The notes beneath the pieces are model-generated. The model searched no databases. It was not told the origin of the DNA and worked only from the letters and a program-made list of their open reading frames with translations. From NCBI RefSeq assembly GCF_009856865.1, contig NZ_WVUD01000008.1, positions 1 through 64,000 on the forward strand: a stretch of 64,000 bases of DNA. The letters run 5' to 3'. Below, piece after piece: positions 1 through 64,000 of the stretch. This stretch comes from Solidesulfovibrio aerotolerans. GTDB lineage: Bacteria; Desulfobacterota; Desulfovibrionia; Desulfovibrionales; Desulfovibrionaceae. Position numbers and translations under genes: made by a program. Position 1 is the first letter of the stretch. Each line of letters starts with the position of its first letter.

Positions 1-127
1 CAGGCCGCTCGCGCCAGGGCCAGAGGCTACCGAAACGTCACGAACTTCATCACCATGATCTACCTAATCGCAGCCCCAATCGCCGACTTCCTTGCTCAAT
101 GAATTCCATTTGAAACGTCGAAGAACC
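1..127 (+). mobile_element. 3' end of a probable ISL3-like insertion sequence (partial)
   Basis: Frame 1 is open from the window edge to a TGA at 100-102 and encodes a basic tail ending in GYRNVTNFITMIYLIA. This looks like the C-terminus of an ISL3 (IS204/IS1001/IS1165-type) transposase, which typically ends in an ARGYRN..NF...IYL segment. Just downstream, the bases up to about 127 end in GTCGAAGAACC, whose complement starts GGTTCTTCGAC, like the GG-C/T-TCTTC ends of that family. A histidine kinase that lacks the start of its PAS domain follows immediately, as an insertion would produce. The left end and most of the transposase lie outside the window, so the family call is tentative. Confidence 0.45.
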
Positions 128-141
128 ATATTGTCGACGCA

Positions 142-1488
142 TTGGCTGCCGATGAATCCATTATAAACAAGGAATTGGTATTTCAGCACGTCTCAGGGCG
201 GCGTTTCATCGGCCTTTGCTCGGCAGCGAGCATTGAGGCCTTCGGCAAGCGCTGTTTGCTCATCATCATCGCGGATATCACCGAGCGTAAAAATCTTGAA
301 AACGAGCTGGTCAGCGCCCGGGAACAAGCCGAAATTGCCAGTCGCGCCAAGTCAGACTTTTTAGCGAATATGAGTCATGAGATTCGTACTCCAATGAATG
401 CCATCCTGGGCATGGCAGAATTGTTGGCAGAAACAGAACTCTCCGCGCGACAGAAAAGCTATGTGGATATTTTCAAGAACTCGGGAAATATTCTCTTGCG
501 GATCATTAATGACATTTTGGACCTTTCCAAGCTTGATGCCGGCAAGTTCACGCTTGTTAAGGAGGAATTCAATCTGCCTGAGACATTACGCCAGGTCTGC
601 GAGGTCTTTCGTCCTCAGGCAACGGAGAAAGGGGTTGCGGTATACTGTGACTTGCCGGCTGACCTGCCCGAGCGCGTGTGGGGGGATAATATTCGGTTGA
701 CCCAGATCGTGGTGAATATCCTGGCCAATGCCTGCAAATTCACGCAGGCTGGGGAAATTCGCATCCGAGCGTCGTGCGCGGCCACGGCCAATCCTGATGG
801 ATGCCTTTTGCACGTGGAATGTCAGGATTCTGGCGTTGGCATCGCGGCCGGGGATCTCGCCTCAGTGTATGATAGCTTTTTTCAGTCTTCGACTGGCAGT
901 CGGGCCGGTACTGGCCTTGGGTTGGCTATAGTCAAGCGCCTGGCGATGCTCATGGGCGGTGACATCGAGATTGAAAGCCGTCTTGGCACAGGGACAACCG
1001 TGCGGGTGACCGTCCAACTCGAATCCCTCCGGAAGCTTGACCCTGATCCAGGTCAGAGCGCCGATCACACTCTTGTCCGCGGACCGTCTCAAGCTGCCCA
1101 ACGGCCCCGCAGAGTTCTTCTGGCTGATGATTCCAGCAGCAACCGGGAGGTTGTGAAGCTTTTTCTTCAAAATACAGAATTTGAGATCGAAGAAGCGGAA
1201 ACCGGTCGGGATGCCTTGGCAAAATTCAAGCTACAGCGCTTTGACATTGTGCTGATGGATCAAGTCATGCCTGAGATGGATGGGCTGGAAGCTACCCAGG
1301 CCATGAGAGACTTCGAGCGGGCGCAGGGGCTTGCCGAAACCCCGATATTGGCGCTGACGGCACATGCATTCCCAGAAAATGAAAAAACCTGCCTGGATGC
1401 TGGCTGTACTGCCTTTATGAGCAAGCCCGTGGGCCGGGCGGCATTGCTCCGTATGTTGGACAAATTACTTGAGCGGCCGGCTGTTTGA
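142..1488 (+). CDS. hybrid sensor histidine kinase/response regulator, 5'-truncated
   Basis: Cytoplasmic two-component phosphorelay protein. The first ~50 residues are only the C-terminal half of a PAS/PAC domain (ends [10 protein letters not shown]). A HisKA domain follows with H-box NMSHEIRTP (His about residue 79), then an HATPase domain with N box ([10 protein letters not shown]), DSGVGIA and [12 protein letters not shown] motifs. A C-terminal receiver has the phosphoacceptor Asp near residue 373 ([11 protein letters not shown]) and a conserved Lys in MSKPV. No transmembrane segment is present. The only in-frame start after the upstream TGA (100-102) is TTG at 142, without a convincing ribosome binding site. 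With the IS-like end just upstream this points to a gene that has lost its sensory N-terminus and may be poorly expressed. The kinase core itself looks intact. Confidence 0.8.
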
Positions 1489-1593
1489 CGTAAACGTCTG
1501 GTAGGCAATGCATTTCGCCCGGATTGGTGATGCCGTTGCGCTTGGACGCCCCATGCACCATGGCAAGCCCGTAAGCCGCGATCTGGGAATTAG

Positions 1594-1612
1594 CCTTTTA
1601 CAGTGTAAAAGG
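1594..1612. terminator. short AT-stem hairpin between convergent genes
   Basis: CCTTTTAC and GTAAAAGG form an 8-bp stem with a three-base loop. It lies between the kinase stop (1488, plus) and the GNAT gene end (1655, minus), where a bidirectional terminator would be expected. It has no clear U-tract, so the role is uncertain. Confidence 0.3.
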
Positions 1613-1654
1613 AGCAGTTTTCCGGGCAACAATCTCTCGCAGAGGCTGGATTTC

Positions 1655-2722
1655 TCAGTTTGGAGCCTCGCCCCAGCCCGCTTGGCCCGCCGTGACGCGG
1701 CGCTGATCGTGTTCGGCCAGGGCAACGATGGGTTTGACCGTTTCCCCATACAGCTGGAGTTCCTTAAACGAGGGCGCCGCCCTGCGGCGTTGCAGCATGA
1801 GCGCGTCAGTTTCAAACCAGCAGGGCATGAAGCCGCCGAAAGAATAACCTCGCGTATTCAGTGCCTCAATCCCCGCCGGAGCGTCAGACCGGCCCAGATC
1901 GAAAATCGCCTGGACGATGCCGTTGTCGCCGGCCTTGCGTTCCAGGTCGGACACGATCCTTTCCAGGTCGCGACCCGGCTCATGAACCCAGACCTTGATG
2001 CAGGCAGCTTTCTCGAAATCGATGACCTCGACCCGCGACAATTCGGGCAAGAGCGCAGGCGAACCGTCCTTGAGCTGTCTGTCCAGGCCGGCCCTGGCGC
2101 AAAAGTCGCCGTACGCCGCATGATACGCGGCCGGCAGGTGGATGGTCTGCCGGGTGAAGAGCATGGGCTTGACGGTCAGCACGAGCGAAGTCCGGTCCCC
2201 GTGCTGGTAGGTGTCCGAATAGGCGCGGGAAGGGATGGCGTCCATGGCGATGCCGCAGGGAAGCATGCCGGTTGTCTCGCACATGCGCTGGGAAAAGGTG
2301 TGGGTGCACACGGCTTCGCCGAAAATCGCCCCGGCTTTGGCCATGTCCGGCAGCAGTTCCATGGCCTTGAGCCAAAGATCGCGAGCCATGCCCTTGCTGC
2401 GCTGGTTTTTGAGAATCAAGAGTTGGGCAAGCTCATACAGACGCGGCCAGGGCGAGCAGCGGTAGATGCCGATCATGCCGAGCACATCCCCCTGGCTGGA
2501 TTTGGCCACCACGGCGTACTGGGCACCCGAGGCGTACAGCCGGGCGATCTCGGCGGGATCGTAAACGTAATCAAAGGGATGTTGGTCGCCATAGACGCTG
2601 TAGACCAACCGGGCGACTCCGAGAGCATCCTGTGGCGAAATCAGGGCTATGGCGTAATCCTGGTTTGGGAGGATCGCGCCGTCTCCAAGGCGATGCGTTT
2701 CGATTAAAGCGTCGCGGTCCAT
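1655..2722 (-). CDS. GNAT-family N-acetyltransferase domain protein
   Basis: Predicted cytoplasmic acetyltransferase of 355 residues, about twice the size of a single GNAT domain. Residues ~25-190 look like a GNAT fold, with the acetyl-CoA pyrophosphate loop visible as NQRSKGMARDLW around residue 128-139. The C-terminal ~150 residues read like a further domain of unknown role (ends near HDQRRVTAGQ). The ATG at 2722 is preceded by an AGGGGAG ribosome binding site. It is divergent from a family III CoA-transferase that starts 122 bp away. The pairing suggests a shared acyl-CoA or modified-metabolite pathway, but the substrate cannot be read from sequence. Confidence 0.75.
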   Translation of the reverse strand: MDRDALIETHRLGDGAILPNQDYAIALISPQDALGVARLVYSVYGDQHPFDYVYDPAEIARLYASGAQYAVVAKSSQGDVLGMIGIYRCSPWPRLYELAQLLILKNQRSKGMARDLWLKAMELLPDMAKAGAIFGEAVCTHTFSQRMCETTGMLPCGIAMDAIPSRAYSDTYQHGDRTSLVLTVKPMLFTRQTIHLPAAYHAAYGDFCARAGLDRQLKDGSPALLPELSRVEVIDFEKAACIKVWVHEPGRDLERIVSDLERKAGDNGIVQAIFDLGRSDAPAGIEALNTRGYSFGGFMPCWFETDALMLQRRRAAPSFKELQLYGETVKPIVALAEHDQRRVTAGQAGWGEAPN

Positions 2723-2844
2723 GGATGCTCCCCTGGTCCTCGCAGATGGTTTTGGGAAAAGACCGATGAGAGTCTGTGCTTAGCGTCTGGACTTTATCCT
2801 GTCAAAGCGACTAGAGCAGTGAAGATGAACAGGGTCGGTGGTCC

Positions 2845-3687
2845 ATGGATATCTTGCGCGGCATTCGGGTGGTCAATCTTGCCCTCAACCTGCCCGGACC
2901 CCTGGCGGCGAGCCGCCTTGCCCGCATGGGGGCCGAAGTGGTCAAGGTCGAACCGCCGACCGGCGATCCCATGGAATGCTACAGTGCCGCCTGGTACCGG
3001 GAAATGGCGGTAGGGCAGGAACTGGTCCGGCTGGACATGAAAACGCCGGAAGGGCAAACGCGATGCGGCGAACTACTCGCCGAAGCCGACCTGCTCATAA
3101 CCTCCAACCGCCCGTCGGTACTCACCAGACTGCATCTCGCCTGGGAAACGCTGCACCCGAGGTTTTTAAAGCTCTGCCAGGTGGCCATTTTTGGCTACCC
3201 GGAGCCTCGCGGCGACGTGGCCGGTCACGATCTGACCTATCAGGCGGCCCTTGGGCTTTTGTACCCGCCAAACCTGCCCCGCACGCTTCTGGCCGATATA
3301 GCGGGCGCGGAACGGGCGGTTTCGAGCGCCCTTGGGCTTTTGTACGCGCGCGAGCGTTTTGGGCGCAGCGGTTTTGCGGAGGTGGTGCTGTCGGACGCTG
3401 CCGCAGAGGCGGCCGCCCCTTTGTCGTTCGGGCTCACCCGCCCCGGCGGCCTGCTCGGCGGCGGCGCGCCGGAATACAATATCTACCCGGCCAGGGATGG
3501 CTTCGTTGCCGTTGCTGCCCTGGAGCCACGCTTTCGCGAGCGGCTGTTCGCCTCTCTCGGCGGGGTGCAAACGGCCGGGGAAATCAGCGCGGCCTTTGCC
3601 TCCAGGGACGCTGACGACTGGGAGCAACTCGGCGAAGACCTCGATATCCCCATCGTCAAGGTCCGCCCCGCAGAGGGGCTGGCGTAA
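2845..3687 (+). CDS. short family III CoA-transferase (CaiB/BaiF type)
   Basis: Predicted to move CoA between carboxylic acids. The N-terminus (GIRVVNLALNLPGPLAASRL, then MGAEVVKVEPPTGDPM) is the classic CaiB/BaiF opening. The catalytic aspartate expected in this family is visible as GHDLTYQAALG (Asp about residue 129). At 280 residues the protein is clearly shorter than the usual 360-430, so much of the linker/small domain is missing. It still ends in a normal stop with no frameshift evident. The ATG at 2845 has only a weak GGTCGGTGG upstream. Divergent partner: the GNAT protein. Substrate unknown; a specialised or partly degenerate enzyme are both possible. Confidence 0.8.
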   Translation: MDILRGIRVVNLALNLPGPLAASRLARMGAEVVKVEPPTGDPMECYSAAWYREMAVGQELVRLDMKTPEGQTRCGELLAEADLLITSNRPSVLTRLHLAWETLHPRFLKLCQVAIFGYPEPRGDVAGHDLTYQAALGLLYPPNLPRTLLADIAGAERAVSSALGLLYARERFGRSGFAEVVLSDAAAEAAAPLSFGLTRPGGLLGGGAPEYNIYPARDGFVAVAALEPRFRERLFASLGGVQTAGEISAAFASRDADDWEQLGEDLDIPIVKVRPAEGLA

Positions 3688-3930
3688 ATTCCCGGCCGGC
3701 GGCGGGAAAAAGCGTCAATACCGGCACGATGCTTCCTGCTCTTGCGTCACCCGCCTTGTACCGCACCCCATTTCAAGGTATCTCGACGTTAAGGTCTGGA
3801 ACTCTGTGGGTACCCCAGTGCCCGTCGGCGGCCGCTGGCCGGGGAGGCACGCCGGCAAGATCGGCACGGGAGCGCGAAGGGCGCTTGAGGTGTGGACTCG
3901 TTTTAAACGTGTAGCTTTCGGAGGAAAGCC

Positions 3931-4308
3931 ATGAAAAAAGTGCTGCTTATCGATAAAGATATTTCGCAAGGCAATATTTTGGCCGATGCAATCCGGCACA
4001 GTTCGCGCGAAATTATTATCGTCCACTCCGTCCAGGAAGCTGTCAGTCTCTTTAAAAGAGAGCCCATCGATCTTATCTTGTTGGATATTGTGCCTGAAGC
4101 AGATGCGGCAGCGACAGTTGAAGGCGTCAGAAAGGGCGTGGAGGACGTATTGAAACGAAAGGTTCCTCTGATTGTTCTCGCCAAAAGTTTCAGCGAGAGC
4201 GCCTATCTGCTGGAGCGGGCAGATGTTGACGTCTTATTGGAGGTGTCGGCCCATGCCGACCAATTGAATCAAATTGTTGAGCAATTTATCGGTTGTACAG
4301 TGATATAG
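3931..4308 (+). CDS. stand-alone receiver domain, degenerate
   Basis: Single-domain CheY-like protein of 125 residues starting from an ATG with a GGAGG site. It keeps an acidic N-terminal patch (LLIDKD) and the phosphoacceptor aspartate (LILLDIVPE, about residue 52). The lysine-proline pair that normally follows beta-5 is absent: the sequence reads LLEVSAHADQ instead. The usual MMPxMDG loop after the aspartate is replaced by VPEADAAAT. It may act as a pseudo-receiver or signal phosphorylation in an unusual way. Codon use is visibly more AT-rich than in the flanking genes, which may mean recent acquisition. No kinase or output gene is adjacent on the same strand. Confidence 0.7.
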   Translation: MKKVLLIDKDISQGNILADAIRHSSREIIIVHSVQEAVSLFKREPIDLILLDIVPEADAAATVEGVRKGVEDVLKRKVPLIVLAKSFSESAYLLERADVDVLLEVSAHADQLNQIVEQFIGCTVI

Positions 4309-4475
4309 CTGTCCAGACGACACGGTATGGCGGGGGCGGTCGAGACGTTCCCCGTCAGTAGCCTGCGCTTTTCCGAACGCGTGCCCTCCCTGTCGGGTAC
4401 AGACGGGGCTCCTGTCAGAGCCTGCGCTGCCGCAAGCAGCGGGATGTGGCCGTTTTGTCTGGGGCGGCCGTACGG

Positions 4476-4733
4476 CTACCCGGCAGCCTTGAGGGCGGCT
4501 TCGATGGCCTCGGGCCGGAAACCGACGATGACGGTTTCGCCGATGACGATGGTCGGGAAGGTGACTTCGGGGTTGAGCCGGCGCAGGGTATCCATGGCCC
4601 GGGTGCGGTCATCGCCGGATAAAAAATCCACACTGACCGTGTCGTAGGGGATGTTGTGCTCGTCGAGATAGTCTTTGGCGTGGTTGCAGTGGGGGCAGGT
4701 TGCCAAGGTATAGACGGTGATTGTGGCAGGCAT
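4476..4733 (-). CDS. glutaredoxin-like thiol-disulfide protein
   Basis: Small cytoplasmic redox protein of 85 residues. The thioredoxin fold starts ITVYTLATCPHCNHAK, with the dithiol active site CPHC at residues 13-16. The cis-proline region is VTFPTIVIGE and the C-terminus has the GF..E segment that binds glutathione or another thiol in glutaredoxins. Start: ATG at 4733 behind AAGGAGAT. It lies about 220 bp downstream of the NifU-like/Mrp pair on the same strand and may serve in thiol repair or Fe-S cluster handling. The reductant in this organism (thioredoxin reductase or another) is not shown. Confidence 0.88.
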   Translation of the reverse strand: MPATITVYTLATCPHCNHAKDYLDEHNIPYDTVSVDFLSGDDRTRAMDTLRRLNPEVTFPTIVIGETVIVGFRPEAIEAALKAAG

Positions 4734-4951
4734 GAGGATCTCCTTGGGCGCACAGAGCCGGTTCGGGTTTGCTCCTTTCCATAGTTACAGACTTCCCCGG
4801 TGGCGCGTCAAGGCTGGTTGCGCGAAACGCGTTGGTTGACTGACGCGCGGCAAGGGCGGGGAGGGCGGCACTCCCCGCTCTGTTCAAACAGTATCCGGCC
4901 CCAAAGCCCGGGTGCCGGCCGGCAGTGTGCGGCGCGTGGGGAAGGCTCTTG

Positions 4952-5416
4952 CTACTTGGCGCTTAAAAGCGCCCCGCCATGGATCATCCAATGGTGGACA
5001 GCCTCGCGCACGGCCGCAGCCGCCAGATAGGCGCAGTGGCGGTCGTCGTCGGGAAACCGGCCCACGGCCGACACGATGGCGTCTTCGTCGATATCCACGG
5101 CCTCGTCCAGGCTCTTGCCCCGGGCCAGGGCCGCTGCCGTGGCCGCGGCAATGAGACTGGAGGCGCAGCCATCGGTGTCGTAATCCGTGGCCGCGATGGT
5201 TTCGCCAACGACAAACAGGGCCACGGTGATGGTATCGCCGCAGGAGCCTGTGACCGTGCCCTGGCAGGTTGGTTTGGCCAACCGCTCCCGGTCCGGGGCG
5301 TCGCGCCAGATGGCGAAGCCGCGCTGGCCGAAACGCGCAATGAGTTCTTCCTCCTGCTCTGCTTCAAAGCCGTCGAGCAGGCTGTCCAGGGGGTCTGCCT
5401 TGTGTTTACAGGCCAT
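4952..5416 (-). CDS. NifU/IscU-like iron-sulfur cluster scaffold
   Basis: Predicted Fe-S scaffold of 154 residues. Three cysteines fall in IscU/NifU-N-like contexts: GSCGDTITV, DTDGCASSLIAA and HCAYLAAAAVREA, matching the three-cysteine pattern that holds a nascent cluster. The start chosen is the ATG at 5416; longer in-frame reading lies wholly inside the Mrp gene. This start overlaps the Mrp stop (5406) by 11 nt, so the two are likely translationally coupled. Next to the cluster-carrier ATPase Mrp and a glutaredoxin, it suggests a small Fe-S assembly and delivery unit. It differs from canonical IscU by an N-terminal ~45-residue extension rich in acidic residues. Confidence 0.78.
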   Translation of the reverse strand: MACKHKADPLDSLLDGFEAEQEEELIARFGQRGFAIWRDAPDRERLAKPTCQGTVTGSCGDTITVALFVVGETIAATDYDTDGCASSLIAAATAAALARGKSLDEAVDIDEDAIVSAVGRFPDDDRHCAYLAAAAVREAVHHWMIHGGALLSAK

Positions 5417-6260
5417 TTTCCGCCTCTTTGTCGCTGCCAACGGCCTTGGCCGCAGCGGCGATGACAGCTTTAAAGGCCGTGGCGGCCGGGCTTTGTCCGG
5501 CCACGGCCAGATAGACGTCGCCGTCGTCGCCCGAACGGGCCACTTCCGGGTCGATGGGGATGCGGCCCAGAAACGGGACATCCATCTCTTCGGCCAAACG
5601 CGCACCACCGTCGGTGCTAAAGATATGGTGCACCGCGCCGCAGTCCGGGCAGGCGAAACCGCTTAAATTTTCCACGATGCCAAGGATGGGGACGTCCATC
5701 TGGCGGCAGAAGGTGACGGAGCGGCGCACGTCGTCCACGGCCACATCCTGGGGCGAGGTGACGATAAGGGCCATGGCCTTGGGGCCAAAGAGCTGGAGCA
5801 CGGACAGCGGTTCGTCGCCGGTGCCCGGGGGGCAGTCCACCACCAGCACGTCGCGGGCACCCCAGGCGACCTGTTCGGCCAACTGGGCGATGACCCCGGC
5901 CTTGGCCGGCCCGCGCCAGATGACGGCGTCGTCCTTGCCCGGCAGCAAAAAACCAATGGACATGACGCCCAGATTCCAGTGCCAGTCCACGGGCAGCATG
6001 CCCTGGGGAGACATCTCCGGTCGAAAGCCGGTGAGTTTGAGCAGACGCGGGATGCTCGGACCATGGACGTCCACGTCAAGCAGGCCCGTGCGCAGGCCGC
6101 CCATGGCCAGACCGGCGGCCAGATTGGCCGAAACCGTGGATTTGCCCACCCCGCCCTTGCCGGAGAGCACCACGATGACGGCCGCGACCTGATCGAGGCC
6201 GGTGGGCCTGGGTTTGGCTCCGATGGCATCATTTAAATCATGCAGGGAATTCTCAGTCAT
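5406..6260 (-). CDS. Mrp/NBP35-family ATPase, Fe-S cluster carrier (ApbC-like)
   Basis: Cytoplasmic P-loop ATPase of 284 residues that in this family binds and transfers a 4Fe-4S cluster. Visible: deviant Walker A (VLSGKGGVGKSTVSANLA, about residues 30-47), DVDVHGPSIPRLL, Walker B-like DVLVVDCPPGTGDEPLS, and the cluster-binding CxxC in GFACPDCGAVHHIF. The start is the ATG at 6260, with GGAG about 11 nt upstream; residues further upstream in frame are not Mrp-like. It lacks the DUF59 domain of many bacterial Mrp proteins, resembling the shorter archaeal/sulfate-reducer form. It overlaps the scaffold gene downstream. Confidence 0.9.
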   Translation of the reverse strand: MTENSLHDLNDAIGAKPRPTGLDQVAAVIVVLSGKGGVGKSTVSANLAAGLAMGGLRTGLLDVDVHGPSIPRLLKLTGFRPEMSPQGMLPVDWHWNLGVMSIGFLLPGKDDAVIWRGPAKAGVIAQLAEQVAWGARDVLVVDCPPGTGDEPLSVLQLFGPKAMALIVTSPQDVAVDDVRRSVTFCRQMDVPILGIVENLSGFACPDCGAVHHIFSTDGGARLAEEMDVPFLGRIPIDPEVARSGDDGDVYLAVAGQSPAATAFKAVIAAAAKAVGSDKEAENGL

Positions 6261-6410
6261 GGTGCAGCGTTCTCCGTAGGGATTGGGCGGCTTTTTCCCG
6301 CTGTGGGCGGGGGGTTGGGCCGCGGCGTCTGGGTCTGTCTGCCTGCAAACTGTGGTCGGTGGACGGGGCCGGCTGTTGGGCCGCACCGCCTGAGGATGGT
6401 CGGCCGGCAG

Positions 6411-6632
6411 TTAGGCTTTTTTCAGAAAGCAGGTCTTGAGTACCAGCCCCTTGACCTTGTCGGCGTTGCACTCGATGTGCGCCGGGTCGTCGGTGAGGCG
6501 GATGTTTTTGATCAGCGTCCCGCGTTTGAGGGTCACAGAGGAGCCCTTGACCTTTAAATCCTTGGTGAGCGTGACACTGTCGCCGTCCGTGAGGACGGTT
6601 CCGTTGCTGTCCTTAACGATCACGTCGTCCAT
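6411..6632 (-). CDS. PhnA/YjdM-like protein lacking the zinc ribbon
   Basis: A 73-residue protein matching the C-terminal domain of E. coli YjdM (PhnA): DVIVKDSNGTVLTDGDSVTL, then KDLKVKGSS and GTLIKNIRL. The N-terminal zinc ribbon of the full-length family is absent: upstream in-frame sequence has no CxxC pairs. The start is the ATG at 6632 behind GGAG. The family is named for alkylphosphonate use, but YjdM is not itself a C-P lyase and its molecular role is unclear. There are no phosphonate genes nearby. Confidence 0.85.
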   Translation of the reverse strand: MDDVIVKDSNGTVLTDGDSVTLTKDLKVKGSSVTLKRGTLIKNIRLTDDPAHIECNADKVKGLVLKTCFLKKA

Positions 6633-6795
6633 GCGATGATTTCTCCGGTTGCTGTTTGCGCGGCAATGCCGGCGCTTACGGACGCTGTCGTACAGTCTCG
6701 CCCGCTTCGGATCAAGCGCTTTGGCTCTGGGGCAGTGGCCGGCGGCGAGCACTGCCCCGGCCCTGCCGTTCGATGGCCCTGGGGCGGCTGCGCGC

Positions 6796-6824
6796 AAAAA
6801 AAGGCCGGGACCGAAGTCCCGGCC
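6796..6824 (-). terminator. rho-independent terminator of the NYN gene
   Basis: On the minus strand GGCCGGGAC-TTCG-GTCCCGGCC forms a perfect 9-bp stem with a UUCG-type tetraloop and is followed by seven T residues. It sits about 26 bp downstream of the NYN-domain stop codon. Confidence 0.9.
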
Positions 6825-6850
6825 GCAAGGCACAGGGGGAGGCAGGGGCT

Positions 6851-7450
6851 TTAGGCCACCGGCAGTCGGTCGCGGGCCACTTCCTGGGCGAATTCGTCGA
6901 TCCACCAGATGCGGTCGGCCCGGCATTGCAGATCGGTGGAAACGCCGTTTTTAAAGACAAGCAGCTCGAAGCGCTTATTTTTTTCCGTGATGTACTCGAT
7001 TGCGTCGAGCAGATCGCTGTCGCCGGAGGAGAGGATCAGGGTATCGTAGTTCTCGATGTGGGTCAGGGCCAGGGTGGCCAGCCCGACGTCCACGCCTTTT
7101 TGCTGTTCGCGGCTTAAGCGATGGGTCCGGTCATGGGAGCAGGTCACGGTGACCTTGCGGCGGCATTGTTCGCAGTACAGCTCATTTATTTCGCTGGTGC
7201 GCAACTCGTAGAGCTTGGTGATGATTTTCGGTCCCTGGGGCGGTGCGGAGCGCATCCAGTTATAAAAGGCCACCTGTGAATCCGGGGTCGGATTGGGGAT
7301 GGAGTTGAGATAATAGGCCCGCCAGATGGGGGTTTCTGCTTCCAGCTTATTGCGTAACTTAACGTAGTCGATGCTATATTCTCTGTTGTAATAAGACTGG
7401 CCTCTGTACATATACCCGGCATCGATCAGCCACAGTCGTCGGTTGGTCAT
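6851..7450 (-). CDS. NYN-domain (LabA/DUF88-like) protein with Cys/His motif
   Basis: Predicted PIN-like metal-dependent nuclease fold of 199 residues. The NYN hallmarks are present: the first aspartate in RLWLIDAGYMYRG (residue ~10), VDVGLATLAL, and LILSSGDSDLLDAIEY with clustered acidic residues. Between them is CEQCRRKVTVTC followed by SHDRTH, which looks like a zinc-binding insertion. Start: ATG at 7450 behind AAGGAAG in an AT-rich leader; a strong terminator follows. Members of this family process RNA or act as LabA-type regulators; neither can be chosen here. The gene is monocistronic. Confidence 0.78.
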   Translation of the reverse strand: MTNRRLWLIDAGYMYRGQSYYNREYSIDYVKLRNKLEAETPIWRAYYLNSIPNPTPDSQVAFYNWMRSAPPQGPKIITKLYELRTSEINELYCEQCRRKVTVTCSHDRTHRLSREQQKGVDVGLATLALTHIENYDTLILSSGDSDLLDAIEYITEKNKRFELLVFKNGVSTDLQCRADRIWWIDEFAQEVARDRLPVA

Positions 7451-7861
7451 TGATACTTCCTTTTTTTGGGGAAATTATTTTTGAAAATTGTCAACTTTTC
7501 GCAAGCGGCAATGCACTCTTATACTGAAAAGCGGCAATCAGGGAAGGGGGGAGCAAAGAGAAAATATTTCTTATAAAAGGTCGGATGTCAACCTGACCCT
7601 TGCTGCCCCTTCCTGACATGGCCAGATCTGGTCGGGCCTGATCGCTTCTGGGCTATTCGGTTCCGGTCGGGGCTGGCACCCCGAAGTATGGCCGGCCCCG
7701 GACAGGCCCCGGGCACGTTTCAGGGGGGCAGCCGGCGCAGTCGCAGCCGGAGGAGACACAGCCCGATGCGATGCGGCCAGATGAGATGACTTTGCCCTCG
7801 ATTTGAACTAGGATCGGCCTGGACGAACCACTTCCAACTTTTTTTGCCGTGTCGAGGTTCC
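7451..7861. other. intergenic region between divergent genes
   Basis: 411 bp without a credible gene. The ~120 bp next to the NYN gene are AT-rich and probably carry its promoter, though no clean -35/-10 pair was found. The remainder is GC-rich with a small perfect palindrome (CCAGATCTGG at 7622-7631). No riboswitch-like structure was recognised. Confidence 0.5.
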
Positions 7862-9253
7862 ATGCGTTTCATTTCGGCCCTGCTGATCCTTTTCTCCTAC
7901 GCAGCGACCGCTTTTGGCGGCAATCTCGATTTCACCCTGCATAAGCTCGATTCCGGCCGTCCCGGTCCGACCATCCTGGTCATCGGCGGCATCCAGGGCG
8001 ACGAGCCCGGCGGATTCTCGGCTGCGGCCCTGCTCGTCTCCCACTATAAGATCAAATCGGGCGCGGTCTGGGTGGTGCCCAATCTCAATTTCCTGAGCAT
8101 TATTCGCAGTTCGCGGGGCGTGTACGGCGACATGAACCGTAAGTTTGCCGATCTTGACCCCAAAGACCCGCAATACGAGGCCGTGCAGAAGATCAAAACG
8201 ATCATCCGCGACGAGCAGGTCACGGCCGTACTGCATCTGCACGACGGCTGGGGCTATTACAGCCCGACCACGATTTCCGAATGGCAATGCCCGTTGCGTT
8301 GGGGCCAGTCGGTGATCATCGACCAGGACGCCACCGAGGCCCGTAGTTTCGGCGACCTCAGGGAATTGGCCGAGCGGGCCGTAGCCGCTGCCAACGAACA
8401 TCTCTACGAGCCGCTGCACGCCTACCACGTCAAAAACACCCACACCAAGACCCTGGACGACGAAACCGCCAAGGAAATGGCCAAAACTCTGACCTATTAC
8501 GCCATCGGCCAGGGCAAGCCGGCCTTTGGCATCGAAGGCAGCAAGAATCTGCCGCCGCCCATGCGCTCCTACTATCATCTGCGCGTCATCGAATCGTTTC
8601 TCAAATCCTTTGGCGTGGACCACGAGCGCACCTTCGAACTTGGCGCGCCGCAGGTGGCCGAGGCTTTGCAAAGTAACGTTGCGGTGTCCTTTTTCGATAA
8701 CAAAGTCTACCTGGATCTGCGCAACGCCCGGGAACGGCTGCGCTATATTCCGTTGAAAAAAGACAGCGCCGTGGAATACCAGCCCGGCAGCCCGCTATTG
8801 GCCCTGGTGTCGGCAGAAAAAAGCCTCAAGGTCTATTTCGGCAACACCAACGTCACCGAGCTTGATCCGCAATTCATGGAATTTGATTCCAGCGTGACGG
8901 CCGTGCCCATGGCCATCGACGGCGTGCGCCGGGAGGTGCCGTTTGGGCAGGTGGTGGCGGTGCGCAAGGACTTTCGGGTGGAGCCGGGGAGCGACTACCG
9001 GGTCAACGTCATCGGCTTTGCCAAGCCGGGGCTTGGCGACGAAGCCGGGGTGACGCTGGCTGCGGCGGATTTGAAAAAGGAATTTTCCGTGGACAAGGCC
9101 GGCCGGGTCTACCGCGTGGAAGTGTATAAGGGCGAGAAATTTTGCGGCATGATCCTGGCCACGTTTGCGGGTGATGCGCCGCGTCTGGTCAAGGCCAACA
9201 CCAAGCTGCTGCAACGCCTCAAAAAGACCGGCGAAATCAACCTCGGCCGCTGA
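7862..9253 (+). CDS. Csd4/Pgp1-like peptidoglycan DL-carboxypeptidase (M99 family)
   Basis: Secreted zinc carboxypeptidase of 463 residues that in Helicobacter (Csd4) and Campylobacter (Pgp1) trims muropeptide tripeptides and sets cell curvature. The signal peptide is residues 1-19. Catalytic motifs match Csd4: GGIQGDEPGG (Gln45 and Glu48 as unusual zinc ligands), GVYGDMNRKFADLDPKDP, VLHLHDGWGYY (His127) and FGIEGSKNLPP with a candidate catalytic Glu. The later conserved motif VNVIGFAKPG and the end GMILATF also match the beta-sandwich domains. The ATG at 7862 has GAGG upstream; a TTG 18 nt earlier is less likely. Consistent with a curved cell. Confidence 0.85.
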   Translation: MRFISALLILFSYAATAFGGNLDFTLHKLDSGRPGPTILVIGGIQGDEPGGFSAAALLVSHYKIKSGAVWVVPNLNFLSIIRSSRGVYGDMNRKFADLDPKDPQYEAVQKIKTIIRDEQVTAVLHLHDGWGYYSPTTISEWQCPLRWGQSVIIDQDATEARSFGDLRELAERAVAAANEHLYEPLHAYHVKNTHTKTLDDETAKEMAKTLTYYAIGQGKPAFGIEGSKNLPPPMRSYYHLRVIESFLKSFGVDHERTFELGAPQVAEALQSNVAVSFFDNKVYLDLRNARERLRYIPLKKDSAVEYQPGSPLLALVSAEKSLKVYFGNTNVTELDPQFMEFDSSVTAVPMAIDGVRREVPFGQVVAVRKDFRVEPGSDYRVNVIGFAKPGLGDEAGVTLAAADLKKEFSVDKAGRVYRVEVYKGEKFCGMILATFAGDAPRLVKANTKLLQRLKKTGEINLGR

Positions 9254-9294
9254 TTGTCGTCCGCGTCAGACCTTTGCGGCGACGCCCCCCTCCC

Positions 9295-9478
9295 CTTTCC
9301 GGGGGGCCGGGGGATGCTCTCCCGGCGAGGCTCGGGGCAGCCCCCGATTCTCTTCTCTCGCGACGCCTCCGCACCAGTCCAATCCGGCGACGCCTCCCCC
9401 TCGGCTAACCCTTTCCGGGGGTCCGGGGGGATGATCCCCCCGGCGGGGCTCGGGGCAGCGCCCCGATTTTCTTCTCTT
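9295..9478. repeat. two copies of a GC-rich palindromic intergenic repeat
   Basis: Two related ~65-bp units, at about 9295-9358 and 9411-9478. Each is built from a G-run/C-run stem (GGGGGATGATCCCCCC in the second) followed by GGCTCGGGGCAGC and a T/C-rich tail. They are relatives of the repeats at 10857, 10976, 12014 and 53724. Confidence 0.8.
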
Positions 9479-9480
9479 TT
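9444..9480 (+). terminator. terminator within the second repeat
   Basis: CGGGGC and GCCCCG (9444-9449 and 9460-9465) form a stem and are followed by a T-rich tract ATTTTCTTCTCTTTT. It lies about 190 bp downstream of the Csd4-like gene and may end that transcript. Confidence 0.55.
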
Positions 9481-9502
9481 CTTCCCTATTCGCTTCTTCT
9501 CG

Positions 9503-10822
9503 CTATGACCCTGTGGACAGGCCGCGCCGGTCGCTGACGCGGATGGTCTTGCCTTCCTCGCTACGCGCGAGGCTGCCGGGTTCGACCAGACGCACGGCAA
9601 AGCCTACACCCAGTTCCGAGGCCAAGCGGCGTTCAAGCTTTTCCAGCAGCGCCTGATGCCCGGAAACGCGGTCAAAAAGCAGCGCCTCGGTAGGCTCCAC
9701 CTCCACCAACGCAGTATCCAGCGCGCCCTGGCGGGTCAGCACAATGCGATAATGCGGGGTCACGCCCTCGACTTCGAGCAGCAGCGACTCGACACGCGAC
9801 GGGAAGACGTTGACGCCCCGGATAATCAGCATGTCGTCGCAACGCCCGAGAATGCGGCCGATGCGGCGCATGGTGCGGCCGCACGGGCAAGGCTCGGGGA
9901 TGATGCGGGTGATGTCGCCGGTACGGAACCGGATCATGGGATAGGCTTCCTTGGCCAGGGTGGTGATGACCAGTTCGCCTTCCTCGCCATCCGCCAGTGG
10001 CTCGCCCGTGGCCGGATCGACGATTTCGATCAGAAAATGGTCCTCGTTCACATGCATGCCGGCCTTTTCCAGGCACTCGCCAGCCACACCCGGTCCCATG
10101 ACCTCGCTTAAGCCGTAGTTGTCCGTGGCCGTGAGTTTCAGGCGATCCTCAATGGCCGCGCGCATGGCCTCGGTCCAGGTCTCTGCCCCAAACAGGCCAT
10201 AGCGCAACGACAGCGCGTTGACGTTGACATCCATGGCCGTCAACGTCTCGGCCAGATGCAGGGCGTAGCTGGGCGTGGCCACGAAAACCGAGGTGCGGTA
10301 ATCCTGCATGATGGCCACCTGCCGCCGGGTGCCGCCGCTCGAGGCCGGAATAACCGCCGCGCCAACCGTCTCGGCTCCGTAATGAAACCCCATGCCGCCG
10401 GTGAAAAGACCATAGCCCAACGCAATCTGCACCACGTCGTCGCGGCTGACCCCGGCCGCCACCATTACCCGGGCCACAAGGCGTGACCAGGTCTTCACAT
10501 CATTGCGCGTATAGCCGGCCACCACCGGCTTGCCCGAGGTGCCGGAAGAGGCGTGCAGACGCACCACATCGCGCAAGGGCACGGCAAAAAGCCCATACGG
10601 ATAAGCCTCGCGCAAATCAGCCTTGGTGGTAAAGGGCAGACGGCGCACATCGGCCAGATCGGCAAACGTTTCAGGATCAACGCCGAGTTCGGCAAAGCGC
10701 TTGCGATACAAGGGCACGTTGCGGGCCACGCGGGTCAGCGTCTCCTGCAACCGCTCCAACTGCAACTGCGCCAGCTCCCGACGCTCCATCGCCTCGAATT
10801 TCGGCTCAAAACATTCGCGCAT
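9503..10822 (-). CDS. phenylacetate-CoA ligase-like AMP-forming enzyme
   Basis: Cytoplasmic adenylate-forming acyl/aryl-CoA ligase of 439 residues, full length for PaaK-type enzymes. Motifs in order: ASSGTSGKPVVAGYT (ATP-binding loop, about residue 90), YGLSEVMGPG, MIRFRTGDI, and the C-terminal hinge LGRCDDMLIIRGVNVFPSRV. The start is the ATG at 10822 behind GGGAG; the frame runs further upstream through repeat DNA and is not protein-like. It is 222 bp downstream of livF on the same strand. In anaerobes these enzymes often activate aryl acids arising from amino acid fermentation, which fits the Liv transporter next door; the actual substrate is unproven. Confidence 0.87.
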   Translation of the reverse strand: MRECFEPKFEAMERRELAQLQLERLQETLTRVARNVPLYRKRFAELGVDPETFADLADVRRLPFTTKADLREAYPYGLFAVPLRDVVRLHASSGTSGKPVVAGYTRNDVKTWSRLVARVMVAAGVSRDDVVQIALGYGLFTGGMGFHYGAETVGAAVIPASSGGTRRQVAIMQDYRTSVFVATPSYALHLAETLTAMDVNVNALSLRYGLFGAETWTEAMRAAIEDRLKLTATDNYGLSEVMGPGVAGECLEKAGMHVNEDHFLIEIVDPATGEPLADGEEGELVITTLAKEAYPMIRFRTGDITRIIPEPCPCGRTMRRIGRILGRCDDMLIIRGVNVFPSRVESLLLEVEGVTPHYRIVLTRQGALDTALVEVEPTEALLFDRVSGHQALLEKLERRLASELGVGFAVRLVEPGSLARSEEGKTIRVSDRRGLSTGS

Positions 10823-10856
10823 GGTCAGGCTCCCGTGCCGAGATCGTTTTATGAGT

Positions 10857-11020
10857 GCCTCCGGCGGCCGGGGGGGATAATCCCCCCCGGACCCCCTTGA
10901 TGGGAAAAAATTAAGGGGGGGACAACGAACCCGGCCCACTCGTACCCTTGGGCTTCGTTACCCTTTACCCCCTTTAGGGAGGGTCCGGGAGGGGCTTAGC
11001 CCCTCCCGGCCGCCGGAGGC
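10857..11020. repeat. two palindromic intergenic repeats between livF and the CoA ligase
   Basis: Unit one (10857-10899) opens GCCTCCGGCGGCC and has the stem GGGGGGATAATCCCCCC. Unit two (10976-11020) is in opposite orientation: the stem GGGAGGGG-CTTAG-CCCCTCCC ends in GGCCGCCGGAGGC. The shared GCCTCCGGCGGCC box ties them to the other copies in the window. Confidence 0.85.
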
Positions 11021-11044
11021 ATCTTATCTCTTCCCTCTTCTCTC

Positions 11045-11764
11045 TTAATTATCCTTCTCGCGCCCCAAGTAGGCACGGCGGACGTCGTGGTTGGCGAGCA
11101 GTTCTTCGGAGGTGCCGGAGAGGAGCACCCGGCCTGTCTCCAGTACGTAGCCCCGGTCGGCCACGGCCAGGGCGCTCTTGGCGTTTTGTTCGACCAGGAG
11201 CACGGTCAGCCCTTTGTCGCGGCGAAGGGTGACCACATGGCGAAAGATTTCCTTGCAGATCTGCGGTGCCAGCCCCATGCCGGGTTCGTCCAACAGCAGG
11301 CAGCGCGGCCGGGCCATGAGCGCCCGACCAATGGCCAGCATTTGCTGTTCGCCGCCGGACAGGGCCGCCGCCTGCTGGTTGTGGCGGTCGCGCAGCACCG
11401 GAAACATGGCGTAGATTTCGTCCAGATCAGCGGCCACCTCGCGGCGGCGAAATTTCGTATAGGCCCCGAGCAACAGATTGTCGGCCACGGACATGGGGCC
11501 AAAGACCAGCCGGCGTTCGGGTACATGGGACAGGCCCAGGCGTACGATGCGCTCGGGCTTTTCGCTGGCAATGCAGCGGCCGTCGAATTCGATGTCGCCG
11601 CCGGAAACGCGCATGAGGCCGGAGATGGCAGAGAGCAGCGTGGTCTTGCCCGCGCCGTTGGCGCCAATAAGAGCCACGATCTCGCCCGGCGCGACATGCA
11701 GCGAGACCCGGCGCACCGCATGCACCCGGCCATAATGAATATCAACGTTACGAAGCGTCAGCAT
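11045..11764 (-). CDS. livF: branched-chain amino acid ABC transporter ATPase LivF
   Basis: Inner-membrane-associated ATPase of 239 residues that powers uptake of branched-chain amino acids (or related ligands). Walker A GANGAGKTT (residues ~34-42), signature LSGGEQQML, Walker B CLLLDEPGMGLAP and the switch His region LLVEQN are all intact. The length and the end (DVRRAYLGREKDN) are typical of LivF. The ATG at 11764 has AGGGG upstream. It is separated from livG by 327 bp of repeat DNA, unusual for this operon, so it could have its own transcript. Confidence 0.92.
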   Translation of the reverse strand: MLTLRNVDIHYGRVHAVRRVSLHVAPGEIVALIGANGAGKTTLLSAISGLMRVSGGDIEFDGRCIASEKPERIVRLGLSHVPERRLVFGPMSVADNLLLGAYTKFRRREVAADLDEIYAMFPVLRDRHNQQAAALSGGEQQMLAIGRALMARPRCLLLDEPGMGLAPQICKEIFRHVVTLRRDKGLTVLLVEQNAKSALAVADRGYVLETGRVLLSGTSEELLANHDVRRAYLGREKDN

Positions 11765-11795
11765 GGGTGGAGTGCCCCTGAGTCATTTTAAGAGT

Positions 11796-12052
11796 GCCTC
11801 CGGCGGCCAAAGGGGTGGCCCCTTTGGAATCCCACCTGGAAGGCAAGGGGGTTACGGGGAACAGCGACTGTTGCAACGCAGTTCCCAGAGAAGGAGAGCC
11901 TCCGGCGGCCAAAGGGGTGACCCCTTTGGAATCCCTCCTGGAAGGCAAGGGGTTTACGGAGGGGCAATGTCTCCCATTCCAGCCGCAATCCCCCGTTAAA
12001 AAATTTTCCCGTCGGGGGGTCCGGGGGGATCATCCCCCCGGCCGCCGGAGGC
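11796..12052. repeat. three palindromic repeats filling the livG-livF gap
   Basis: The 327-bp gap 11765-12091 holds no gene. Two near-identical direct copies (11796-11850 and 11898-11952) start GCCTCCGGCGGCC, carry the stem AAAGGGGTGACCCCTTT, and end in a CTGGAAGGCAAGGGG box. A third unit (12014-12052) is the inverted type with stem CCGGGGGGATCATCCCCCCGG followed by CCGCCGGAGGC. The two direct copies differ at only a few positions, suggesting recent duplication. Confidence 0.88.
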
Positions 12053-12091
12053 CTCTTCACTTCTTATCTCTTCTTATCTCTTCGTTTCTTT

Positions 12092-12880
12092 TTAATCATC
12101 TTCACCGAGATACGCTTTAATCACGTCCGGGTTGGCCTGGATGGCGTCGGGTGTGCCGGCGGCGAGCGGCCGGCCGAAGTGGAGCACGGTGATATGGTCG
12201 CTAACGGCCATGACCAGTTCCATGTCGTGTTCGACCAGTCCGACGGTGACGTTTCGGCGGTCGCACACGGCCCGGATGAGGTCGCCGAGCTGGGCTGTTT
12301 CTTTGGAATTAAGGCCTGCGGCCGGCTCATCGAGGAGCAGCAGTTTGGGTTCGGCGGCCAAGGCCCGGGCCATCTCCAGCAGGCGTTGTTTGCCGTAGGG
12401 CAGATCACCGGCCGGCGTGTCGGCAGCCTCGGCCAGCCCGACGAACTCCAGGCAATCCATGGCTGCGTCGCGGCAGGCGCGTTCGGCCCGGCGAAAGCCC
12501 GGGGTGCGCAGCAGGCTGGCTGTGATGGAATAGCGGGTGAGCGCATGGCGGCCGGTCATGACGTTTTCCAGCACCGACATGGAGGTGAAGACTTCGAGAT
12601 TCTGGAAGGTGCGTACCACGCCGGCCGCAGCGCGTTTTTGCGGCGGCAGGCCGGCGATGTCGGTCCCGTCCAGGGTGATGGCCCCGCCAGCCAGGGGCAC
12701 CATGCCGGTGATGGCGTTTAACATGGTGGTCTTGCCCGCGCCGTTGGGGCCGATAAGGGCTGTGACCGAGCCTTTGGCGATGGTGAAATCGGCTTCGGTC
12801 AGGGCGTGGATGCCGCCAAAGCGCACGGTTGCGCCGCTGACGTCCAAAAGCGGGGCGCAGGGCGTCGTATTAGCCGGCAT
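12092..12880 (-). CDS. livG: branched-chain amino acid ABC transporter ATPase LivG
   Basis: Second ATPase of the Liv transporter, 262 residues. Walker A GPNGAGKTTMLNAI, the Q-loop region VVRTFQNLEVF, a LivG-type signature LPYGKQRLLEMARAL and Walker B LLLLDEPAAGLN are present, with a VEHDM switch histidine. The start is the ATG at 12880, which overlaps the livM stop (12870) by 11 nt; longer readings of this frame lie within livM. Translational coupling to livM is likely. Confidence 0.92.
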   Translation of the reverse strand: MPANTTPCAPLLDVSGATVRFGGIHALTEADFTIAKGSVTALIGPNGAGKTTMLNAITGMVPLAGGAITLDGTDIAGLPPQKRAAAGVVRTFQNLEVFTSMSVLENVMTGRHALTRYSITASLLRTPGFRRAERACRDAAMDCLEFVGLAEAADTPAGDLPYGKQRLLEMARALAAEPKLLLLDEPAAGLNSKETAQLGDLIRAVCDRRNVTVGLVEHDMELVMAVSDHITVLHFGRPLAAGTPDAIQANPDVIKAYLGEDD

Positions 12881-13841
12881 GGTCCACCCCGACGCGGCGC
12901 AGTTTGCGGCCCAGCCGTTTGAGGCCGCCGGCCAGTCCGTCCGGTAAAAACATGATGGTGAGCACCAGGATGGCTCCGTAGACCAGGATGTCGATGTCTT
13001 CAAATTCGCGCAGGGCTTCGGGCAGGGCGGTGAGGAAAAAGGCTCCGGCAACCGACCCCCAGACGCTGGCCATGCCGCCCAGGACGACCATGACCACGAG
13101 TTGCACGGAAAAGGAAAAGCCGAAGGAGGCCGGGGCAATAAAGCTCAGATAATGGGCATAGAGCACCCCGGCCAGACCGGCCAAAGCGGCGGACAGGACA
13201 AAGACGAAGCGTTTGTGGGCGGCGATGTCGATCCCCAGGCTGGAGGCGGCCTTTTCGCTGACGTGCAGCGCCCGAAGTGCGCGGCCGGTGCGCGATTTCA
13301 TGAGATGCAGGGCCACCAGCACGACCAGGGCGAGGACGACGGCCATGAGCGTGTAATAGCTGCGGTCGCTTTCGAAGGTGTAGCCGAAAAGGGCCAGCCG
13401 GGGGATGCCGACATAGCCGGACGGGCCGCCGGTCAGGTCCACGGCTTCGTTGAAAACGATGGAGATGATGATGCCAAAGCCCAGGGTGGCCATGGCCAGA
13501 TAGTTGCCTTTAAGGCGCAGGGTGGGCGCGGCCACGATCCAGGCCACGGCGGCGGCCAGGGTCACGCCGGCGGCCATGCCGACCGGGATGGGCAGGCCGA
13601 AGCGGGTGGTTGCGATGGCCGTGGCATAGGCCCCGAGGCCGTAAAAGGCGGCGTGGCCCAGCGACACCTGGCCGGCATAGCCCATGAGGAGATTCAGCCC
13701 CACGGCAATGACGGCGTTTAGGCTGCCGAGAATGCAGATGCTCAAATAGTATTCGTTGGGCAGGGCTGCGGGCACGGCCAGGAGCAGCAGCAGGAACAGG
13801 CCGGCCTGGACGACGCTTTGGCCGATGACCGGGCGCTTCAT
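12870..13841 (-). CDS. livM: branched-chain amino acid ABC transporter permease LivM
   Basis: Polytopic inner-membrane permease of 323 residues with strongly hydrophobic segments along its length (for example residues ~8-25 and 30-60) and the LivM/LivH signature LLMGYAGQVSLGHAAFYGLGAYA. The cytoplasmic loop HVSEKAASSLGIDIAAHKRFVFVLSAALAGLAGVLYAH is interrupted here only by naming: it is the usual ATPase-contact region. The ATG at 13841 overlaps the livH stop by 4 nt (ATGA), the normal operon arrangement. Confidence 0.92.
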   Translation of the reverse strand: MKRPVIGQSVVQAGLFLLLLLAVPAALPNEYYLSICILGSLNAVIAVGLNLLMGYAGQVSLGHAAFYGLGAYATAIATTRFGLPIPVGMAAGVTLAAAVAWIVAAPTLRLKGNYLAMATLGFGIIISIVFNEAVDLTGGPSGYVGIPRLALFGYTFESDRSYYTLMAVVLALVVLVALHLMKSRTGRALRALHVSEKAASSLGIDIAAHKRFVFVLSAALAGLAGVLYAHYLSFIAPASFGFSFSVQLVVMVVLGGMASVWGSVAGAFFLTALPEALREFEDIDILVYGAILVLTIMFLPDGLAGGLKRLGRKLRRVGVDHAG

Positions 13842-14713
13842 ACGCGCTCCACCCCGGCCTTGCCAAAAAGGCCCGAGGGTTTGACGAAGAGCAGGAGCAA
13901 AAGGACGATAAAGGCGAAGGCGTCCTTGTAGCCCGAGGACACGTAGCCGGCCCCAAAAGATTCGAGGATGCCAAGGATCAGCCCGCCGGCGGCAGCGCCA
14001 AAGGGATTGCCCAGGCCCCCCAGGATACAGGCGGCAAAGCCTTTAAGGCCCAGCATCATGCCGACGTCGTAGGCGGTCATGGTGATGGGGGCGAGGATGG
14101 CTCCGGCCGTGGCTCCGATAAGGCCGCTTATGGCGAAGGAAAGCAGGGCCATGCGGGCGACCGAGATGCCGACAAGGCTGGCGGCTTTTTTCTGACAGGC
14201 GCACGCCAGCATGGCTTTGCCCTGGATGGTGGCGGTGAAAAAGAGCTTGAGCGCGGCCAAAAGGGCGAGTGTCACGGCCAGCACCCACAGGCTCTGGGGC
14301 TGGATGGCCGCACCGAAAGCCAGGATGGGTTTGACGCCGGAAAAGGCAGGCAGGGCGAGCGTGTCCTTGCCAAAGGCCAGCATGGCGCCGCCGCGAAGGA
14401 GAATGGAGACGCCGATGGTGATGATGACGGCGTTGACGGGCGGCGCACCGGCCAGGGGGCGGATGGCGAGGCGTTCCATGAGGCCGCCGATGACGGCCGT
14501 GGCCAGACAGGCGGCCACGATGGCCAGGGGCAGGGGCAGCCCGGCCACCGAGAGGCAAACTGAAAGCATCCCACCGAGCATCACGAACTCGCCCTGGGCG
14601 AAGTTGATGATGCCGGTGGTGTTAAAGATCATGGTGAACCCAAGCCCGATCAGACCATAGGCGGCCCCCTGGGTGAGTCCGGAAACGATGTATTGGGGCG
14701 CGCCGGCAAACAT
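13838..14713 (-). CDS. livH: branched-chain amino acid ABC transporter permease LivH
   Basis: Inner-membrane permease of about 291 residues. It opens with the LivH motif GLTQGAAYGLIGLGFTMIF and NTTGIINFAQGEFVMLGGML, followed by multiple hydrophobic helices and the loop AGAILAPITMTAYDVGMMLG. The start is the ATG at 14713, sharing one base with the upstream binding-protein stop (TGATG); a GTG at 14716 is the alternative and would give a 4-nt overlap. It forms the permease pair with LivM. Confidence 0.92.
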   Translation of the reverse strand: MFAGAPQYIVSGLTQGAAYGLIGLGFTMIFNTTGIINFAQGEFVMLGGMLSVCLSVAGLPLPLAIVAACLATAVIGGLMERLAIRPLAGAPPVNAVIITIGVSILLRGGAMLAFGKDTLALPAFSGVKPILAFGAAIQPQSLWVLAVTLALLAALKLFFTATIQGKAMLACACQKKAASLVGISVARMALLSFAISGLIGATAGAILAPITMTAYDVGMMLGLKGFAACILGGLGNPFGAAAGGLILGILESFGAGYVSSGYKDAFAFIVLLLLLFVKPSGLFGKAGVERV

Positions 14714-15855
14714 CACGGACCAACAATGACCCAGTCGCCCTTCTCGATGCCAAGCATAATGAAGGCGTCGGGACCAAGACCGGCATGGTCCTCGGGCGTA
14801 AACGTGAAGATGCCGCCGATGCCGGCGAAGCCTTTGATCTTTTCCAGCGCATCCCGGATGGCTTCGGGCTTGTCGGATTTGGCGTCGGCAATGGCCCGCA
14901 CGGCCAGATGCAGCGAGTCGTAGCCATGGCCGCCAAAGGTCGAGACCGGGGCCTTGTAGCGCTCGTCGTAGGCCGTGGCATAGGCCACAAGCTGGGCCTT
15001 TTGCGCGTCGGTGCCCGGCAGCTTGGCGGCGGCGGTGATCTTGCCGGCCGGCAGGAGCAAGCCATCGGCCGCGTCGCCGGCCAGTTCGATGAATTTTTTG
15101 GAGGCCACGCCATGGCTCATATAGAGCGGCGTGGTCAGGCCGAGCTGGACCCGATTTTTGGCCACAACGGCCGGGCCGGGGTTGGTACCCCAGCAGATGA
15201 CGGCGTCGGGGCTGGTTCCCTGGATCTTGGTCAGTTGGGCGGTCATGTCCGTGTCTTTGGGACCGAACACTTCATCGGCCGTGAGTTCAAAGCCTTCGGC
15301 CGGCACAAGCTCTTTGAGCACTTCGCGCCCGGCCTGTCCGAAGCCGTCGGACACGGTGAGGATGGCCAGCTTTTTATAGCCCTTGGTCTTGGCGTGGGCC
15401 AGGATGCGGGCCACGGCCAGCCGGTCGGACGGAGCGACCTTGAAGATATAGGGATTGACCGGTTTGGTGATTTTCTCGGCAGCGGAGCAGGAAATGAGCG
15501 GCACCTTGGCCGCAGCGGCCTTGCCCATGACGGCCAGGGAATTGCCCGAGGTGGTGGGGCCGAGGATGGCGGCCACGTTTTCCTTTTTGATCAGGCGATC
15601 CACGGCCAAAACGGCTTTGTTGACGTCGGTTTCGTCATCCAAAATGATGACTTCCACCGGCCGCCCCAGGACGCCGCCGGCAGCGTTTATCTTGTCAACT
15701 TCCATCAGGATGGTGTTTTTCTCGGGTTCGCCGAGAAACGAGGCCGGGCCGGTGACGGACAGGACCGCACCCAGGCGGATGGGTTCAGCGGCGCTGGCCG
15801 GGCCGGCCGCGACAAACAGGGCGCAAAGCGCGAGGAGGATCGTTTGGAGAGGCAT
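14713..15855 (-). CDS. branched-chain amino acid-type periplasmic binding protein 1 (LivJ-like)
   Basis: Periplasmic ligand-binding protein of the type 1 fold, 380 residues. The signal peptide (residues 1-22) ends ...AGPASA, then AEPIRLGAVLSVTGPAS starts the mature domain. Typical family segments follow: VILDDETDVNKAV, GPTTSGNSLAV, and LAILTVSDGFGQAG. The ATG at 15855 is behind AAGGAG. It is the distal of two tandem paralogues feeding one permease set; long stretches are identical to the upstream copy, including GYKKLAILTVSDG and GPKDTDMTAQLTK. Ligand could be a branched-chain amino acid or an aryl acid. Confidence 0.9.
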   Translation of the reverse strand: MPLQTILLALCALFVAAGPASAAEPIRLGAVLSVTGPASFLGEPEKNTILMEVDKINAAGGVLGRPVEVIILDDETDVNKAVLAVDRLIKKENVAAILGPTTSGNSLAVMGKAAAAKVPLISCSAAEKITKPVNPYIFKVAPSDRLAVARILAHAKTKGYKKLAILTVSDGFGQAGREVLKELVPAEGFELTADEVFGPKDTDMTAQLTKIQGTSPDAVICWGTNPGPAVVAKNRVQLGLTTPLYMSHGVASKKFIELAGDAADGLLLPAGKITAAAKLPGTDAQKAQLVAYATAYDERYKAPVSTFGGHGYDSLHLAVRAIADAKSDKPEAIRDALEKIKGFAGIGGIFTFTPEDHAGLGPDAFIMLGIEKGDWVIVGP

Positions 15856-15875
15856 GGCACGCTCCTTACAGCACG

Positions 15876-15911
15876 TTTGCGCGCGAAGGGGTCAGTCCCG
15901 TCGCGCGCAAA
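15876..15911. repeat. strong inverted repeat between the tandem binding-protein genes
   Basis: TTTGCGCGCGA (15876-15886) pairs with TCGCGCGCAAA (15901-15911) around a 14-base loop. It lies between the upstream and downstream livJ-like genes, just ahead of the downstream ribosome binding site. It has no T-run in the direction of transcription, so it is more likely an mRNA-stabilising or attenuating hairpin than a full terminator. Confidence 0.6.
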
Positions 15912-15990
15912 ACACGGGTTCATCGATTGGCGTCCCGCCTTGTAGTCGATTCCGGGCGGGAAGGAAACCGGAGAGGTCCGCTTCCTGCCG

Positions 15991-17133
15991 CTAATCGGCC
16001 AGCAATTTGAAATCGCCACCGGTGATGGTGACCATGACAAAGGCGCTCTCGTCAAGGCCGTTGTGATCAGCCGGCGAGAAGTTGAACACGCCGGTCACGC
16101 CGGGGAAGGCGGCGATTTTTTCCAGAGCCTCGCGGATGGCGGCCGGGGAGGCGTCTTTGCCGGCCGCAATCGCCTGGGCCACCAGCATGAGTCCGTCGTA
16201 GCCGTAGCCGCCAAAGGCCGAGGCCGGGGTCTTGAAGCGATCTTCGTAGGCCTTGGAATAGGCCAGGAGCAGGGCTTTTTGGGGATCGGACTCGGGCAGT
16301 TGCCCGGCCACGGTCAGCTTGCCGGCCGGCAGCAGCAGGCCTTCGGCCGCTTCGCCGGCCAGTTCGATAAATTTTTTCGAGGCCACGCCATGGCTCATGT
16401 AGAGCGGGGTGGTGATGCCGAGCTGGACCCGGTTTTTGGCCACAACGGCCGGGCCGGGGTTGGTGCCCCAGCAGATGATGGCGTCGGGTGCGGTGCCCTT
16501 GAGCTTGGTCAACTGGGCGGTCATGTCCGTGTCCTTGGGACCGTAGACCTCATCGCCTGCCAGCTCGAAACCGCCGGCCGGGAGCATTTCCTTGAGCACT
16601 TCGCGTCCGGCCTGGCCGTAGCCGTCGGACACGGTGAGGATGGCCAGCTTTTTATACCCCTTGGCCTTGGCGTGGGACAAAATGCGGCCCACGGCCAACC
16701 GGTCGGACTGGGCCGTTTTAAACACCCAGGGATTGACCGGCTTGACGATCTTTTCGGCGGCGGCCATGGACACCAGGGGCACCTTGGCGGCTTCAAGCTT
16801 GGGGGCCACAGCCAGGGAGTTGCCGGACACGGTGGGGCCGACCACGGCCACGACGTTTTCCTTTTTCAGCAACCGGTCCACGGCCAAAACGGCCTTGTTG
16901 ACGTCGGTTTCATCATCCAAAACGATGATTTCCACCGGCCGGCCCAGCAGGCCGCCAGCGGCGTTTAGGGCGTCGGCCTGCATTTGCAGGGTATTGCGCT
17001 CGGGTTCGCCAAGAAACGAGGCCGGTCCCGTGGCCGACACCACGGCCCCGATTCGGATAGGCTCGGCAGCCCCGGCAGGCAGGGCGACGGAAAGGGCCGC
17101 AGCGAAAAGGACAGTCAGGGAGAGAAGGCGCAT
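15991..17133 (-). CDS. branched-chain amino acid-type periplasmic binding protein 2 (LivJ-like)
   Basis: Paralogue of the neighbouring binding protein, 380 residues after choosing the ATG at 17133 (strong GGAGG upstream; a longer reading has no signal peptide at its start). The signal peptide MRLLSLTVLFAAALSV...GAA precedes AEPIRIGAVVSATGPAS. It is first in the minus-strand operon livJ-like 2, livJ-like 1, livH, livM, livG, livF. The two binding proteins diverge mainly around residues 120-135 and the C-terminus, which may reflect different ligands for one transporter. Confidence 0.9.
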   Translation of the reverse strand: MRLLSLTVLFAAALSVALPAGAAEPIRIGAVVSATGPASFLGEPERNTLQMQADALNAAGGLLGRPVEIIVLDDETDVNKAVLAVDRLLKKENVVAVVGPTVSGNSLAVAPKLEAAKVPLVSMAAAEKIVKPVNPWVFKTAQSDRLAVGRILSHAKAKGYKKLAILTVSDGYGQAGREVLKEMLPAGGFELAGDEVYGPKDTDMTAQLTKLKGTAPDAIICWGTNPGPAVVAKNRVQLGITTPLYMSHGVASKKFIELAGEAAEGLLLPAGKLTVAGQLPESDPQKALLLAYSKAYEDRFKTPASAFGGYGYDGLMLVAQAIAAGKDASPAAIREALEKIAAFPGVTGVFNFSPADHNGLDESAFVMVTITGGDFKLLAD

Positions 17134-17215
17134 GAAACCTCCGGGCGGGTAGAGTGGCAACGAATCTTCGGACAATGGCCCAGCAGCCTACTCCAAAACA
17201 GCGCATTACACAAGA

Positions 17216-17243
17216 GTAATATATTAACCATTTGATTTTGCAA
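17216..17243 (-). promoter_or_regulatory. possible sigma-70 promoter for the Liv operon
   Basis: In an AT-rich island upstream of the first binding-protein gene, the minus strand reads TTGCAA, 16 bases, then TATTAC. The spacing is slightly short and the elements are imperfect, so this is a candidate only. Confidence 0.3.
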
Positions 17244-17280
17244 TTGATGTGCGGCCGAAGAAAATTCGCGGCGGCTGCGG

Positions 17281-17376
17281 CAAAAGACGGCGGCAGCAAA
17301 AGACGGCGGCAGCAAAAGACGGCGGCGGCAACGGGCGGCTGTGGCAACGGACGGCGGCGAGAAAAGACGGCGACGG
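17281..17376. repeat. 16-bp tandem repeat, six units
   Basis: Units of CAAAAGACGGCGGCAG: two perfect copies (17281-17296, 17297-17312), a one-base variant (17313-17328), then three decayed copies to 17376. The preceding 16 bases resemble a further degraded copy. The array lies in the 325-bp gap 17134-17458, ahead of a small secreted-protein gene on the plus strand and behind the Liv operon promoter region. The rest of the gap is AT-rich promoter-like DNA with no gene. Confidence 0.9.
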
Positions 17377-17458
17377 CTTGCCACGGACGCAGCCCCTGGA
17401 ATATGGAAGCGATAACAACCTGAATGCTTTCACCGCTCAGGTCGTAAGGAGTCTGCCC

Positions 17459-17977
17459 ATGCGTCACCTGTTCCGTACTGTCTGGCTGGTTGTGTCGTTG
17501 CTGGTTTTGGCCGTGTCCCCGGTTCTGGCCCAGGGGCCGGCCCAGCAGGAGGCCAAGCCCAAGGCCGCCCTGCCCCAGGCTGCGCCGAGCGCGCCCGAGG
17601 CCGCGCCCAAAAAGGCTGATGAGGCGGCGGTGAAAAAGACGCCGGTGACCATCGATCACGACGACAGCGATCCGGTTGGGGCGCGTTTGGCCTATCGGAT
17701 AAAGGAACTGCTGGCCCGCTCGGCGCTTATGGCCCCGACCAATCGTGATGAGAAGAAGCTTGTTTTGGTCATTAAGACCAAGGAAGAGTTTCCGGGGCGG
17801 CCCAATCTGTGTTCCATCTATGCGGTGAGCTGGCTTTTTTCCTCCCGGGAGGGGTCGCTCAAATATTTCCTGGCCTCTGAGGCCGGCATAGTGGACGCCA
17901 GTTCGGTGGACCAGACGGCCGAGGCGCTTTTGGGGCGCACCGACAAGCTGGCCGCGACCTACGGCTATCTGTTTTAA
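17459..17977 (+). CDS. secreted protein of unknown function
   Basis: A 172-residue protein with a clear signal peptide (residues ~1-25, ending SPVLAQ) and then a Pro/Ala/Lys/Glu-rich linker (residues ~28-60). The compact C-terminal part contains LAYRIKELLARSALMAP and LVLVIKTKEEFPGRPNLCSIYAVSWLFSS. The single cysteine in that segment is unlikely to form an internal disulfide. The ATG at 17459 has AGGAG upstream; the longer reading through the tandem repeat is rejected. I do not recognise the family. It converges with a MacB-like permease gene. Confidence 0.7.
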   Translation: MRHLFRTVWLVVSLLVLAVSPVLAQGPAQQEAKPKAALPQAAPSAPEAAPKKADEAAVKKTPVTIDHDDSDPVGARLAYRIKELLARSALMAPTNRDEKKLVLVIKTKEEFPGRPNLCSIYAVSWLFSSREGSLKYFLASEAGIVDASSVDQTAEALLGRTDKLAATYGYLF

Positions 17978-18029
17978 CCGTGGCGGGTGGGAGACTTACC
18001 GCTTTGGTTGGCCACGCCGCAACACGTTT

Positions 18030-19295
18030 CTAATCGCCGCCGCCGCGAAGCGCCTCGATGGGGTCCAGGGTGGCGGCCTTTCGGGCCGGGCGCAGCCCAA
18101 ACAGCAGGGCGATGGCCAGGGCGGCGACCAGGGACAGGACGAAAATCTTGGGGGACAGGCGCAGTTCCAGCAGGCCCAGGCGTGACAGGAATGCACCCAG
18201 CCCGACGCCAAGGCCCACCCCCAAAACCGCCCCGGCCAGGGTCAGATAGACGGCCTCGGACAGAAACTGGACTAAAATCGCCGTGCTGGAGGCCCCCACG
18301 GCCTTGCGCAGCCCGATCTCCATCCGCCGTTCGCTCACTCCCAGAAACATCAGATTGGCCAGCACGAAGCCGCCGACCAGGATGGCCACCCCGGCCGTGA
18401 CCCCGAGAAAGGCCACCAGCCCGCCGGTAAAGGCCGTGAGGAATTTAAGCACCTCGCTGGCTGAGATGATGGTGAAATCGTCCGGCTCGCTGGGGTCGAG
18501 CTTGTGCTCGTGGCGCAGGAGCGTGCGCAGATTGTCCCGGTAGGCGTCGATCAGTTCCGGGTCAATAAAACGCACGCGCAGGCCCCTGAAATAGCTTCGG
18601 TTGAGGTTGAAGCGCTGGGTCAGGGTGGAGATGGGCATGATCAGCCGGTCGTCCACGGACGCATCCGAGCCGCCGCCGGTAAAGCCCCGGTAGGACAGCC
18701 GGCCGATGATCTGCACCGGCAGGTTTTTGACGAAAATGGTGCGCCCGACCGGCGATGCGTCGCCAAACAGTTCCCGGGCCGGCACATCGCCAATAAGGGC
18801 CACCTTGGCCCCGTATTTGACGTCATCCTCGGAGATGTCGCGGCCTTCGGCCAGGGGCCAGTTCCAGGTCTGGGCGTAGTTTTCGGTGGCCCCGACGACG
18901 GTGGGCGCTTCGTGGTTTTTGTTGCCGTATTTAAGGGTCACGGCCCGCACCGAACGCATGGGCAGGACGGCATAGGCCCCGGGCAGGGAACGGGCGATGG
19001 CCCGGGCGTCGGCCCAGGTCAGGGTGTTGGTGCGCTGGCCCACAGGCCGGTTTTCGATGTCGCCGCCAAGGACCAGCACAGCGTCCGGGCCAAAAAAATC
19101 CACGATCTCCAGGGCTTTTCGCCGCGCGCCGTCCACCGAGGCGATGATGACGGTCAGCGCGGCAATGCCCATGGCCACGGCAGCCACCACAAAGAGGCTG
19201 CGGGCCTTGTGCGCCAAAAGCGCCATGACGGCCATAGCCTGCACGCGCCACAAAAGGCGCGGGATGCGGCCAAGGCTACGCCACACGGCCGTCAT
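18030..19295 (-). CDS. MacB/FtsX-type ABC transporter permease
   Basis: Inner-membrane permease of 421 residues with the MacB topology: one N-terminal helix (ARSLFVVAAVAMGIAALTVI), a periplasmic domain of ~220 residues, then three C-terminal helices in the FtsX domain. It ends with the typical LRPARKAATLDPIEALRGG. The ATPase is encoded separately just upstream (20-nt overlap) and the adaptor before that. MacB-type systems do mechanotransmission and export substrates from the periplasm or inner membrane (macrolides, lipoproteins, peptides); the cargo is not indicated. An outer-membrane TolC partner is not in the window. Confidence 0.88.
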   Translation of the reverse strand: MTAVWRSLGRIPRLLWRVQAMAVMALLAHKARSLFVVAAVAMGIAALTVIIASVDGARRKALEIVDFFGPDAVLVLGGDIENRPVGQRTNTLTWADARAIARSLPGAYAVLPMRSVRAVTLKYGNKNHEAPTVVGATENYAQTWNWPLAEGRDISEDDVKYGAKVALIGDVPARELFGDASPVGRTIFVKNLPVQIIGRLSYRGFTGGGSDASVDDRLIMPISTLTQRFNLNRSYFRGLRVRFIDPELIDAYRDNLRTLLRHEHKLDPSEPDDFTIISASEVLKFLTAFTGGLVAFLGVTAGVAILVGGFVLANLMFLGVSERRMEIGLRKAVGASSTAILVQFLSEAVYLTLAGAVLGVGLGVGLGAFLSRLGLLELRLSPKIFVLSLVAALAIALLFGLRPARKAATLDPIEALRGGGD

Positions 19296-19977
19296 GGACG
19301 AGGATCTGGCGACGGGCGTAGGCGGCCGTGGCGGCTTCGTGGGTGACCACGATGACGGTCTTGCCGGCGTCGCGGTTGATGGTGGCGAGCAGTTCCATGA
19401 TTTCGACGCTGGTGGCGGAGTCGAGCTGGCCGGTGGGTTCGTCGGCCAGGATGCAGTCCGGGTCGTTGATAAGGGCCCGGGCTACGGCCACCCGCTGTTG
19501 CTGGCCGCCGGAGAGTTGGGAGGGCTTGTGCTGGGCTTGGGCGGCCAGACCGACCTTGTCCAGCAGTTCCATGGCCCGGCGGGTGAGGGCGGCGCGCGGG
19601 GCGTTGCTGTAAAGCCCGGGGAGCAGGACGTTGTCCAGGGCCGTGGCGTAGGGGATGAGGTAAAAGCTTTGAAAGACAAAGCCAAGGGCCTGATTGCGCA
19701 GGGTCGAGAGGTCGTCGTCGCAAAGGGTCGCCGTCTCGCGCCCGGCAAAGCGGTAGCTGCCTGCGCTGGGCCGGTCCAGCAGGCCCAGGAGGTGGAGCAG
19801 GGTGGATTTGCCCGAGCCTGACGGCCCCATGATGGCGGCGAATTCCCCGGAGTCGATGGACAGGGTCACGCCGGAAAGGACAGTGTGGACCACCCCGGCC
19901 ATGGCGTAGGACCGGGTCACGTCGGTTAAGGCAATAAGCGGCCCGGCCGCCGGGGAGAGGCCCGCCTGGGTGGCCAT
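19276..19977 (-). CDS. MacB/LolD-type ABC transporter ATPase
   Basis: ATPase of 233 residues. Motifs: Walker [17 protein letters not shown]-loop [10 protein letters not shown], signature [15 protein letters not shown], Walker [14 protein letters not shown] and the H-loop VIVVTHE. These are characteristic of the MacB/LolD subgroup. The ATG at 19977 shares one base with the adaptor stop (TAATG) and the 3' end overlaps the permease by 20 nt, so the three genes form one coupled operon. Confidence 0.92.
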
Positions 19978-21242
19978 TATCTGGCTCCCGGCCGGTTGGC
20001 CTTGGGAATGTTGGCGGTTGGGGCCACCAGGCCCGGCAAAACGATCTGGGTGGCCACCTTCTCGCCGGCACCCAGCCCGTCAAGGATTTCGGTTTCGTTT
20101 AAGCCTTCCAGGCCCAGTTTGGGCTGCACTTCGCGCACGCCGCCGCCGTCAGTGACGGCAAAGACCACCTGCCGGTCGCCGATCCATTTGAGGGCCGCGT
20201 TGGGAATGACCAGCACGCCCTTTTTTTCCTGGATCACAATCTGGCACTGGGTGGTCATCTCCGGCCGCAGTTTGGCGGATTCGACAGGATCAAGGCGCAC
20301 CAGGGCCTGATAGTAGACGATGTTGTCGCGGATTTCCGGCTGGGGATAGATCTGGTCCACGCTGCCCTTGAACGTGGTCCCCGGGTAGGAGTCCATGCGA
20401 AATTCCACCGGCAGGCCGGGGCGCACCTGCCCCACGTCGGTTTCATCGACATAGATCCACATTTCCAGGCGGCTGGGGTCAAGCACGGTGATGAGATTGG
20501 CCACTTGCAGCCCGGCCACCACGGTTTCGCCGGCCTGGGAGGTGACAAAGGCCACCACGCCGTCAATGGGGCTGACGATGTGGGTGTAGGAAATCTTGGT
20601 GTTGACCGTGTCGATGACGGCCTGGGCCTCTTCTTTGAATTTCTGGGCTTTTATGGCTTCTTTCTCGAACTCGGTCTGGACGCGGACCAGGGAGGCCTGC
20701 CGGGCCAGCACCTCGTTTTGGCTGACCAGTGAATCGCGCCGGGCGGCGTCCAGGACGTCGCGGGCCACGAGTTCCTTTTGAAACAGCTCGGACTGCCGCT
20801 TGAGACTGGAAGCGGTGTATTCGGCCTTGGCCTGGGACAGGTGCAGTTCGGCCATGGCCTCGGCGATGCGCCGGGGATAGACGGCCTCGACCTGGGACAG
20901 TTCGGCATTGGCCCGGGCCAGCTTGGCTTCGGCCTCATCGAGCTGGGAGCGCAGTTCCCGGGAATCGATGACAGCGATGAGCTGGTCTTTTTTGACCACA
21001 TCGCCAACCTTGACGTGCATTTCCTTGATGGTGCCCGTGGCCCTGGCCCCGATTTTGACGATGGCCCCGACTTGCGCCTTGATGATGCCGGTGGCTTCGA
21101 GCACCTTGCGCACGTCGCCGGTTGTGACTTCGGCCGTGGTGATGACCTTGGGCGGATCGGGTTTTTTAAGGTAGATTTTGGCAGCGTAGAGACCGCCGCC
21201 AGCCAGGAGGAGGAGCAGGAAAAGCCACTTTATTGTGCGCAT
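19977..21242 (-). CDS. periplasmic adaptor (membrane fusion protein) of the MacAB-like exporter
   Basis: Adaptor of 421 residues anchored by an N-terminal helix (WLFLLLLLAGGGLYAAKIYL). The biotinyl-lipoyl/barrel half starts ATGIIKAQVGAIVKIGARAT. A long alpha-hairpin coiled coil (residues ~85-190, rich in Glu/Ala/Leu heptads) follows, then the beta-barrel and membrane-proximal domains (MWIYVDETDVGQVRPG; GVLVIPNAALKW). It is first in the operon. The start is the ATG at 21242, since the signal-anchor begins right there. Confidence 0.88.
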   Translation of the reverse strand: MRTIKWLFLLLLLAGGGLYAAKIYLKKPDPPKVITTAEVTTGDVRKVLEATGIIKAQVGAIVKIGARATGTIKEMHVKVGDVVKKDQLIAVIDSRELRSQLDEAEAKLARANAELSQVEAVYPRRIAEAMAELHLSQAKAEYTASSLKRQSELFQKELVARDVLDAARRDSLVSQNEVLARQASLVRVQTEFEKEAIKAQKFKEEAQAVIDTVNTKISYTHIVSPIDGVVAFVTSQAGETVVAGLQVANLITVLDPSRLEMWIYVDETDVGQVRPGLPVEFRMDSYPGTTFKGSVDQIYPQPEIRDNIVYYQALVRLDPVESAKLRPEMTTQCQIVIQEKKGVLVIPNAALKWIGDRQVVFAVTDGGGVREVQPKLGLEGLNETEILDGLGAGEKVATQIVLPGLVAPTANIPKANRPGAR

Positions 21243-21437
21243 GCGATTGTATCCGATTCTCCGTTTTACCCGTCGTATAGCCCTCTTTGCCGGTGGGGGC
21301 AAATGCGCCGGCAATGTTTGGGGGCAGGCCGGCGGCCGGGCCGGGCTGGTGCGCCAGACCAGGCAGCGGCCAAACCGGCCAAGTCGGGCCGATCGGGCAG
21401 GCCGGACCGGAAGGGACGCGGACGCGCCTGACCGGCG

Positions 21438-21980
21438 TTAAAAGGGTGACAGCTTTTTCCAGAACGGCCGTCCATCGGGCGGGCGGCCGGGCTTGGCCCG
21501 GTTCTTTTCGTTTTTGCATTCCACCATGACAAACTGCTCGGTCGTGTCCTTGGCGCAACTGAAATAGACCTTGACCAGATAGCTGTTCTCATTGTGGAGC
21601 AGCCGGTATTCCAGGAGTTTTTTGCCGCCGGCGGCATCAGAAGCTTGATCGGCGGGACCGTACTGGGTGGTAAACTTGGCCGTGGCCCCGGCCAGATCGC
21701 AGCGGTCCAGCACGACTTCGGACGGGCTTAAGGCGAAGCTGTCCTTATAGATGCAGCTATTGTCCAGAATGCCTTTGCCGCCGGGATTGGTCTTGGTTTC
21801 GATAAAGGGTTTTTTGGCCAGAGCCTGCCCCAGGGCGTCGCCCTGGTGGTAGTCCTGGGCCAGGGCCGGCCCGGCGGCCAGGGTGGCGGCACACACGAGC
21901 GCCGCCACAATGGAGGGCACCGTGCGCCGGTCGGCGACCGGGAGGCGCGGGTCCAGGGCGGCGGGGTGGGCTTTGGACAT
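21438..21980 (-). CDS. secreted protein of unknown function
   Basis: A 180-residue protein. After a short basic N-terminus, a hydrophobic stretch at ~22-41 ending AGPALAQ looks like a signal peptide with a long n-region. The mature part has four cysteines (in NSCIYKDS, DRCDLAG, FSCAKDT and VECKNE) that could form two disulfides. The basic C-terminus is KPGRPPDGRPFWKKLSPF. The ATG at 21980 follows GGAGGAG. It lies between a phosphohexomutase gene upstream and the exporter operon downstream, all on the minus strand. No family recognised. Confidence 0.68.
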   Translation of the reverse strand: MSKAHPAALDPRLPVADRRTVPSIVAALVCAATLAAGPALAQDYHQGDALGQALAKKPFIETKTNPGGKGILDNSCIYKDSFALSPSEVVLDRCDLAGATAKFTTQYGPADQASDAAGGKKLLEYRLLHNENSYLVKVYFSCAKDTTEQFVMVECKNEKNRAKPGRPPDGRPFWKKLSPF

Positions 21981-22077
21981 GATCTCCTCCGTACGTCGGC
22001 TCGGGGAGGCGGGGTGGGGCGGCCCAAAGCCCCATGGCCGGGCCGCCCCACTCAGGGCGCAGCGTGCCGGCGGGTTG

Positions 22078-23442
22078 TCAGCGCAGTTCCGCAATCCAGC
22101 GGGCCACCGGCTCTTCGATGAGACGGCGGATTGCGGCCAGACGGGCCTCGGTTTCGGCCTCAAACCGCACCACCAGGGCCGGCTGGGTGTTGGAGGCGCG
22201 CAGCAGCCCCCAGCCGTCGGGGAAGGTGAGCCGCACCCCGTCCACGTCGATGACGTCGTACCCGGTGGCGAAATGGGCCTTGGCCCGGTCCACCACGGCG
22301 AACTTTATGGCGTCGGGGCAGTCGATGCGGATTTCCGGGGTGTTGACCGTCCCCGGCCAGTCGGCCAGCATTTCGCCCAGGGGCGTGGGCGAGGCGGCAA
22401 CGATTTCGGCCAAGCGGGCGCTCGCGTAGATGGCGTCGTCAAACCCGTAGTAGCGGTCGGCGAAAAACATGTGCCCGCTCATTTCGCCGGCCAGCACGGC
22501 CCCGGTTTCCCGCATACGGGATTTGATCAGCGAATGGCCCGTGGCGGCCATGATGGGCTGCCCGCCGTGGGCGGCGATGTCTTTATACAGCAGATGGCTG
22601 CACTTGACCTCGCCGATGACCGTGGCGCCGGGGTGGTTCTTGAGTACCGCCCGGGCAAAGATGGCCAGGAGCTGGTCGCCGTAGAGGAGCCGGCCCGACG
22701 CGTCCACCACGCCGATGCGGTCGGCGTCGCCGTCCAGGCCCACGCCGAAGTCAGCCCCTTCAGCCACCACCCGGGCGGCCAGATCGGCCACGTTTTTTTC
22801 GATCACCGGATCAGGATGGTGGTTGGGGAAGCGGCCGTCGGGTTCGCAGTAAAGCGGTATGACCCGGGCTCCGGCCTGGCGCAGCACGTCGCAGCACACC
22901 AGCCCTCCGGCCCCGTTGCCGCCATCGACCACCACCGTGACCGCCCGGGGCAGGACCATCTGCTCGGCCACATGCTCGATGTAGGACGGGCGGATGTCGT
23001 GCTCGCAGACAATGCCGGCACCACGCAAAAAATCCCCGGCGGCCATGATGTCGTAGAGTTCCCGGATGTCGTCGGTGTGGATGGTGGTCTCGCCGGACCA
23101 GATCTTAAAACCGTTGAATTCTGAAGGGTTGTGGCTGGCCGTGACCACGACGCCGGCCTTTCGGCCCAGGGCCTTGACGGCATAATAGAACACGGGCGAG
23201 GGGACCATGCCCAGGCACACCACGTCGATGCCCGAAGCGGCCAGACCGGCGGTCAGCCGGGCCTGATAGCCTGGGGAACTGAGCCGGCAGTCATGGCCGA
23301 CAACGGCCTGCTGCTGGCCTCGGCGCAAAAAAAACGTCCCCAGGGCCTGGCCCAGGCGCTCCACCCAGGCGTCATCGAAATCAATGTCAACCAGCCCCCG
23401 GATGTCGTAAGCCCGAAAGGGTCCGGGCAAAATAGGCTTCAT
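22078..23442 (-). CDS. phosphomannomutase/phosphoglucomutase
   Basis: Interconverts 1- and 6-phosphates of mannose and/or glucose for sugar-nucleotide and polysaccharide synthesis in the cytoplasm. All four phosphohexomutase motifs are visible in 454 residues: active-site phosphoserine in VVTASHNPSEFNGFK, the metal loop GLDGDADRIGVVD, sugar-binding GEMSGHMFF, and the C-terminal phosphate loop LLRASNTQPALVVR. The N-terminus RAYDIRG is typical of the dual-specificity PMM/PGM (AlgC/ManB) group. The ATG at 23442 follows AAGGAG. It is divergent from hflK. Confidence 0.92.
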   Translation of the reverse strand: MKPILPGPFRAYDIRGLVDIDFDDAWVERLGQALGTFFLRRGQQQAVVGHDCRLSSPGYQARLTAGLAASGIDVVCLGMVPSPVFYYAVKALGRKAGVVVTASHNPSEFNGFKIWSGETTIHTDDIRELYDIMAAGDFLRGAGIVCEHDIRPSYIEHVAEQMVLPRAVTVVVDGGNGAGGLVCCDVLRQAGARVIPLYCEPDGRFPNHHPDPVIEKNVADLAARVVAEGADFGVGLDGDADRIGVVDASGRLLYGDQLLAIFARAVLKNHPGATVIGEVKCSHLLYKDIAAHGGQPIMAATGHSLIKSRMRETGAVLAGEMSGHMFFADRYYGFDDAIYASARLAEIVAASPTPLGEMLADWPGTVNTPEIRIDCPDAIKFAVVDRAKAHFATGYDVIDVDGVRLTFPDGWGLLRASNTQPALVVRFEAETEARLAAIRRLIEEPVARWIAELR

Positions 23443-23525
23443 GTCGTCTCCTTGATCCTGGCATCGTTCGTTTCCGGTCCCGGCGTCCCTTGACCTCGTG
23501 CCCGGTTGTCCCCTATTCCATGCCA

Positions 23526-24656
23526 ATGAACTGGGATTGGGACAAGCTCTCCGAGCAAAAACGCCGTCAGGGAAATCCGATACCGGAACCCGGACGGCTG
23601 GGCGAGGACTTGGCCGACAGACTGTCGGACATCAAAAAACGGCTGCCCGGCGGCCCGAAACTCATCCTGGCTGCCATTGTCCTGTTGTGGGCCGCCAGCG
23701 GCATCTACATCGTGGAACCCGATGAAGCCGGCGTGGTGCAGCGTTTCGGTGCGTACGCCTATCAGACGGGTCCGGGGCCGCATTACCACTTACCGTTTCC
23801 CATCGAGACCGTAAAGACCCCGAAGGTTTCCCAGGTGCGCCGGGTGGAAGTGGGCTTTCGCACCTCCTCCCGCGACGGCCTGACCACCCAGTTTCGGGCG
23901 GTGCCGGAAGAGTCGCTTATGCTCACCGGGGACGAAAATATCGTGGATGTGCAGTTTATCGTGCAATATCAGATCAATAACCCCGTGGACTATCTGTTCA
24001 AGGTGGACCGGCCCGACGAGACGCTCAAAAGCGCGGCCGAAGCGGCCATGCGCGAGGTTATCGGCGACGCCAAGATCGACACGGTGCTCACCGCCGGCAA
24101 GGTCAAGGTGCAAGACGACACCAGGGTCCTGCTCCAGGATATGCTCAATCGCTACAACAGCGGCATCGACGTGGTGGCTGTGCAGTTGCAGGACGTGCAC
24201 CCGCCCAAGGAAGTCGTGGACGCCTTTAAAGACGTGGCCAGCGCCAAGGAAGACAAGATCCGGTTCGTCAACGAAGCCGACTCCTACGCCAACGACATCG
24301 TGCCCAAGGCCCGGGGCCGGGCCGCTGCCGTGGTCAACGAGGCCGGGGCCTACCGGGAACAGGTCATCCGCCGGGTCAAGGGCGGCGCGGACCGCTTTTC
24401 GGCCCTGCGCACCGAATTTGACAAAGCCCCGGCCGTAACCCGGCAGCGGCTTTTTATTGAAGGCATGGAGACGCTGTTGTCCAATCCCGAACTGGAAAAG
24501 CTCATCATGAGCGAGGAAGCGGCCCGTCAGGCCGTGCCCTATCTGCCGCTGGAGTCCGTGCGGCCGGGGAGGCACGCACCTGAGGCACCGGTGGCCCAGG
24601 GGAGCCCGTCCGGCCAGCCCACCCCGGCAGGCAAGCCCAAGGGAGGCGCGCAGTGA
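23526..24656 (+). CDS. hflK: FtsH protease modulator HflK
   Basis: SPFH/prohibitin-family membrane protein of 376 residues that assembles with HflC into a cage around FtsH. The start NWDWDKL is the usual HflK opening; after a Gly/Pro-rich cytoplasmic stretch there is one transmembrane helix (LILAAIVLLWAASGIYI), then the band-7 domain beginning EPDEAGVVQRFG. The later VQLQDVHPPKEVVDAFKDV segment and a helical C-terminus are typical. ATG at 23526 is chosen; an ATG two codons earlier is equally possible and no strong ribosome binding site separates them. It overlaps hflC by 4 nt. Confidence 0.93.
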   Translation: MNWDWDKLSEQKRRQGNPIPEPGRLGEDLADRLSDIKKRLPGGPKLILAAIVLLWAASGIYIVEPDEAGVVQRFGAYAYQTGPGPHYHLPFPIETVKTPKVSQVRRVEVGFRTSSRDGLTTQFRAVPEESLMLTGDENIVDVQFIVQYQINNPVDYLFKVDRPDETLKSAAEAAMREVIGDAKIDTVLTAGKVKVQDDTRVLLQDMLNRYNSGIDVVAVQLQDVHPPKEVVDAFKDVASAKEDKIRFVNEADSYANDIVPKARGRAAAVVNEAGAYREQVIRRVKGGADRFSALRTEFDKAPAVTRQRLFIEGMETLLSNPELEKLIMSEEAARQAVPYLPLESVRPGRHAPEAPVAQGSPSGQPTPAGKPKGGAQ

Positions 24657-25501
24657 AAACTTCCCTCGTGGTCGGGGCCGTGGTCTTTTTCCTGGTCCTC
24701 GTCACCGTCTCCCAGACGGTCTATGTGGTGGATCAGACCGAGACGGCCATTGTGCTGCAACTCGGCAAACCCGTGGCCGGTCCCATGGCCCCGGGACTGC
24801 ATGTCAAGATTCCGTTTATCCAAAACGTGGTCACTTTCGACGCCCGGCTGCTCGAATACGACGCCAAAGCGGCCGAAGTGCTGACGCTGGATAAAAAGAA
24901 TCTGGTCGTTGACAACTACGCCCGCTGGCGCATCACCGATCCGTTGCTGTTTTACCGCACCCTGCGCACCGTGGGCCGGGCCAACGCCCGCTTGGATGAC
25001 ATCATCTACGCCGAGTTGCGCGTGGCCCTTGGCCAGTACACCCTGCTTGACGTGGTCTCGGAAAAGCGCGCGGTCATTATGGGCGAGGTCATGAAGAAGG
25101 CCAGCCAGTTGCTGGCCCCCTATGGCCTGGAAGTGGTGGACGTGCGCATCAAGCGCACCGATCTGCCGCCGGAAAACGCCAACGCCATCTACGGCCGCAT
25201 GAAGGCCGAGCGCGAACGGCAGGCCAAGCTGTACCGCTCCGAGGGCTGGGAAGAGATGGAAAAGATCAAGTCCGGTGCGGACAAGGACCGGGCTATTCTT
25301 TTGGCCGAGGCCGAGCGCCAGGCCGAGGTGCTGCGCGGCCAGGGCGATGCCGAGGCCGCTTCCGTGTGGGCCGAGGCGGTGAACAAGTCGCCGGAATTCT
25401 TCGGCTTCACCCGAAGCCTCGAAGCCTACCAGAAATCCTTTGCCCGCAATTCCCGCATCTTTCTCACCCCGGATAACCCGTTTCTCAAGTACATGCGTTG
25501 A
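24653..25501 (+). CDS. hflC: FtsH protease modulator HflC
   Basis: Partner of HflK, 282 residues, starting with a GTG that overlaps the hflK stop (GTGA). The N-terminal helix TSLVVGAVVFFLVLVTVSQT is followed by the band-7 domain starting DQTETAIVLQLGKPV. Family segments LEVVDVRIKRTDLPPEN and the charged region with AEAERQAEVLRGQGDAEA are intact. It faces the periplasm and works with HflK in FtsH quality control. Confidence 0.94.
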   Translation: MKTSLVVGAVVFFLVLVTVSQTVYVVDQTETAIVLQLGKPVAGPMAPGLHVKIPFIQNVVTFDARLLEYDAKAAEVLTLDKKNLVVDNYARWRITDPLLFYRTLRTVGRANARLDDIIYAELRVALGQYTLLDVVSEKRAVIMGEVMKKASQLLAPYGLEVVDVRIKRTDLPPENANAIYGRMKAERERQAKLYRSEGWEEMEKIKSGADKDRAILLAEAERQAEVLRGQGDAEAASVWAEAVNKSPEFFGFTRSLEAYQKSFARNSRIFLTPDNPFLKYMR

Positions 25502-25656
25502 CCGCGCGTCCGGCCTGGGGCATGACTCCGGGCCGGGCGGCTTGACAAGGTCCGCGCCTTTGACGGAAGCTGCACCGCCTTTTCGGGCTATGGGAGCAAC
25601 CGGCACCTTTCGCCGTCCCGCCCGCCAATCCCGCACCAATTCAAGAGGGGGAGACG

Positions 25657-26757
25657 ATGGTTCTGGAGCTGATACGGCCCGGCACGAATATCAATTTTCT
25701 CAAGTACCGCAAACTGGCCTACCTCATTTCGGCGGCCATTATTCTGGCCGGCGTCGTGTCCCTGGCCGTCAAGGGCGGCCCGCGCTTCGGCGTGGACTTC
25801 TCCGGTGGCCTGTCCATCCAGGTCCGCTTTGCCAAGACCATGGACGTGGAGCAGATCGCCAAGGCCGTGGAAGGCGTGGGGCTGGAAAACATCGTGGTCC
25901 AGCGTTTCGGCCAGGACGACGGCAACGAGTTCCTCATCCGGGCCTCGGACCACGAGATCAACCAGGAAACCGTGCGCACCAGCATTGAAAGTGCCCTGGC
26001 CAAGAATCTGCCCGACTCGGGCTATGCCGTCCAACGCCTGGAGATGGTCGGCCCCAAGGTCGGCGCGGATCTGCGCGGCAAGGCGCTCGAAGCCATTTTC
26101 TATTCGGTGCTCCTGATTGCCATCTACATCTCAGGGCGTTTCGAACAGCGCTGGATGGCGGCCGGGCTTATGGCGGCCGGGCTTTCCGGCGGCATCTATC
26201 TGCTCAAGCTGGTCGGGGCCTCCACGGTCTGGCTCATCGTCGCCGCCATGGCCATCACGCTGGTCCTGTGCTTCGTCATGCGCCTGAAATACGCCCTGGG
26301 GGCGGTGGTGGCCGACCTGCACGACATCCTGATCACCATTGCCGTTTTTTCGCTGCTCGACCTGGAATTCGACCTGACCATCGTGGCCGCGCTTTTAACC
26401 ATCCTGGGCTATTCGTTAAACGACACCATCATCGTCTACGACCGCATCCGGGAAAAGCTGCGCGGTGTGGACAAGTCCATGCCTTTTGAGCAGGTCATCA
26501 ACCAGAGCGTCAACGAGACCCTCTCGCGCACCATCCTGACCGCCGGCACGACGCTTATAACTGTTTCCTGCCTGTTTTTCCTGGGCGGGCCGGTCATCCA
26601 CGACTTCTCCCTGGCCATGCTCATCGGCATCCTGGCCGGCACGTATTCCTCGGTCTTTGTAGCCAGCCCGATTCTGCTTGACCTTGGCTCGGGCCTCAAT
26701 AAACCCGCCCCGGCCGAGCCGACCTCCGGCCCCCGGGTCAACGCCGCCAGGGCCTAG
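25657..26757 (+). CDS. secF: protein translocase accessory subunit SecF
   Basis: Six-helix RND-fold membrane protein of 366 residues that uses proton motive force, with SecD, to help pull proteins through SecYEG. Family motifs: KYRKLAYLISAAIILAG (TM1), FGVDFSGGLSIQVRF, ISGRFE, and GYSLNDTIIVYDRIREKLR in the TM4-5 region. The periplasmic domain and C-terminal helices are complete. The ATG at 25657 follows GAGGGGGAG. Remarkably no secD or yajC lies upstream: the preceding gene is hflC, 155 bp away. A strong terminator follows, so it is transcribed alone or with hflKC. Confidence 0.93.
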   Translation: MVLELIRPGTNINFLKYRKLAYLISAAIILAGVVSLAVKGGPRFGVDFSGGLSIQVRFAKTMDVEQIAKAVEGVGLENIVVQRFGQDDGNEFLIRASDHEINQETVRTSIESALAKNLPDSGYAVQRLEMVGPKVGADLRGKALEAIFYSVLLIAIYISGRFEQRWMAAGLMAAGLSGGIYLLKLVGASTVWLIVAAMAITLVLCFVMRLKYALGAVVADLHDILITIAVFSLLDLEFDLTIVAALLTILGYSLNDTIIVYDRIREKLRGVDKSMPFEQVINQSVNETLSRTILTAGTTLITVSCLFFLGGPVIHDFSLAMLIGILAGTYSSVFVASPILLDLGSGLNKPAPAEPTSGPRVNAARA

Positions 26758-27125
26758 ATTCGCTTTACGGTTCGGCGTCTGCCCCAACCCAAAAAGGCCG
26801 CCCCGGTTCGGGGCGGCCTTTTTTGCGTTCCAGGTGTCGGGCCGCAGGGCGGCGGGTCAGGCAGCGTGCCGGCGGCTGGGGCGCAACAAACACCAGCACT
26901 GTGCCTGGGAGAGACAACCGGGGAAGACCTGGACCCCCACCCCCGCTGGCATCTCACAGAAGCCGTCGAAAAGGCCCCGGTCGCTGTCGCCGGTCGCCAT
27001 GCGCCAGTCTGCGGCCGGCAAAACGCTGGCGCGGGGTGCCCTCGGCGCGCGGCCAATCGGTAGGTGAGGCGCTCCGTCTGGCGGCCGGCAAAAACCCTGG
27101 CGCGGGTTGCCGGCCGGGCAGGGGG
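26758..27125. other. intergenic region with an imperfect direct repeat
   Basis: 368 bp without a credible gene between secF and a lipoprotein gene that points toward it. It holds the secF terminator at its left end. Two imperfect ~34-bp direct copies occur at 27008-27040 and 27077-27111, each with the core GCGGCCGGCAAAA, then CTGGCGCGGG. Nothing else was recognised. Confidence 0.6.
26796..26824 (+). terminator. rho-independent terminator after secF
   Basis: GGCCGCCCC-GGTTC-GGGGCGGCC forms a 9-bp GC stem followed by six T residues; five A residues precede it, so it could also stop minus-strand transcription. Confidence 0.93.
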
Positions 27126-27455
27126 TCAGGGCGTGGTCTTGGGCGCTTTGACGCTCTTGGCGGCTTCGTGGGCAGACAACTCGCGCTCGGCGTTTTCGAG
27201 TTCCTTTTGGGCCGCCGCTTTGGCCCGGCTGTACTGCTCAACGGCCTCGGGAAAGCCATCCTTGCGGGCGTCTTCCTCAGCCTGGCTGTACCGCAGCGCG
27301 GCGTTGCGGTAGTTTTTTACTTTTTCTTCCAAGTAGAGGCCCTGCTCGGAAGCGGACAAGGACTTTTTCGAGGCGGTGGTGGAGCACCCCGCCAGGGCCA
27401 CAGCCAAAACAAGGGCCAGGGTACAACTTACACACAGGGAACGAATTGATTGCAT
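27126..27455 (-). CDS. small lipoprotein with a helical, repeat-like body
   Basis: A 109-residue protein with a lipoprotein signal peptide: hydrophobic core then lipobox LAGC at residues ~21-24, so it should be acylated on that Cys. Ser follows Cys, which favours the outer membrane. The rest is Ala/Glu/Lys-rich and strongly helical (EKVKNYRNAALRYSQAEEDA; YSRAKAAAQKELENAERELS), consistent with one TPR-like or coiled-coil hairpin. There is no clear ribosome binding site before the ATG. Function unknown. Confidence 0.75.
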   Translation of the reverse strand: MQSIRSLCVSCTLALVLAVALAGCSTTASKKSLSASEQGLYLEEKVKNYRNAALRYSQAEEDARKDGFPEAVEQYSRAKAAAQKELENAERELSAHEAAKSVKAPKTTP

Positions 27456-27508
27456 AGGGGAATGGGGGGGGTTGTCGGCCCAGGCCGTCCGAAAGGCAGG
27501 AGCGGAAC

Positions 27509-27775
27509 CTAGAGCCGGATGTTGACGATGCCGCCTTGGGCGACCTCTACCACGCCAGCAACGACCGGCGTCACACCGCCGGCAGGGGCGGGTTCGACAT
27601 GGCCGGCGGGCTGGACCTCAAAGGGGCCGGTGGGCGGGGTGGTCTGGACAATGCCGGCCGGGGAAGGGGTGACAACCCCCGGTGGCAGCGCTTCGGTGTG
27701 GCCCGGGGGCATCGCCTCAAAGTGTCCGGGTGGTCCCGCTTCGATGTGTCCGGCCGGGGTGACGGCGTCAGACAT
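27509..27775 (-). CDS. Pro/Gly-rich repeat protein of unknown function
   Basis: An 88-residue protein made of an imperfect octapeptide repeat: PAGHIEAG, PPGHFEAM, PPGHTEAL, then more degenerate P-x-G units with V/T/P/A. It has no cysteine and no signal peptide. The ATG at 27775 has GGAGGAAGG upstream, which supports real translation. Its low-complexity character argues for a flexible or ligand-displaying chain rather than an enzyme. It is 99 bp downstream of the TPR response regulator on the same strand. Confidence 0.6.
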   Translation of the reverse strand: MSDAVTPAGHIEAGPPGHFEAMPPGHTEALPPGVVTPSPAGIVQTTPPTGPFEVQPAGHVEPAPAGGVTPVVAGVVEVAQGGIVNIRL

Positions 27776-27874
27776 GGCCTTCCTCCAGCAGCGATGCATA
27801 CGCCACTGCTTGGCCTATGCACCACTTTGGCCGGCAGCGCAATCCTTGACCGCTCTGAGCAGAAGGGGCTGCCC

Positions 27875-29044
27875 TTAAGCGGCCTTGGCAGAGGTGCGCC
27901 GGGAGCGGACCAGCGTCTCGGTGGCCAGACCGGCCAGATACAGCACGCCGCGCAGCAACAAGGGCAGGTGCTGCGCCGCAGGCTGGGCGGCGGGAGCCTC
28001 AAGGCCGGGGATGGCCTCGTCGCGCACCCCGGTGAGGCGGCGATAAATCGTGCGGGCTTCCAGGTGCCGTTCGTTGAGGCTGATCCCCTTGCGCACGGCC
28101 CGTTCGGCCAGATCCGGGCGGCGCAGGAAATGGTAGGCCTTGGACAGCCCGACATAGGCGTCGGCGTTTTTGGGGGCCAGCTCCAGGGCCAGCCGGTACA
28201 GCGACACGGCGGCGGTGTAGTGGCGCTCGCCCAAAAGCTCGTGGCCAAGGGCCAAAAAGGGGTTGAACCCGGCCTCGTCGGCGGCCAGCAGGCTGACGAA
28301 CTGGTCGCGCAGTTCGACAAACCGGCGTTCCCGGGCGCAGGCCGAGGCCGCCTGCTTCATGTAGTGGCGGTACTGGCGCGTGCTGCCCTTGGCCAGCCAG
28401 GCCCGGGCCAGGCCGAGATGGGCTTCGACATAGAGCTTGTTGACGGCCAGGGCCTTGTGAAAGGCCAAAATGGCCCGCTCCACATCGCGAACGGCCAGGG
28501 CGGCCATGCCTTCCTCAAAAAGGCGCGGGGCGGTGTCCGGGGCCTTGGCCAAGGCGGCAAAGGCGTGCTGGGCTCCGGCCACGTCGCCGGCCGCTTCCTT
28601 GTGCACGGCCCGGGCCAGGGCGGCCCGCTCGGCAGCGGCAAACCGGGTCATATGGGCGGCCATGGCCAGATGGCGCTGGAAGGTCACCTCGGAATAGGGG
28701 CGCAGCATAAAACCGGCCACGCCGAGCTTGACGGCGGAGAGGACATCGGCCTTGGTGCCGCCGGCGGCGGTCAGGATGACGGGTGCTGCGGCCAGGGCCG
28801 GATCGGCCCGAAGCGCCGCGACGAAATCCCGGCCGTCCATGTCGGTGAGCTTGTCGTCGCACAAAACAAGCGTCAGGCCGTCGCGGCGAAGGGCAGCCAA
28901 GGCCTCGGCCCCGGAGGCGACATGGCGCACGGCAAAAATGCGGGCGCGCTTTAAAAAGTCGCGGTCAACCCGGGCATGGCCGTCGCTGGCGCTGACGATC
29001 AGGGCTGTGGCAAACAGGGCGGCAGGGGTGGTGGGCTCGGTCAT
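27875..29044 (-). CDS. response regulator receiver with TPR-like domain
   Basis: A 389-residue regulator. Residues ~13-135 form a receiver with an acidic site, phosphoacceptor Asp in LVLCDDKLTDMDG and threonine in VILTAAGG; the conserved Lys position reads MLRPYS, so the usual lysine is replaced by Arg. Residues ~150-350 are TPR-like helical pairs (for example AILAFHKALAVNKLYVEAHL and AVSLYRLALELAPKNADAY). A hydrophobic stretch follows near the C-terminus. No DNA-binding domain is present, so output is probably protein-protein interaction. No kinase is adjacent. Confidence 0.82.
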   Translation of the reverse strand: MTEPTTPAALFATALIVSASDGHARVDRDFLKRARIFAVRHVASGAEALAALRRDGLTLVLCDDKLTDMDGRDFVAALRADPALAAAPVILTAAGGTKADVLSAVKLGVAGFMLRPYSEVTFQRHLAMAAHMTRFAAAERAALARAVHKEAAGDVAGAQHAFAALAKAPDTAPRLFEEGMAALAVRDVERAILAFHKALAVNKLYVEAHLGLARAWLAKGSTRQYRHYMKQAASACARERRFVELRDQFVSLLAADEAGFNPFLALGHELLGERHYTAAVSLYRLALELAPKNADAYVGLSKAYHFLRRPDLAERAVRKGISLNERHLEARTIYRRLTGVRDEAIPGLEAPAAQPAAQHLPLLLRGVLYLAGLATETLVRSRRTSAKAA

Positions 29045-29143
29045 GATCGCGTCCTCGCTTCCGGGATTCCGGCGTGCCGGGTTCCAGTGGCCTATGCCAC
29101 CGTATCGGCCGGGAGCGGGAATGCTTTAGAGCCGGGGCAAACG

Positions 29144-29175
29144 AAAACCGCCCGCCGGCTGCTGCCGACGGGCGG
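29144..29175 (-). terminator. terminator after the GAPDH gene
   Basis: On the minus strand CCGCCCG-T-CGGC and GCCG-G-CGGGCGG form a 12-bp stem with one mismatch and a four-base loop, followed by TTTT. It lies 26 bp beyond the stop codon. Confidence 0.8.
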
Positions 29176-29200
29176 ATATACTTTGCGGGAACGGTCCGGC

Positions 29201-30184
29201 TTACAGGGCGGCCGTTTTTTTGATCAGGCGCACGAGCTGGTGGGTGAAGCCGGCTTCGTTGTCGTACCAGGACAACACCTTGGCCATGGTGCCGTCCAGC
29301 ACTTGCGAGGCCTTGGAATCCACCACGCCGCCGTGGGTGTCGCCCACGAAATCAATGGACACCAGCGGTTCGTCGGTAAAGCCCATGCCGTCGCCGGCGG
29401 CGGCGGCCAAAACGGCCAGCATGCCGGCGGTGTCGGTGGGCTTTTCCAGCTCGCAGGTGAAATCCACCACCGAGACATTGGGCGTGGGCACGCGGATGGA
29501 CATGCCGTCGAGGCGGCCGGTCAAGGCCGGGATGACCTTGGTCACGGCCCGGGCGGCACCGGTGGTGGTGGGGATCATGGACAGGGCGCAGGCCCGGCCG
29601 CGCCGCCAGTCCTTGTGGGAGCCGTCGAGGATGCGCTGGCTCATGGTGTAGGAATGGATGGTGGTCATAAGGCCGTGCTTGATGCCAAAGGCGTCGTTGA
29701 GGGCCTTGGCCACGGGAGCCAGACAGTTGGTGGTGCAGGAGGCGTTGGAAATGATGCGGTGCTCGGGTTTGAGCTCGTGGTCGTTAACACCCATGACGAT
29801 GGTGACGTCTTCGTTTTTGCCGGGAGCGCTGATGATGACCTTTTCGGCCCCGCACTGGTGGTGCTTTTCGCAAGATTCCCGATCCACGAATTTGCCGGTG
29901 GTTTCGATCACATAGCGGCAGCCGAGATCCTTCCAGCGCCATTCGCCGCCGGCGTGGCGGCTGATCTTGACCAGCTTGTCGTTAATGATCAGCCCTTCGT
30001 CGCAGGGAACCACCGTGCCGGCAAACCGGCCATGCACCGAATCGTATTTGAGCAGATGGGCCAGTTGGGCATTGTCGGCCCGGGCATTGATGGCCATAAG
30101 CGTAATGTCGGGGTCGGTGGCAAGCAGTCGCGTCAAATACCGGCCGATCCGGCCAAATCCGTTGATGCCGATGGTAACCGCCAT
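29201..30184 (-). CDS. gap: glyceraldehyde-3-phosphate dehydrogenase, NAD-type
   Basis: Glycolytic/gluconeogenic enzyme converting glyceraldehyde-3-phosphate to 1,3-bisphosphoglycerate. The Rossmann start is VTIGINGFGRIGRYLTRLL; the catalytic cysteine is in SNASCTTNCLAPVAK (about residue 150) with the partner histidine in MTTIHSYT. The phosphate-binding region GAARAVTKVIPALTGRLDGM and the ending WYDNEAGFTHQLVRLI are intact. Length 327 is normal. The ATG at 30184 has AGGAGG upstream. It appears monocistronic. Confidence 0.95.
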   Translation of the reverse strand: MAVTIGINGFGRIGRYLTRLLATDPDITLMAINARADNAQLAHLLKYDSVHGRFAGTVVPCDEGLIINDKLVKISRHAGGEWRWKDLGCRYVIETTGKFVDRESCEKHHQCGAEKVIISAPGKNEDVTIVMGVNDHELKPEHRIISNASCTTNCLAPVAKALNDAFGIKHGLMTTIHSYTMSQRILDGSHKDWRRGRACALSMIPTTTGAARAVTKVIPALTGRLDGMSIRVPTPNVSVVDFTCELEKPTDTAGMLAVLAAAAGDGMGFTDEPLVSIDFVGDTHGGVVDSKASQVLDGTMAKVLSWYDNEAGFTHQLVRLIKKTAAL

Positions 30185-30368
30185 ATCCGTGTCCTCCTGG
30201 GAATAAAAGCGTGTCGGAAGCGGGATGCGTCCGCACCCCGGCCCGGGGCGGGCGCACGATTCGTCGGGCAGTCCGCAAGCGCGCAAAATGATAAGCCGAG
30301 CCTCGGTTTTGTGTCAACAAAACGTCGGTTTGCCGACTCCGGGCCAAATCCATGGGACAGCGGTGCAA

Positions 30369-30983
30369 CTATTGCGGCAGCAGCCACTTGTCATCGACTT
30401 CAAACAACGGAAAAGCCGGCTGGGGCTCGGGCGCACCCTTGATCATGGCGTCGTAGCAGGTCCGTTCCTGGGCCATGGCCCGGTTGTCGGTCATGCGGAT
30501 GACGTTGCCGGACGGATTTTCGTCGCTGGTTTCCTCAAAATGCTCCAGCAAAATGTCCATGCCCTTGCTTTTGTTGGCCCCAAACACCCAGCGAAAGCCC
30601 TTGTACTTGGCTGCCTTGGGTGCCGGCAACGGCAGGGGCACGCCGTAGCGGTCGGTCAAGGTCCGGGTGAGCTTGTCAAACAGGGCCTTGGACCCGTCTT
30701 TATATTGCAAACGGATGCGCTCCACGCGATTCTGGGTAGCACAGCCGCCCAAAAGCACATAGCCGGCGATAAAGCCCTTGGTAGGCTTGAGATTGGCCCG
30801 CACCAGCCATGGTTTGTCCCACAACGGGGCAACCCGGGCCAGATCAAGACGGTCCCGCATATCCTCGGCATTGGCCCCCATGGCAATGCCGGCCAGTTGG
30901 GACGGAGCCTCGGCCGCCCCAAGCGGACCAGCGGACAGCGCGAGGCACAAAACGGCCGAGGCCAGAACAACCAGACAATGCAT
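30369..30983 (-). CDS. secreted protein of unknown function
   Basis: A 204-residue protein with a signal peptide (cleavage near PLGAAEA, residue ~24) and a globular domain that includes GGCATQNRVERIRLQYKDGS and YGVPLPLPAPKAAKYKGFRW. Two cysteines (CATQ; RTCYDAM) could form a disulfide. The ATG at 30983 has AAAGGAG upstream. The spacing and direction make it independent of gap. Family not recognised. Confidence 0.72.
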   Translation of the reverse strand: MHCLVVLASAVLCLALSAGPLGAAEAPSQLAGIAMGANAEDMRDRLDLARVAPLWDKPWLVRANLKPTKGFIAGYVLLGGCATQNRVERIRLQYKDGSKALFDKLTRTLTDRYGVPLPLPAPKAAKYKGFRWVFGANKSKGMDILLEHFEETSDENPSGNVIRMTDNRAMAQERTCYDAMIKGAPEPQPAFPLFEVDDKWLLPQ

Positions 30984-31156
30984 AGGCAGCTCCTTTAACC
31001 AGATGATACACGGTGATTGAACCACAAAACCGGAAGCGGCGACATTGTCAAGGCTGCGCGCTCCCCCCTTGCCGGTCTGACCGCCATGGCGTAGGAAGAA
31101 GCCCACGTACACTTTCCGGGCGCATCCTGCCCCTGTTGCCAGCCAAGGAGAATACT

Positions 31157-31666
31157 ATGTCAAAAAAGGCCCTGGTCCTTACCGCTTTGCTTGTTTGTGT
31201 GGTTTTGTGCCTTCCCGCCTATGCGGGACCAAAGACCGCTCCGGCCGCCCCGGCCGCTGCCGCCGCTTCCTTTGTCGGTTCGGGCAGCGGGACGTTCGCC
31301 CATGCCTGGACCAGCTACTCCGAAAAGGAAAAGCGATCCTTTCTTTTCGGCCTGGCCACGGCTGTTCGCATCATGTGCACCGACATCTCCAGCATGCAAA
31401 AAGATGCCAAAGGCCCGGCGATTGAAGCCAATTTCCGGGAATGCTTTAATTCCTACGCCGGCATGGAGCCGGAGCGCCTGATTGCAGCCATGAACGCCCT
31501 GTACGCCGATTCCAAAAACGCCATGATTCCTCTCGATGGCGCGTACAAGATCTCGCTTATGCAGGTGCGCGGCGACAAGGTTGACGACATCATCATCCAG
31601 TCCCGCAAATACGGCGAAGGCCTGCGTAAGGAAATCGACCAGCAGCGCCAGAAGGGCGGTCAGTAG
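31157..31666 (+). CDS. secreted protein of unknown function
   Basis: A 169-residue protein with a signal peptide ending near CLPAYAG (residue ~23), an Ala/Pro-rich linker, and a helical domain with two cysteines (IMCTDIS; FRECFNS). The hydrophilic C-terminus is ...KYGEGLRKEIDQQRQKGGQ. The ATG at 31157 has an AAGGAG site. It is convergent with tamB. Family not recognised. Confidence 0.72.
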   Translation: MSKKALVLTALLVCVVLCLPAYAGPKTAPAAPAAAAASFVGSGSGTFAHAWTSYSEKEKRSFLFGLATAVRIMCTDISSMQKDAKGPAIEANFRECFNSYAGMEPERLIAAMNALYADSKNAMIPLDGAYKISLMQVRGDKVDDIIIQSRKYGEGLRKEIDQQRQKGGQ

Positions 31667-31693
31667 CCCCACCGGTTCCGGTTCTTTTTTCAA

Positions 31694-31724
31694 GCAGATG
31701 CGGCCCAAAGGGCCGCATCTGCTT
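31694..31724. terminator. perfect hairpin between convergent genes
   Basis: AGCAGATGCGGCCC and GGGCCGCATCTGCT pair over 14 bp around an AAA loop. It sits between the secreted-protein gene and tamB, both of which end here. There is no T-run on either side, so it is an atypical (possibly rho-assisted) bidirectional terminator. Confidence 0.65.
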
Positions 31725-31741
31725 CCCACGCTCCCCCCGCC

Positions 31742-34700
31742 TCAATAATCCCACTTCCAGTTGACCCCCACGCCTTGTTTGTTGTCGGTGCCCACGCGGC
31801 TGTCCACGGTGATGTTGGGCGTGACCTGCACTTCCACGGACACGGCACCGCTTTGCGCGCCCATGCCCTGTTCGACGCCCACGGTGACGCCTTGAAAGAT
31901 TTCCTTGCCGGCTTTGAGCACCGAGCCGGTCAGGCCGCTTTTGCCGGTCACAATGGTCAGTTGGTCCAGGCCCAGGACGCGCCGGGTGCGGGCCAGGATG
32001 CTGGTCGGCGTGCCGCCGGCGTAGAGGGAGGCGGCGGCCTGGGCCAGTTGGGCGGCCTGGATGGGGGACAGGGAGCCGGCGCTTTGGCCAAAGAGCAGGC
32101 GAGAAAGGATTTCGTCCCGGGGCAGGGGCGGGGTGGAGGTCAGGGTGATGCTGGGGTTGTCGGCGTCGCCGGTGATGGCGATACCGGCGGTGATGTTGTT
32201 GGCCGTGGTCTCGGCCCGGATATCGAAGGTCGGGGTGGGAGGGGAGCTGCCGGTGAAGGCCAGTTCGCCCTTGGTGATTTCAAGGCTGGTGCCGAGGAGG
32301 TCGAGGCTGCCTTTGGCCACGGTGTATTTGCCAAGGATGCTCGGGGCGGCGGCCGTGCCTTTGATGTCGAGCTGGCCGGTCCAGCGGGATTCGAGGCCCA
32401 GGCCTCGCACGAAGACGGTCTGTCCCAGGGCCAGCCTGAGGTCGAGGTCCAGGCGGCGGGCCACGGCCGGGGGTTGGGGTAGGGATTTGGCCGGTTTTTT
32501 GGGGGCGGCCGGGTCGTTGATATAGGTGACCGGGATGACGGTCACGTCCGGGGGCAGCGAGGTCGGCAGATTGATTTCGGCCGGGCCGATGCTGACGGTT
32601 CCGGCGGCAAGCAGATGGCTTAGGGTGCCGGTGACGCGCACGGTGCCGTCAGCGGCGGCGGTGGCCAGATCAAGCCCGACCAGCCGCAGGCGGGTCAGGC
32701 GCAGGCTGAGGTCCACCGGGCTTTGGCTGGGGTCGGCAAAGCCGACGGAGCCGGTGAGCTCGAAGCTGCCGCCCCGGCCGTCCTGGCCCGAGGCTTTGGC
32801 GATGGTCAGCACGCCGCCGGCCGCCTGGGCCGACAGGGTCAGGTTGGTCAGGACCAGCCCGGCATCGGCGTTTTCCAGGCGGCTGGCGGCCAGGGCCACG
32901 GCCCCGGAGGCGGTGGGGACGGCCAGGGTGCCGCCCAGGGCCAGGTCGGCGGTGAGGCGGCCGACCAGCCGGGTGTTAAAGCGGGCCAGGATCGTAGCCA
33001 GATCGGCCAGATCGGCGTCGGCCCGAAGCTGGCCGGTCAGGGCACCGTTTTGCGGCAGATCAAAAACGAACGGGGCCAGGGACAGGCGCACGGGCAGGCC
33101 GGCCTTGGCTGTTATGGCATCGGCCTTGCTCTTGCCGGCGACACCGGCCGTTACGTCCAGGCGCGTGGCGGAACAGACGGCCTTGGTCCAGACGGCGACC
33201 GTCGGCAGGCCGCTGCCTTTGTCCGAGGCCAGCCGCAGGCCGGCGAGGTTGGCCTCGGCAATGATCTGGGGCTTGGCCGGGGTGCCGGACAGGGTGGCGG
33301 TCAGGCTGCCGGTGCCGTCCATGCCGGCCAGGCCAAAAAGGGATAAAAGCGGCAAGGGAAAGCGTTCGACGCTGGCCTTGCCGACCGCTTCGCCGGGCGA
33401 GAAGCTCCCAGACGCCGTGATTTTGGCTTTGTCAAAGGCCAGGGCCAGCCCGTCAAGCCGGGTTGCGCCGTGGCCAAAGGTCAGGGCGGCCGGGGCAGTC
33501 AGGGAAAATTTGCGGCCGTCCAGGCTCCCGGCGAGGCTTTGCACGGTGAGGCGCTCCCGGCCGGCCTCGGCCGGGGCGAGGCTGGCCCTGGCGCTGGCTT
33601 CCAGGGCCCTCTGGCCGGCGATGCGCCCCTTGGCCTCGGTGGCCACGGCCAGGGTGCGGCCGTCGCCCGTGGCGGCCAGCGTCAGGCTGGCCAGGGACGC
33701 GCCAGCGGCATCCAGGCCTTTGCCGGCCAGATTGGCTTTGCCCCGGGGGCGGCCGGTCAGGTCGTCGAGGTTGGCCGTGGCGGTCAGGCTGGCGGCGCTT
33801 AAGCCCGGCAGCCGCAGGTTGGCGGCGCTCAGGTCAAGGGTCAGGGACTGGTTTGCCCCTTTGCTGCCGGCGGCAGCGCTCACTTTGAGGCTGCCGGCCA
33901 GGGGCAGGCCCACAAACCGGCCAAGGCCCGACAGATTGGCGGCCTGGCCGGTCAATTTGCCGGTGACGCGGCCCGAGGCCGTGTCGATGTCGGCCTCGCC
34001 GGCAAAGGCGGCCTCCGGGGCGGTGAGCTTGGCATCATTGAGGCGCAGGCGGTCGCCGGCCAGGGCGTAGGCCGTCTCCAGGCGGGCCGTTTCCCCTTCG
34101 CGCCGGGCAGTGAGCAAAAGCCGGCCGGACGGACGGGCGAAGGTGTCGGCCATGGAGAGGTCCAAGGCCGCTTCGGCCAGGGCCAGATCGGCCACATGGA
34201 GCCGCTCGGCCAAGGCTTTGGCGCTCAGTCGCGGCGCAGCGGCCGGGCCGGACAGTGCGACATCAGCCTCCAGCGAGCCGGCGCACGGCTGGCCCAGGGC
34301 CGGGGCCAGCAGGGACAGATCCGCGACCTTGAGGCTGGTTTTGGCCGTCAAGGCGTCGGTTTTGGCCTCAAAGCGGCCGGAACCAGCGAGGGTTACCCCT
34401 TTGCCGGTCAAAGTGAGGTCGGACAGGGCCAGCCCGGCCGGGGAAAAAGCGGCGTCGGCAGCCAGACGTGGCGTGGGGCCGAGCAGGGCAGCCAGGGCCG
34501 TGGCCGCAGTGTCGTTTGTGGACGGGGCGGCCAGCCGGGACAGGTCAAGCAGCAGCTTGGCCTTGCCCGACCCGGTGGTATCGGAGGCGATGTCGGCGGC
34601 GATGGTGGCAGCGCCGGTCAGGTGCAGGCCGGCCAGGGAGGCCGCCCCGGTCAGCTCGGCCACGGCCACGGCCAGCCGCCCGGCCAGATGCTCGCCGTCC

Positions 34701-36190
34701 AGACGGGCCTCGGCCAGGGAGGCCGAACCGCCGGAACCGGTCAGTGTGGCCTTTTCGACGGCCAGGGCACCGGTCGGGTCCAGGCTGCCCTTGGCGGCAA
34801 GGGTCAGGGCCTGGCCCAAAAGCGTGGTCCCGTCCGGGCCGGCCAGTCCGGTAAGCGTGCCCGAGGCGGCCAGGGTTGCGCCGGGGAAGGTGTCGGCCAG
34901 GGGACCGGTGGGCGTGGCAGTGGCGCTCAGATCGGCGGCGGTTAGCGAAAGCGGGCCGGCGTGAAAATCCGAGGCCGTGACCTGGGCGCTGAGGTTTGGC
35001 CGCGACAGGGTGCCGGCGGCCGTCACCGTGGCCTGCAGGCGGCCGCCCAGGCTGTCGTCCAGGCGGGCGGCGTCGGTCAGGTCCAGGCGGGCCGCAGCGG
35101 TCAGGGCGTCGCTGGCCGGGTCCAGGCTGGCGGTCAGGGACAGGCTGCCGGCTGCGGCCGTGATCTCGGCCCGGTCCAGGGTGAGGGCGTCGTGGGCGAT
35201 GCCGACGCGGCCGGCCAGGGCGCATTGGGGCTTTGGGCCGAGCAGGCTTTCGAGAAAGGCCGGCAGCAGCCCCGGCGGCGGGGCGGCGGTGGCGGTGACG
35301 GAAAAGGCGGCCATGGCGTCCTTGGCCAGGGGCACGGCCAGCCCCAGGTCGGCGGCCAGCAGTTCGCTTTGGCCCAGGCTGGCGGTCAGCCGGCCCTTCC
35401 AGGCGTCCAGGGGACCGTCGCCGGTCAGGGTGGCGGCCAGGGCCGGGGCTTGCGGCCCGGCCAGGGCGCTGGCGAGGAGTCCGCCCGGGGCGTCGTTTAG
35501 ATTGGCTTTGATGGCCAGCCGCCACTGGGCGTAATTGAGCGCCGCTCCCACGGTCAGGCTCAGGGGGGCGTCGCCGTCCAGGCGTTTGGCGGCCAGGGAC
35601 AGGGCCGCCGCCCCGTTGCCCGATTCGGCCAGCCGGCCGGAGAGGGCGAGCTGGGCGGCCTGCCCGGTGAGTTCCTTGTCGAGGATAAGCCGCTCCACGG
35701 CCAGCCGGTTGACCAGGATGGGCGGCAGGGAGGGAAAGCGCGGCGGCCACTGGAGGGTGGTCGGGGTGCGGTGGTCTTGGGGAATGTGCGGCGCGCGTGT
35801 CAGGCGCACCACCTTGGCGGCGAGTTCGTTAATAACCACCCGGCCGCGCAGCAAGGCTGCCGGCGACCAGGCAAAATCGGCTTCGCCGATGATCAGCCAG
35901 GGGCCCCGGTCGTCGGCCAGGGCAAAGCGGCCGACATGCAGGGAAAAGGGGAGCACCCCCGAAACTTCTTCGATGCGGGCGTGAAAGCCGGAGCCGGCGG
36001 CAATGGCCCGCTCGGCGATGTGGGCGGCGGTGCCAAGGCCCCACGGGGTGAGCACAAAGCCCCACAGGGCCAAGACCGCGACCAGCACGCCGGCCAGACC
36101 GCGCAGAAGGCCGTGTCCAAGGGACCGGGACGGAGAAGGAGCCGGAGCCGGCCTAGAAGGATTGTCCGATGCTGCAGTAGAATTGGGCAA
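31742..36190 (-). CDS. tamB: TamB-like translocation and assembly module protein
   Basis: Very long (about 1480 residues) envelope protein, anchored in the inner membrane by an N-terminal helix (LLRGLAGVLVAVLALWGFVL) and running across the periplasm. The body is an AsmA/TamB beta-taco: many short, Leu/Ala/Gly/Thr-rich beta repeats (LTGQAANLSGLGRFVGLPLA and similar) with few cysteines. The C-terminal DUF490 ends VNWKWDY. The immediate upstream gene is tamA, the normal arrangement. Start is uncertain: TTG at 36190 with AAGGA 11 nt upstream is the best candidate and makes a 38-nt overlap with tamA. Role: outer-membrane protein insertion or phospholipid transport. Confidence 0.88.
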   Translation of the reverse strand: MPNSTAASDNPSRPAPAPSPSRSLGHGLLRGLAGVLVAVLALWGFVLTPWGLGTAAHIAERAIAAGSGFHARIEEVSGVLPFSLHVGRFALADDRGPWLIIGEADFAWSPAALLRGRVVINELAAKVVRLTRAPHIPQDHRTPTTLQWPPRFPSLPPILVNRLAVERLILDKELTGQAAQLALSGRLAESGNGAAALSLAAKRLDGDAPLSLTVGAALNYAQWRLAIKANLNDAPGGLLASALAGPQAPALAATLTGDGPLDAWKGRLTASLGQSELLAADLGLAVPLAKDAMAAFSVTATAAPPPGLLPAFLESLLGPKPQCALAGRVGIAHDALTLDRAEITAAAGSLSLTASLDPASDALTAAARLDLTDAARLDDSLGGRLQATVTAAGTLSRPNLSAQVTASDFHAGPLSLTAADLSATATPTGPLADTFPGATLAASGTLTGLAGPDGTTLLGQALTLAAKGSLDPTGALAVEKATLTGSGGSASLAEARLDGEHLAGRLAVAVAELTGAASLAGLHLTGAATIAADIASDTTGSGKAKLLLDLSRLAAPSTNDTAATALAALLGPTPRLAADAAFSPAGLALSDLTLTGKGVTLAGSGRFEAKTDALTAKTSLKVADLSLLAPALGQPCAGSLEADVALSGPAAAPRLSAKALAERLHVADLALAEAALDLSMADTFARPSGRLLLTARREGETARLETAYALAGDRLRLNDAKLTAPEAAFAGEADIDTASGRVTGKLTGQAANLSGLGRFVGLPLAGSLKVSAAAGSKGANQSLTLDLSAANLRLPGLSAASLTATANLDDLTGRPRGKANLAGKGLDAAGASLASLTLAATGDGRTLAVATEAKGRIAGQRALEASARASLAPAEAGRERLTVQSLAGSLDGRKFSLTAPAALTFGHGATRLDGLALAFDKAKITASGSFSPGEAVGKASVERFPLPLLSLFGLAGMDGTGSLTATLSGTPAKPQIIAEANLAGLRLASDKGSGLPTVAVWTKAVCSATRLDVTAGVAGKSKADAITAKAGLPVRLSLAPFVFDLPQNGALTGQLRADADLADLATILARFNTRLVGRLTADLALGGTLAVPTASGAVALAASRLENADAGLVLTNLTLSAQAAGGVLTIAKASGQDGRGGSFELTGSVGFADPSQSPVDLSLRLTRLRLVGLDLATAAADGTVRVTGTLSHLLAAGTVSIGPAEINLPTSLPPDVTVIPVTYINDPAAPKKPAKSLPQPPAVARRLDLDLRLALGQTVFVRGLGLESRWTGQLDIKGTAAAPSILGKYTVAKGSLDLLGTSLEITKGELAFTGSSPPTPTFDIRAETTANNITAGIAITGDADNPSITLTSTPPLPRDEILSRLLFGQSAGSLSPIQAAQLAQAAASLYAGGTPTSILARTRRVLGLDQLTIVTGKSGLTGSVLKAGKEIFQGVTVGVEQGMGAQSGAVSVEVQVTPNITVDSRVGTDNKQGVGVNWKWDY

Positions 36191-38021
36191 TGTCGTCAAT
36201 GTCCTTGCGCCGGGCCAGCGGGGTGGCCACGTCCAGGCGCACCGGGCCGATGGGGGTGTAGATGCGCAGCCCCAGGCCGGCACCGAGCATGATGGGCTGG
36301 TCGTAAGGGGGCAGGGCACCAGTGAACGCCGTACCGCCGTCCAGGAAGGGAACCACCCCGATCAGTTCCGTGACGCGCCAGCGCAGTTCCGCGGAAAAGG
36401 TGAGCAGCGAGCCGCCGCCGATGGGGGTGTTGCCGCGCATGGGGCCGACACTTTGGTAGGAGTAGCCCCGGATGGAACCGGAACCGCCGGCGTAGTAGCG
36501 CAGATCCGGGGACACGTCGTTGCGCGAGGCCCCGATATTGGCCCCGCCGGAGACGCGGGTGGCCAGGACGATGCCGGGCTTTTCCACGAGTTTGAGATAA
36601 TGGGCCAGGGAAAATTCCGGGCGCAGGAAATCGGCCCCGCCGGCCAGGGTGCCCCAGTACGGGGCGGCCGAGGCGCTGGCGAGCAGGCCCTTTTGGGGGT
36701 CGAGTACGTCGTCGCGCCCGTCGTAGGAAGCCTCCAGCGGGGCGAAGATAAAGCCGTAGCGGGCGTCGTCTTCCCAGGGGCGCGACTGGTCTTCGGCAAT
36801 GCGCGAAGCACGATAGCCAAGGCCGGCGGCAGCGGAAAAGGACTCGGTGAACTGGCGGCGCAGGCTGGCCGTGACCGTGGCGTTTTGGCCTTTGTAGGCC
36901 TTCTTGTCTTCGTTAACGATTTTGGCCTTGGCCCGGAACAACTCTTTGGGTGTTATGCAATCGGGCTTGTCAAAGGCGGCTTCCCCGGACTGCTCGATGC
37001 CTGAGCCGCTGGCGGCTACGGACAGTTTTTCGCCGCCGCCGAAAAGGTTGCGGTTTTCCCAGCCGAGGTTGGCTCCGGGGCCTTCGTCGGTCTTGTAATC
37101 CACACCGCCTTTGATGGTGCGGTGCTTGCGTTCGACCAGTTCGACCAGGATGGGGGCCTGCCCTGTGGCCGGGTCCACCGGGCCGGTTTCCACCACCACG
37201 GCGTTAAAAAGCTCCAGGCTGGTCAGCTTCTTGCGAAAGCGCTCCACGGTGCGGGCATCGTAGGGCGCGCCGCGCTGCCAGGGGACAAGTCCGGCCAGAT
37301 AGCTTTCCTTGACCGTGGTCTGGCCTTTAAAGACCGCCGGTCCAAACAGCGCCTGGGGACCGGCGTCCACGGTCCAGACCACGGCCACGCTGTGGGTGGC
37401 GAAATCGGCCGTGACCTGCCGGTCGGCCACTTTGGCAAAGGGGTGGGCGTTGTCATGGAGCACTTCGGTGAGCTTGGCCTCGGCCTCGACAATGGCCTTG
37501 GCGGCAAAGGGGGCCGGCACGGTCAGACCGATCTGCTCCGGCGTCGGCAGGGCGGCCGGATCGCTGCCGCCGGCCGGGGTAAGTGTCACCCGGCGCAGTT
37601 CAAACTGCGGGCCGGTGTCGATGCGGTAGGTCAGAACGAGGGGCGTGGCCGCTGCCTCGACCGTGGCGGCGATGGTGGCGGCAAAGTGCCCCTGGGATTG
37701 GAACACCTTGGCAAAGGCGGTTTTGTCTTCCTCGGCCCGGCGCTCCAGCAGGAGCACCGAATCCGGCGGCGCGGTCAGCAGCGTCTCGGCCTTGGACACG
37801 CGTTTGAGCAGTTCAAGGGTGTCCGGGGCAAGCGCACCTTCGTAGCGCACCACATAGGCCAGTCCCACCGGGGCCTTGGCCGGCTCCACCCGCCCGGCGG
37901 CCAGGGCCGGGGCGGTCTGGGCCAGGGCCAGGGCCAGGGCCAGCGCCAGGGCCAGCGCCAGACCGGTTAAGGCGAAGAAAAAACGCTTGCGGTGCGTCCT
38001 GCGCAGGTGAGTCGTTACCAC
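36153..38021 (-). CDS. tamA: TamA-like Omp85-family outer membrane protein
   Basis: Outer-membrane barrel of 622 residues with a signal peptide and POTRA domains (two or three, residues ~60-300, for example PQFELRRVTLTPAGG), then a 16-strand-type barrel that ends in Phe (YCSIGQSF), as outer-membrane barrels do. The late motif GLGLRIYTPIGPVRLDV is characteristic of Omp85/TamA. The start chosen is the GTG at 38021; no in-frame ATG gives a signal peptide, and longer readings run into the upstream ATPase gene. Its signal-peptide core is seven Leu-Ala pairs encoded by a hexanucleotide repeat. Partner: TamB downstream. Confidence 0.88.
   Translation of the reverse strand: MVTTHLRRTHRKRFFFALTGLALALALALALALAQTAPALAAGRVEPAKAPVGLAYVVRYEGALAPDTLELLKRVSKAETLLTAPPDSVLLLERRAEEDKTAFAKVFQSQGHFAATIAATVEAAATPLVLTYRIDTGPQFELRRVTLTPAGGSDPAALPTPEQIGLTVPAPFAAKAIVEAEAKLTEVLHDNAHPFAKVADRQVTADFATHSVAVVWTVDAGPQALFGPAVFKGQTTVKESYLAGLVPWQRGAPYDARTVERFRKKLTSLELFNAVVVETGPVDPATGQAPILVELVERKHRTIKGGVDYKTDEGPGANLGWENRNLFGGGEKLSVAASGSGIEQSGEAAFDKPDCITPKELFRAKAKIVNEDKKAYKGQNATVTASLRRQFTESFSAAAGLGYRASRIAEDQSRPWEDDARYGFIFAPLEASYDGRDDVLDPQKGLLASASAAPYWGTLAGGADFLRPEFSLAHYLKLVEKPGIVLATRVSGGANIGASRNDVSPDLRYYAGGSGSIRGYSYQSVGPMRGNTPIGGGSLLTFSAELRWRVTELIGVVPFLDGGTAFTGALPPYDQPIMLGAGLGLRIYTPIGPVRLDVATPLARRKDIDDIAQFYCSIGQSF
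37921..37962. repeat. hexanucleotide tandem repeat inside the tamA signal peptide
   Basis: Seven consecutive GCCAGN units on the plus strand (N = G, G, G, C, G, C, A). On the coding strand this is (CTGGCC)-like and gives seven Leu-Ala pairs. The first three units are identical. Gain or loss of a unit would keep the reading frame. Confidence 0.95.
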
Positions 38022-38071
38022 GCTAGAAGCCGTAACACGAGGGCCGCCGGCCAAGCAACTGCGCGGCACGC

Positions 38072-40744
38072 CTACAGCCGTGATTCCAGCCGTTTTTGCA
38101 CCTCCACCACCCCAAAAGCGATAACCGCCGCCCCGAGGATGCGCAGCCAGGCCTGGGGCGTTATGGCCGCCGAGCCGAAAAGGCTCTGCATAAAAGGGAC
38201 ATAGGTAAAGACGCCCTGCAACACCACAGCCCCGGCCAAGCCCCACAAAATCCAGGGATTGCCGGCCAGCGGCAGGGCCAGAGCCGGGCGGGTCAGGGAG
38301 CGGCAGTTGAACAGATAGAGCGCCTCCACAGCCACAAACACGTTCACAGCCACGGTGCGGGCGGCGGCGACCGAAGCGCCGTGGGCCATTTCCCATGCGT
38401 AGAGGCCAAAGGCGGCGGCCAAGAGCAGCCCCCCCACCACCAGGATGCGGCGCAACAGGACGCCGTCCAGGATAGGCCGGCCGGGAGCGCGGGGGGGGCG
38501 CTGCATGACGCCCGGTTCGCGCGGCTCAAAGGCCAGCATAAGCCCAAGGCTGCCGGCGGTGGTCATGTTGATCCACAGAATCTGCACCGGCGAAATGGGC
38601 AGCTCCAGGCCAAAGAGCACGGCTGCCAAAATGACCAGCCCTTCGCCCAGGTTGGTGGGCAGGGTCCAGACGATGAACTTGGTGAGGTTGTCGAAAACGC
38701 CGCGTCCTTCCTCCACCGCCGCGGCGATGGTGGCGAAATTGTCGTCGGCCAGCACCATGTCGCCGGCCTCCTTGGCGGCCTCGGTGCCGCCCGCCCCCAT
38801 GGCCACGCCGATGTCGGCCTGCTTGAGCGCCGGGGCGTCGTTGACCCCGTCCCCGGTCATGGCGCACACATGCCCCAGGCTTTGCAGCGCCTTGACCAGC
38901 CGCAGCTTCTGTTCGGGCGAGACCCGGGCAAAGACGTGGCTGGCTGCGGCCCGGGCCGCCAGATCGGCTGGCGGCGTGGCCTCGATGTCGCGCCCGGTCA
39001 TGGTCAGGACAGGCTCGTCCCCGGCCAGTCCCACGGCCCGGCCGATGGCGGCGGCGGTGGCGGCGTGGTCGCCGGTGATCATTTTGACCATGATCCCGGC
39101 CCGGCGGCAGGCGGCCACGGCGGCTATGGCCTCGGGCCGGGGCGGATCGATCAGGCCGACCAGCCCCAGAAAGGCCAGGCCGCCGTCATGCTGGGCCGGG
39201 TCCAGGGTCTGGGTGCCGGCGGGCAGGAACTTTTGCGCCAGGGCCAGCACCCGCAGCCCTTGGCTGCCCAGGTCTTCGGCCGTCTGGCGGATGGCCGCGG
39301 CAGCCGCCTCGTTGAGGGGCGCGTCGGCCGCCGCTTCGCAGCGGGACAGGACCGCTTCCACCGAGCCTTTGAAAAAAAGCGGTCGCGGTCGGTGCGCGCC
39401 GTCGTCGTGGAGTGTGGCCATAAACATGTGCTCGGAGGCAAAGGGCGTTTCGGACAGACGCGGCAGCCGGGTGGCGAGGCCGGCGAGGTCCAACCCGGCG
39501 CTGCGGGCGGCGGTTAAAAGGGCCGCCTCGGTGGGATCGCCGGTAAAATCGTCGCCGTCTCCGGTCAGCCCGGCATCGTTGCACAGGGCGGCCACAGTCA
39601 GGGCCTGTTCCAAGGCCGGGCGGTCGGCGGCAGAGGCGTCTTGGGCCGGGGCCGGGGCAAATCCGGTGGGGTCGGCCAGCCAGACGCCGCCGGGCAGGAC
39701 CACTTCGGCCACGCGCATGCGGTTGCGGGTCAGGGTACCGGTTTTATCGGTGCAGATGACGGTGGTGGAGCCAAGCGTTTCGACAGCCGGCAGGCGGCGC
39801 ACCACGGCCCGCCGGGCGGCCATGCGCGAGACGCCGATGGCCAGGATGACGGTGACGGCGGCGGGCAGGCCCTCGGGAATGGCCCCCACGGCCAGGGCCA
39901 CCGCTGCCATGAACATTTCGCCGGCCGGCTGGCCCCGGCCCAGGCCCACGGCAAAGGTCAGGCCGGCCAGGATCAGGATGCCGCCCAGGACCAGACGGGA
40001 AAAGCGGGCGATGGCCCGGGTCAGCGGCGTGGCGAGTTCGTCGGCCGCAGCGGTCAGGGCCGCGATGTGGCCGATGGCGGCGGCGTCGCCGGTGGCGATA
40101 ACCACCCCCGTGCCCTGGCCGTAGGTGGCGACCGTGGCGGCAAAGGCCAGATTGGTGCGCTCAGGTGCCAGCGTGTCCCCGGGCAGGGGGGCGACCGTCT
40201 TGTCCACGGGCACGGATTCGCCGGTCAGGGCCGATTCGTCCAGGCGCAGGCTCTGGATGGCCAGCAGGCGCAGGTCCGCCGGCACTTTGTCGCCGGGGCG
40301 CAGCCGCACGACGTCGCCCGGCACCAGCCCCTCGGCGGGCAACACCAGCCAGACCCCGTCGCGTTGCACTGAGGCCTCGGTGATCATGGAGCGGGAGAGG
40401 GCCGACAGGGCGGCCAGGGCCTTGGCTTCCTGGAGATAGCCGGCCACGGCGTTGACCAGCACCACGCCGAGGATGACGGCGGCGTCCACGGTTTCGCCAA
40501 GCAGCGCCGCCCCGGCCCCGGCGGCCAGCAGGATGATAATGAGCGGCTGGTTAAACTGGCGTACCAGTCGCAAGAGCGGCCCGGCCTCGCGGCGCGACGC
40601 GATGGCGTTGGCCCCGTACCGGGCCAGACGCCGGGCGGCTTCGGCCTCGGACAGGCCTGTTGCGGCGTCGGTATGCAGCTTCTCCAGGACTTCCTGGTCG
40701 GTCAGGGCGTGCCAAACAGGTTCAAGCGATGGGGCGTCGGGCAT
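38072..40744 (-). CDS. P2A-type cation-transporting P-type ATPase (calcium/manganese-like)
   Basis: Inner-membrane ion pump of 890 residues. Order of features: N-terminal actuator region with TGESVPVDK, TM4 motif IPEGLPAAVTVILAIG, phosphorylation site ICTDKTGTLTRNRM, ATP-binding domain, hinge MITGDHAATA and MTGDGVNDAPALKQADIGVAMG, then a C-terminal helix bundle. PEGLP is the SERCA/PMR1 pattern, pointing to Ca2+ or Mn2+; Na+/K+ remains possible. The ATG at 40744 follows AAGGAC. It is 50 bp upstream of tamA on the same strand, perhaps co-transcribed. Confidence 0.92.
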   Translation of the reverse strand: MPDAPSLEPVWHALTDQEVLEKLHTDAATGLSEAEAARRLARYGANAIASRREAGPLLRLVRQFNQPLIIILLAAGAGAALLGETVDAAVILGVVLVNAVAGYLQEAKALAALSALSRSMITEASVQRDGVWLVLPAEGLVPGDVVRLRPGDKVPADLRLLAIQSLRLDESALTGESVPVDKTVAPLPGDTLAPERTNLAFAATVATYGQGTGVVIATGDAAAIGHIAALTAAADELATPLTRAIARFSRLVLGGILILAGLTFAVGLGRGQPAGEMFMAAVALAVGAIPEGLPAAVTVILAIGVSRMAARRAVVRRLPAVETLGSTTVICTDKTGTLTRNRMRVAEVVLPGGVWLADPTGFAPAPAQDASAADRPALEQALTVAALCNDAGLTGDGDDFTGDPTEAALLTAARSAGLDLAGLATRLPRLSETPFASEHMFMATLHDDGAHRPRPLFFKGSVEAVLSRCEAAADAPLNEAAAAAIRQTAEDLGSQGLRVLALAQKFLPAGTQTLDPAQHDGGLAFLGLVGLIDPPRPEAIAAVAACRRAGIMVKMITGDHAATAAAIGRAVGLAGDEPVLTMTGRDIEATPPADLAARAAASHVFARVSPEQKLRLVKALQSLGHVCAMTGDGVNDAPALKQADIGVAMGAGGTEAAKEAGDMVLADDNFATIAAAVEEGRGVFDNLTKFIVWTLPTNLGEGLVILAAVLFGLELPISPVQILWINMTTAGSLGLMLAFEPREPGVMQRPPRAPGRPILDGVLLRRILVVGGLLLAAAFGLYAWEMAHGASVAAARTVAVNVFVAVEALYLFNCRSLTRPALALPLAGNPWILWGLAGAVVLQGVFTYVPFMQSLFGSAAITPQAWLRILGAAVIAFGVVEVQKRLESRL

Positions 40745-40929
40745 AAACCGTCCTTCGTCTCGGGTGGGTTGGTCAGCCGGCGGGCCTGACTTCCTACCCT
40801 GTTTGCCAGGAATTGGCCCTGAATTCAACCGGACGGTCCGGCAAAACGCTGTTGACGGCTTGACCCTGTGGGAACCGATACTCTAAGATCGCAGTTTAGG
40901 CCGCTGGGGTAAAACCAAGGACAAGGTTG

Positions 40930-42018
40930 GTGAGCGTGGACAAGCCCAAACGTATTCTGGCGATAGACGATGAGCGCATCAATCTCCGGGTCATTGGCGG
41001 GCTGCTGCGCAATCTCGGCCACGAACCGATTCTGACGGAATCCTTTGCCGAGGCCCAACCCCTGCTTGATGCGAGTATCGACCTCGTGCTGCTCGATGTC
41101 ATGATGCCTGAAACCGACGGCTTCACCGTGGCCAAGTATATCCGGCAGATGCCGGGCATTTCCGACGTGCCCATCATCATGGTCACGGCTCTGACCAGCA
41201 AGCAGGATCGGCTCAAGGCCGTGGAAGCCGGGGCCAACGATTTTATTTCCAAGCCCATCGACCTCACCGAACTGCGGGTGCGCATGGGGTCGTTGCTCAA
41301 GATGAAGGAATCCCAGGACGAGGTGAAGCGCTACCAGGCCGAGCTGGAAGAGATGGTGGCGGTGCGCACTTCGGCGCTGAAAATGGCCCTGGACAACGTG
41401 CAGCATTCCCAGCGCGTGATATTGACGGCCCACCTGGAAACCATCCACCGGCTGGCCTCGGCAGCGGAATTCAAAGACGAGGAGACCGCCGACCACATCC
41501 AGCGCATGAGCCGCTACTGCGCCCTGCTCGCATCCCGGCTCGGCCTGCCCGAGGCCGAAGTGGATCTGATCCTGCAAGCCAGCCCCATGCACGACATCGG
41601 CAAGATCGGCATTCCCGACAATATCCTGCTCAAACCGGCCAAGCTCACGCCCGATGAGTGGGAGATCATGAAGCGCCACACCATCTACGGGGCGCGCATC
41701 CTGGGCGATTCCAATTTCGAGCTGCTGCGGGTGGGCGAGATCATCGCCATGTCCCACCACGAGAAATGGGACGGTTCCGGCTATCCCAAGGGCATTTGCG
41801 GGGAGGACATCCCGCTGTACGGGCGCATCTGCGCCGTGGCCGACGTGTTTGACGCACTCACCAGCCGGCGGCCCTACAAAGAGGCCTTTAGCAACGAGAA
41901 ATCCCTGGATATCATGCGGGCCGGTCGGGGAACACACTTCGATCCCCGCATCCTGGACGAATTTTTTAACGATTTCGACCGGGTCCAGGCCATCCAAAAG
42001 GAATTTCTCGATGGCTAG
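40930..42018 (+). CDS. response regulator with HD-GYP domain (cyclic-di-GMP phosphodiesterase)
   Basis: Cytoplasmic regulator of 362 residues: receiver (Asp in LVLLDVMMPETDG, about residue 55; conserved Lys in FISKPIDL), a connecting coiled coil (QDEVKRYQAELEEMVAVRTS), then an HD-GYP domain. The HD pair is in SPMHDIGKIGIP and the GYP in HHEKWDGSGYP, so it should hydrolyse cyclic-di-GMP. Start is ambiguous among TTG 40927, GTG 40930 and GTG 40936; AAGGA at 40917-40921 best fits 40930. It is 54 bp upstream of a receiver-kinase fusion on the same strand, with which it probably works. Confidence 0.9.
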   Translation: MSVDKPKRILAIDDERINLRVIGGLLRNLGHEPILTESFAEAQPLLDASIDLVLLDVMMPETDGFTVAKYIRQMPGISDVPIIMVTALTSKQDRLKAVEAGANDFISKPIDLTELRVRMGSLLKMKESQDEVKRYQAELEEMVAVRTSALKMALDNVQHSQRVILTAHLETIHRLASAAEFKDEETADHIQRMSRYCALLASRLGLPEAEVDLILQASPMHDIGKIGIPDNILLKPAKLTPDEWEIMKRHTIYGARILGDSNFELLRVGEIIAMSHHEKWDGSGYPKGICGEDIPLYGRICAVADVFDALTSRRPYKEAFSNEKSLDIMRAGRGTHFDPRILDEFFNDFDRVQAIQKEFLDG

Positions 42019-42072
42019 TGCGGCGTTGCCCAAACCCGACCTGGGGCAGGGCAAAGGCCCCGCAACCGGATC

Positions 42073-43239
42073 ATGATGCCGCCCATGCGACCCTCGGTCC
42101 TCATTGTCGATGACGTGCCGGCCAACATCCGGGTGCTGGCCGGGTGCCTGTCCGACGACTATGCCATCCACGTGGCCACGGGCGGGACCGAGGCCCTCAA
42201 ACTGGCGCGCGCGGTGTTGCCGGACCTCATTCTGCTCGACGTGGTCATGCCCGACCTCGACGGCTACGACGTCTCCCGCCAGCTCAAAGCCGATCCGGCC
42301 ACCGCCGATATCCCGCTTATTTTCGTCACCGCCCGGGACGCCTCCGAGGACGAAGCCCGGGGGCTTTCCCTTGGGGCGGTGGATTATATCACGAAACCGG
42401 TCAGTGGGGCCGTGGTGCGGGCGCGGGTGAAAAACCATCTGGAACTGCGGGCGGCCAGGGAGACCCTGGCCCGGCACAATGCGGCGCTTCTGGAAGCGGC
42501 CCAACTGCGCGAGGACGTGGACCGCATCATGCGCCACGATCTCAAAGGCCCGCTGACCGGCATCATCGGCCTGCCCCAGATCATCCTCGACGACGGCGGC
42601 CTGTCCGATTCCCAGGCCATGTTTTTGCGGCTCATCGAGGAAAACGGCTACAAGATGCTTTCCATGATCAACCTCTCCCTCGACCTGTTCAAGATCGAGC
42701 GGGGAACCTATTGCCTCTCCCCCGAGCCGGTGGATCTGCTGGCCATGCTGCGGCGGCTGTTTCTGGAATTTGCCGGTCTGGCCGGACCTCGGGCCTTGCG
42801 CTGCTGTCTGACGGTCCAGGGCCGGGAGCCGGACCTGGACACCATCGCCCTGGTGTCCGGGGAGCGGTTGCTGCTGTATACCATGTTGGCCAATTGCCTG
42901 CGAAACGCCCTGGAGGCCTCGCCTCAAGGCGGCCTGGTGGCGGTGGATGTGCACCCCGGCGACCCCACGGCCATTGCCGTGAGCAATGCGGGGGTGGTGC
43001 CCTGGGGCGTGCGGGAGCATTTTTTTGAGAAGTACGCCACCGAGGGCAAGATCGGCGGCACCGGGCTTGGGGCGTATTCCGCGCGGCTTATCGCCGAAAC
43101 CCACGGTGGTTGCGTGACCATGGAGACCAGCGATGAAACGGGTCAGACCCGGGTTGTGCTCAGCCTGCCCCGGGGCGACGTTTCCGGGGCCACGGGCACG
43201 CATCCGGGGCAGGTGGGACTTGTCCACAGCAGCATTTAG
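42073..43239 (+). CDS. receiver-histidine kinase fusion
   Basis: A 388-residue soluble kinase with the receiver first: Asp in LILLDVVMPDLDGYD (about residue 56), Lys in YITKPVSG. Then a HisKA helix with H-box IMRHDLKGPLTGI (His about residue 155) and an HATPase domain with N box LANCLRNALEAS and GTGLGAYSARLIAETHGG; the DxGxG box is replaced by SNAGVVPWGV. The receiver-first order resembles sensors that relay from another kinase. Two ATGs (42073, 42076) are possible. It is directly downstream of the HD-GYP regulator, suggesting a cyclic-di-GMP-linked pathway. Confidence 0.88.
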   Translation: MMPPMRPSVLIVDDVPANIRVLAGCLSDDYAIHVATGGTEALKLARAVLPDLILLDVVMPDLDGYDVSRQLKADPATADIPLIFVTARDASEDEARGLSLGAVDYITKPVSGAVVRARVKNHLELRAARETLARHNAALLEAAQLREDVDRIMRHDLKGPLTGIIGLPQIILDDGGLSDSQAMFLRLIEENGYKMLSMINLSLDLFKIERGTYCLSPEPVDLLAMLRRLFLEFAGLAGPRALRCCLTVQGREPDLDTIALVSGERLLLYTMLANCLRNALEASPQGGLVAVDVHPGDPTAIAVSNAGVVPWGVREHFFEKYATEGKIGGTGLGAYSARLIAETHGGCVTMETSDETGQTRVVLSLPRGDVSGATGTHPGQVGLVHSSI

Positions 43240-43278
43240 GTTTCCCGGCCCGGCGCGGGCCCGGCAAGGCAGCACCGG

Positions 43279-44115
43279 TTAGACGGCAAGGCTGAGGACT
43301 GTCCCCTTGGGCAGATACGTCTGTTCCTGGGTCGGGATATCCAAAGGCGACGCCCCGTAGTTTTCGCTCAGATAGGCGTTGGCCGCCACGACCGCCTTGC
43401 CCAGGCCCTCACGGGTGGCACCGGTGTCTGTGAAATCCGTCTTTAAAATGTCGGCCACGGCCTTGGCTGCGTCTTCGCCAAATGCCTTGGTCACATGGGC
43501 CAGGGTGGAGGAGACGACACCCTGGGCCTGCTTGATGGCGCTGCCCAGGCCGCCGGAGCCATCAGCGGCGTAGAACTCTTCCAGATGCCCGTTCTGGTAG
43601 AATGCGTTGATCGAGGTATTGAGCGCCCCGTTAAAATTGGCCATGGCCGCGTCGCCGGCAGCCACGCCGAAGTTGCGGTCAATAAATTTGAGCGCTGAAA
43701 CCATGGCGTCGCCCAGGGCGTCCTCGCCGCCGGTCCCGTCGCCAACGCCCTTTATAACGATGCCCATGACGGCCGTGGCGGCGGCGTCGCCGTGTTTGGC
43801 GCGAACGGTTTCCACGGCACCGGCCAAGGCGGACTGGAGATCGCCGGCTGCCTCCATGTTGACCCCCGCCCCGGCATTGCTGGCCGTGACCGGGGTTTGG
43901 GCGCTTTCGATGCGGCGCATGACCTCTGCGGCGAAGACGTCGGAGGTGGTGAGCGAAAAAGTGGAAGAGCCGGCGGCCGCCGTTTTTTTCTGGCTGCTCC
44001 CCGTATCAAGGGTCAGGGATACGTGCCCGGAAGCGGCCTCAGAGGACTGGCTCCCAGGCTGGCTGGTCGCGGTGAGCAGGCTTTTGATGCCGCTGGACAG
44101 GGATGGTATCTGCAT
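43279..44115 (-). CDS. unknown Ala/Ser-rich protein
   Basis: A 278-residue protein with no cysteine, no signal peptide and no membrane segment. The first ~60 residues are Ser/Thr/Ala-rich and probably disordered (PSLSSGIKSLLTATSQPGS). The remainder is helical with Gly/Ala-rich segments such as AGDAAMANFNGALNTSINAF and FYQNGHLEEFYAADG. The style recalls flagellar hook-length or filament-associated proteins of deltaproteobacteria, but this is an impression, not a match. The ATG at 44115 follows GAGGC. It is convergent with the kinase upstream and divergent from the AOR-like gene. Confidence 0.6.
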   Translation of the reverse strand: MQIPSLSSGIKSLLTATSQPGSQSSEAASGHVSLTLDTGSSQKKTAAAGSSTFSLTTSDVFAAEVMRRIESAQTPVTASNAGAGVNMEAAGDLQSALAGAVETVRAKHGDAAATAVMGIVIKGVGDGTGGEDALGDAMVSALKFIDRNFGVAAGDAAMANFNGALNTSINAFYQNGHLEEFYAADGSGGLGSAIKQAQGVVSSTLAHVTKAFGEDAAKAVADILKTDFTDTGATREGLGKAVVAANAYLSENYGASPLDIPTQEQTYLPKGTVLSLAV

Positions 44116-44251
44116 GGCCGTGCCTCGTTGGTCTGTGGTCGTACCCCTCTTATCGGCCTTTTAAGTCGGGGCTTTAGGGTGGTTATTTTGCGTGCCGTGC
44201 GGCAGCGCCCGCTGCGCGGTGCCAGTCGGTAAAAAGGCACAAGGACACGCC

Positions 44252-46084
44252 ATGGATCAGCCGTCAGCCCACATCCTTTTTCTCGATCTGGCCACGGGCG
44301 CGTGTCGCCGGGAGCCGCTTTCGCCGGCCCGGCGACACGCTGACGGCGGCGGGCGTTCCCTGGCTGGTGCCTGTTTTCTGGCCGCCCAGCCGGACGGTGC
44401 GGCCGGGCGTTTTGACGCGCCCGCCACGCCGGTGTGCCTTTTCCCTGGCGGGCTTGCCGGCTATGGCCTGCCCGGAGCTTCGTTTGCCACATTGGTGGGC
44501 CGTAGCCCCCACACCGGCGGGGTGCTCACCGCAGCCGTGCCGGGCGGCCTGGGACACGGGCTGGCCCGGGCCGGTCTGGCCGGGCTGGTGCTCACCGGCC
44601 GGGCTGCGCAACCGAATATTCTGGTCCTTGACGGCCGGGGCGCGCGCCTGATCCCGGCCGGCGCGTTGGCCGGGCAGGGCACCAGGGCGGTCTTTGCGGC
44701 GCTGGCCCCCTGGCTTGGGGCCGTGGCCGTCGGACCGGCGGGCTGGTCCGGCTCGCTTTTGGCCATGGCCGTGGCCGACGGCGTCCATCCGGTGGGCCGG
44801 GGCGGTTCCGGCTTGTTGCTGGCCGCCAAGAATTTGCTGGCCGTGGTCGTGACGGACGGTTTGGCCCCGCACCCGGCTTTTGTGATCAACCCGGCAAAGG
44901 CAGGCGGTACCGCCGACTCGGCCGACGTGCCCGAACTGGCCGGTCCCGCCGACCCGGCCGGCCCGGCCGACGCGCCCGGGCTGGCCGGGGTCGCCGACCC
45001 GGCAGGCCTCGCTGCAGCCCGGGCGGCCATGCTGCGGCTCATCGATGCTTCGCCGGCCTTGGCCGGTCCGTGCGGTTTTGGCCGCTTCGGCCCGGCCGCC
45101 CTGCTGGATCTGACCGCCGGGCGGCGGATGCTGCCCACGCGCCATTTTCGCCAGACCTTTTTCGCCCAGGCCGATCAGGTGTCGGCCCCGCGCCTGGAGG
45201 CGCTCTATGCCCCCCGGGCGGTGGGCTGCCCCGGCTGTCCGGTGCCGTGCCGCCGGGTGAGCGCCACCGGCGCTGTCCTGCCCGACAACGACGCCCTGTC
45301 CCATCTGACGGCGCTGCTCGGCCTGGCCGATCCCCATTTGGCGGTTGCGGCCAACACCATTTGCCTGGATCTGGGCCTGGACCCGCCGGGCGCGGCCGCC
45401 GCCCTGGCCTTTTTCGCCGAAGTCGCCGGGCGCGAACCCAGGCCCGAAATGATCCTGGACGGTCTCAGCGCCCTGGCCCGGGAAGGTGCTGGTGCTACGC
45501 TCTCGCCCCTGGCCGTCAAAGGTGTTGCGCTCCCGGGTTTTGATCCGCGCGGGGCGTACGGGCTGGCCCTGTCCCTGGCGGTGGGCACGTCCGGCCCCGA
45601 CCCCTGGGGCGGGCTGTGTCTGGCCCATGAGCTGCTGCGAAAGCCGGTGGCCACCGACCGCTTCACCTTTGCCGGCAAGGCCCGGGCGGTCTTTCTGGGT
45701 GAAAACGTCGTGGCGGCGGCCGGGGCCTTTGGCGGCTGTCCGTATTGCACCCTGGCCGTCGGGCTGGAAGAATGGGCCTTGGCTGTTGCGGCCGTGACCG
45801 GGGTGCCAACTTGCGCCGGAGATTTGGCCCGGCTTGGCGAGCGCACAGTGGTTCGGGAGCGACTCCTCAACGCCCAGGCCGGGATGGATGCCGCTGCCGA
45901 TCAGCTGCCCGGGTTGTTTTTTAGCCAGGCCGGCAGCAGTGGCGACGGCATCAACGTGGCCCCCCTGTCCCGGCCGGATTTCCTGGCCGCGCGCGCCGGT
46001 TATTACCGCTTGCGCGGGCTGACCGAGACCGGCGCGCCTACCGACGAACGCGCAAGCGCCCTGGAGTTGCCATGTCTGCGCTGA
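44252..46084 (+). CDS. aldehyde:ferredoxin oxidoreductase-family tungsto/molybdopterin protein
   Basis: Cytoplasmic oxidoreductase of 610 residues. The cofactor-binding segment GRGGSGLLLAAKNLLAV matches the AOR family GRGG-G-VMGSKNLKAI. Cluster ligands CPGCPVPCRR (CxxCxxxC, about residue 330) and a later cysteine in FGGCPYCTLA fit the AOR [4Fe-4S] pattern. AOR members oxidise aldehydes to acids with ferredoxin, usually with tungsten. Two oddities: a low-complexity Ala/Pro/Gly/Asp insertion (PADPAGPADAPGLAGVADPA) near residue 225-260, and strong overall Ala/Gly/Leu bias. The ATG at 44252 follows AAGGAC. It overlaps the aldolase gene downstream by 13 nt. Confidence 0.82.
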   Translation: MDQPSAHILFLDLATGACRREPLSPARRHADGGGRSLAGACFLAAQPDGAAGRFDAPATPVCLFPGGLAGYGLPGASFATLVGRSPHTGGVLTAAVPGGLGHGLARAGLAGLVLTGRAAQPNILVLDGRGARLIPAGALAGQGTRAVFAALAPWLGAVAVGPAGWSGSLLAMAVADGVHPVGRGGSGLLLAAKNLLAVVVTDGLAPHPAFVINPAKAGGTADSADVPELAGPADPAGPADAPGLAGVADPAGLAAARAAMLRLIDASPALAGPCGFGRFGPAALLDLTAGRRMLPTRHFRQTFFAQADQVSAPRLEALYAPRAVGCPGCPVPCRRVSATGAVLPDNDALSHLTALLGLADPHLAVAANTICLDLGLDPPGAAAALAFFAEVAGREPRPEMILDGLSALAREGAGATLSPLAVKGVALPGFDPRGAYGLALSLAVGTSGPDPWGGLCLAHELLRKPVATDRFTFAGKARAVFLGENVVAAAGAFGGCPYCTLAVGLEEWALAVAAVTGVPTCAGDLARLGERTVVRERLLNAQAGMDAAADQLPGLFFSQAGSSGDGINVAPLSRPDFLAARAGYYRLRGLTETGAPTDERASALELPCLR

Positions 46085-47259
46085 CAACCGCCCTGGCCGG
46101 GCAGTGGGCCGACCGGCTGGCCCGGGCCGGGCTGTGCGACCCGGGCCAGGGGCTGGTGGCCTGCCTGGACGACGATCTGGCCTTTTCCCGCCCGTCGTCC
46201 CATCAGGCCCTTGTGGCTGCCTGCATCGACCGGCTGGGTGTGGGCTGCGTCATCCTGGCTCCGCCGGCCGAGCCGCATCGCACCATCCTGGAATTTCTGG
46301 CCGCCCGGGAAGCCCCGGCCATCCGGCCCCGGGACTGCGAGACGCGCACCTTTTTCCACGACATCCCGGTCATCGGGGAAGCGACCCCGGCCGCCGTTGT
46401 CGCCGCCCTGGCCCGGCGCAAAGGGGCCTATCTGCCCGGGGTGGGCATTCTGGCCCACGGGGCGCTTTCGCCCGAGCAGGCCTTTGTCACGGTGTCGTCC
46501 GTGGCCTTTGCCGGTTTCGTCAAATTTTTCGCCGATCATCTGGCTGCCGCCCGGGCCGGGACGCTGGATGCCGCCGCCCGGACCGCGTTTGCTGCGGCCG
46601 TGGCAAAACTGCCGCCGCCGCCAACCGAGGTGCCGCCCCTGGCCCGGGGGCCGTTTGCCGACCGGGAGAGCGTGCTGGCCGCCATGGCCGAGGCCGGCCG
46701 GGCCACGGTGGAACTGGGGCTGGTGGATTCGGTTTTCGGCAATATCTCCTATAGCCTTGACGGCGTGCTGGCCATCAGCCAGACCGGGGCGGCCCTGGAT
46801 GATCTGGTCGGCGGTATCGACTGCGTGCCCCTGGACGGCTCGTCCTGCGCGGGGCTGACCGCCTCCAGCGAACTGGGAGCGCATACCGCCCTGGTCCGCC
46901 TGGACAGCCGGCGGGCCATCCTGCACGGCCATCCCCGCTTTGCCGTGATCCTGTCCATGGATTGCGCGGCGCAAGACTGCGCCCAGCGGGATGCCTGCCA
47001 TGTGGCCTGTCCCCGGGAGCGGTTTGTGGACGATGTGCCCATCGTGCCGGGCGAGGTGGGCTGCGGCCCGCGCGGCCTTGTCCACACCATGCCCCCGGCC
47101 CTGGCGGCAGATGGCGGGCGGCGCGGGGTCATTGTCTGCGGCCACGGCGTTTTTACCATGGGAGCCGACGACTTCGGTGTCGCCCTGGCTGATCTCTGCG
47201 CCATTGAAACTTTATGCCGGACCCGCTATTTCCAAGCGCTTGGTACATTCCCCCTCTGA
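46072..47259 (+). CDS. two-domain class II aldolase/adducin-family protein
   Basis: A 395-residue protein. Residues ~205-385 form a class II aldolase domain with GNISYS, the base SSELGAHTAL, zinc ligands in LHGHPRF and a later CGHGVFTMG. The first ~175 residues look like a second, degenerate copy (LAHGALSPEQAFV near residue 130). Unusually, the intact domain carries a cysteine cluster: MDCAAQDCAQRDACHVACPRE, plus a further Cys at GEVGCGPRGL, which could bind a metal or Fe-S cluster. Start: ATG at 46072, within the end of the AOR-like gene and behind GGAG. Likely acts on a sugar phosphate or other aldehyde-generating substrate, but substrate is unknown. Confidence 0.78.
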   Translation: MSALTTALAGQWADRLARAGLCDPGQGLVACLDDDLAFSRPSSHQALVAACIDRLGVGCVILAPPAEPHRTILEFLAAREAPAIRPRDCETRTFFHDIPVIGEATPAAVVAALARRKGAYLPGVGILAHGALSPEQAFVTVSSVAFAGFVKFFADHLAAARAGTLDAAARTAFAAAVAKLPPPPTEVPPLARGPFADRESVLAAMAEAGRATVELGLVDSVFGNISYSLDGVLAISQTGAALDDLVGGIDCVPLDGSSCAGLTASSELGAHTALVRLDSRRAILHGHPRFAVILSMDCAAQDCAQRDACHVACPRERFVDDVPIVPGEVGCGPRGLVHTMPPALAADGGRRGVIVCGHGVFTMGADDFGVALADLCAIETLCRTRYFQALGTFPL

Positions 47260-47272
47260 TATGGAGCCCGCT

Positions 47273-48013
47273 ATGCATGCCCCTGATACCGATACCACCT
47301 GCCCCCTGACCGTCAGTGTCGTCATCCCGGTCTACAACGAGGCCCATACCCTGCCACTGGTGCTGGCACTGGTGCTGGCCCGGCCCGAGACCACCGAGGT
47401 CATCCTGATCGACGACGCCTCCACCGACGGCAGCGGCGATTATCTGCGCAGTTTAACCGGCGATCCCCGGGTAAAAACGCTTTTTCATGCCAAAAACCAA
47501 GGCAAGGGCGCGGCCCTGCGCACCGGCTTTGCCGCCGCAACCTGCGATGTCGTGCTTATTCAGGACGCTGATCTCGAATACGATCCCGAAGACTATCCGG
47601 CGCTGCTCCAGCCCATCGCCGCCGGCAAGGCCGATGTGGTCTACGGGTCGCGTTTTCTCGGCGGTCCCCATCGGGTGCTCTATTTCTGGCATTCCGTGGC
47701 CAACCGGCTGCTGACGCTGCTCTCCAACATGTTAAATAATATCAACTTGTCGGACATGGAAGTCTGCTACAAGGTCTTTCGCCGGGATATCCTGGCGGGC
47801 ATCCGCATCGAGAGCGACCGTTTTGGCGTGGAGCCGGAACTGACGGCCAAGGTGGCGCGCCTGCGGGCGCGCATCTACGAAGTGCCGGTGTCGTATTACG
47901 GCCGCACCTACGAGGAAGGCAAAAAGATCGGCTGGCGCGACGGGCTGGCTGCCTTGTGGTGGATTGTACGGTTCGGGCTGTTGGCCAAGCGTTCGCCCCG
48001 GCCAGGGGCCTGA
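47273..48013 (+). CDS. family 2 glycosyltransferase (polyprenyl-phosphate sugar synthase-like)
   Basis: A 246-residue transferase with the GT-A start VSVVIPVYNEAHTLPLVLAL, the nucleotide/metal motif LIQDADLEYDPEDYP, and GSRFLGGPHRVLYF followed by an acceptor-binding segment with LSDMEVCYKVF. This is the DPM1/DolP-mannose-synthase-like group that loads a sugar on polyprenyl phosphate at the inner membrane. There is no transmembrane pair at the C-terminus, so it works with a separate flippase or enzyme. The ATG at 47273 has GGAG 6 nt upstream. It is 13 bp downstream of the aldolase-family gene. Confidence 0.85.
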   Translation: MHAPDTDTTCPLTVSVVIPVYNEAHTLPLVLALVLARPETTEVILIDDASTDGSGDYLRSLTGDPRVKTLFHAKNQGKGAALRTGFAAATCDVVLIQDADLEYDPEDYPALLQPIAAGKADVVYGSRFLGGPHRVLYFWHSVANRLLTLLSNMLNNINLSDMEVCYKVFRRDILAGIRIESDRFGVEPELTAKVARLRARIYEVPVSYYGRTYEEGKKIGWRDGLAALWWIVRFGLLAKRSPRPGA

Positions 48014-48083
48014 TGTTCTGCATCGCTTTCGCCCGCCGCGCCTGTGCCCTGGCAGTCGGGGCGGGCGATTTCGCGCGGTTTGC

Positions 48084-48251
48084 TCAGTAGGATTTAAAAA
48101 TCCAGGCGTAAAACACGTAAATCCAGCCCAGGATGCCGTGGATGATGGCCCAGGCGATGGACTTGTTGAGCGTAAACGACACCGCCATGGCCAGTGCCGA
48201 GCCGAAGCCCACACCGTACTTGATGATGGTCTGATTGGCGTAAACGGCCAT
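48084..48251 (-). CDS. 55-residue two-helix membrane protein
   Basis: A short gene (56 codons with TGA) with GGAGG six bases upstream of its ATG. The protein begins MAVYANQTIIKYGVGFGSA and has two hydrophobic helices (residues ~12-27 and ~34-51) around a short polar turn (TLNKS), ending YAWIFKSY. The clean ribosome binding site, the complete hydrophobic pattern and the lack of a competing gene support a real gene. Function unknown; it is antiparallel to both neighbours. Confidence 0.75.
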   Translation of the reverse strand: MAVYANQTIIKYGVGFGSALAMAVSFTLNKSIAWAIIHGILGWIYVFYAWIFKSY

Positions 48252-48363
48252 AATTCCCTCCTCGTGGTTTCCTGCGCCCTACCATGGATTTATGGCGAAC
48301 GCATCCGCCATCCCGCAACGTCGTCGGATTGACATTTGCCCAAACGCCGCGCATTTAATCCAA

Positions 48364-49872
48364 ATGGCCGGTATCGTGCAGTTTGAGCGAGTCCTTTCGC
48401 CCCTGGCCGGCGGCGTCTTTTGGATAGCCGCCGCGCTCCTTTTGCTTTGGGCCGCGCCGGCTTTCGCTGGCGAGGCGACCATCGATCCCAAAATCGTCCA
48501 GGCCGTTGGCCGCCTGACCTACGGACCTGCCCCGGGAACTCTGGAGCAGGCCGCTGCCATGGGCCTTGAGGCCTTTGTCGCTGCCCAGCTGGCACCCGAG
48601 CGTCTGCCTGAACCGCCGGAATTGGAACGCGCCCTGGCCGGCCTGCCCTCGCAGCAGATGGACACCGTGCGGCTTTTCCGGGAATACGGTCCCCCGGCCG
48701 ATGACGGCAAAAATGCCCCGGATGCCATGCGCCGCACCTTCGACCGGGCCGATGTGGTAGCCCTGGAAGCGGCCAAGGCCCGGCTGCTGCGGGCCATCCT
48801 GTCGCCGCGCCAACTGGCCGAACGCATGACCGAATTCTGGTGCGAGCACTTCAGCCTCGGCCCCAAAAAAGGGCTGGCCCACCTCTGGGTCGGCTCCTTT
48901 GAGCGCGAGGCCGTGCGGCCCTATGCCCTAGGTAAATTTCTGGATCTGCTGGCCGCCACGGCCATGCACCCGGCCATGCTTATTGCCCGGGACAACTGGA
49001 AAAACGTGGTCCACCGCGAGGGCGGCACGGCAACCAAGGAAGCCCTTGACCTGGGTTATGCCACCTTGCTTATCAATTTTCAGACGCTGGGCCAGGGCGG
49101 CCCGCAAAAGCCGGCCGACATCCAGGCCCTGGCCCGCATCCTTACCGGCTGGCGGGTGGGTGCGGCCCGGGCCGACTCCGACACCGGCGGGTTTTATTTC
49201 GACGTGGAGCTGCACGACCCCGCCGACAAGGTGTTGCTGGGCCAGCCGGTCAAGGGCACGGGCCTGGGCGAAGGGGCGGCCGCTCTGCGCATCCTGGCCG
49301 AACATCCGGCCACGGCCCGAAACGTATGCCGCAAGCTGGCCGTGTATTTCCTGACCGACGAGCCGCCGGCCGGGCTGGTCGCCCGCATGGCCGAGACGTT
49401 TGGCCAAACCGGCGGGGAGATCCGCGAAGTGTTGCGCACGCTTTTTTCCAGCGCCGAATTCTATGACGCCAAATACCGGGGCGGGCGGATCAAGTCGCCG
49501 TTGCGCCAGGCGGTTTCCGCCGTGCGGGCTTTGGGCGCACCCCCCACCGACACCGCCGCCCTGGCCGGGGCGCTGGCGGGGCTGGGGCAGCCGCTTTTTG
49601 CTGCCGAGGGTCCCGAGGGCTATCCGGCGGCGGCAGCACCTTGGCAAAAGCCCGAAGCCCTGCCGCGTCGGGTGAGCTTTGCCGGGGATCTGGCCGCCGG
49701 GCGCGTCCCCGGATTAGGGGGGGTGGGGCCGACGGCAAAGGACAGGGTCGCCGCCCTGGCCGAGACCCTTGGCCCGACCCTGTCCGCCCCGGTGCGCCAG
49801 GCGGCGGAGAAGGCCGGCGGCAGCAACGGGGTGGGGCTTATTTTGGCCTCGCCGGATTTTTTGCAGTACTAA
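48364..49872 (+). CDS. DUF1800-family secreted protein
   Basis: A 502-residue protein with an N-terminal hydrophobic segment (FWIAAALLLLWAAPAFA) that serves as a signal peptide, then the DUF1800 domain (VGRLTYGPAPGTLEQAAAMG onward; EFWCEHFSLGPKK; ALARILTGWRVG). DUF1800 proteins are nearly always paired with a DUF1501 gene, here immediately downstream, and their function is unproven. The start is uncertain: ATG at 48364 puts the signal peptide early but has a weak ribosome binding site; an ATG 72 nt upstream is possible. Confidence 0.82.
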   Translation: MAGIVQFERVLSPLAGGVFWIAAALLLLWAAPAFAGEATIDPKIVQAVGRLTYGPAPGTLEQAAAMGLEAFVAAQLAPERLPEPPELERALAGLPSQQMDTVRLFREYGPPADDGKNAPDAMRRTFDRADVVALEAAKARLLRAILSPRQLAERMTEFWCEHFSLGPKKGLAHLWVGSFEREAVRPYALGKFLDLLAATAMHPAMLIARDNWKNVVHREGGTATKEALDLGYATLLINFQTLGQGGPQKPADIQALARILTGWRVGAARADSDTGGFYFDVELHDPADKVLLGQPVKGTGLGEGAAALRILAEHPATARNVCRKLAVYFLTDEPPAGLVARMAETFGQTGGEIREVLRTLFSSAEFYDAKYRGGRIKSPLRQAVSAVRALGAPPTDTAALAGALAGLGQPLFAAEGPEGYPAAAAPWQKPEALPRRVSFAGDLAAGRVPGLGGVGPTAKDRVAALAETLGPTLSAPVRQAAEKAGGSNGVGLILASPDFLQY

Positions 49873-49876
49873 CGGC

Positions 49877-49937
49877 GCAGCCGCAGAACACGCGGTGCAG
49901 CCGCAGGAACACGCGGTGCAGCCGCAGGAGCGCGGCG
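49877..49937. repeat. 20-21 bp direct repeats between the DUF1800 and DUF1501 genes
   Basis: Three units of GCAGCCGCAGGAACACGCGG type (49877-49896, 49897-49917, 49918-49937, the last degraded) fill the gap after the DUF1800 stop. If the DUF1501 gene started further upstream, the repeat would be translated as an EHAVQPQ-type peptide; the better start lies after it. Confidence 0.85.
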
Positions 49938-49948
49938 CAGGGGGCAAG

Positions 49949-51256
49949 GTGCGACGAAGAGACGTGCTGCATTGGCTGGCCGGCCTGGGCCTTATAGGCC
50001 TAGCCCCGGGGCCGGCCCTGGCGCGCAAAAGCAGGCAGTCCGACCGGGAAGACAACGCCGGCCGCTCTGGCAAGGCCAAGGCCCAAGGGGCCGGCCCGGG
50101 CCGGGAGTCGGCCAAGGCTCCCTGGCGGCCCGGCAAACAGCTCGTAGTGGTGCTGCTCAAGGGCGGCCCGGACGGGCTGTCCGTGGCCGCGCCCGTCACG
50201 GACCCGCTCTATGCCTTCCTGCGTCCGACCACGGCCCTGGCACCCGATTGCGGCGGCCTGGAGCTGGGCAACGGCTTTGTGCTCCATCCCGCTTTGTCTG
50301 GCCTTGCGCCGCTTTATGCCCAGAAACGTCTGGCCGTGATCCCGGCCTGCGCCATGCCCGGCCAGGGCGCGACCCATGCCGCCGCCCTGGCCGACTTTGC
50401 CGCTGGCGCGCCGACCGGCCAAGTCAAGGGCAAGGACGGCAAAGCGGGCTGGCTGGGCCGGCTGGCCCTGGCCCTTGGCGGCGAGCGGTCGCAGATGCTG
50501 GTGGCCAGTTCTTCGCCGGTCTATGCCGGCGCGCCGCACTATACCATGATCGCTCCGGGCCGGGGGGAGTCGCTGCCGGGTTTGCCGGTTGAGGACCAAA
50601 CGCTTTTTGAAGGGGCCGGCCGGCTCTATGCCGCTGCCGGCGGGGCGCTTGGCAAGGCCTTTGCCGTGGGCCGGGAAGCCCGTCAGGATCTGTTGGCCAA
50701 ACTGCTGGAGGAATCGCGCCGGGCCGCCGCCGAGGCCATCCCGACGCCCCATTTCGCCGCTTTCGGCCAGCGTTTCGGCCGTGAACTGGCCCAGCGTCGG
50801 GATGCGGCCCTGGGGTTTGTGGCGGTTGGCGGCTTTGACACCCACTCCGGCCAGGGCGCGGCCAAGGGCTATCTGGCCGACCGGCTGCGCGAAGCGGGCC
50901 AAGGCTTGGCCGGGCTGCTGGCCGGGCTGGGGCCGGCTGCGGCCGACACGGTCGTTCTGGTCCTGGGGGAATTTGGCCGCAGCGCCCGGGAAAACGCCTT
51001 TGGCGGCACGGACAATGGCCTGGGCGGGGTGCTCCTTGTCCTTGGCGGGCCGGTTGCCGGCGGGCGCGTCTGGGGCGAGTGGCCGGGGCTGGCCGGGCAC
51101 CGGCTGGCCGGGGGGCGCGATGTGGCCGTTGGCACGGACTGGCGCGATGTGGCGGCGGCTGTTGCCGTGGGCCATCTGGGGCTGCCGGAAAAAAAGGTCG
51201 GGGAGGTGTTTCCCGGCTTTGCGCCATCGCCGGGTCTGGCCGCGCTTGTCGGCTGA
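49949..51256 (+). CDS. DUF1501-family Tat-exported protein
   Basis: A 435-residue protein that starts at a GTG with AGGGGG upstream. The N-terminus VRRRDVLHWLAGLGLIGLAPG looks like a twin-arginine signal, so it is probably exported folded. The DUF1501 domain has LVVVLLKGGPDGLS, PACAMPGQGATHAAA and VLVLGEFGRSARENA. It belongs to an alkaline-phosphatase-like superfamily; the activity of DUF1501 proteins is unknown. It is paired with the DUF1800 gene. Longer in-frame readings go through direct repeats and lack a proper signal. Confidence 0.82.
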   Translation: MRRRDVLHWLAGLGLIGLAPGPALARKSRQSDREDNAGRSGKAKAQGAGPGRESAKAPWRPGKQLVVVLLKGGPDGLSVAAPVTDPLYAFLRPTTALAPDCGGLELGNGFVLHPALSGLAPLYAQKRLAVIPACAMPGQGATHAAALADFAAGAPTGQVKGKDGKAGWLGRLALALGGERSQMLVASSSPVYAGAPHYTMIAPGRGESLPGLPVEDQTLFEGAGRLYAAAGGALGKAFAVGREARQDLLAKLLEESRRAAAEAIPTPHFAAFGQRFGRELAQRRDAALGFVAVGGFDTHSGQGAAKGYLADRLREAGQGLAGLLAGLGPAAADTVVLVLGEFGRSARENAFGGTDNGLGGVLLVLGGPVAGGRVWGEWPGLAGHRLAGGRDVAVGTDWRDVAAAVAVGHLGLPEKKVGEVFPGFAPSPGLAALVG

Positions 51257-51351
51257 GGCAGCGAGGCCCGCAAATACGCTTGTATTTCTGTAAAACACCG
51301 TATGCTGTCTGCATCCTTGCCGTAGCGCCGGGCATCGGCTATTTTCGGTGT

Positions 51352-53172
51352 ATGACAGTTCGCCGATCCAGTCTGTCTTCCCGAGGTCTTCCCTCTGGGC
51401 TGCGGCGGGGGATCATGTCCTTCGTCGCCGCACTGCTTGTCGTTTTCGCCTGCCAGGACGTCTCCTGGGGGTTGCCGCGTAAGAACGTGCTGCTCCTGCA
51501 CAATCTGAATCCAGACTATCCCGCCATCGCCCAGTTCGACCAGGGGCTGCTGGCAGTGTTGCGCGCCAGCGACCGTTTTGACGTGCGTGTGGCGGCGGAA
51601 TACCTCAATGTGACCGCCTTTGAGGCCCTGCCGTCGTATCTTCCCGAAACGGCGCGGTATCTGGAGATGAAATACACGCATTGGACACCGGACGCCGTCT
51701 TTGCGGACCGGGCCGTCACCGGTCTGTATACGCAGTATCTCCACGGAAAATTAAAGGATGTGCCGTGCTTTATTGCCCAGGACCGGGGCGGGGAGGGGAG
51801 CGTCCCCGGATCGGTTTTCAAAACCATTTCCTGGAGTACGTCCACGGCTGATATTGTAAAAAATCTTGTGCTGATTCTGACCCTGCGCCCCAAGACGCGC
51901 ACGGTGCTGGTGGTGCTCGGGGCATCCGAAGAAGAGCGGCGGCTGGCTGGCGAAGTTGCGAAAGCAGCGGCCGGCTTGGCCGACCGGGTCACCTGTGTGC
52001 CCACCTCCGGTCTTTCCAAGGCAGCCCTGCTGGAGCAGGTTGCCGCCGTTCCGGCCGATGCGGCGATATTGTATCTTCGCTTTGCCCTGGACGGCGACGG
52101 GGTCGTCCATGTCCCGGCCCAGGTGGTCAAAGAGATCACAGGGCGCGCTGTTGCGCCGGTTTTTGTGGTGGCCCGGCATCTGCTTGGCGACGGGGTCGTT
52201 GGCGGGTATGCCGCCAGTTTCGAGCTTTTCGGCCGCCGTACGGCGCTGTGGATTCTCGATGCCCTGGACGGCCGCGAGCCGTCCGGGGAGTCGCTGACGA
52301 CGTCTGTCAGCGACTTCGTGTTCGATTGGCGCGCCCTCAAGCGCTTTAACATCTCCGAATCCGCCCTGCCGCCGGGCAGCCACATCCTTTTTCACAATGC
52401 AACACTCTGGGAAACTTACAGCGTATATATTTTAAGCGGCCTCGCCGTGCTGGTCGCCGAAACGTTTCTTGTCCTTGGGCTGGTGCTTAACCGGCTGCGG
52501 CGCAGGCGGGCCGAGGCCGCCCTGGCAGCGCTCAACGCCACCCTCGAAACCCGGGTCACGCAACGCACCCGGGAATTGCACGAAGCCAACGACCAGCTTG
52601 GCGAGGCCAAGGAAGAACTGGAAGCCCTCAATCGCAATCTGGAACTGCTCTCGCGCACCGACAGCCTGACCGGTCTGCCCAACCGCCGCCATGCCGAGGA
52701 GATGCTCCAGGACGCCCTGGTCCGCTTTTCCCGTTACGGCCAAGGGTTTGCCGTGGCCCTGGCCGACATCGATTATTTCAAACAGGTCAATGACCGCCAC
52801 GGGCATGAGGCCGGGGACGCGCTGCTGCGGGATGTGGCCCGGGTCATGACCAAGGGCGTGCGGCACTGCGATCTGGTGGCGCGCTGGGGCGGTGAGGAAT
52901 TTTTGCTGCTGCTGCCGGGCACGGATCTGGACGGGGCCGGCCAACTCTTGGAGCGGATTCGGGAACGCCTCGAAACGGCGTCCCTGCGCTGCGGCCCGGC
53001 CCGGGCGTCGGTCACGGCGACTATTGGCGCGGCTGTTGTCCGGTGCGGCGATGGCGTGGAAGACGTGGTCCGGCGCGCCGATGCGGCCATGTACCGGGGC
53101 AAGGAGCGCGGGCGCAACCGGGTGGTCCTGGAAGAGACTGACCGGCCGGGAGGGCCGGATTGTCCCGAGTGA
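51352..53172 (+). CDS. diguanylate cyclase with periplasmic ABC-type sensor domain
   Basis: Membrane sensor of 606 residues. After an N-terminal signal-anchor, residues ~45-340 form a substrate-binding-protein-like periplasmic domain (KNVLLLHNLNPDYPAIAQFD; TRTVLVVLGASEEERRLAGE). A transmembrane helix at ~355-382 and a coiled coil (NATLETRVTQRTRELHEAND) lead to a GGEEF domain with intact active site RWGGEEFLLLLPG (about residue 512). An I-site RHCD lies five residues before GGEEF, so product inhibition by cyclic-di-GMP is expected. The ATG at 51352 fits; the longer reading overlaps the DUF1501 gene. Confidence 0.92.
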   Translation: MTVRRSSLSSRGLPSGLRRGIMSFVAALLVVFACQDVSWGLPRKNVLLLHNLNPDYPAIAQFDQGLLAVLRASDRFDVRVAAEYLNVTAFEALPSYLPETARYLEMKYTHWTPDAVFADRAVTGLYTQYLHGKLKDVPCFIAQDRGGEGSVPGSVFKTISWSTSTADIVKNLVLILTLRPKTRTVLVVLGASEEERRLAGEVAKAAAGLADRVTCVPTSGLSKAALLEQVAAVPADAAILYLRFALDGDGVVHVPAQVVKEITGRAVAPVFVVARHLLGDGVVGGYAASFELFGRRTALWILDALDGREPSGESLTTSVSDFVFDWRALKRFNISESALPPGSHILFHNATLWETYSVYILSGLAVLVAETFLVLGLVLNRLRRRRAEAALAALNATLETRVTQRTRELHEANDQLGEAKEELEALNRNLELLSRTDSLTGLPNRRHAEEMLQDALVRFSRYGQGFAVALADIDYFKQVNDRHGHEAGDALLRDVARVMTKGVRHCDLVARWGGEEFLLLLPGTDLDGAGQLLERIRERLETASLRCGPARASVTATIGAAVVRCGDGVEDVVRRADAAMYRGKERGRNRVVLEETDRPGGPDCPE

Positions 53173-53795
53173 TAGGGCGGCCTGTCTGGAACGGGATGCG
53201 GCCGGCGGCAACAAGGCGGGGTGGGCCGGGGTGGGCCAGAGTTCGGCCGGATGGGCCACAGTGGCCTTGAGTGCTCTGGGGAGTCGGCCAGGAGATGCCG
53301 GGACGGGACGGGGCGAAACCGGAGCCAAAGTCCTTGTGGCTTGGGGTCCGTGTCAGGAGGCCGGCGGGTTCGCGTCCGCCATTGGCTTTACTTTCGGCAA
53401 TCTGTCCTGGCGCGCGTGGTTGGCGGTACGTGCGTCAGGCGGTCTCGCCGCGTCTCGTCCGGGCATCGTTGAAAAAAAAGTGGGTAAAGGGCGGTTGTCG
53501 GCTTCCCCTACGCGTAAAAAACGTGTATAAAGAAAAGTTGCCCTTTGTCTTGCGCCTTTTTTCACATAAGCTGGAGAAAGGCAAGCCGGTGCAAATCTGC
53601 AACCCGTTGGAATTGTACGGCGAGGGAAATTTTTTTCAGGCGGCTGTATTTTTTCGCGACGCCGTCCGGCCCGGCCCGTTGGACCAGCCTACACCGATAG
53701 CCTCTTGAAAAACTTCTTCTATCAAGGGGGTCCGGGGGGGATTATCCCCCCCGGCCGCCGGAGGCCTCTTCTGTCTTTCCCCTCCACCGTGTTGC
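53173..53795. other. long intergenic region with palindromic repeat
   Basis: 623 bp with no credible gene. The first ~280 bp are G-rich and unstructured by eye. Around 53480-53560 the DNA becomes AT-rich (runs of A and T), then a segment AAGCCGGTGCAAATCTGCA (53586-53604) appears, and the palindromic repeat at 53724-53765. It may hold promoters for neither neighbour, since both end here. Confidence 0.5.
53724..53765. repeat. palindromic intergenic repeat, distant copy
   Basis: GGGGGTCCGGGGGGG-ATTAT-CCCCCCC followed by GGCCGCCGGAGGC. It is the same unit as at 12014-12052 and 10857-10899, more than 40 kb away, and lies at the 3' end of the cupin gene. Confidence 0.88.
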
Positions 53796-54113
53796 TTAGG
53801 GCGGCGGGGCGATGGTCACCAGCACGCGCATGTCGGTTATGGAGCGGATGCCGTGGGGTGTACTGATGGGGCAGACCAGCACATCGCCGGCCTTGGCCGG
53901 GCTGGCGGCGTTGTCCGCGCCGAGGAATTCGCCTTCGCCTTCAAGGATCACGATGGACAGTTCGCCGTCCATGTCGTGGGAGTGGACGGGCAGGGTCTGG
54001 CCGGCCTTGAAGTTGAAATTGATGATGCGGAAATTGGCGGAATCGTGGAGCCACAGCATGCCGTAACCGGTGTCCTTAAACGGGCCTTCGTCAAAGATAT
54101 TGTGCTTTGTCAT
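53796..54113 (-). CDS. small cupin-domain protein
   Basis: A 105-residue single-domain cupin. The metal-binding motif one is LPVHSHDMDGELSIVILEGEG (two His and a Glu-like position) and motif two is DVLVCPISTPHGIRS. No catalytic domain is attached, so it is a metal/ligand-binding or isomerase-type cupin of unknown substrate. It is the last gene in a likely hcp-ferredoxin-cupin unit (79 bp after the ferredoxin). Confidence 0.82.
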   Translation of the reverse strand: MTKHNIFDEGPFKDTGYGMLWLHDSANFRIINFNFKAGQTLPVHSHDMDGELSIVILEGEGEFLGADNAASPAKAGDVLVCPISTPHGIRSITDMRVLVTIAPPP

Positions 54114-54192
54114 GACCGTACCTCGTGTTTTCGGTCAAAGGGGCCGGCAGGGGCATCCTGCCGGCCATGCGCTGGGCGGTTCGGTTGCGGGC

Positions 54193-54954
54193 TTAGCCCA
54201 GCGTGGTCAAGGGCGCGTTGCCGGTAGGCAGGGGCACCATGCCGGCGATCTCGCCGCGACGGGTCACCACGACCTGGGTGGCGGGCACGCGTTTGCCCGA
54301 GGCGGCGATGGCCTGGGCGGCCAGGCGCGACATGCCGGCGCAGCAGGGCACTTCCATTTGCAGCACCGTGATATCGACAATGTCGTTTTGCTGGATAATC
54401 GCTGTCAGTTTCTCCACATAGCTTGGCACATCGTCAAATTTGGGGCAGCCCAGGAGCGCAATGCGGCCGGGCAGCAACGCGCTGTGAAAGGCCGGGAAGG
54501 CCGGCGGCACGCAATCGGCGGCCAAGAGCAGCTTTGCGCCTTGCAAAAACGGGGCGTTTGGCGGCACCAGGCGCAGCTTGATGGGCCAGGAGGCCAGGGC
54601 CGAGCCGCTGCCGGCACTCTGGGTCGCCTGGGCTGTTGGCGCATTGGCGGTCTGGCAGGGCGTCATGGTCATGGGCCGGCTCGACATGCAGCCGCAGGGG
54701 CTGGCGGCCTTTTTGATTTCGGCCAGCCGTTCTTCCACAGCCTCTTCGTCAAATTCCGGGGCGTCGCGTTCGATGATTTGCAGGGCGCCGGTGGGGCAGT
54801 GGCCGATGCAGGCCCCCAGGCCGTCGCAGAAATGGTCGGCCACGATTTTGGCCACACCGTCAATGATTTCCAGCGCCCCTTCGGCGCAGCCGGTGACGCA
54901 CTGTCCGCAGCCGTTGCACAGCGCTTCGTCTATTTCAATAATCTTTCGTTTCAT
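54193..54954 (-). CDS. 4Fe-4S ferredoxin-domain protein linked to hcp
   Basis: A 253-residue protein. Residues ~10-60 hold a two-cluster ferredoxin: CNGCGQCVTGCAEG is canonical; the second motif reads CDGLGACIGHCP, so one cysteine of CxxC is replaced by Leu, a variant that could hold a [3Fe-4S] or altered cluster. Later cysteines (SPCGCMSS; LGCPKFDDV; VPCCAGMSRLA) suggest one more site in the C-terminal part. It lies 63 bp downstream of hcp on the same strand and probably donates electrons to it. Confidence 0.85.
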   Translation of the reverse strand: MKRKIIEIDEALCNGCGQCVTGCAEGALEIIDGVAKIVADHFCDGLGACIGHCPTGALQIIERDAPEFDEEAVEERLAEIKKAASPCGCMSSRPMTMTPCQTANAPTAQATQSAGSGSALASWPIKLRLVPPNAPFLQGAKLLLAADCVPPAFPAFHSALLPGRIALLGCPKFDDVPSYVEKLTAIIQQNDIVDITVLQMEVPCCAGMSRLAAQAIAASGKRVPATQVVVTRRGEIAGMVPLPTGNAPLTTLG

Positions 54955-55017
54955 GGCTATTCTTTCCTGGGAGGGCGGCCCCGGCTGTCACCGGGGCCGC
55001 TGCGTGGGCGAGACTCT

Positions 55018-56634
55018 CTAGCCGAGGATGGCCTTTAAGTCTTCGTCAGGGGTGGTGATGGCCTTTATATCGTAGTTGGCCACCAGGAAGTTCAGGACAT
55101 TGGGGGTTAAAAAGGCCGGCAGAGTGGGTCCGAGGCGGATGTTTTTAACGCCCAGGTGGAGCAGCGTCAGCAGGATGGCCACGGCCTTTTGCTCGTACCA
55201 GGACAGGATCATGGACAGGGGCAGGTCGTTGACGCCGCACTCGAAGGCCTTGGCCAGGGCCACAGCCACCTGGATGGCGGAATACGCGTCGTTGCACTGG
55301 CCCATGTCGAGCAGGCGCGGGATGCCGCCGATGTCGCCGAGCTTTTTGTCGAAAAAGCGGAACTTGCCGCAGGCCAGGGTCAGGATGATGGTGTCGGCCG
55401 GGGCCTTCTCCACAAATTCGGTGTAGTAGTTGCGGCCGGGCTTGGCCCCGTCGCAGCCGGCCACCAGGAAGAAGTGCTTGATCTTGCCGGCCTTGACCGC
55501 TTCGATGACCGGTCCGGCCACGCCCATGACGGCGTTATGGGCAAAGCCGGTCATGACCGTGTCCTTGTCCTCGTCAGCCGGGAAGCCGGGCATGGCCAGG
55601 GCCTTGGCGATGACCGGGCCGAACTCGCCGTTTTTGACATGCACCGCGCCGGGCCAGCCGACGAGGCCCGTGGTGAAGATGCTGCCCAGGTAGCTCTCGG
55701 CCGGCTTCTGGATGCAGTTGGTGGTCATGAGGATGGCGCCGGGGAAGGCGGCGAATTCCTTGTGCTGGTTCTGCCAGGCGGTACCGTAGTGGCCGTAGAA
55801 GTGCGGGTACTTTTTGAGCTCCGGATAGCCGTGGGCCGGCAGCATTTCGCCGTGGGTGTAGATATTGATGCCCTTGCCGGCGGTCTGCTCCAGGAGCTGC
55901 TTGAGATCCTTTAAATCATGGCCGGAAACCAGGATGGCCTTGCCGGCCTTGTGGCCCAGCGGCACGACGGTGGGAACGGGGTGGCCGTAGGCACCGGTGT
56001 TGGCGGCGTCCAGGAGTTCCATGGCGCGCAGGTTGACTTCGCCGCACTTGAGAACCAGGGCGACCCAGGCACCGAGGTCTTTGTCGGTGGTGAAGGTGGC
56101 GGCCATGCCGTCGTAGAGGAATTCGTACACGGCCGGGTCTTCCTGGCCGAGGATGGCGGCATGGTCGGCGTAGGCGGCAACGCCCTTGATGCCGAAAATG
56201 AGCGTGTGCTTGAGCGAGCGGATATCGTCGTTGGCTTCGGGGATGTCTTTGAGGCCGTGCTTGGCACCCTGGGCAGTCAGACCGGCCAGATCGGCGGCCG
56301 GGACGTAGGTGGCCGGACCTTCGGGCAGCTTGGCCTTGAGCAGACCGGCCAGGGCGTCGCGCTTGGCTACGGCTTCAAGGATGAGCGGCATAAAATCGGC
56401 CGGGTCGAAATTGACGTTGGTGAGCGTCGAGAACATGGCCTTGGCAAAAAAGCGGCCGGTGTCCATGGGCACGGCCACGCCTTCCGCCTTGGCGGCCACG
56501 GCGGCCTGCCCCAGGCCCGTCAGGGCGTAGACGAGCAGATCCTGCAGATCGGAGACTTCGGGCTTTTTGCCGCACACGCCGAGTTTGTCGCAGCCCAGGC
56601 CCTTGGCGGTCTGTTCGCACTGGTAGCAAAACAT
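55018..56634 (-). CDS. hcp: hybrid cluster protein (Hcp, hydroxylamine/NO reductase)
   Basis: Cytoplasmic Fe-S-O enzyme of 538 residues; Hcp acts in nitric oxide/nitrosative stress (reported NO reductase and protein S-nitrosylase; in vitro hydroxylamine reductase). The N-terminus has the four-cysteine cluster CYQCEQT...GLGCDKLGVC (spacing CX2CX8CX5C, residues 3-21), as in Desulfovibrio Hcp. Hybrid-cluster ligands are visible as His and Cys residues in GHDLKDL, TNCIQK, ACGKFR and NDAYSAI regions. The ATG at 56634 has GGAGG upstream. A palindrome 77 bp upstream fits HcpR control. Confidence 0.97.
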   Translation of the reverse strand: MFCYQCEQTAKGLGCDKLGVCGKKPEVSDLQDLLVYALTGLGQAAVAAKAEGVAVPMDTGRFFAKAMFSTLTNVNFDPADFMPLILEAVAKRDALAGLLKAKLPEGPATYVPAADLAGLTAQGAKHGLKDIPEANDDIRSLKHTLIFGIKGVAAYADHAAILGQEDPAVYEFLYDGMAATFTTDKDLGAWVALVLKCGEVNLRAMELLDAANTGAYGHPVPTVVPLGHKAGKAILVSGHDLKDLKQLLEQTAGKGINIYTHGEMLPAHGYPELKKYPHFYGHYGTAWQNQHKEFAAFPGAILMTTNCIQKPAESYLGSIFTTGLVGWPGAVHVKNGEFGPVIAKALAMPGFPADEDKDTVMTGFAHNAVMGVAGPVIEAVKAGKIKHFFLVAGCDGAKPGRNYYTEFVEKAPADTIILTLACGKFRFFDKKLGDIGGIPRLLDMGQCNDAYSAIQVAVALAKAFECGVNDLPLSMILSWYEQKAVAILLTLLHLGVKNIRLGPTLPAFLTPNVLNFLVANYDIKAITTPDEDLKAILG

Positions 56635-57166
56635 ATGTCGTCCTCCGTTTGGGTTTGGTTCGGATTCGCGTTTCGTTGATTTCGGTCTACGCGGGCCGGG
56701 CCGGGAGCGGTTTGACCTAAGTCAAAAGGGCGCATTATTTTCGAGAGGTCCGCATTTTTTTGGGGGACCGGTGTCGCGAAGCCGGAAAGGCAGTGAATCC
56801 GCAACCGTGTTTGCCGTGGCGTCGGGGAGTCGCGCGGGCGCGGCGTCCCCTGACGCGGGGACGGGAAACCTTTTGGGGAATAGGGGGACTATAGTACGGG
56901 ATGGGGGAAAAAGGTCAAGGCGCGTCTGGTAGCCAACGGCCGTGGCCAGAGCCGCAGGTGTCCTGGGCGCTTCGCCGGAGCGACTATCGGAAAGGTGCCC
57001 CCGGGCTGCCCGTTTTTCCGAAGCCGGCATCACCCGGGCGGTCTCGCGATAGAGGCCCGGGAGTGCGGCCTTATGATTGTCACATACGCAGCGTAGTGTA
57101 ATTTTTCAGGGTTCCAAGGCGTTGTCGTGGGAGAGCATGTCGGACTTTTGTCTATCGGAGCTGTGT
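56635..57166. other. divergent regulatory region between hcp and the chemoreceptor gene
   Basis: 532 bp with no credible gene. Left part: hcp leader and HcpR-type palindrome. Middle (about 56740-56900): AT- then GC-rich DNA with self-complementary arms (GGTCC...GGACC at 56747-56770). Right part leads to the chemoreceptor start. Confidence 0.55.
56711..56726. promoter_or_regulatory. HcpR-type operator upstream of hcp
   Basis: TTTGACCTAAGTCAAA, an exact inverted repeat TTTGAC-N4-GTCAAA. Its centre is 84 bp before the hcp start codon. A weak -10-like TAGACC on the minus strand lies 31 bp further, as expected if the site is centred near -41.5 and acts as an activator site. It matches the TTGACC-like palindrome known for HcpR in Desulfovibrio. 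Confidence 0.8.
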
Positions 57167-59389
57167 ATGTTCAAAGATTTGCAGTTGCGTTATAAAATTC
57201 TTTTCCCCGTTTCCCTGGTCTGCGTTGGGGTGTTTGCAGCCATCATGATTGTGGTGCAAATGGAAATGGAGGAAAAGTCTGCCATCGAGACGCGCCAGCT
57301 TGGAGAGGAAGTCAGCGCCCGCTACGCCGGCGTGGTGCAGGGGGAACTCAATGCCGCCATCAGCGCCGCCAAGGTTCTGGCTGCGGCTGTTGCCAGCGAG
57401 CGGGCCGCCGAGCAGCCCCACCGGGCTGCTGTGGCCGGTCTGCTGCGACGGACCCTGGACGTGTTGCCCAATGTTTTCGGGGTCTGGACCGCCTGGGAAC
57501 CAGACGCCTTTGACGGCAGGGACCGGGAATTTGCGAACGCGGATGCCCTGCACGAGGCCTCGGGGCGCTTTCTGCCTTACCTGATCCGGGGCGAGGCCGG
57601 CGTTGAGCAGACCCATACCACGACACCCTCGGCGGGTACCCGCGACGAGGGGGAAAAGTGGTATTGGCTGACCCTTGAGACGAAAAAAACGCTGCTTGTG
57701 GAACCGACGGAATACGAGGTGGCCGGCAAGAAGCGGATGATGGTCAGCGCATGCGTTCCCCTGCTGGAGAAAGGCCAGGGGGTGGCCGGCCTGGATCTGA
57801 GCCTGGAAAATCTCCAGCGGCTTGTTTCGAGCATCTCGGTTTTTGGCGGGGGCTACGGCGTGTTGTTGTCCAATACGGGGATGATTGTGGCCCACCCCGA
57901 GAAAGGCCTCATCGGAAAACAGGCCGGTGATCTGCTGGACGCCGCCAACAAGGTGGCGGTGGCCGAGGCCCTCAAAAACGGATCGCGTTTCCTGTTCTCC
58001 CAGAAATCGCCGAGCACGGGCCAGGAGATGCTCTACAGCATGACGCCTGTGGCGCTTGAAGGCGTGGCCGGGGCCTGGAGTTTTATCGTCGGCATCCCGA
58101 AAGAGGCCATGCTGGAAAATGCCCGCCACATGCAGATGGTGCTTTTCTGGTTGTGCCTGGGTGGCCTGATCCTCCTCATTGCCGCCGTCTTCCTGATCGC
58201 CCGGGCCATCGTCCGGCCGGTTGGGCAGATCGCGCAGGCCGCCCAGGTTGTGGCGGCGGGCGACCTGAACCATCCCATCGAAATCCGGCAGCGGGATGAA
58301 ATCGGCCGGCTGGCCGACGCGTTGCGGGAGATGGTGGACGGACTTCGGAGCAAGATCGCCGAGGCCGACGAAAAGACCCGTCTGGCCGGCGAGGAGTCGG
58401 ACCGGGCGGCCCGGGCCGGCGAGGAGGCAGAGGCGGCCCGGCAGGCAGCCGAGCGGGCCAAGACCGAAGGTATGCTGCACGCTGCGGCCCGGCTCGAAGA
58501 CGTGGTGGAGATTCTGTCCTCAGCGTCCGATGAACTGGCCGCCCAGGTCGGGCAGTCGAGCCGGGGCAGTGAAGAGCAAAACGGTCGGGTGGCCGAGACG
58601 GCCACGGCCATGGAAGAAATGAATGCCACGGTGCTGGAAGATGCCCGCAATGCCGGCGAGGCGGCTTCGGCTGCCGAAAACGCCAGGACACGGGCCGAGG
58701 ACGGAGCCGGGATCGTGGCCAATGTCATCACGGGCATCGGTACGGTCCAGACCCAGGCCACGTCGCTTAAGGCCGACATGACGAGCTTGGGCCGGCAGGC
58801 CGAGGGCATCGGAAACGTCCTGAACGTCATCTCCGACATCGCCGACCAGACCAATCTGCTGGCCTTGAATGCCGCCATCGAGGCGGCTCGGGCCGGTGAG
58901 GCCGGGCGGGGTTTTGCCGTGGTGGCCGATGAGGTCCGTAAGCTGGCCGAAAAGACAATGGTTGCCACCAAGGAGGTCGGTGACGCCATCCGATCCATCC
59001 AGGATGGTGCCCGCAAAAATATCGACAACGTGGAGCAGGCCGTGACCTCCATCGACGGGGCCACGGCCATGGCCCGGCAGGCCGGGGAATCCCTCAAGGG
59101 CATCGTCTCCTTGGTGGAAACGACTTCCGAGCAGGTGCGTTCCATTGCCACGGCGGCCGAACAACAATCCGCCACGTCCGAGGAGATCAACCGCTCCATC
59201 GATGCCGTCAGCCGGATCTCGTCTGAAACGGCCGACGCCATGCGCCAGTCGGCCCAGGCCGTCGGTGAATTGGCCGAACAGGCCCAGGCGCTCAAAGGAC
59301 TCATTGCCGATATGAAAGACGAAAGCGGGGCCACGGCCCTGGCCGGTGCGGGGGTGAGACCTCCGGCCCTGGCGCGCGCCCGGAGTTGA
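57167..59389 (+). CDS. methyl-accepting chemotaxis protein with dCache-like sensor
   Basis: Chemoreceptor of 740 residues: TM1 at ~14-34, a large periplasmic double-Cache-like domain (~40-320; [12 protein letters not shown] and [16 protein letters not shown] are typical), TM2 at ~322-350, HAMP ([15 protein letters not shown]), a long coiled coil, and the signalling hairpin with [19 protein letters not shown] near residue 560. The ATG at 57167 has GGAG upstream; a longer frame reading exists but begins in non-protein-like sequence. It probably senses a small ligand; it is divergent from hcp, with no shared operator evident. Confidence 0.92.
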
Positions 59390-59401
59390 GCTTCCCCGGT
59401 G

Positions 59402-59442
59402 CCTCGCCGTGTTCCAATCGTTGTTGTCGGAACACGGCGAGG
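59402..59442 (+). terminator. hairpin after the chemoreceptor gene
   Basis: CCTCGCCGTGTTCC and GGAACACGGCGAGG form a perfect 14-bp stem around a 13-base loop, followed by only a short TT. A likely transcript-ending or stabilising hairpin between convergent genes. Confidence 0.65.
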
Positions 59443-59495
59443 TTCTGCCAAGCCCGGGATACAGCGTGTTGACCGCCCACGGCTCGTGCTTTTTC

Positions 59496-60806
59496 CTATA
59501 TCCGCGCCACCCCCAAAAACACCGCGTGCAGCGCCACGACCAGCGCGAAAAAGGCCTGCCGCGCCGCCGTCGACGATAAGCCGGGAAAGCGAAAGGCGAT
59601 GCGCGCGCCAGGGCAGGCCCCCACACAGTCGCCGCATAAGGTGCAGGTCGCGCCGGGCCGGCCGCGTTCCAAATCAGCCGGGGACAGGGCCAGATAGCGG
59701 CACACCCGCGTACACCGGCCGCAGCCGTCGCAGCCTTCCCCTATGCGGATGCGCCAGGGGCTGATCCGCCCCAGCACATTGCCGAGCAGCCCGATGGGGC
59801 AATACAGCGTGCAATGAACCATGACCCCGGTCGCCCGCGACAGCGTTGCCATGACGACCAAGCCGATGCCCCCGAAAATCGCCGCTGCCCAGACCGCTGC
59901 CAGGGTCGAAACCCCGGCCCAGCGCATTCCCAAAGCCCCGCCAACCGCCAGCGCCAAGGTCGCCAGCCGCCACCAGCCGAGTTTGCCGGGCAGGCGCTTG
60001 GGTGTGCCCCGGCCCAGGCGGGCGCAGGCGTCGTCGGCCGCGCCGAGGTAGCACAAATGCGAACACCAGCCCGGCCCCACCAGCAGCAGCGTGGACAGAT
60101 AGAGGATGGGCATGAAATAGCCGCCGCCCCGGTAGAGCGGGCCGGCGACGATAAGCGCCGGCACCGGCAGATGCAGCGCCCCGGTCATGAGGAATATTGT
60201 TTCGCCGGCCAGACCCAGGGCGAGTTGGCCGAAAAAAACGAGCGAAAAGGCCGCCCAATAGCGCGAGCGCAAGGGGCCGGTGTGCGGCGCGTTGAGCATA
60301 CGACCGGTGAGCCAGGCGGCGTAACCGGCCAGGGCAGTGATCTCAAAGAGTCCCCAGCCCGGAAAGAAACGGTCGGCCAGCAGGATGGGGAAGGACACTT
60401 TGGCGCGGGCCAGGGCCAGCAGCCCGGCCGCGAGCCAAAAGGCCGCCGCCTGGGCCAGGGCCGCCGCGCTGCCGCGCCGGTAAAACGCCTGCCCCCGGGC
60501 CGAAAAAGCGAAAAGCCCGCCCGCCGCGCACACCGCCACCACCCCGGCCATGATGGCCAGCAGACGGAGGTACGGCATCCCGGCCGCCAACCGAAAGAGC
60601 GCCATGTCCCGGGCGACGACGACAAAGGCCAAGCCCATGGCCAGCAGCGCCGGGCCGACGATCAGCCGGGCAAAGCCCTGCCGGCTGCACACCAGACCGA
60701 CCAGGGCCAGACACGATGCGGTGAGGCCAAGCTCGCCCAGGCGCAGGCTGTGGGCGGCAAAAACGAGCAGCCCGAGAATTTGCAGGAGAACGCCGGCCGC
60801 AGTCAC
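59496..60806 (-). CDS. NapH-like polytopic membrane ferredoxin
   Basis: A 436-residue integral membrane protein with roughly ten hydrophobic segments and two C-terminal [4Fe-4S] motifs: CDGCGRCTRVCRYL and CTLCGDCVGACP. It also has CxxxC-type motifs at WCSHLCYLG and HCTLYCPIG, as in NapH/NosR-like proteins that pass electrons between quinol and periplasmic reductases. The start is a GTG at 60806 that overlaps the upstream gene's stop by 4 nt (GTGA). Longer in-frame readings lie over the upstream gene. It is the second gene of the unit divergent from hcpR. Confidence 0.82.
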   Translation of the reverse strand: MTAAGVLLQILGLLVFAAHSLRLGELGLTASCLALVGLVCSRQGFARLIVGPALLAMGLAFVVVARDMALFRLAAGMPYLRLLAIMAGVVAVCAAGGLFAFSARGQAFYRRGSAAALAQAAAFWLAAGLLALARAKVSFPILLADRFFPGWGLFEITALAGYAAWLTGRMLNAPHTGPLRSRYWAAFSLVFFGQLALGLAGETIFLMTGALHLPVPALIVAGPLYRGGGYFMPILYLSTLLLVGPGWCSHLCYLGAADDACARLGRGTPKRLPGKLGWWRLATLALAVGGALGMRWAGVSTLAAVWAAAIFGGIGLVVMATLSRATGVMVHCTLYCPIGLLGNVLGRISPWRIRIGEGCDGCGRCTRVCRYLALSPADLERGRPGATCTLCGDCVGACPGARIAFRFPGLSSTAARQAFFALVVALHAVFLGVARI

Positions 60807-61435
60807 GATAGCACCCAGGCCGGCAGTCCCGGCAGGCCGCCCGGGGACAGGATGTCGCCAAAGCGCAGGCCGGGGCGCATATGGCGCACATAGGCGGCAA
60901 CGCTGCGCTCGGCCAGGGCCAGGGCGTCGGCCGGGGGCAGACTGTGGCCCAGGTCGCAGCCCAGGTGCGGTCGCCGGCCCAGACGCCCGCCAAGAAAGGC
61001 TCGAAAGCCGACCCGGCCGGTTGCTATGGCCTGCGTCGGGCAAACGGCGGCGCACTGGCCGCAGCCCTGGCAGACGGCGGCATCAAGGACGGCCTTGCCG
61101 GCGCGTAGCGCCATGGCCCGGTCCGGGCAGCCCGCAACGCACAGGCCGCAGCCGGTGCAAAGGCTCGGATCAACGGCCACGGCCAGGGCGGCGGCCAGCC
61201 CCAGGTCGGCCACTTGCGGGCGCACGCAGCCGTTGGGACAGGCGCACACGGCCAGCCGGAACTGCTCATGGCGGCGCAGCGGGCGGGCCAGAGCGGCCAC
61301 GGCCGGCGGTTGCGGGGCGGCGGCGGCCAGATTGACCAGGGCGGCGACCCAGTCCCAGTCCAGGGGCGCGGCGTGGGGGCAGCAGGACGGCTTAACACCC
61401 CGGCAGGTTTCCAGTAGGATGGCGGGAACTGGCAT
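60803..61435 (-). CDS. 4Fe-4S protein with siroheme-reductase-like cysteine motif
   Basis: A 210-residue soluble protein. Two canonical clusters: CTGCGLCVAGCPDRAM and CQGCGQCAAVCPTQAI. Upstream, FRLAVCACPNGCVRPQ resembles the CxCPNGC-type motif near the siroheme/cluster of nitrite and sulfite reductases, and the C-terminus resembles a reductase fragment (LGGRLGRRPHLGCDLG). The ATG at 61435 follows AAAGGAC. It is the first gene after the HcpR-type palindrome on the minus strand, so likely a redox partner for nitrosative stress. Confidence 0.8.
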   Translation of the reverse strand: MPVPAILLETCRGVKPSCCPHAAPLDWDWVAALVNLAAAAPQPPAVAALARPLRRHEQFRLAVCACPNGCVRPQVADLGLAAALAVAVDPSLCTGCGLCVAGCPDRAMALRAGKAVLDAAVCQGCGQCAAVCPTQAIATGRVGFRAFLGGRLGRRPHLGCDLGHSLPPADALALAERSVAAYVRHMRPGLRFGDILSPGGLPGLPAWVLS

Positions 61436-61512
61436 GGCGCGTCCTTTGTGGGGCGGATTGTGTGTCCGGGGGCGGTTGCCGCCAAAGATGGCGCAAGCGC
61501 GTCCAGCCTGCC

Positions 61513-61526
61513 TTGACTTACGTCAA
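61513..61526. promoter_or_regulatory. HcpR-type operator between hcpR and the Fe-S genes
   Basis: TTGACTTACGTCAA, palindrome TTGAC-N4-GTCAA, sharing the same arms as the hcp site (TTGAC and GTCAA). It lies 15 bp before the regulator's GTG and 77 bp before the divergent ATG at 61435. Position next to the regulator's own start suggests autoregulation. Confidence 0.78.
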
Positions 61527-61541
61527 AAACGGGGGAGCGTC

Positions 61542-62249
61542 GTGGATAAAGCCCAAGCCGTGGCCGGCATCGGTCTGTTTGCCGGTCTTGGTGCCAAGGA
61601 ACTGGCCGCTTTGGCCGGCATCGCCGAAGTGCGCCGGTTTGGGCGCGGTGAGGACATCTTTTTTTCGGGTGACCCGGCCGAGGGTTTTTTTTCGGTGGCC
61701 TCGGGCAAGGTGCGCATCTACCAGACGTCGCTGGCGGGCAAGGAGCATATCGTCCATGTGTTTGGCCCGGGCGAGGTGTTTGCCGAAGTGGCGGTCTTTG
61801 CCGGCGGGGTCTACCCGGCCAGCGCCCAGGCCCTGGAAGCGGGCGATTATCTGTTCTTTCCCCGCGAACGCTTTCGCCGCCTTTTGGCCGACGACCCGGA
61901 TCTGGCCCTGAATATGCTGGGGCTGCTCTCCATGCGCCTGCGCCAACTCGTCAAAAAACTTGAGGATTTGAGCCTGCGCGAAGTGCCGGCCCGCCTCGCC
62001 GCCCATTTGCTGCTTCTGGGTGCGGAAAGCAAAAAAAAGCTGCTCTCCCTGGATCTGCCCAAGGGGCAACTGGCCGCCTATCTCGGCACCATCCCGGAAA
62101 CCCTGTCCCGGGTGCTGCGCCGCTTTGCCGACGACGGACTGATCAGCCTGTCCGGCAGCGCCATTGAAATTCTGGATGCCGGCCGCCTGGAAGCCCTGGC
62201 TGCGGGCACGGCGGCTGGGACGCCGCCGTTCGGGCCGGCAGCCCGTTAA
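61542..62249 (+). CDS. hcpR: Crp/Fnr-family transcriptional regulator, HcpR-like
   Basis: A 235-residue regulator: cNMP-like sensory domain (RFGRGEDIFFSGDPAEGFF; VFGPGEVFAEVAVFAGG), dimerisation helix, and HTH_Crp (LPKGQLAAYLGTIPETLSRVLRRF, with DGLISLSG in the wing). HcpR in Desulfovibrio senses NO/nitrosative stress and controls hcp. The assignment rests on the Crp/Fnr fold plus location: palindrome 15 bp upstream, Hcp-type Fe-S genes divergent, hcp ~5 kb away. The GTG at 61542 is behind GGGGGAG. It lacks the N-terminal Cys set of Fnr, so no [4Fe-4S] O2 sensing is expected. Confidence 0.78.
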   Translation: MDKAQAVAGIGLFAGLGAKELAALAGIAEVRRFGRGEDIFFSGDPAEGFFSVASGKVRIYQTSLAGKEHIVHVFGPGEVFAEVAVFAGGVYPASAQALEAGDYLFFPRERFRRLLADDPDLALNMLGLLSMRLRQLVKKLEDLSLREVPARLAAHLLLLGAESKKKLLSLDLPKGQLAAYLGTIPETLSRVLRRFADDGLISLSGSAIEILDAGRLEALAAGTAAGTPPFGPAAR

Positions 62250-62311
62250 GGCAAGCTGCAAGGGCAATAGCGCACTCTTGTGATGTGGCAACCCCTACGA
62301 GGTTTTAATTC

Positions 62312-63016
62312 ATGAAAAGAGATGAAGATGATTCCAAGGCCAGACAAGCAAGCGGCAGCGGTATTTTCTCGAAGCTCACCGGCGACTTTGAAAAAATACT
62401 CACCAATATTTCGATTGTTTCAGGGTATTGGTTAATTACCGATGAGTTCGCTTTTATTGAAGGATTCCTTGACCCGATAGAAGGCTACGCGCTTTATTTG
62501 TTGTCAAAATTTGGCCCTGGCATTGGCACTATAGTGGAAATAGGAAGCTATGCTGGAAGGTCAACAGCCTATCTTGCCAGAGGCTCAAAAGAGGCTCGGC
62601 GTGAGAAAGTAATTGCTGTCGATCACTTTGAAGGATCTCCAGAACATAGAGAAGGAGGCGATCATGAGTCAGCATTTGTAAAAAATAACAATCTTTATGA
62701 TGTGTTTATTCATAATTTGAATCGTGCCAAGGTTAGTGATCGAGTTTCTGTGATTAAAAAGAGTTCATGTGCTGCTGCTGCTGATTGGAGACACCCAATA
62801 AGATTATTGTTTATTGATGGCGACCACTCCTACGAAGATTCCAAGAGAGATTTTGAGTGCTGGTCCGAGTGGCTCGTTCCAGAAGGCTTGGCTGTCTTTC
62901 ATGATATTGAGAGTTTTCAAGGAGTGACAACGTTTTATAACGAACTCTTGGCCGGCGGCCAGTATGGCGAAGTGCTTTCGGTCGATTCCTTGCGGGTCGT
63001 ATCAAAGATTGCGTAG
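62312..63016 (+). CDS. class I SAM-dependent methyltransferase, AT-rich
   Basis: A 234-residue methyltransferase with GIGTIVEIGSYAGRSTAYL (SAM motif I) and a later IDGDHSYEDSKRDFECWSEW, in the style of methyltransferase family 24 (sugar/peptidyl modification, often in surface polysaccharide clusters). Codons are visibly AT-rich compared with all neighbours, suggesting lateral transfer. The ATG at 62312 has GAGG upstream. No glycosyltransferase genes are immediately adjacent. Confidence 0.8.
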   Translation: MKRDEDDSKARQASGSGIFSKLTGDFEKILTNISIVSGYWLITDEFAFIEGFLDPIEGYALYLLSKFGPGIGTIVEIGSYAGRSTAYLARGSKEARREKVIAVDHFEGSPEHREGGDHESAFVKNNNLYDVFIHNLNRAKVSDRVSVIKKSSCAAAADWRHPIRLLFIDGDHSYEDSKRDFECWSEWLVPEGLAVFHDIESFQGVTTFYNELLAGGQYGEVLSVDSLRVVSKIA

Positions 63017-63169
63017 ATCACAATAGTCGACTGGGCCGCGGTCCGAGCCGAGCTGCGGCTGCACAGCCCCATTGGGCGAATGGTCAAAATGCCAACCTTT
63101 CCCTTGCGTATTGCGTAACATTGCAGGTGATTTTTGCAAACGCGCCACGAGACGAGGCAGGGCGCTTGG

Positions 63170-64000
63170 TTATTCGTTTGACTCGATGGGCGGCTGGTCG
63201 CACTTCGTGTCGTCTGCTTGGCAGTCCTGCGCCATCGCCACCCGGTTTCGGCCGGAATTTTTGGCAGCGTATAACGCCGCGTCAACCCGGATCATCAATT
63301 CGTCCACGGATTCACCCGGGCGCAGTTGGGCCACGCCAAGGCTGATACTGCCGCTGATGCCATGGGGAAAGGGTGCGCTGGCAATGAGCTGGCGCAGTTT
63401 TTCGGCTAAAAGGGCGGCGTTGCCCAGGTTGGTGTGGGGCGCAGCCACCACGAATTCCTCGCCACCGTAGCGAAAAAACCAGTCCACGCCACGGGTTGCG
63501 GCCGAGACGCGACGCGCGATCTCGCGCAGCATGTCATCGCCGGCCGCGTGGCCGTAGGTGTCGTTGACGGCCTTGAAATGGTCGATATCGAACATGACCA
63601 CGGCCAGCGGCTCGTTGTACCGGGCGGCGCGGCTGACCTGGCTGGTCATGACCTCATGGAATTTGAGCCGGTTGTAAGCACCGGTCAACTGGTCGGTCAC
63701 GGCCAGTTCGGCCAGGGCTTCGTTGGCACCCTGCAGGCTTTCGCGGTCGGCGCAGATGCGGCGCACCATGGGCCGAAAGACGACGAGTCCCGAGGCGGCC
63801 AGGATGGCGAGCATGGCGGCGGCCGCCGCGAATTCCAGGCGGCGCAGCACGGCCAGGCGCGAAAGCGCCAGGCGCTGGTACTGCTGGACCACGGCATTCA
63901 AGTCGCGCAGCAGTTCGTTTTCGCCAAAAGCCAGCAGATTGCGAAAGGCCGGGTCGGACAGGGCCGGGCGGGCCGCTTCGGTATCTATAAAGGCCCGGGT
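63170..64000 (-). CDS. diguanylate cyclase with N-terminal PilJ-like sensor, truncated by window end
   Basis: Open to the window edge; the visible 276 codons lack the N-terminus. From the window edge: a helical periplasmic stretch of the PilJ type, a transmembrane helix (residues AAAAAMLAILAASGLVVF), the linking segment, and a GGEEF domain with active site RYGGEEFVVAAP. FDIDHFKAVNDTYGHAAGD, the metal-binding aspartate region, is intact. Should synthesise cyclic-di-GMP. No canonical RxxD I-site was found in the usual position. Confidence 0.9.
   Translation of the reverse strand, partial: TRAFIDTEAARPALSDPAFRNLLAFGENELLRDLNAVVQQYQRLALSRLAVLRRLEFAAAAAMLAILAASGLVVFRPMVRRICADRESLQGANEALAELAVTDQLTGAYNRLKFHEVMTSQVSRAARYNEPLAVVMFDIDHFKAVNDTYGHAAGDDMLREIARRVSAATRGVDWFFRYGGEEFVVAAPHTNLGNAALLAEKLRQLIASAPFPHGISGSISLGVAQLRPGESVDELMIRVDAALYAAKNSGRNRVAMAQDCQADDTKCDQPPIESNE

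Follow-up and report, generated by a model that had tools for sequence, protein, structure and literature searches.

A predicted HcpR-type regulon linking hcp to an iron-sulfur protein pair in Solidesulfovibrio aerotolerans

An HcpR motif for deltaproteobacteria was published in 2004 (PMC545781). As the rule is worded in the published accounts, Pro or Ser at residue 180 of HcpR goes with TTGAC, and Gln does not figure in it; Desulfovibrio (TGTGA) is set apart from the other deltaproteobacteria (TTGAC) (PMC545781; PMC1274295). The same accounts place an HcpR site before an operon described as 'putative sulfite/nitrite reductase, polyferredoxin' in D. vulgaris and G20, and the yccM polyferredoxin of Desulfuromonas under HcpR. 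According to a personal communication quoted in PMC545781, nitrite strongly induced two D. vulgaris operons, hcp-frdX and the sulfite-reductase-like/polyferredoxin one. In D. desulfuricans 27774, the regulator HcpR2, for which an Fe-S cluster was proposed, is listed beside hcp and a cupin. Both genes were NO-induced; the top value in that study's NO table belongs to the cupin, which is entered beside hcp (PMC5701242).

We analyzed a stretch of 64,000 nucleotides (the window; contig NZ_WVUD01000008.1, positions 1 to 64,000) of S. aerotolerans. It shares with the described deltaproteobacterial regulon the TTGAC-N4-GTCAA motif, a regulator of the Pro/Ser180 type and the core genes hcp and frdX, and its TTGAC operators place it on the non-Desulfovibrio side of the published split (PMC545781; PMC1274295). 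The D. vulgaris operon 206515-206516 resembles, by its published description only, a gene pair found here that encodes an iron-sulfur protein (Fdx210) and a NapH-like membrane protein. This pair was not recognizable by name in the NO table for strain 27774, where the unnamed membrane proteins Ddes_2104-2105 are listed (PMC5701242). The HcpR motif and a nitrite-induced reductase/polyferredoxin operon are already known from other deltaproteobacteria, and the present regulon is a further case. DVU1080/DVU1081 may be the counterpart pair in D. vulgaris.

Operators and their conservation

The features of the locus are as follows (window positions).

53796..54113, minus strand: small cupin (Pfam Cupin_2), last gene of the hcp operon
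54193..54954, minus strand: frdX-like [4Fe-4S] protein, 253 aa (Fer4 families), second gene of the hcp operon
55018..56634, minus strand: hcp, hybrid cluster protein, 538 aa (NCBIfam hydroxylamine reductase, Pfam Prismane)
56684..56689, minus strand: likely -10 of the hcp promoter, TAGACC
56711..56726, no strand: predicted HcpR-type operator upstream of hcp, TTTGACCTAAGTCAAA
57167-59389: chemotaxis-receptor gene, between the two operons
59496..60806, minus strand: NapH-like membrane protein, 436 aa; carries 2[4Fe-4S] and a pair of CX3C motifs
60803..61435, minus strand: Fdx210, 210 aa; corresponds to the half of an Fsr/Dsr-like sulfite reductase that binds [4Fe-4S], and carries a 2[4Fe-4S] ferredoxin insertion
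61485..61490, minus strand: likely -10 of the Fdx210/napH-like promoter, CATCTT
61513..61526, no strand: predicted HcpR-type operator common to the divergent hcpR and Fdx210/napH-like operon, TTGACTTACGTCAA
61542..62249, plus strand: hcpR-like Crp/Fnr regulator, 235 aa, recognition helix TIPETLSR

Hcp scored 804 bits against NF003658 (cut-off 367) and belongs to the hybrid cluster family. We assume that it is of class I, as a 2023 paper calls the Desulfovibrio Hcp. The frdX-like gene directly follows hcp in many relatives, and the order hcp-frdX-cupin also recurs (e.g. L059, L061, L064). In the second operon, the GTG start of napH-like overlaps the stop of Fdx210.

The original prediction held that two operators with exactly shared arms lie in this region. 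Their positions were right, and the 5-bp arms TTGAC/GTCAA are identical in the two sites; arms of 6 bp occur at TTTGACCTAAGTCAAA only. These are the only exact TTGAC-N4-GTCAA matches in the window. The narrow pattern TTGACNNANGTCAA was found at these 2 places, against 0.01 expected from shuffles, and TTGACNNNNGTCAA with up to one mismatch at 5 places, against 0.83 expected, the two operators being the only exact ones. The hcp-side operator is 77 nt upstream of the hcp ATG. As had been predicted, the second site separates the regulator from the NapH-like/ferredoxin genes; it is upstream of both, 77 nt from the Fdx210 ATG and 15 nt from the GTG of hcpR. At both promoters the likely -10 is found 30-35 nt past the operator centre, which suggests class II activator geometry with the operator centred at about -41.5. 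Across 8 genus rows the hcp -10 reads TAGACC in 6 and TAAACC in 1, and is shifted by one base in L065; in L068 and L069, from another genus, the position reads TATCTC and TATTTG. The Fdx210 promoter has xAxxxT in 7/7 genus rows, and L068 and L069 keep the A only.

The genome search proposed with the prediction returned the exact motif 8 times in 4.61 Mb, against 2 for a reversed control. By simple gene calls, 4 of the 6 other exact sites are within genes and 2 outside. Since these are mostly intragenic, the motif alone is weak evidence, and the proof lies in position. Matches with one mismatch numbered at least 140 (control, 68). A relaxed pattern, TTGAYNNNNRTCAA, matched 22 places (control, 4). 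Among 11 of the 14 extra places, which were inspected by eye, one precedes a regulator on contig C85 beside a ferredoxin-type operon and one is inside a hydrogenase-like gene; no other candidate redox operon was seen at these 11. A wide regulon is thus not supported by the 6 other exact and the 11 inspected relaxed sites. A 9/10 site also lies 130 nt ahead of a second hcp-like gene (C119:9254), but such a match arose in 37/200 shuffles of its 4.6-kb locus, and the gene was therefore left out of the regulon.

Both operators are kept in relatives, where their distances to hcp and to the Fdx210/NapH-like operon are similar. Among 8 other genomes of the genus, the hcp-side operator was present in 7/7 hcp-containing stretches and the hcpR-side operator in 7/8, L065 being the one without it; Fdx210 was not seen in the stretches from L065 and L066. 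All 8 aligned genus rows, the present genome among them, have an identical 17-nt block at the hcp-side operator, TTGACTTAGGTCAAACC (hcp sense). Over 40 relatives, the exact motif occurred in 42/101 upstream regions (150 nt; hcp, hcpR, Fdx210 and frdX), which amounts to at most 31 sites as divergent genes share one; none of 59 permuted half-sites was found in these regions. In 18/24 relatives, a match of at least 9/10 was present 68-80 nt upstream of the hcp start. At 20 further loci, from this and other families, the NapH-like gene adjoins Fdx210 in 16, and the operator was also present where no hcpR is near. Chance palindromes, a reading that could point to the six further, mostly intragenic copies of the motif, are scarcely credible and were rejected because both sites, together with their spacing, are conserved across genera.

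The regulator and residue 180

The regulator has the cNMP_binding and HTH_Crp_2 architecture of the Crp/Fnr family, is co-localized with hcp/frdX and has its recognized motif upstream of hcp. Its recognition residues Pro180, Glu181 and Arg185 (CRP numbering) fit the published TTGAC rule. It contains no cysteine, and hence no Fnr-type Fe-S cysteine motif; in this it differs from HcpR2 of strain 27774, as that protein is described (PMC5701242). In an alignment of 41 rows, 32 have no cysteine, 7 have one and 2 have two, while His72 is kept in 40/41. By sequence, the closest solved structure is the NO sensor DNR.

Residue 180 and operator type were compared at 31 Fdx210 loci; residue 180 is given per genome for the best match only, since some genomes carry a second such regulator (with Pro180 in 4 of 21: G153, G154, G172, G194). 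The counts, which overstate significance because the relatives are not independent, were 12 TTGAC-type operators with Pro180 (2 further loci without operator), 9 TTGAC-type with Gln180 (3 without) and 3 TGTGA-type with Arg180 (2 without). No crossed case was found among the 31 loci, 7 of which had no recognizable operator within 300 nt. Among the sampled Desulfovibrionales Fdx210 loci with an operator, 21/24 are TTGAC-type, and TGTGA occurs only alongside Arg180. Upstream of hcp in Arg180 genomes, the best match was a hybrid, TTGACGCGGGTCAC, 183 nt off in L089, and L092 and L096 have only 8/10 TTGAC-type matches. In the sampled Desulfovibrionales, judged from aligned sequences, the operator before the Fdx210 operon follows HcpR residue 180. 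This refines the published split between Desulfovibrio with TGTGA and the others with TTGAC.

Two other Fnr-like regulators of the genome, C85:9078 and C77:19923, share 33% and 37% identity with HcpR, and the former has the same recognition residues P-E..R. Either might use the two operators, HcpR having its target elsewhere, but the operators accompany hcpR, and their type varies with residue 180 of the regulator it encodes. Moreover, C85:9078 is preceded by TTGATGTTGATCAA (TTGAT-N4-ATCAA), with T for C at position 5. We give this alternative a slim chance, although C85:9078 could share both operators with HcpR. Conservation, similar spacing and the co-variation of operator and recognition helix uphold the single HcpR-type regulon that had been claimed for the two sites: most probably, one HcpR-type regulator controls both operons and itself. 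The claimed span of 5 kb stands as two operons, with the chemotaxis-receptor gene between them as a further gene.

The Fdx210 and NapH-like proteins

A NIR_SIR domain in 32/32 aligned members, a profile match to Fsr (E 7e-43) and a fold match rule out that Fdx210 is a plain 2x4Fe-4S ferredoxin. Over its whole length, the predicted model (pLDDT 92) aligned with residues 418-613 of Fsr (Z 17.2), with which it shares the ferredoxin insertion and the CX3C motif. Unlike Fsr, it has neither the F420H2 oxidase half, described as ending near residue 336, nor the sulfite-reductase stretch before 418; it starts where Fsr 418 starts and has no counterpart of Arg355, a substrate residue. A complete sulfite reductase domain with four Arg/Lys substrate residues was not found. 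In the model, Fdx210 apparently lacks the sirohaem-anchoring half of an Fsr-like sulfite reductase.

Fdx210 might nevertheless keep sirohaem, perhaps as a dimer, and use electrons received from the NapH-like protein to reduce nitrite, hydroxylamine or NO. Indeed, Cys11, Cys66 and Cys70 are present in 32/32 members and Cys19 in 31/32, fitting the CXnC...CX3C ligands of a sirohaem-coupled [4Fe-4S] cluster, and Cys70 aligns with the bridging Cys472 of Fsr. The first spacing is CX7C here, and the Fsr-like canonical CX5C is found in some relatives (e.g. L129, L137); one Fsr relative is a nitrite/hydroxylamine reductase. Against this stand the absence from the model of the Fsr stretch 336-418 and the Lys460 position, which is Lys/Arg in just 4/32 members and Gln in the present protein, although the Lys462 position is Arg/Lys in 29/32. 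We regard a sirohaem enzyme as improbable.

With the NapH/MauN family, the NapH-like protein shares two CX3C motifs and a C-terminal 2[4Fe-4S] part. It scored 48 bits against TIGR02163 (cut-off 213) and 41 bits against NF007013 (cut-off 234), and so falls outside the NapH family by both. The NapH models have 255 and 286 positions; the present protein, at 436 aa, has more N-terminal helices. Cys248/252, Cys332/336 and eight further cysteines are invariant in 30 aligned sequences. The two Cys-bearing loops are the richest in Lys+Arg (5 and 10), which suggests that the Fe-S motifs would face the cytoplasm. When the model was compared with known folds, no hit reached Z 8; the best, at 7.0, were helical proteins with no relation to it. 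The C-terminal ferredoxin part was the only region for which a sequence profile found solved structures. No nap gene was present among eight neighbouring proteins scanned. Of the claimed tie between a quinol-redox path and Hcp, the supported part is that the regulon ties the operon to hcp.

Proposed mechanism and role of the pair

We propose that the regulator binds both TTGAC-N4-GTCAA operators and responds to nitric oxide or some related signal; haem is the most likely sensor, as the protein contains no cysteine. On sensing the signal, it would activate hcp-frdX-cupin and Fdx210-napH-like from class II positions. Because the second operator directly precedes the hcpR start codon, the regulator probably limits its own synthesis. 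Hcp would remove NO, and Fdx210 and the NapH-like protein would form a cytoplasm-facing iron-sulfur wire from the quinone pool to soluble redox proteins under stress; we infer both the wire and its direction. Taken as a whole, and on comparative evidence, this two-operon regulon with NO sensing, self-limitation and a wire is likely, and its genes probably protect this sulfate reducer from nitric oxide. As far as sequence goes, the pair may serve Hcp reduction, quinone reduction or nitrogen-oxide chemistry of its own.

According to the 2023 paper, it is unknown which donor supplies class I Hcp with electrons. A conserved regulon tying hcp to an iron-sulfur pair yields a short list of candidate donors: FrdX, Fdx210 and the NapH-like protein. 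The pair could be this missing donor, a membrane Hcp reductase switched on by HcpR, in which Fdx210 may be a sulfite reductase minus its sirohaem half, with three [4Fe-4S] clusters as the wire. We consider this rather unlikely. The claimed electron supply route to NO detoxification was not borne out in the form claimed; what links the pair to Hcp is co-regulation and neighbourhood.

It is nearly an even call whether, within a genuine regulon, Fdx210-NapH acts in parallel to Hcp while FrdX feeds Hcp; the quinone pool may then receive electrons through the pair, from reduced ferredoxin or other donors in the cytoplasm, or the pair may serve redox balance. Menaquinol has a potential of about -75 mV. 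For the hybrid cluster of class I Hcp, the 2023 paper gives a potential of -250 to -150 mV. This is below menaquinol, so quinol would be a poor donor, uphill at that step, and the electron direction may be the reverse. It is frdX that belongs to the hcp operon, and its functional link to Hcp has long been proposed (PMC545781; PMC1274295). Moreover, NapH-like and hcp are often apart: of 40 hcpR neighbourhoods (flanks of about 8 kb, shorter where a contig ended), 24 contained hcp and 21 the NapH-like gene, and only 11 contained both. On the other hand, overall NO reduction is strongly favourable and leaves room for a small uphill step, NapH proper is a quinol dehydrogenase subunit, and a joint pathway would agree with the common regulator and the neighbourhood.

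Across the phylum, the NapH-like gene was found in 9/247 genomes, including the present one and 4 of its family. At 2 of 10 loci (1.5-kb flanks), both from the present family, hcpR lies beside it.

Operators and promoters in the window and the genome

Both palindromes were confirmed in the window sequence where the original prediction had placed them, and the exact match that it claimed for their arms is true for the five-base arms. The locus is organised as follows.

55018-56634, minus strand: hcp
56711-56726: operator before hcp
57167-59389: chemotaxis receptor gene (HAMP, MCP signal and weak dCache domains), between both operons
59496-60806, minus strand: gene for a NapH-like membrane protein (436 aa)
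60803-61435, minus strand: gene for Fdx210, a 210-aa iron-sulfur protein
61513-61526: operator between the divergent hcpR and Fdx210/NapH-like operon
61542-62249, plus strand: hcpR, the regulator gene (cNMP_binding and HTH_Crp_2 domains)

The hcp product (538 aa) scored 804 bits, where the family cut-off is 367, and its gene is followed 3' by those of a 253-aa [4Fe-4S] protein (frdX-like) and a small cupin. The NapH-like gene forms an operon with Fdx210, its GTG start overlapping the Fdx210 stop. The chemotaxis receptor gene occupies the same place in some relatives (L061, L063, L065) and is absent there in others.

In a pattern search of the 64 kb, exact TTGAC-N4-GTCAA occurred at these two sites only; for the narrower pattern TTGACNNANGTCAA the chance expectation in the window is 0.01. 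The genome-wide search proposed with the original prediction returned 8 exact sites, versus 2 for the reversed control. A simple gene call based on codon usage assigned four of the remaining six to intragenic and two to extragenic positions. An exact TTGACGCATGTCAA was located on contig C81 (2684-2697, L002), between divergent polysaccharide ABC permease-like and glycosyltransferase-like genes. A second hcp-like gene (C119:9254-10891, L175) has TTGACCCATGTCAG 130 nt upstream; it is possibly a further HcpR target, the site alone not being beyond chance.

In both operons of the window, 77 nt separate the operator end from the start codon, and a -10-like hexamer begins 30 nt past the operator centre (TAGACC for hcp, CATCTT for Fdx210). 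The hcp hexamer is nearly invariant within the genus. In that of Fdx210, the second base is A and the sixth T in 7/7 genus rows; two loci of another genus retain the A only. By analogy with CRP/FNR, for which it is established, this geometry is that of class II activation at both promoters. The operator shared with the Fdx210 side sits 15 nt upstream of the hcpR GTG, a position that suggests negative autoregulation of hcpR.

Conservation of the sites and residue 180

The regulator was detected in 88 of the 149 genomes of the family (E <= 1e-40), and neighbourhoods were fetched for 40 of these; they represent 23 of the 26 genera in which the regulator was detected. Across the eight other genus members, all seven stretches that contain hcp carry its operator, and seven of eight carry the hcpR-side one (missing from L065); Fdx210 was not seen in the L065 and L066 stretches. 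The hcp operator is letter-identical across eight genus rows, inside a 17-nt invariant block, and the central four bases of the hcpR-side operator vary in the genus alignment. Among the 24 relatives with a placeable hcp start, 18 displayed a site of at least 9/10 letters 68-80 nt upstream, and three a site at 103-104 nt; L078 showed 8/10 at 72 and 9/10 at 222. The other two, with Arg at recognition-helix residue 180 (CRP numbering), had distant partial matches only: 8/10 at 230 in L092 and, as the best match in L089, TTGACGCGGGTCAC at 183, a hybrid that combines the two half-site types and resembles the hcp site published for D. vulgaris in 2004 (PMC545781). The exact motif was found in 42 of 101 upstream regions (150 nt each), counts that are not independent because divergent genes share sites (31 exact sites in the 40 loci). 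None of 59 permuted half-site palindromes occurred in any of the 101 regions.

According to the accounts of Rodionov et al. (PMC545781, PMC1274295), Pro/Ser180 goes with TTGAC and Arg180 with TGTGA. Residues 180/181/185 of the present HcpR are Pro, Glu and Arg. Fdx210 was detected in 76 of the 199 genomes of the order, often apart from hcpR; in 20 further loci fetched, NapH-like adjoined Fdx210 in 16 and hcpR lay within the stretch in four. Within 300 nt at 31 Fdx210 loci, TTGAC-type sites accompanied Pro180 (12, with none at 2) and Gln180 (9, none at 3), TGTGA-type sites accompanied Arg180 (3, none at 2), and no crossed pairing was seen; since the genomes are related, these counts are given without a p-value. 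L140, excluded for an Fdx210 match below 60 bits, carries TTGAC with Gln180, and L136 (Arg180) has a TGTGA-type site past the 300-nt limit. Four genomes carry a second regulator, with Pro180. As read from these sequences, the rule with Gln added is a modest addition to the published one across the sampled Desulfovibrionales.

An Fnr-like paralog (C85:9078-9728, L010, L022) has the same three recognition residues as HcpR, with the motif TTGATGTTGATCAA upstream; perhaps it governs a sister regulon distinguished by half-site position 5. By eye, it adjoins an operon resembling a ferredoxin-type membrane complex. The neighbours of a third related regulator (C77:19923-20579, L011, L023) resemble, also by eye, APS reductase and a sulfate-type transporter.

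Probable mode of signal sensing and proposed origin of Fdx210

The regulator contains no cysteine, which rules out for this protein a cluster of the Fnr type with cysteine ligands; of 41 aligned rows, 32 are without cysteine. His72 is retained in 40 of the 41 rows, and DNR (E 3.7e-30) is the best sequence match among solved structures. By analogy with DNR and P. gingivalis HcpR, described as haem-based NO sensors, the regulator likely senses NO through haem. The top two entries by value in an NO table for D. desulfuricans 27774 (PMC5701242) are a cupin (log2 4.4) and hcp (3.17).

The best solved relative of Fdx210 is F420-dependent sulfite reductase, Fsr (E 2.4e-26 by single sequence, 6.8e-43 by profile), and NIR_SIR is present in 32/32 aligned members. 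In its AlphaFold2 model (pLDDT 92), residues 2-210 superpose on Fsr 418-613 (Z 17.2, rmsd 2.7, 192 residues); the matches to dissimilatory sulfite reductases have Z 13-14. The cysteines of all three clusters are conserved, those of the two ferredoxin clusters as well as those of the sirohaem-coupled one; in one relative (L069:8668-9402), Arg replaces the otherwise nearly invariant Cys19. Because the oxidase domain of Fsr extends to about residue 336 and the alignment begins at 418, the sulfite-reductase stretch in between, including Arg355, lacks a counterpart in Fdx210. This stretch, we infer, anchors sirohaem. The Lys460 position is Lys/Arg in 4/32 members and the Lys462 position in 29/32. 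We read Fdx210 as the relic of a sulfite reductase, carrying three [4Fe-4S] clusters; a dimer that binds sirohaem is a conceivable alternative.

Proposed electron route and the NapH-like protein

The 40 neighbourhoods contained hcp in 24 cases, NapH-like in 21, Fdx210 in 12, and hcp together with NapH-like in 11. The original prediction tied the NapH-like/ferredoxin pair to Hcp as an electron supply; the tie stands as co-regulation, and the direction of supply is questionable. The menaquinol potential is near -75 mV. Class I Hcp is placed at -250 to -150 mV in a 2023 paper, which calls its donor unknown. With this Hcp taken as putative class I, the step from quinol to Hcp would run uphill, which makes electron flow the other way a serious rival.

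The motif and the hcp/frdX core were already described in 2004 (PMC545781), where a personal communication reports strong nitrite induction of an HcpR-controlled "sulfite/nitrite reductase, polyferredoxin" operon in D. vulgaris, a putative counterpart of the Fdx210-NapH-like pair. In titles and abstract openings among the matches listed for HcpR/NapH, Hcp/NapH/ferredoxin, and HcpR/polyferredoxin or hybrid cluster protein, the pair is not described as an Hcp partner. To this known type of regulon the analysis adds two modest points: the rule for residue 180 now includes Gln, and the "ferredoxin" is traced to a sulfite reductase.

The NapH-like protein scored far under the cut-off of NapH models. 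Two CX3C motifs and eight more cysteines are invariant in 30 aligned sequences. The Cys-bearing loops are the richest in Lys/Arg, and the positive-inside rule therefore puts them, by prediction, in the cytoplasm. In L074 and L076, NapH-like is directly followed by frdX and cupin beside hcpR, and these stretches contain neither Fdx210 nor hcp, which shows that a NapH-like gene can occur with FrdX alone.
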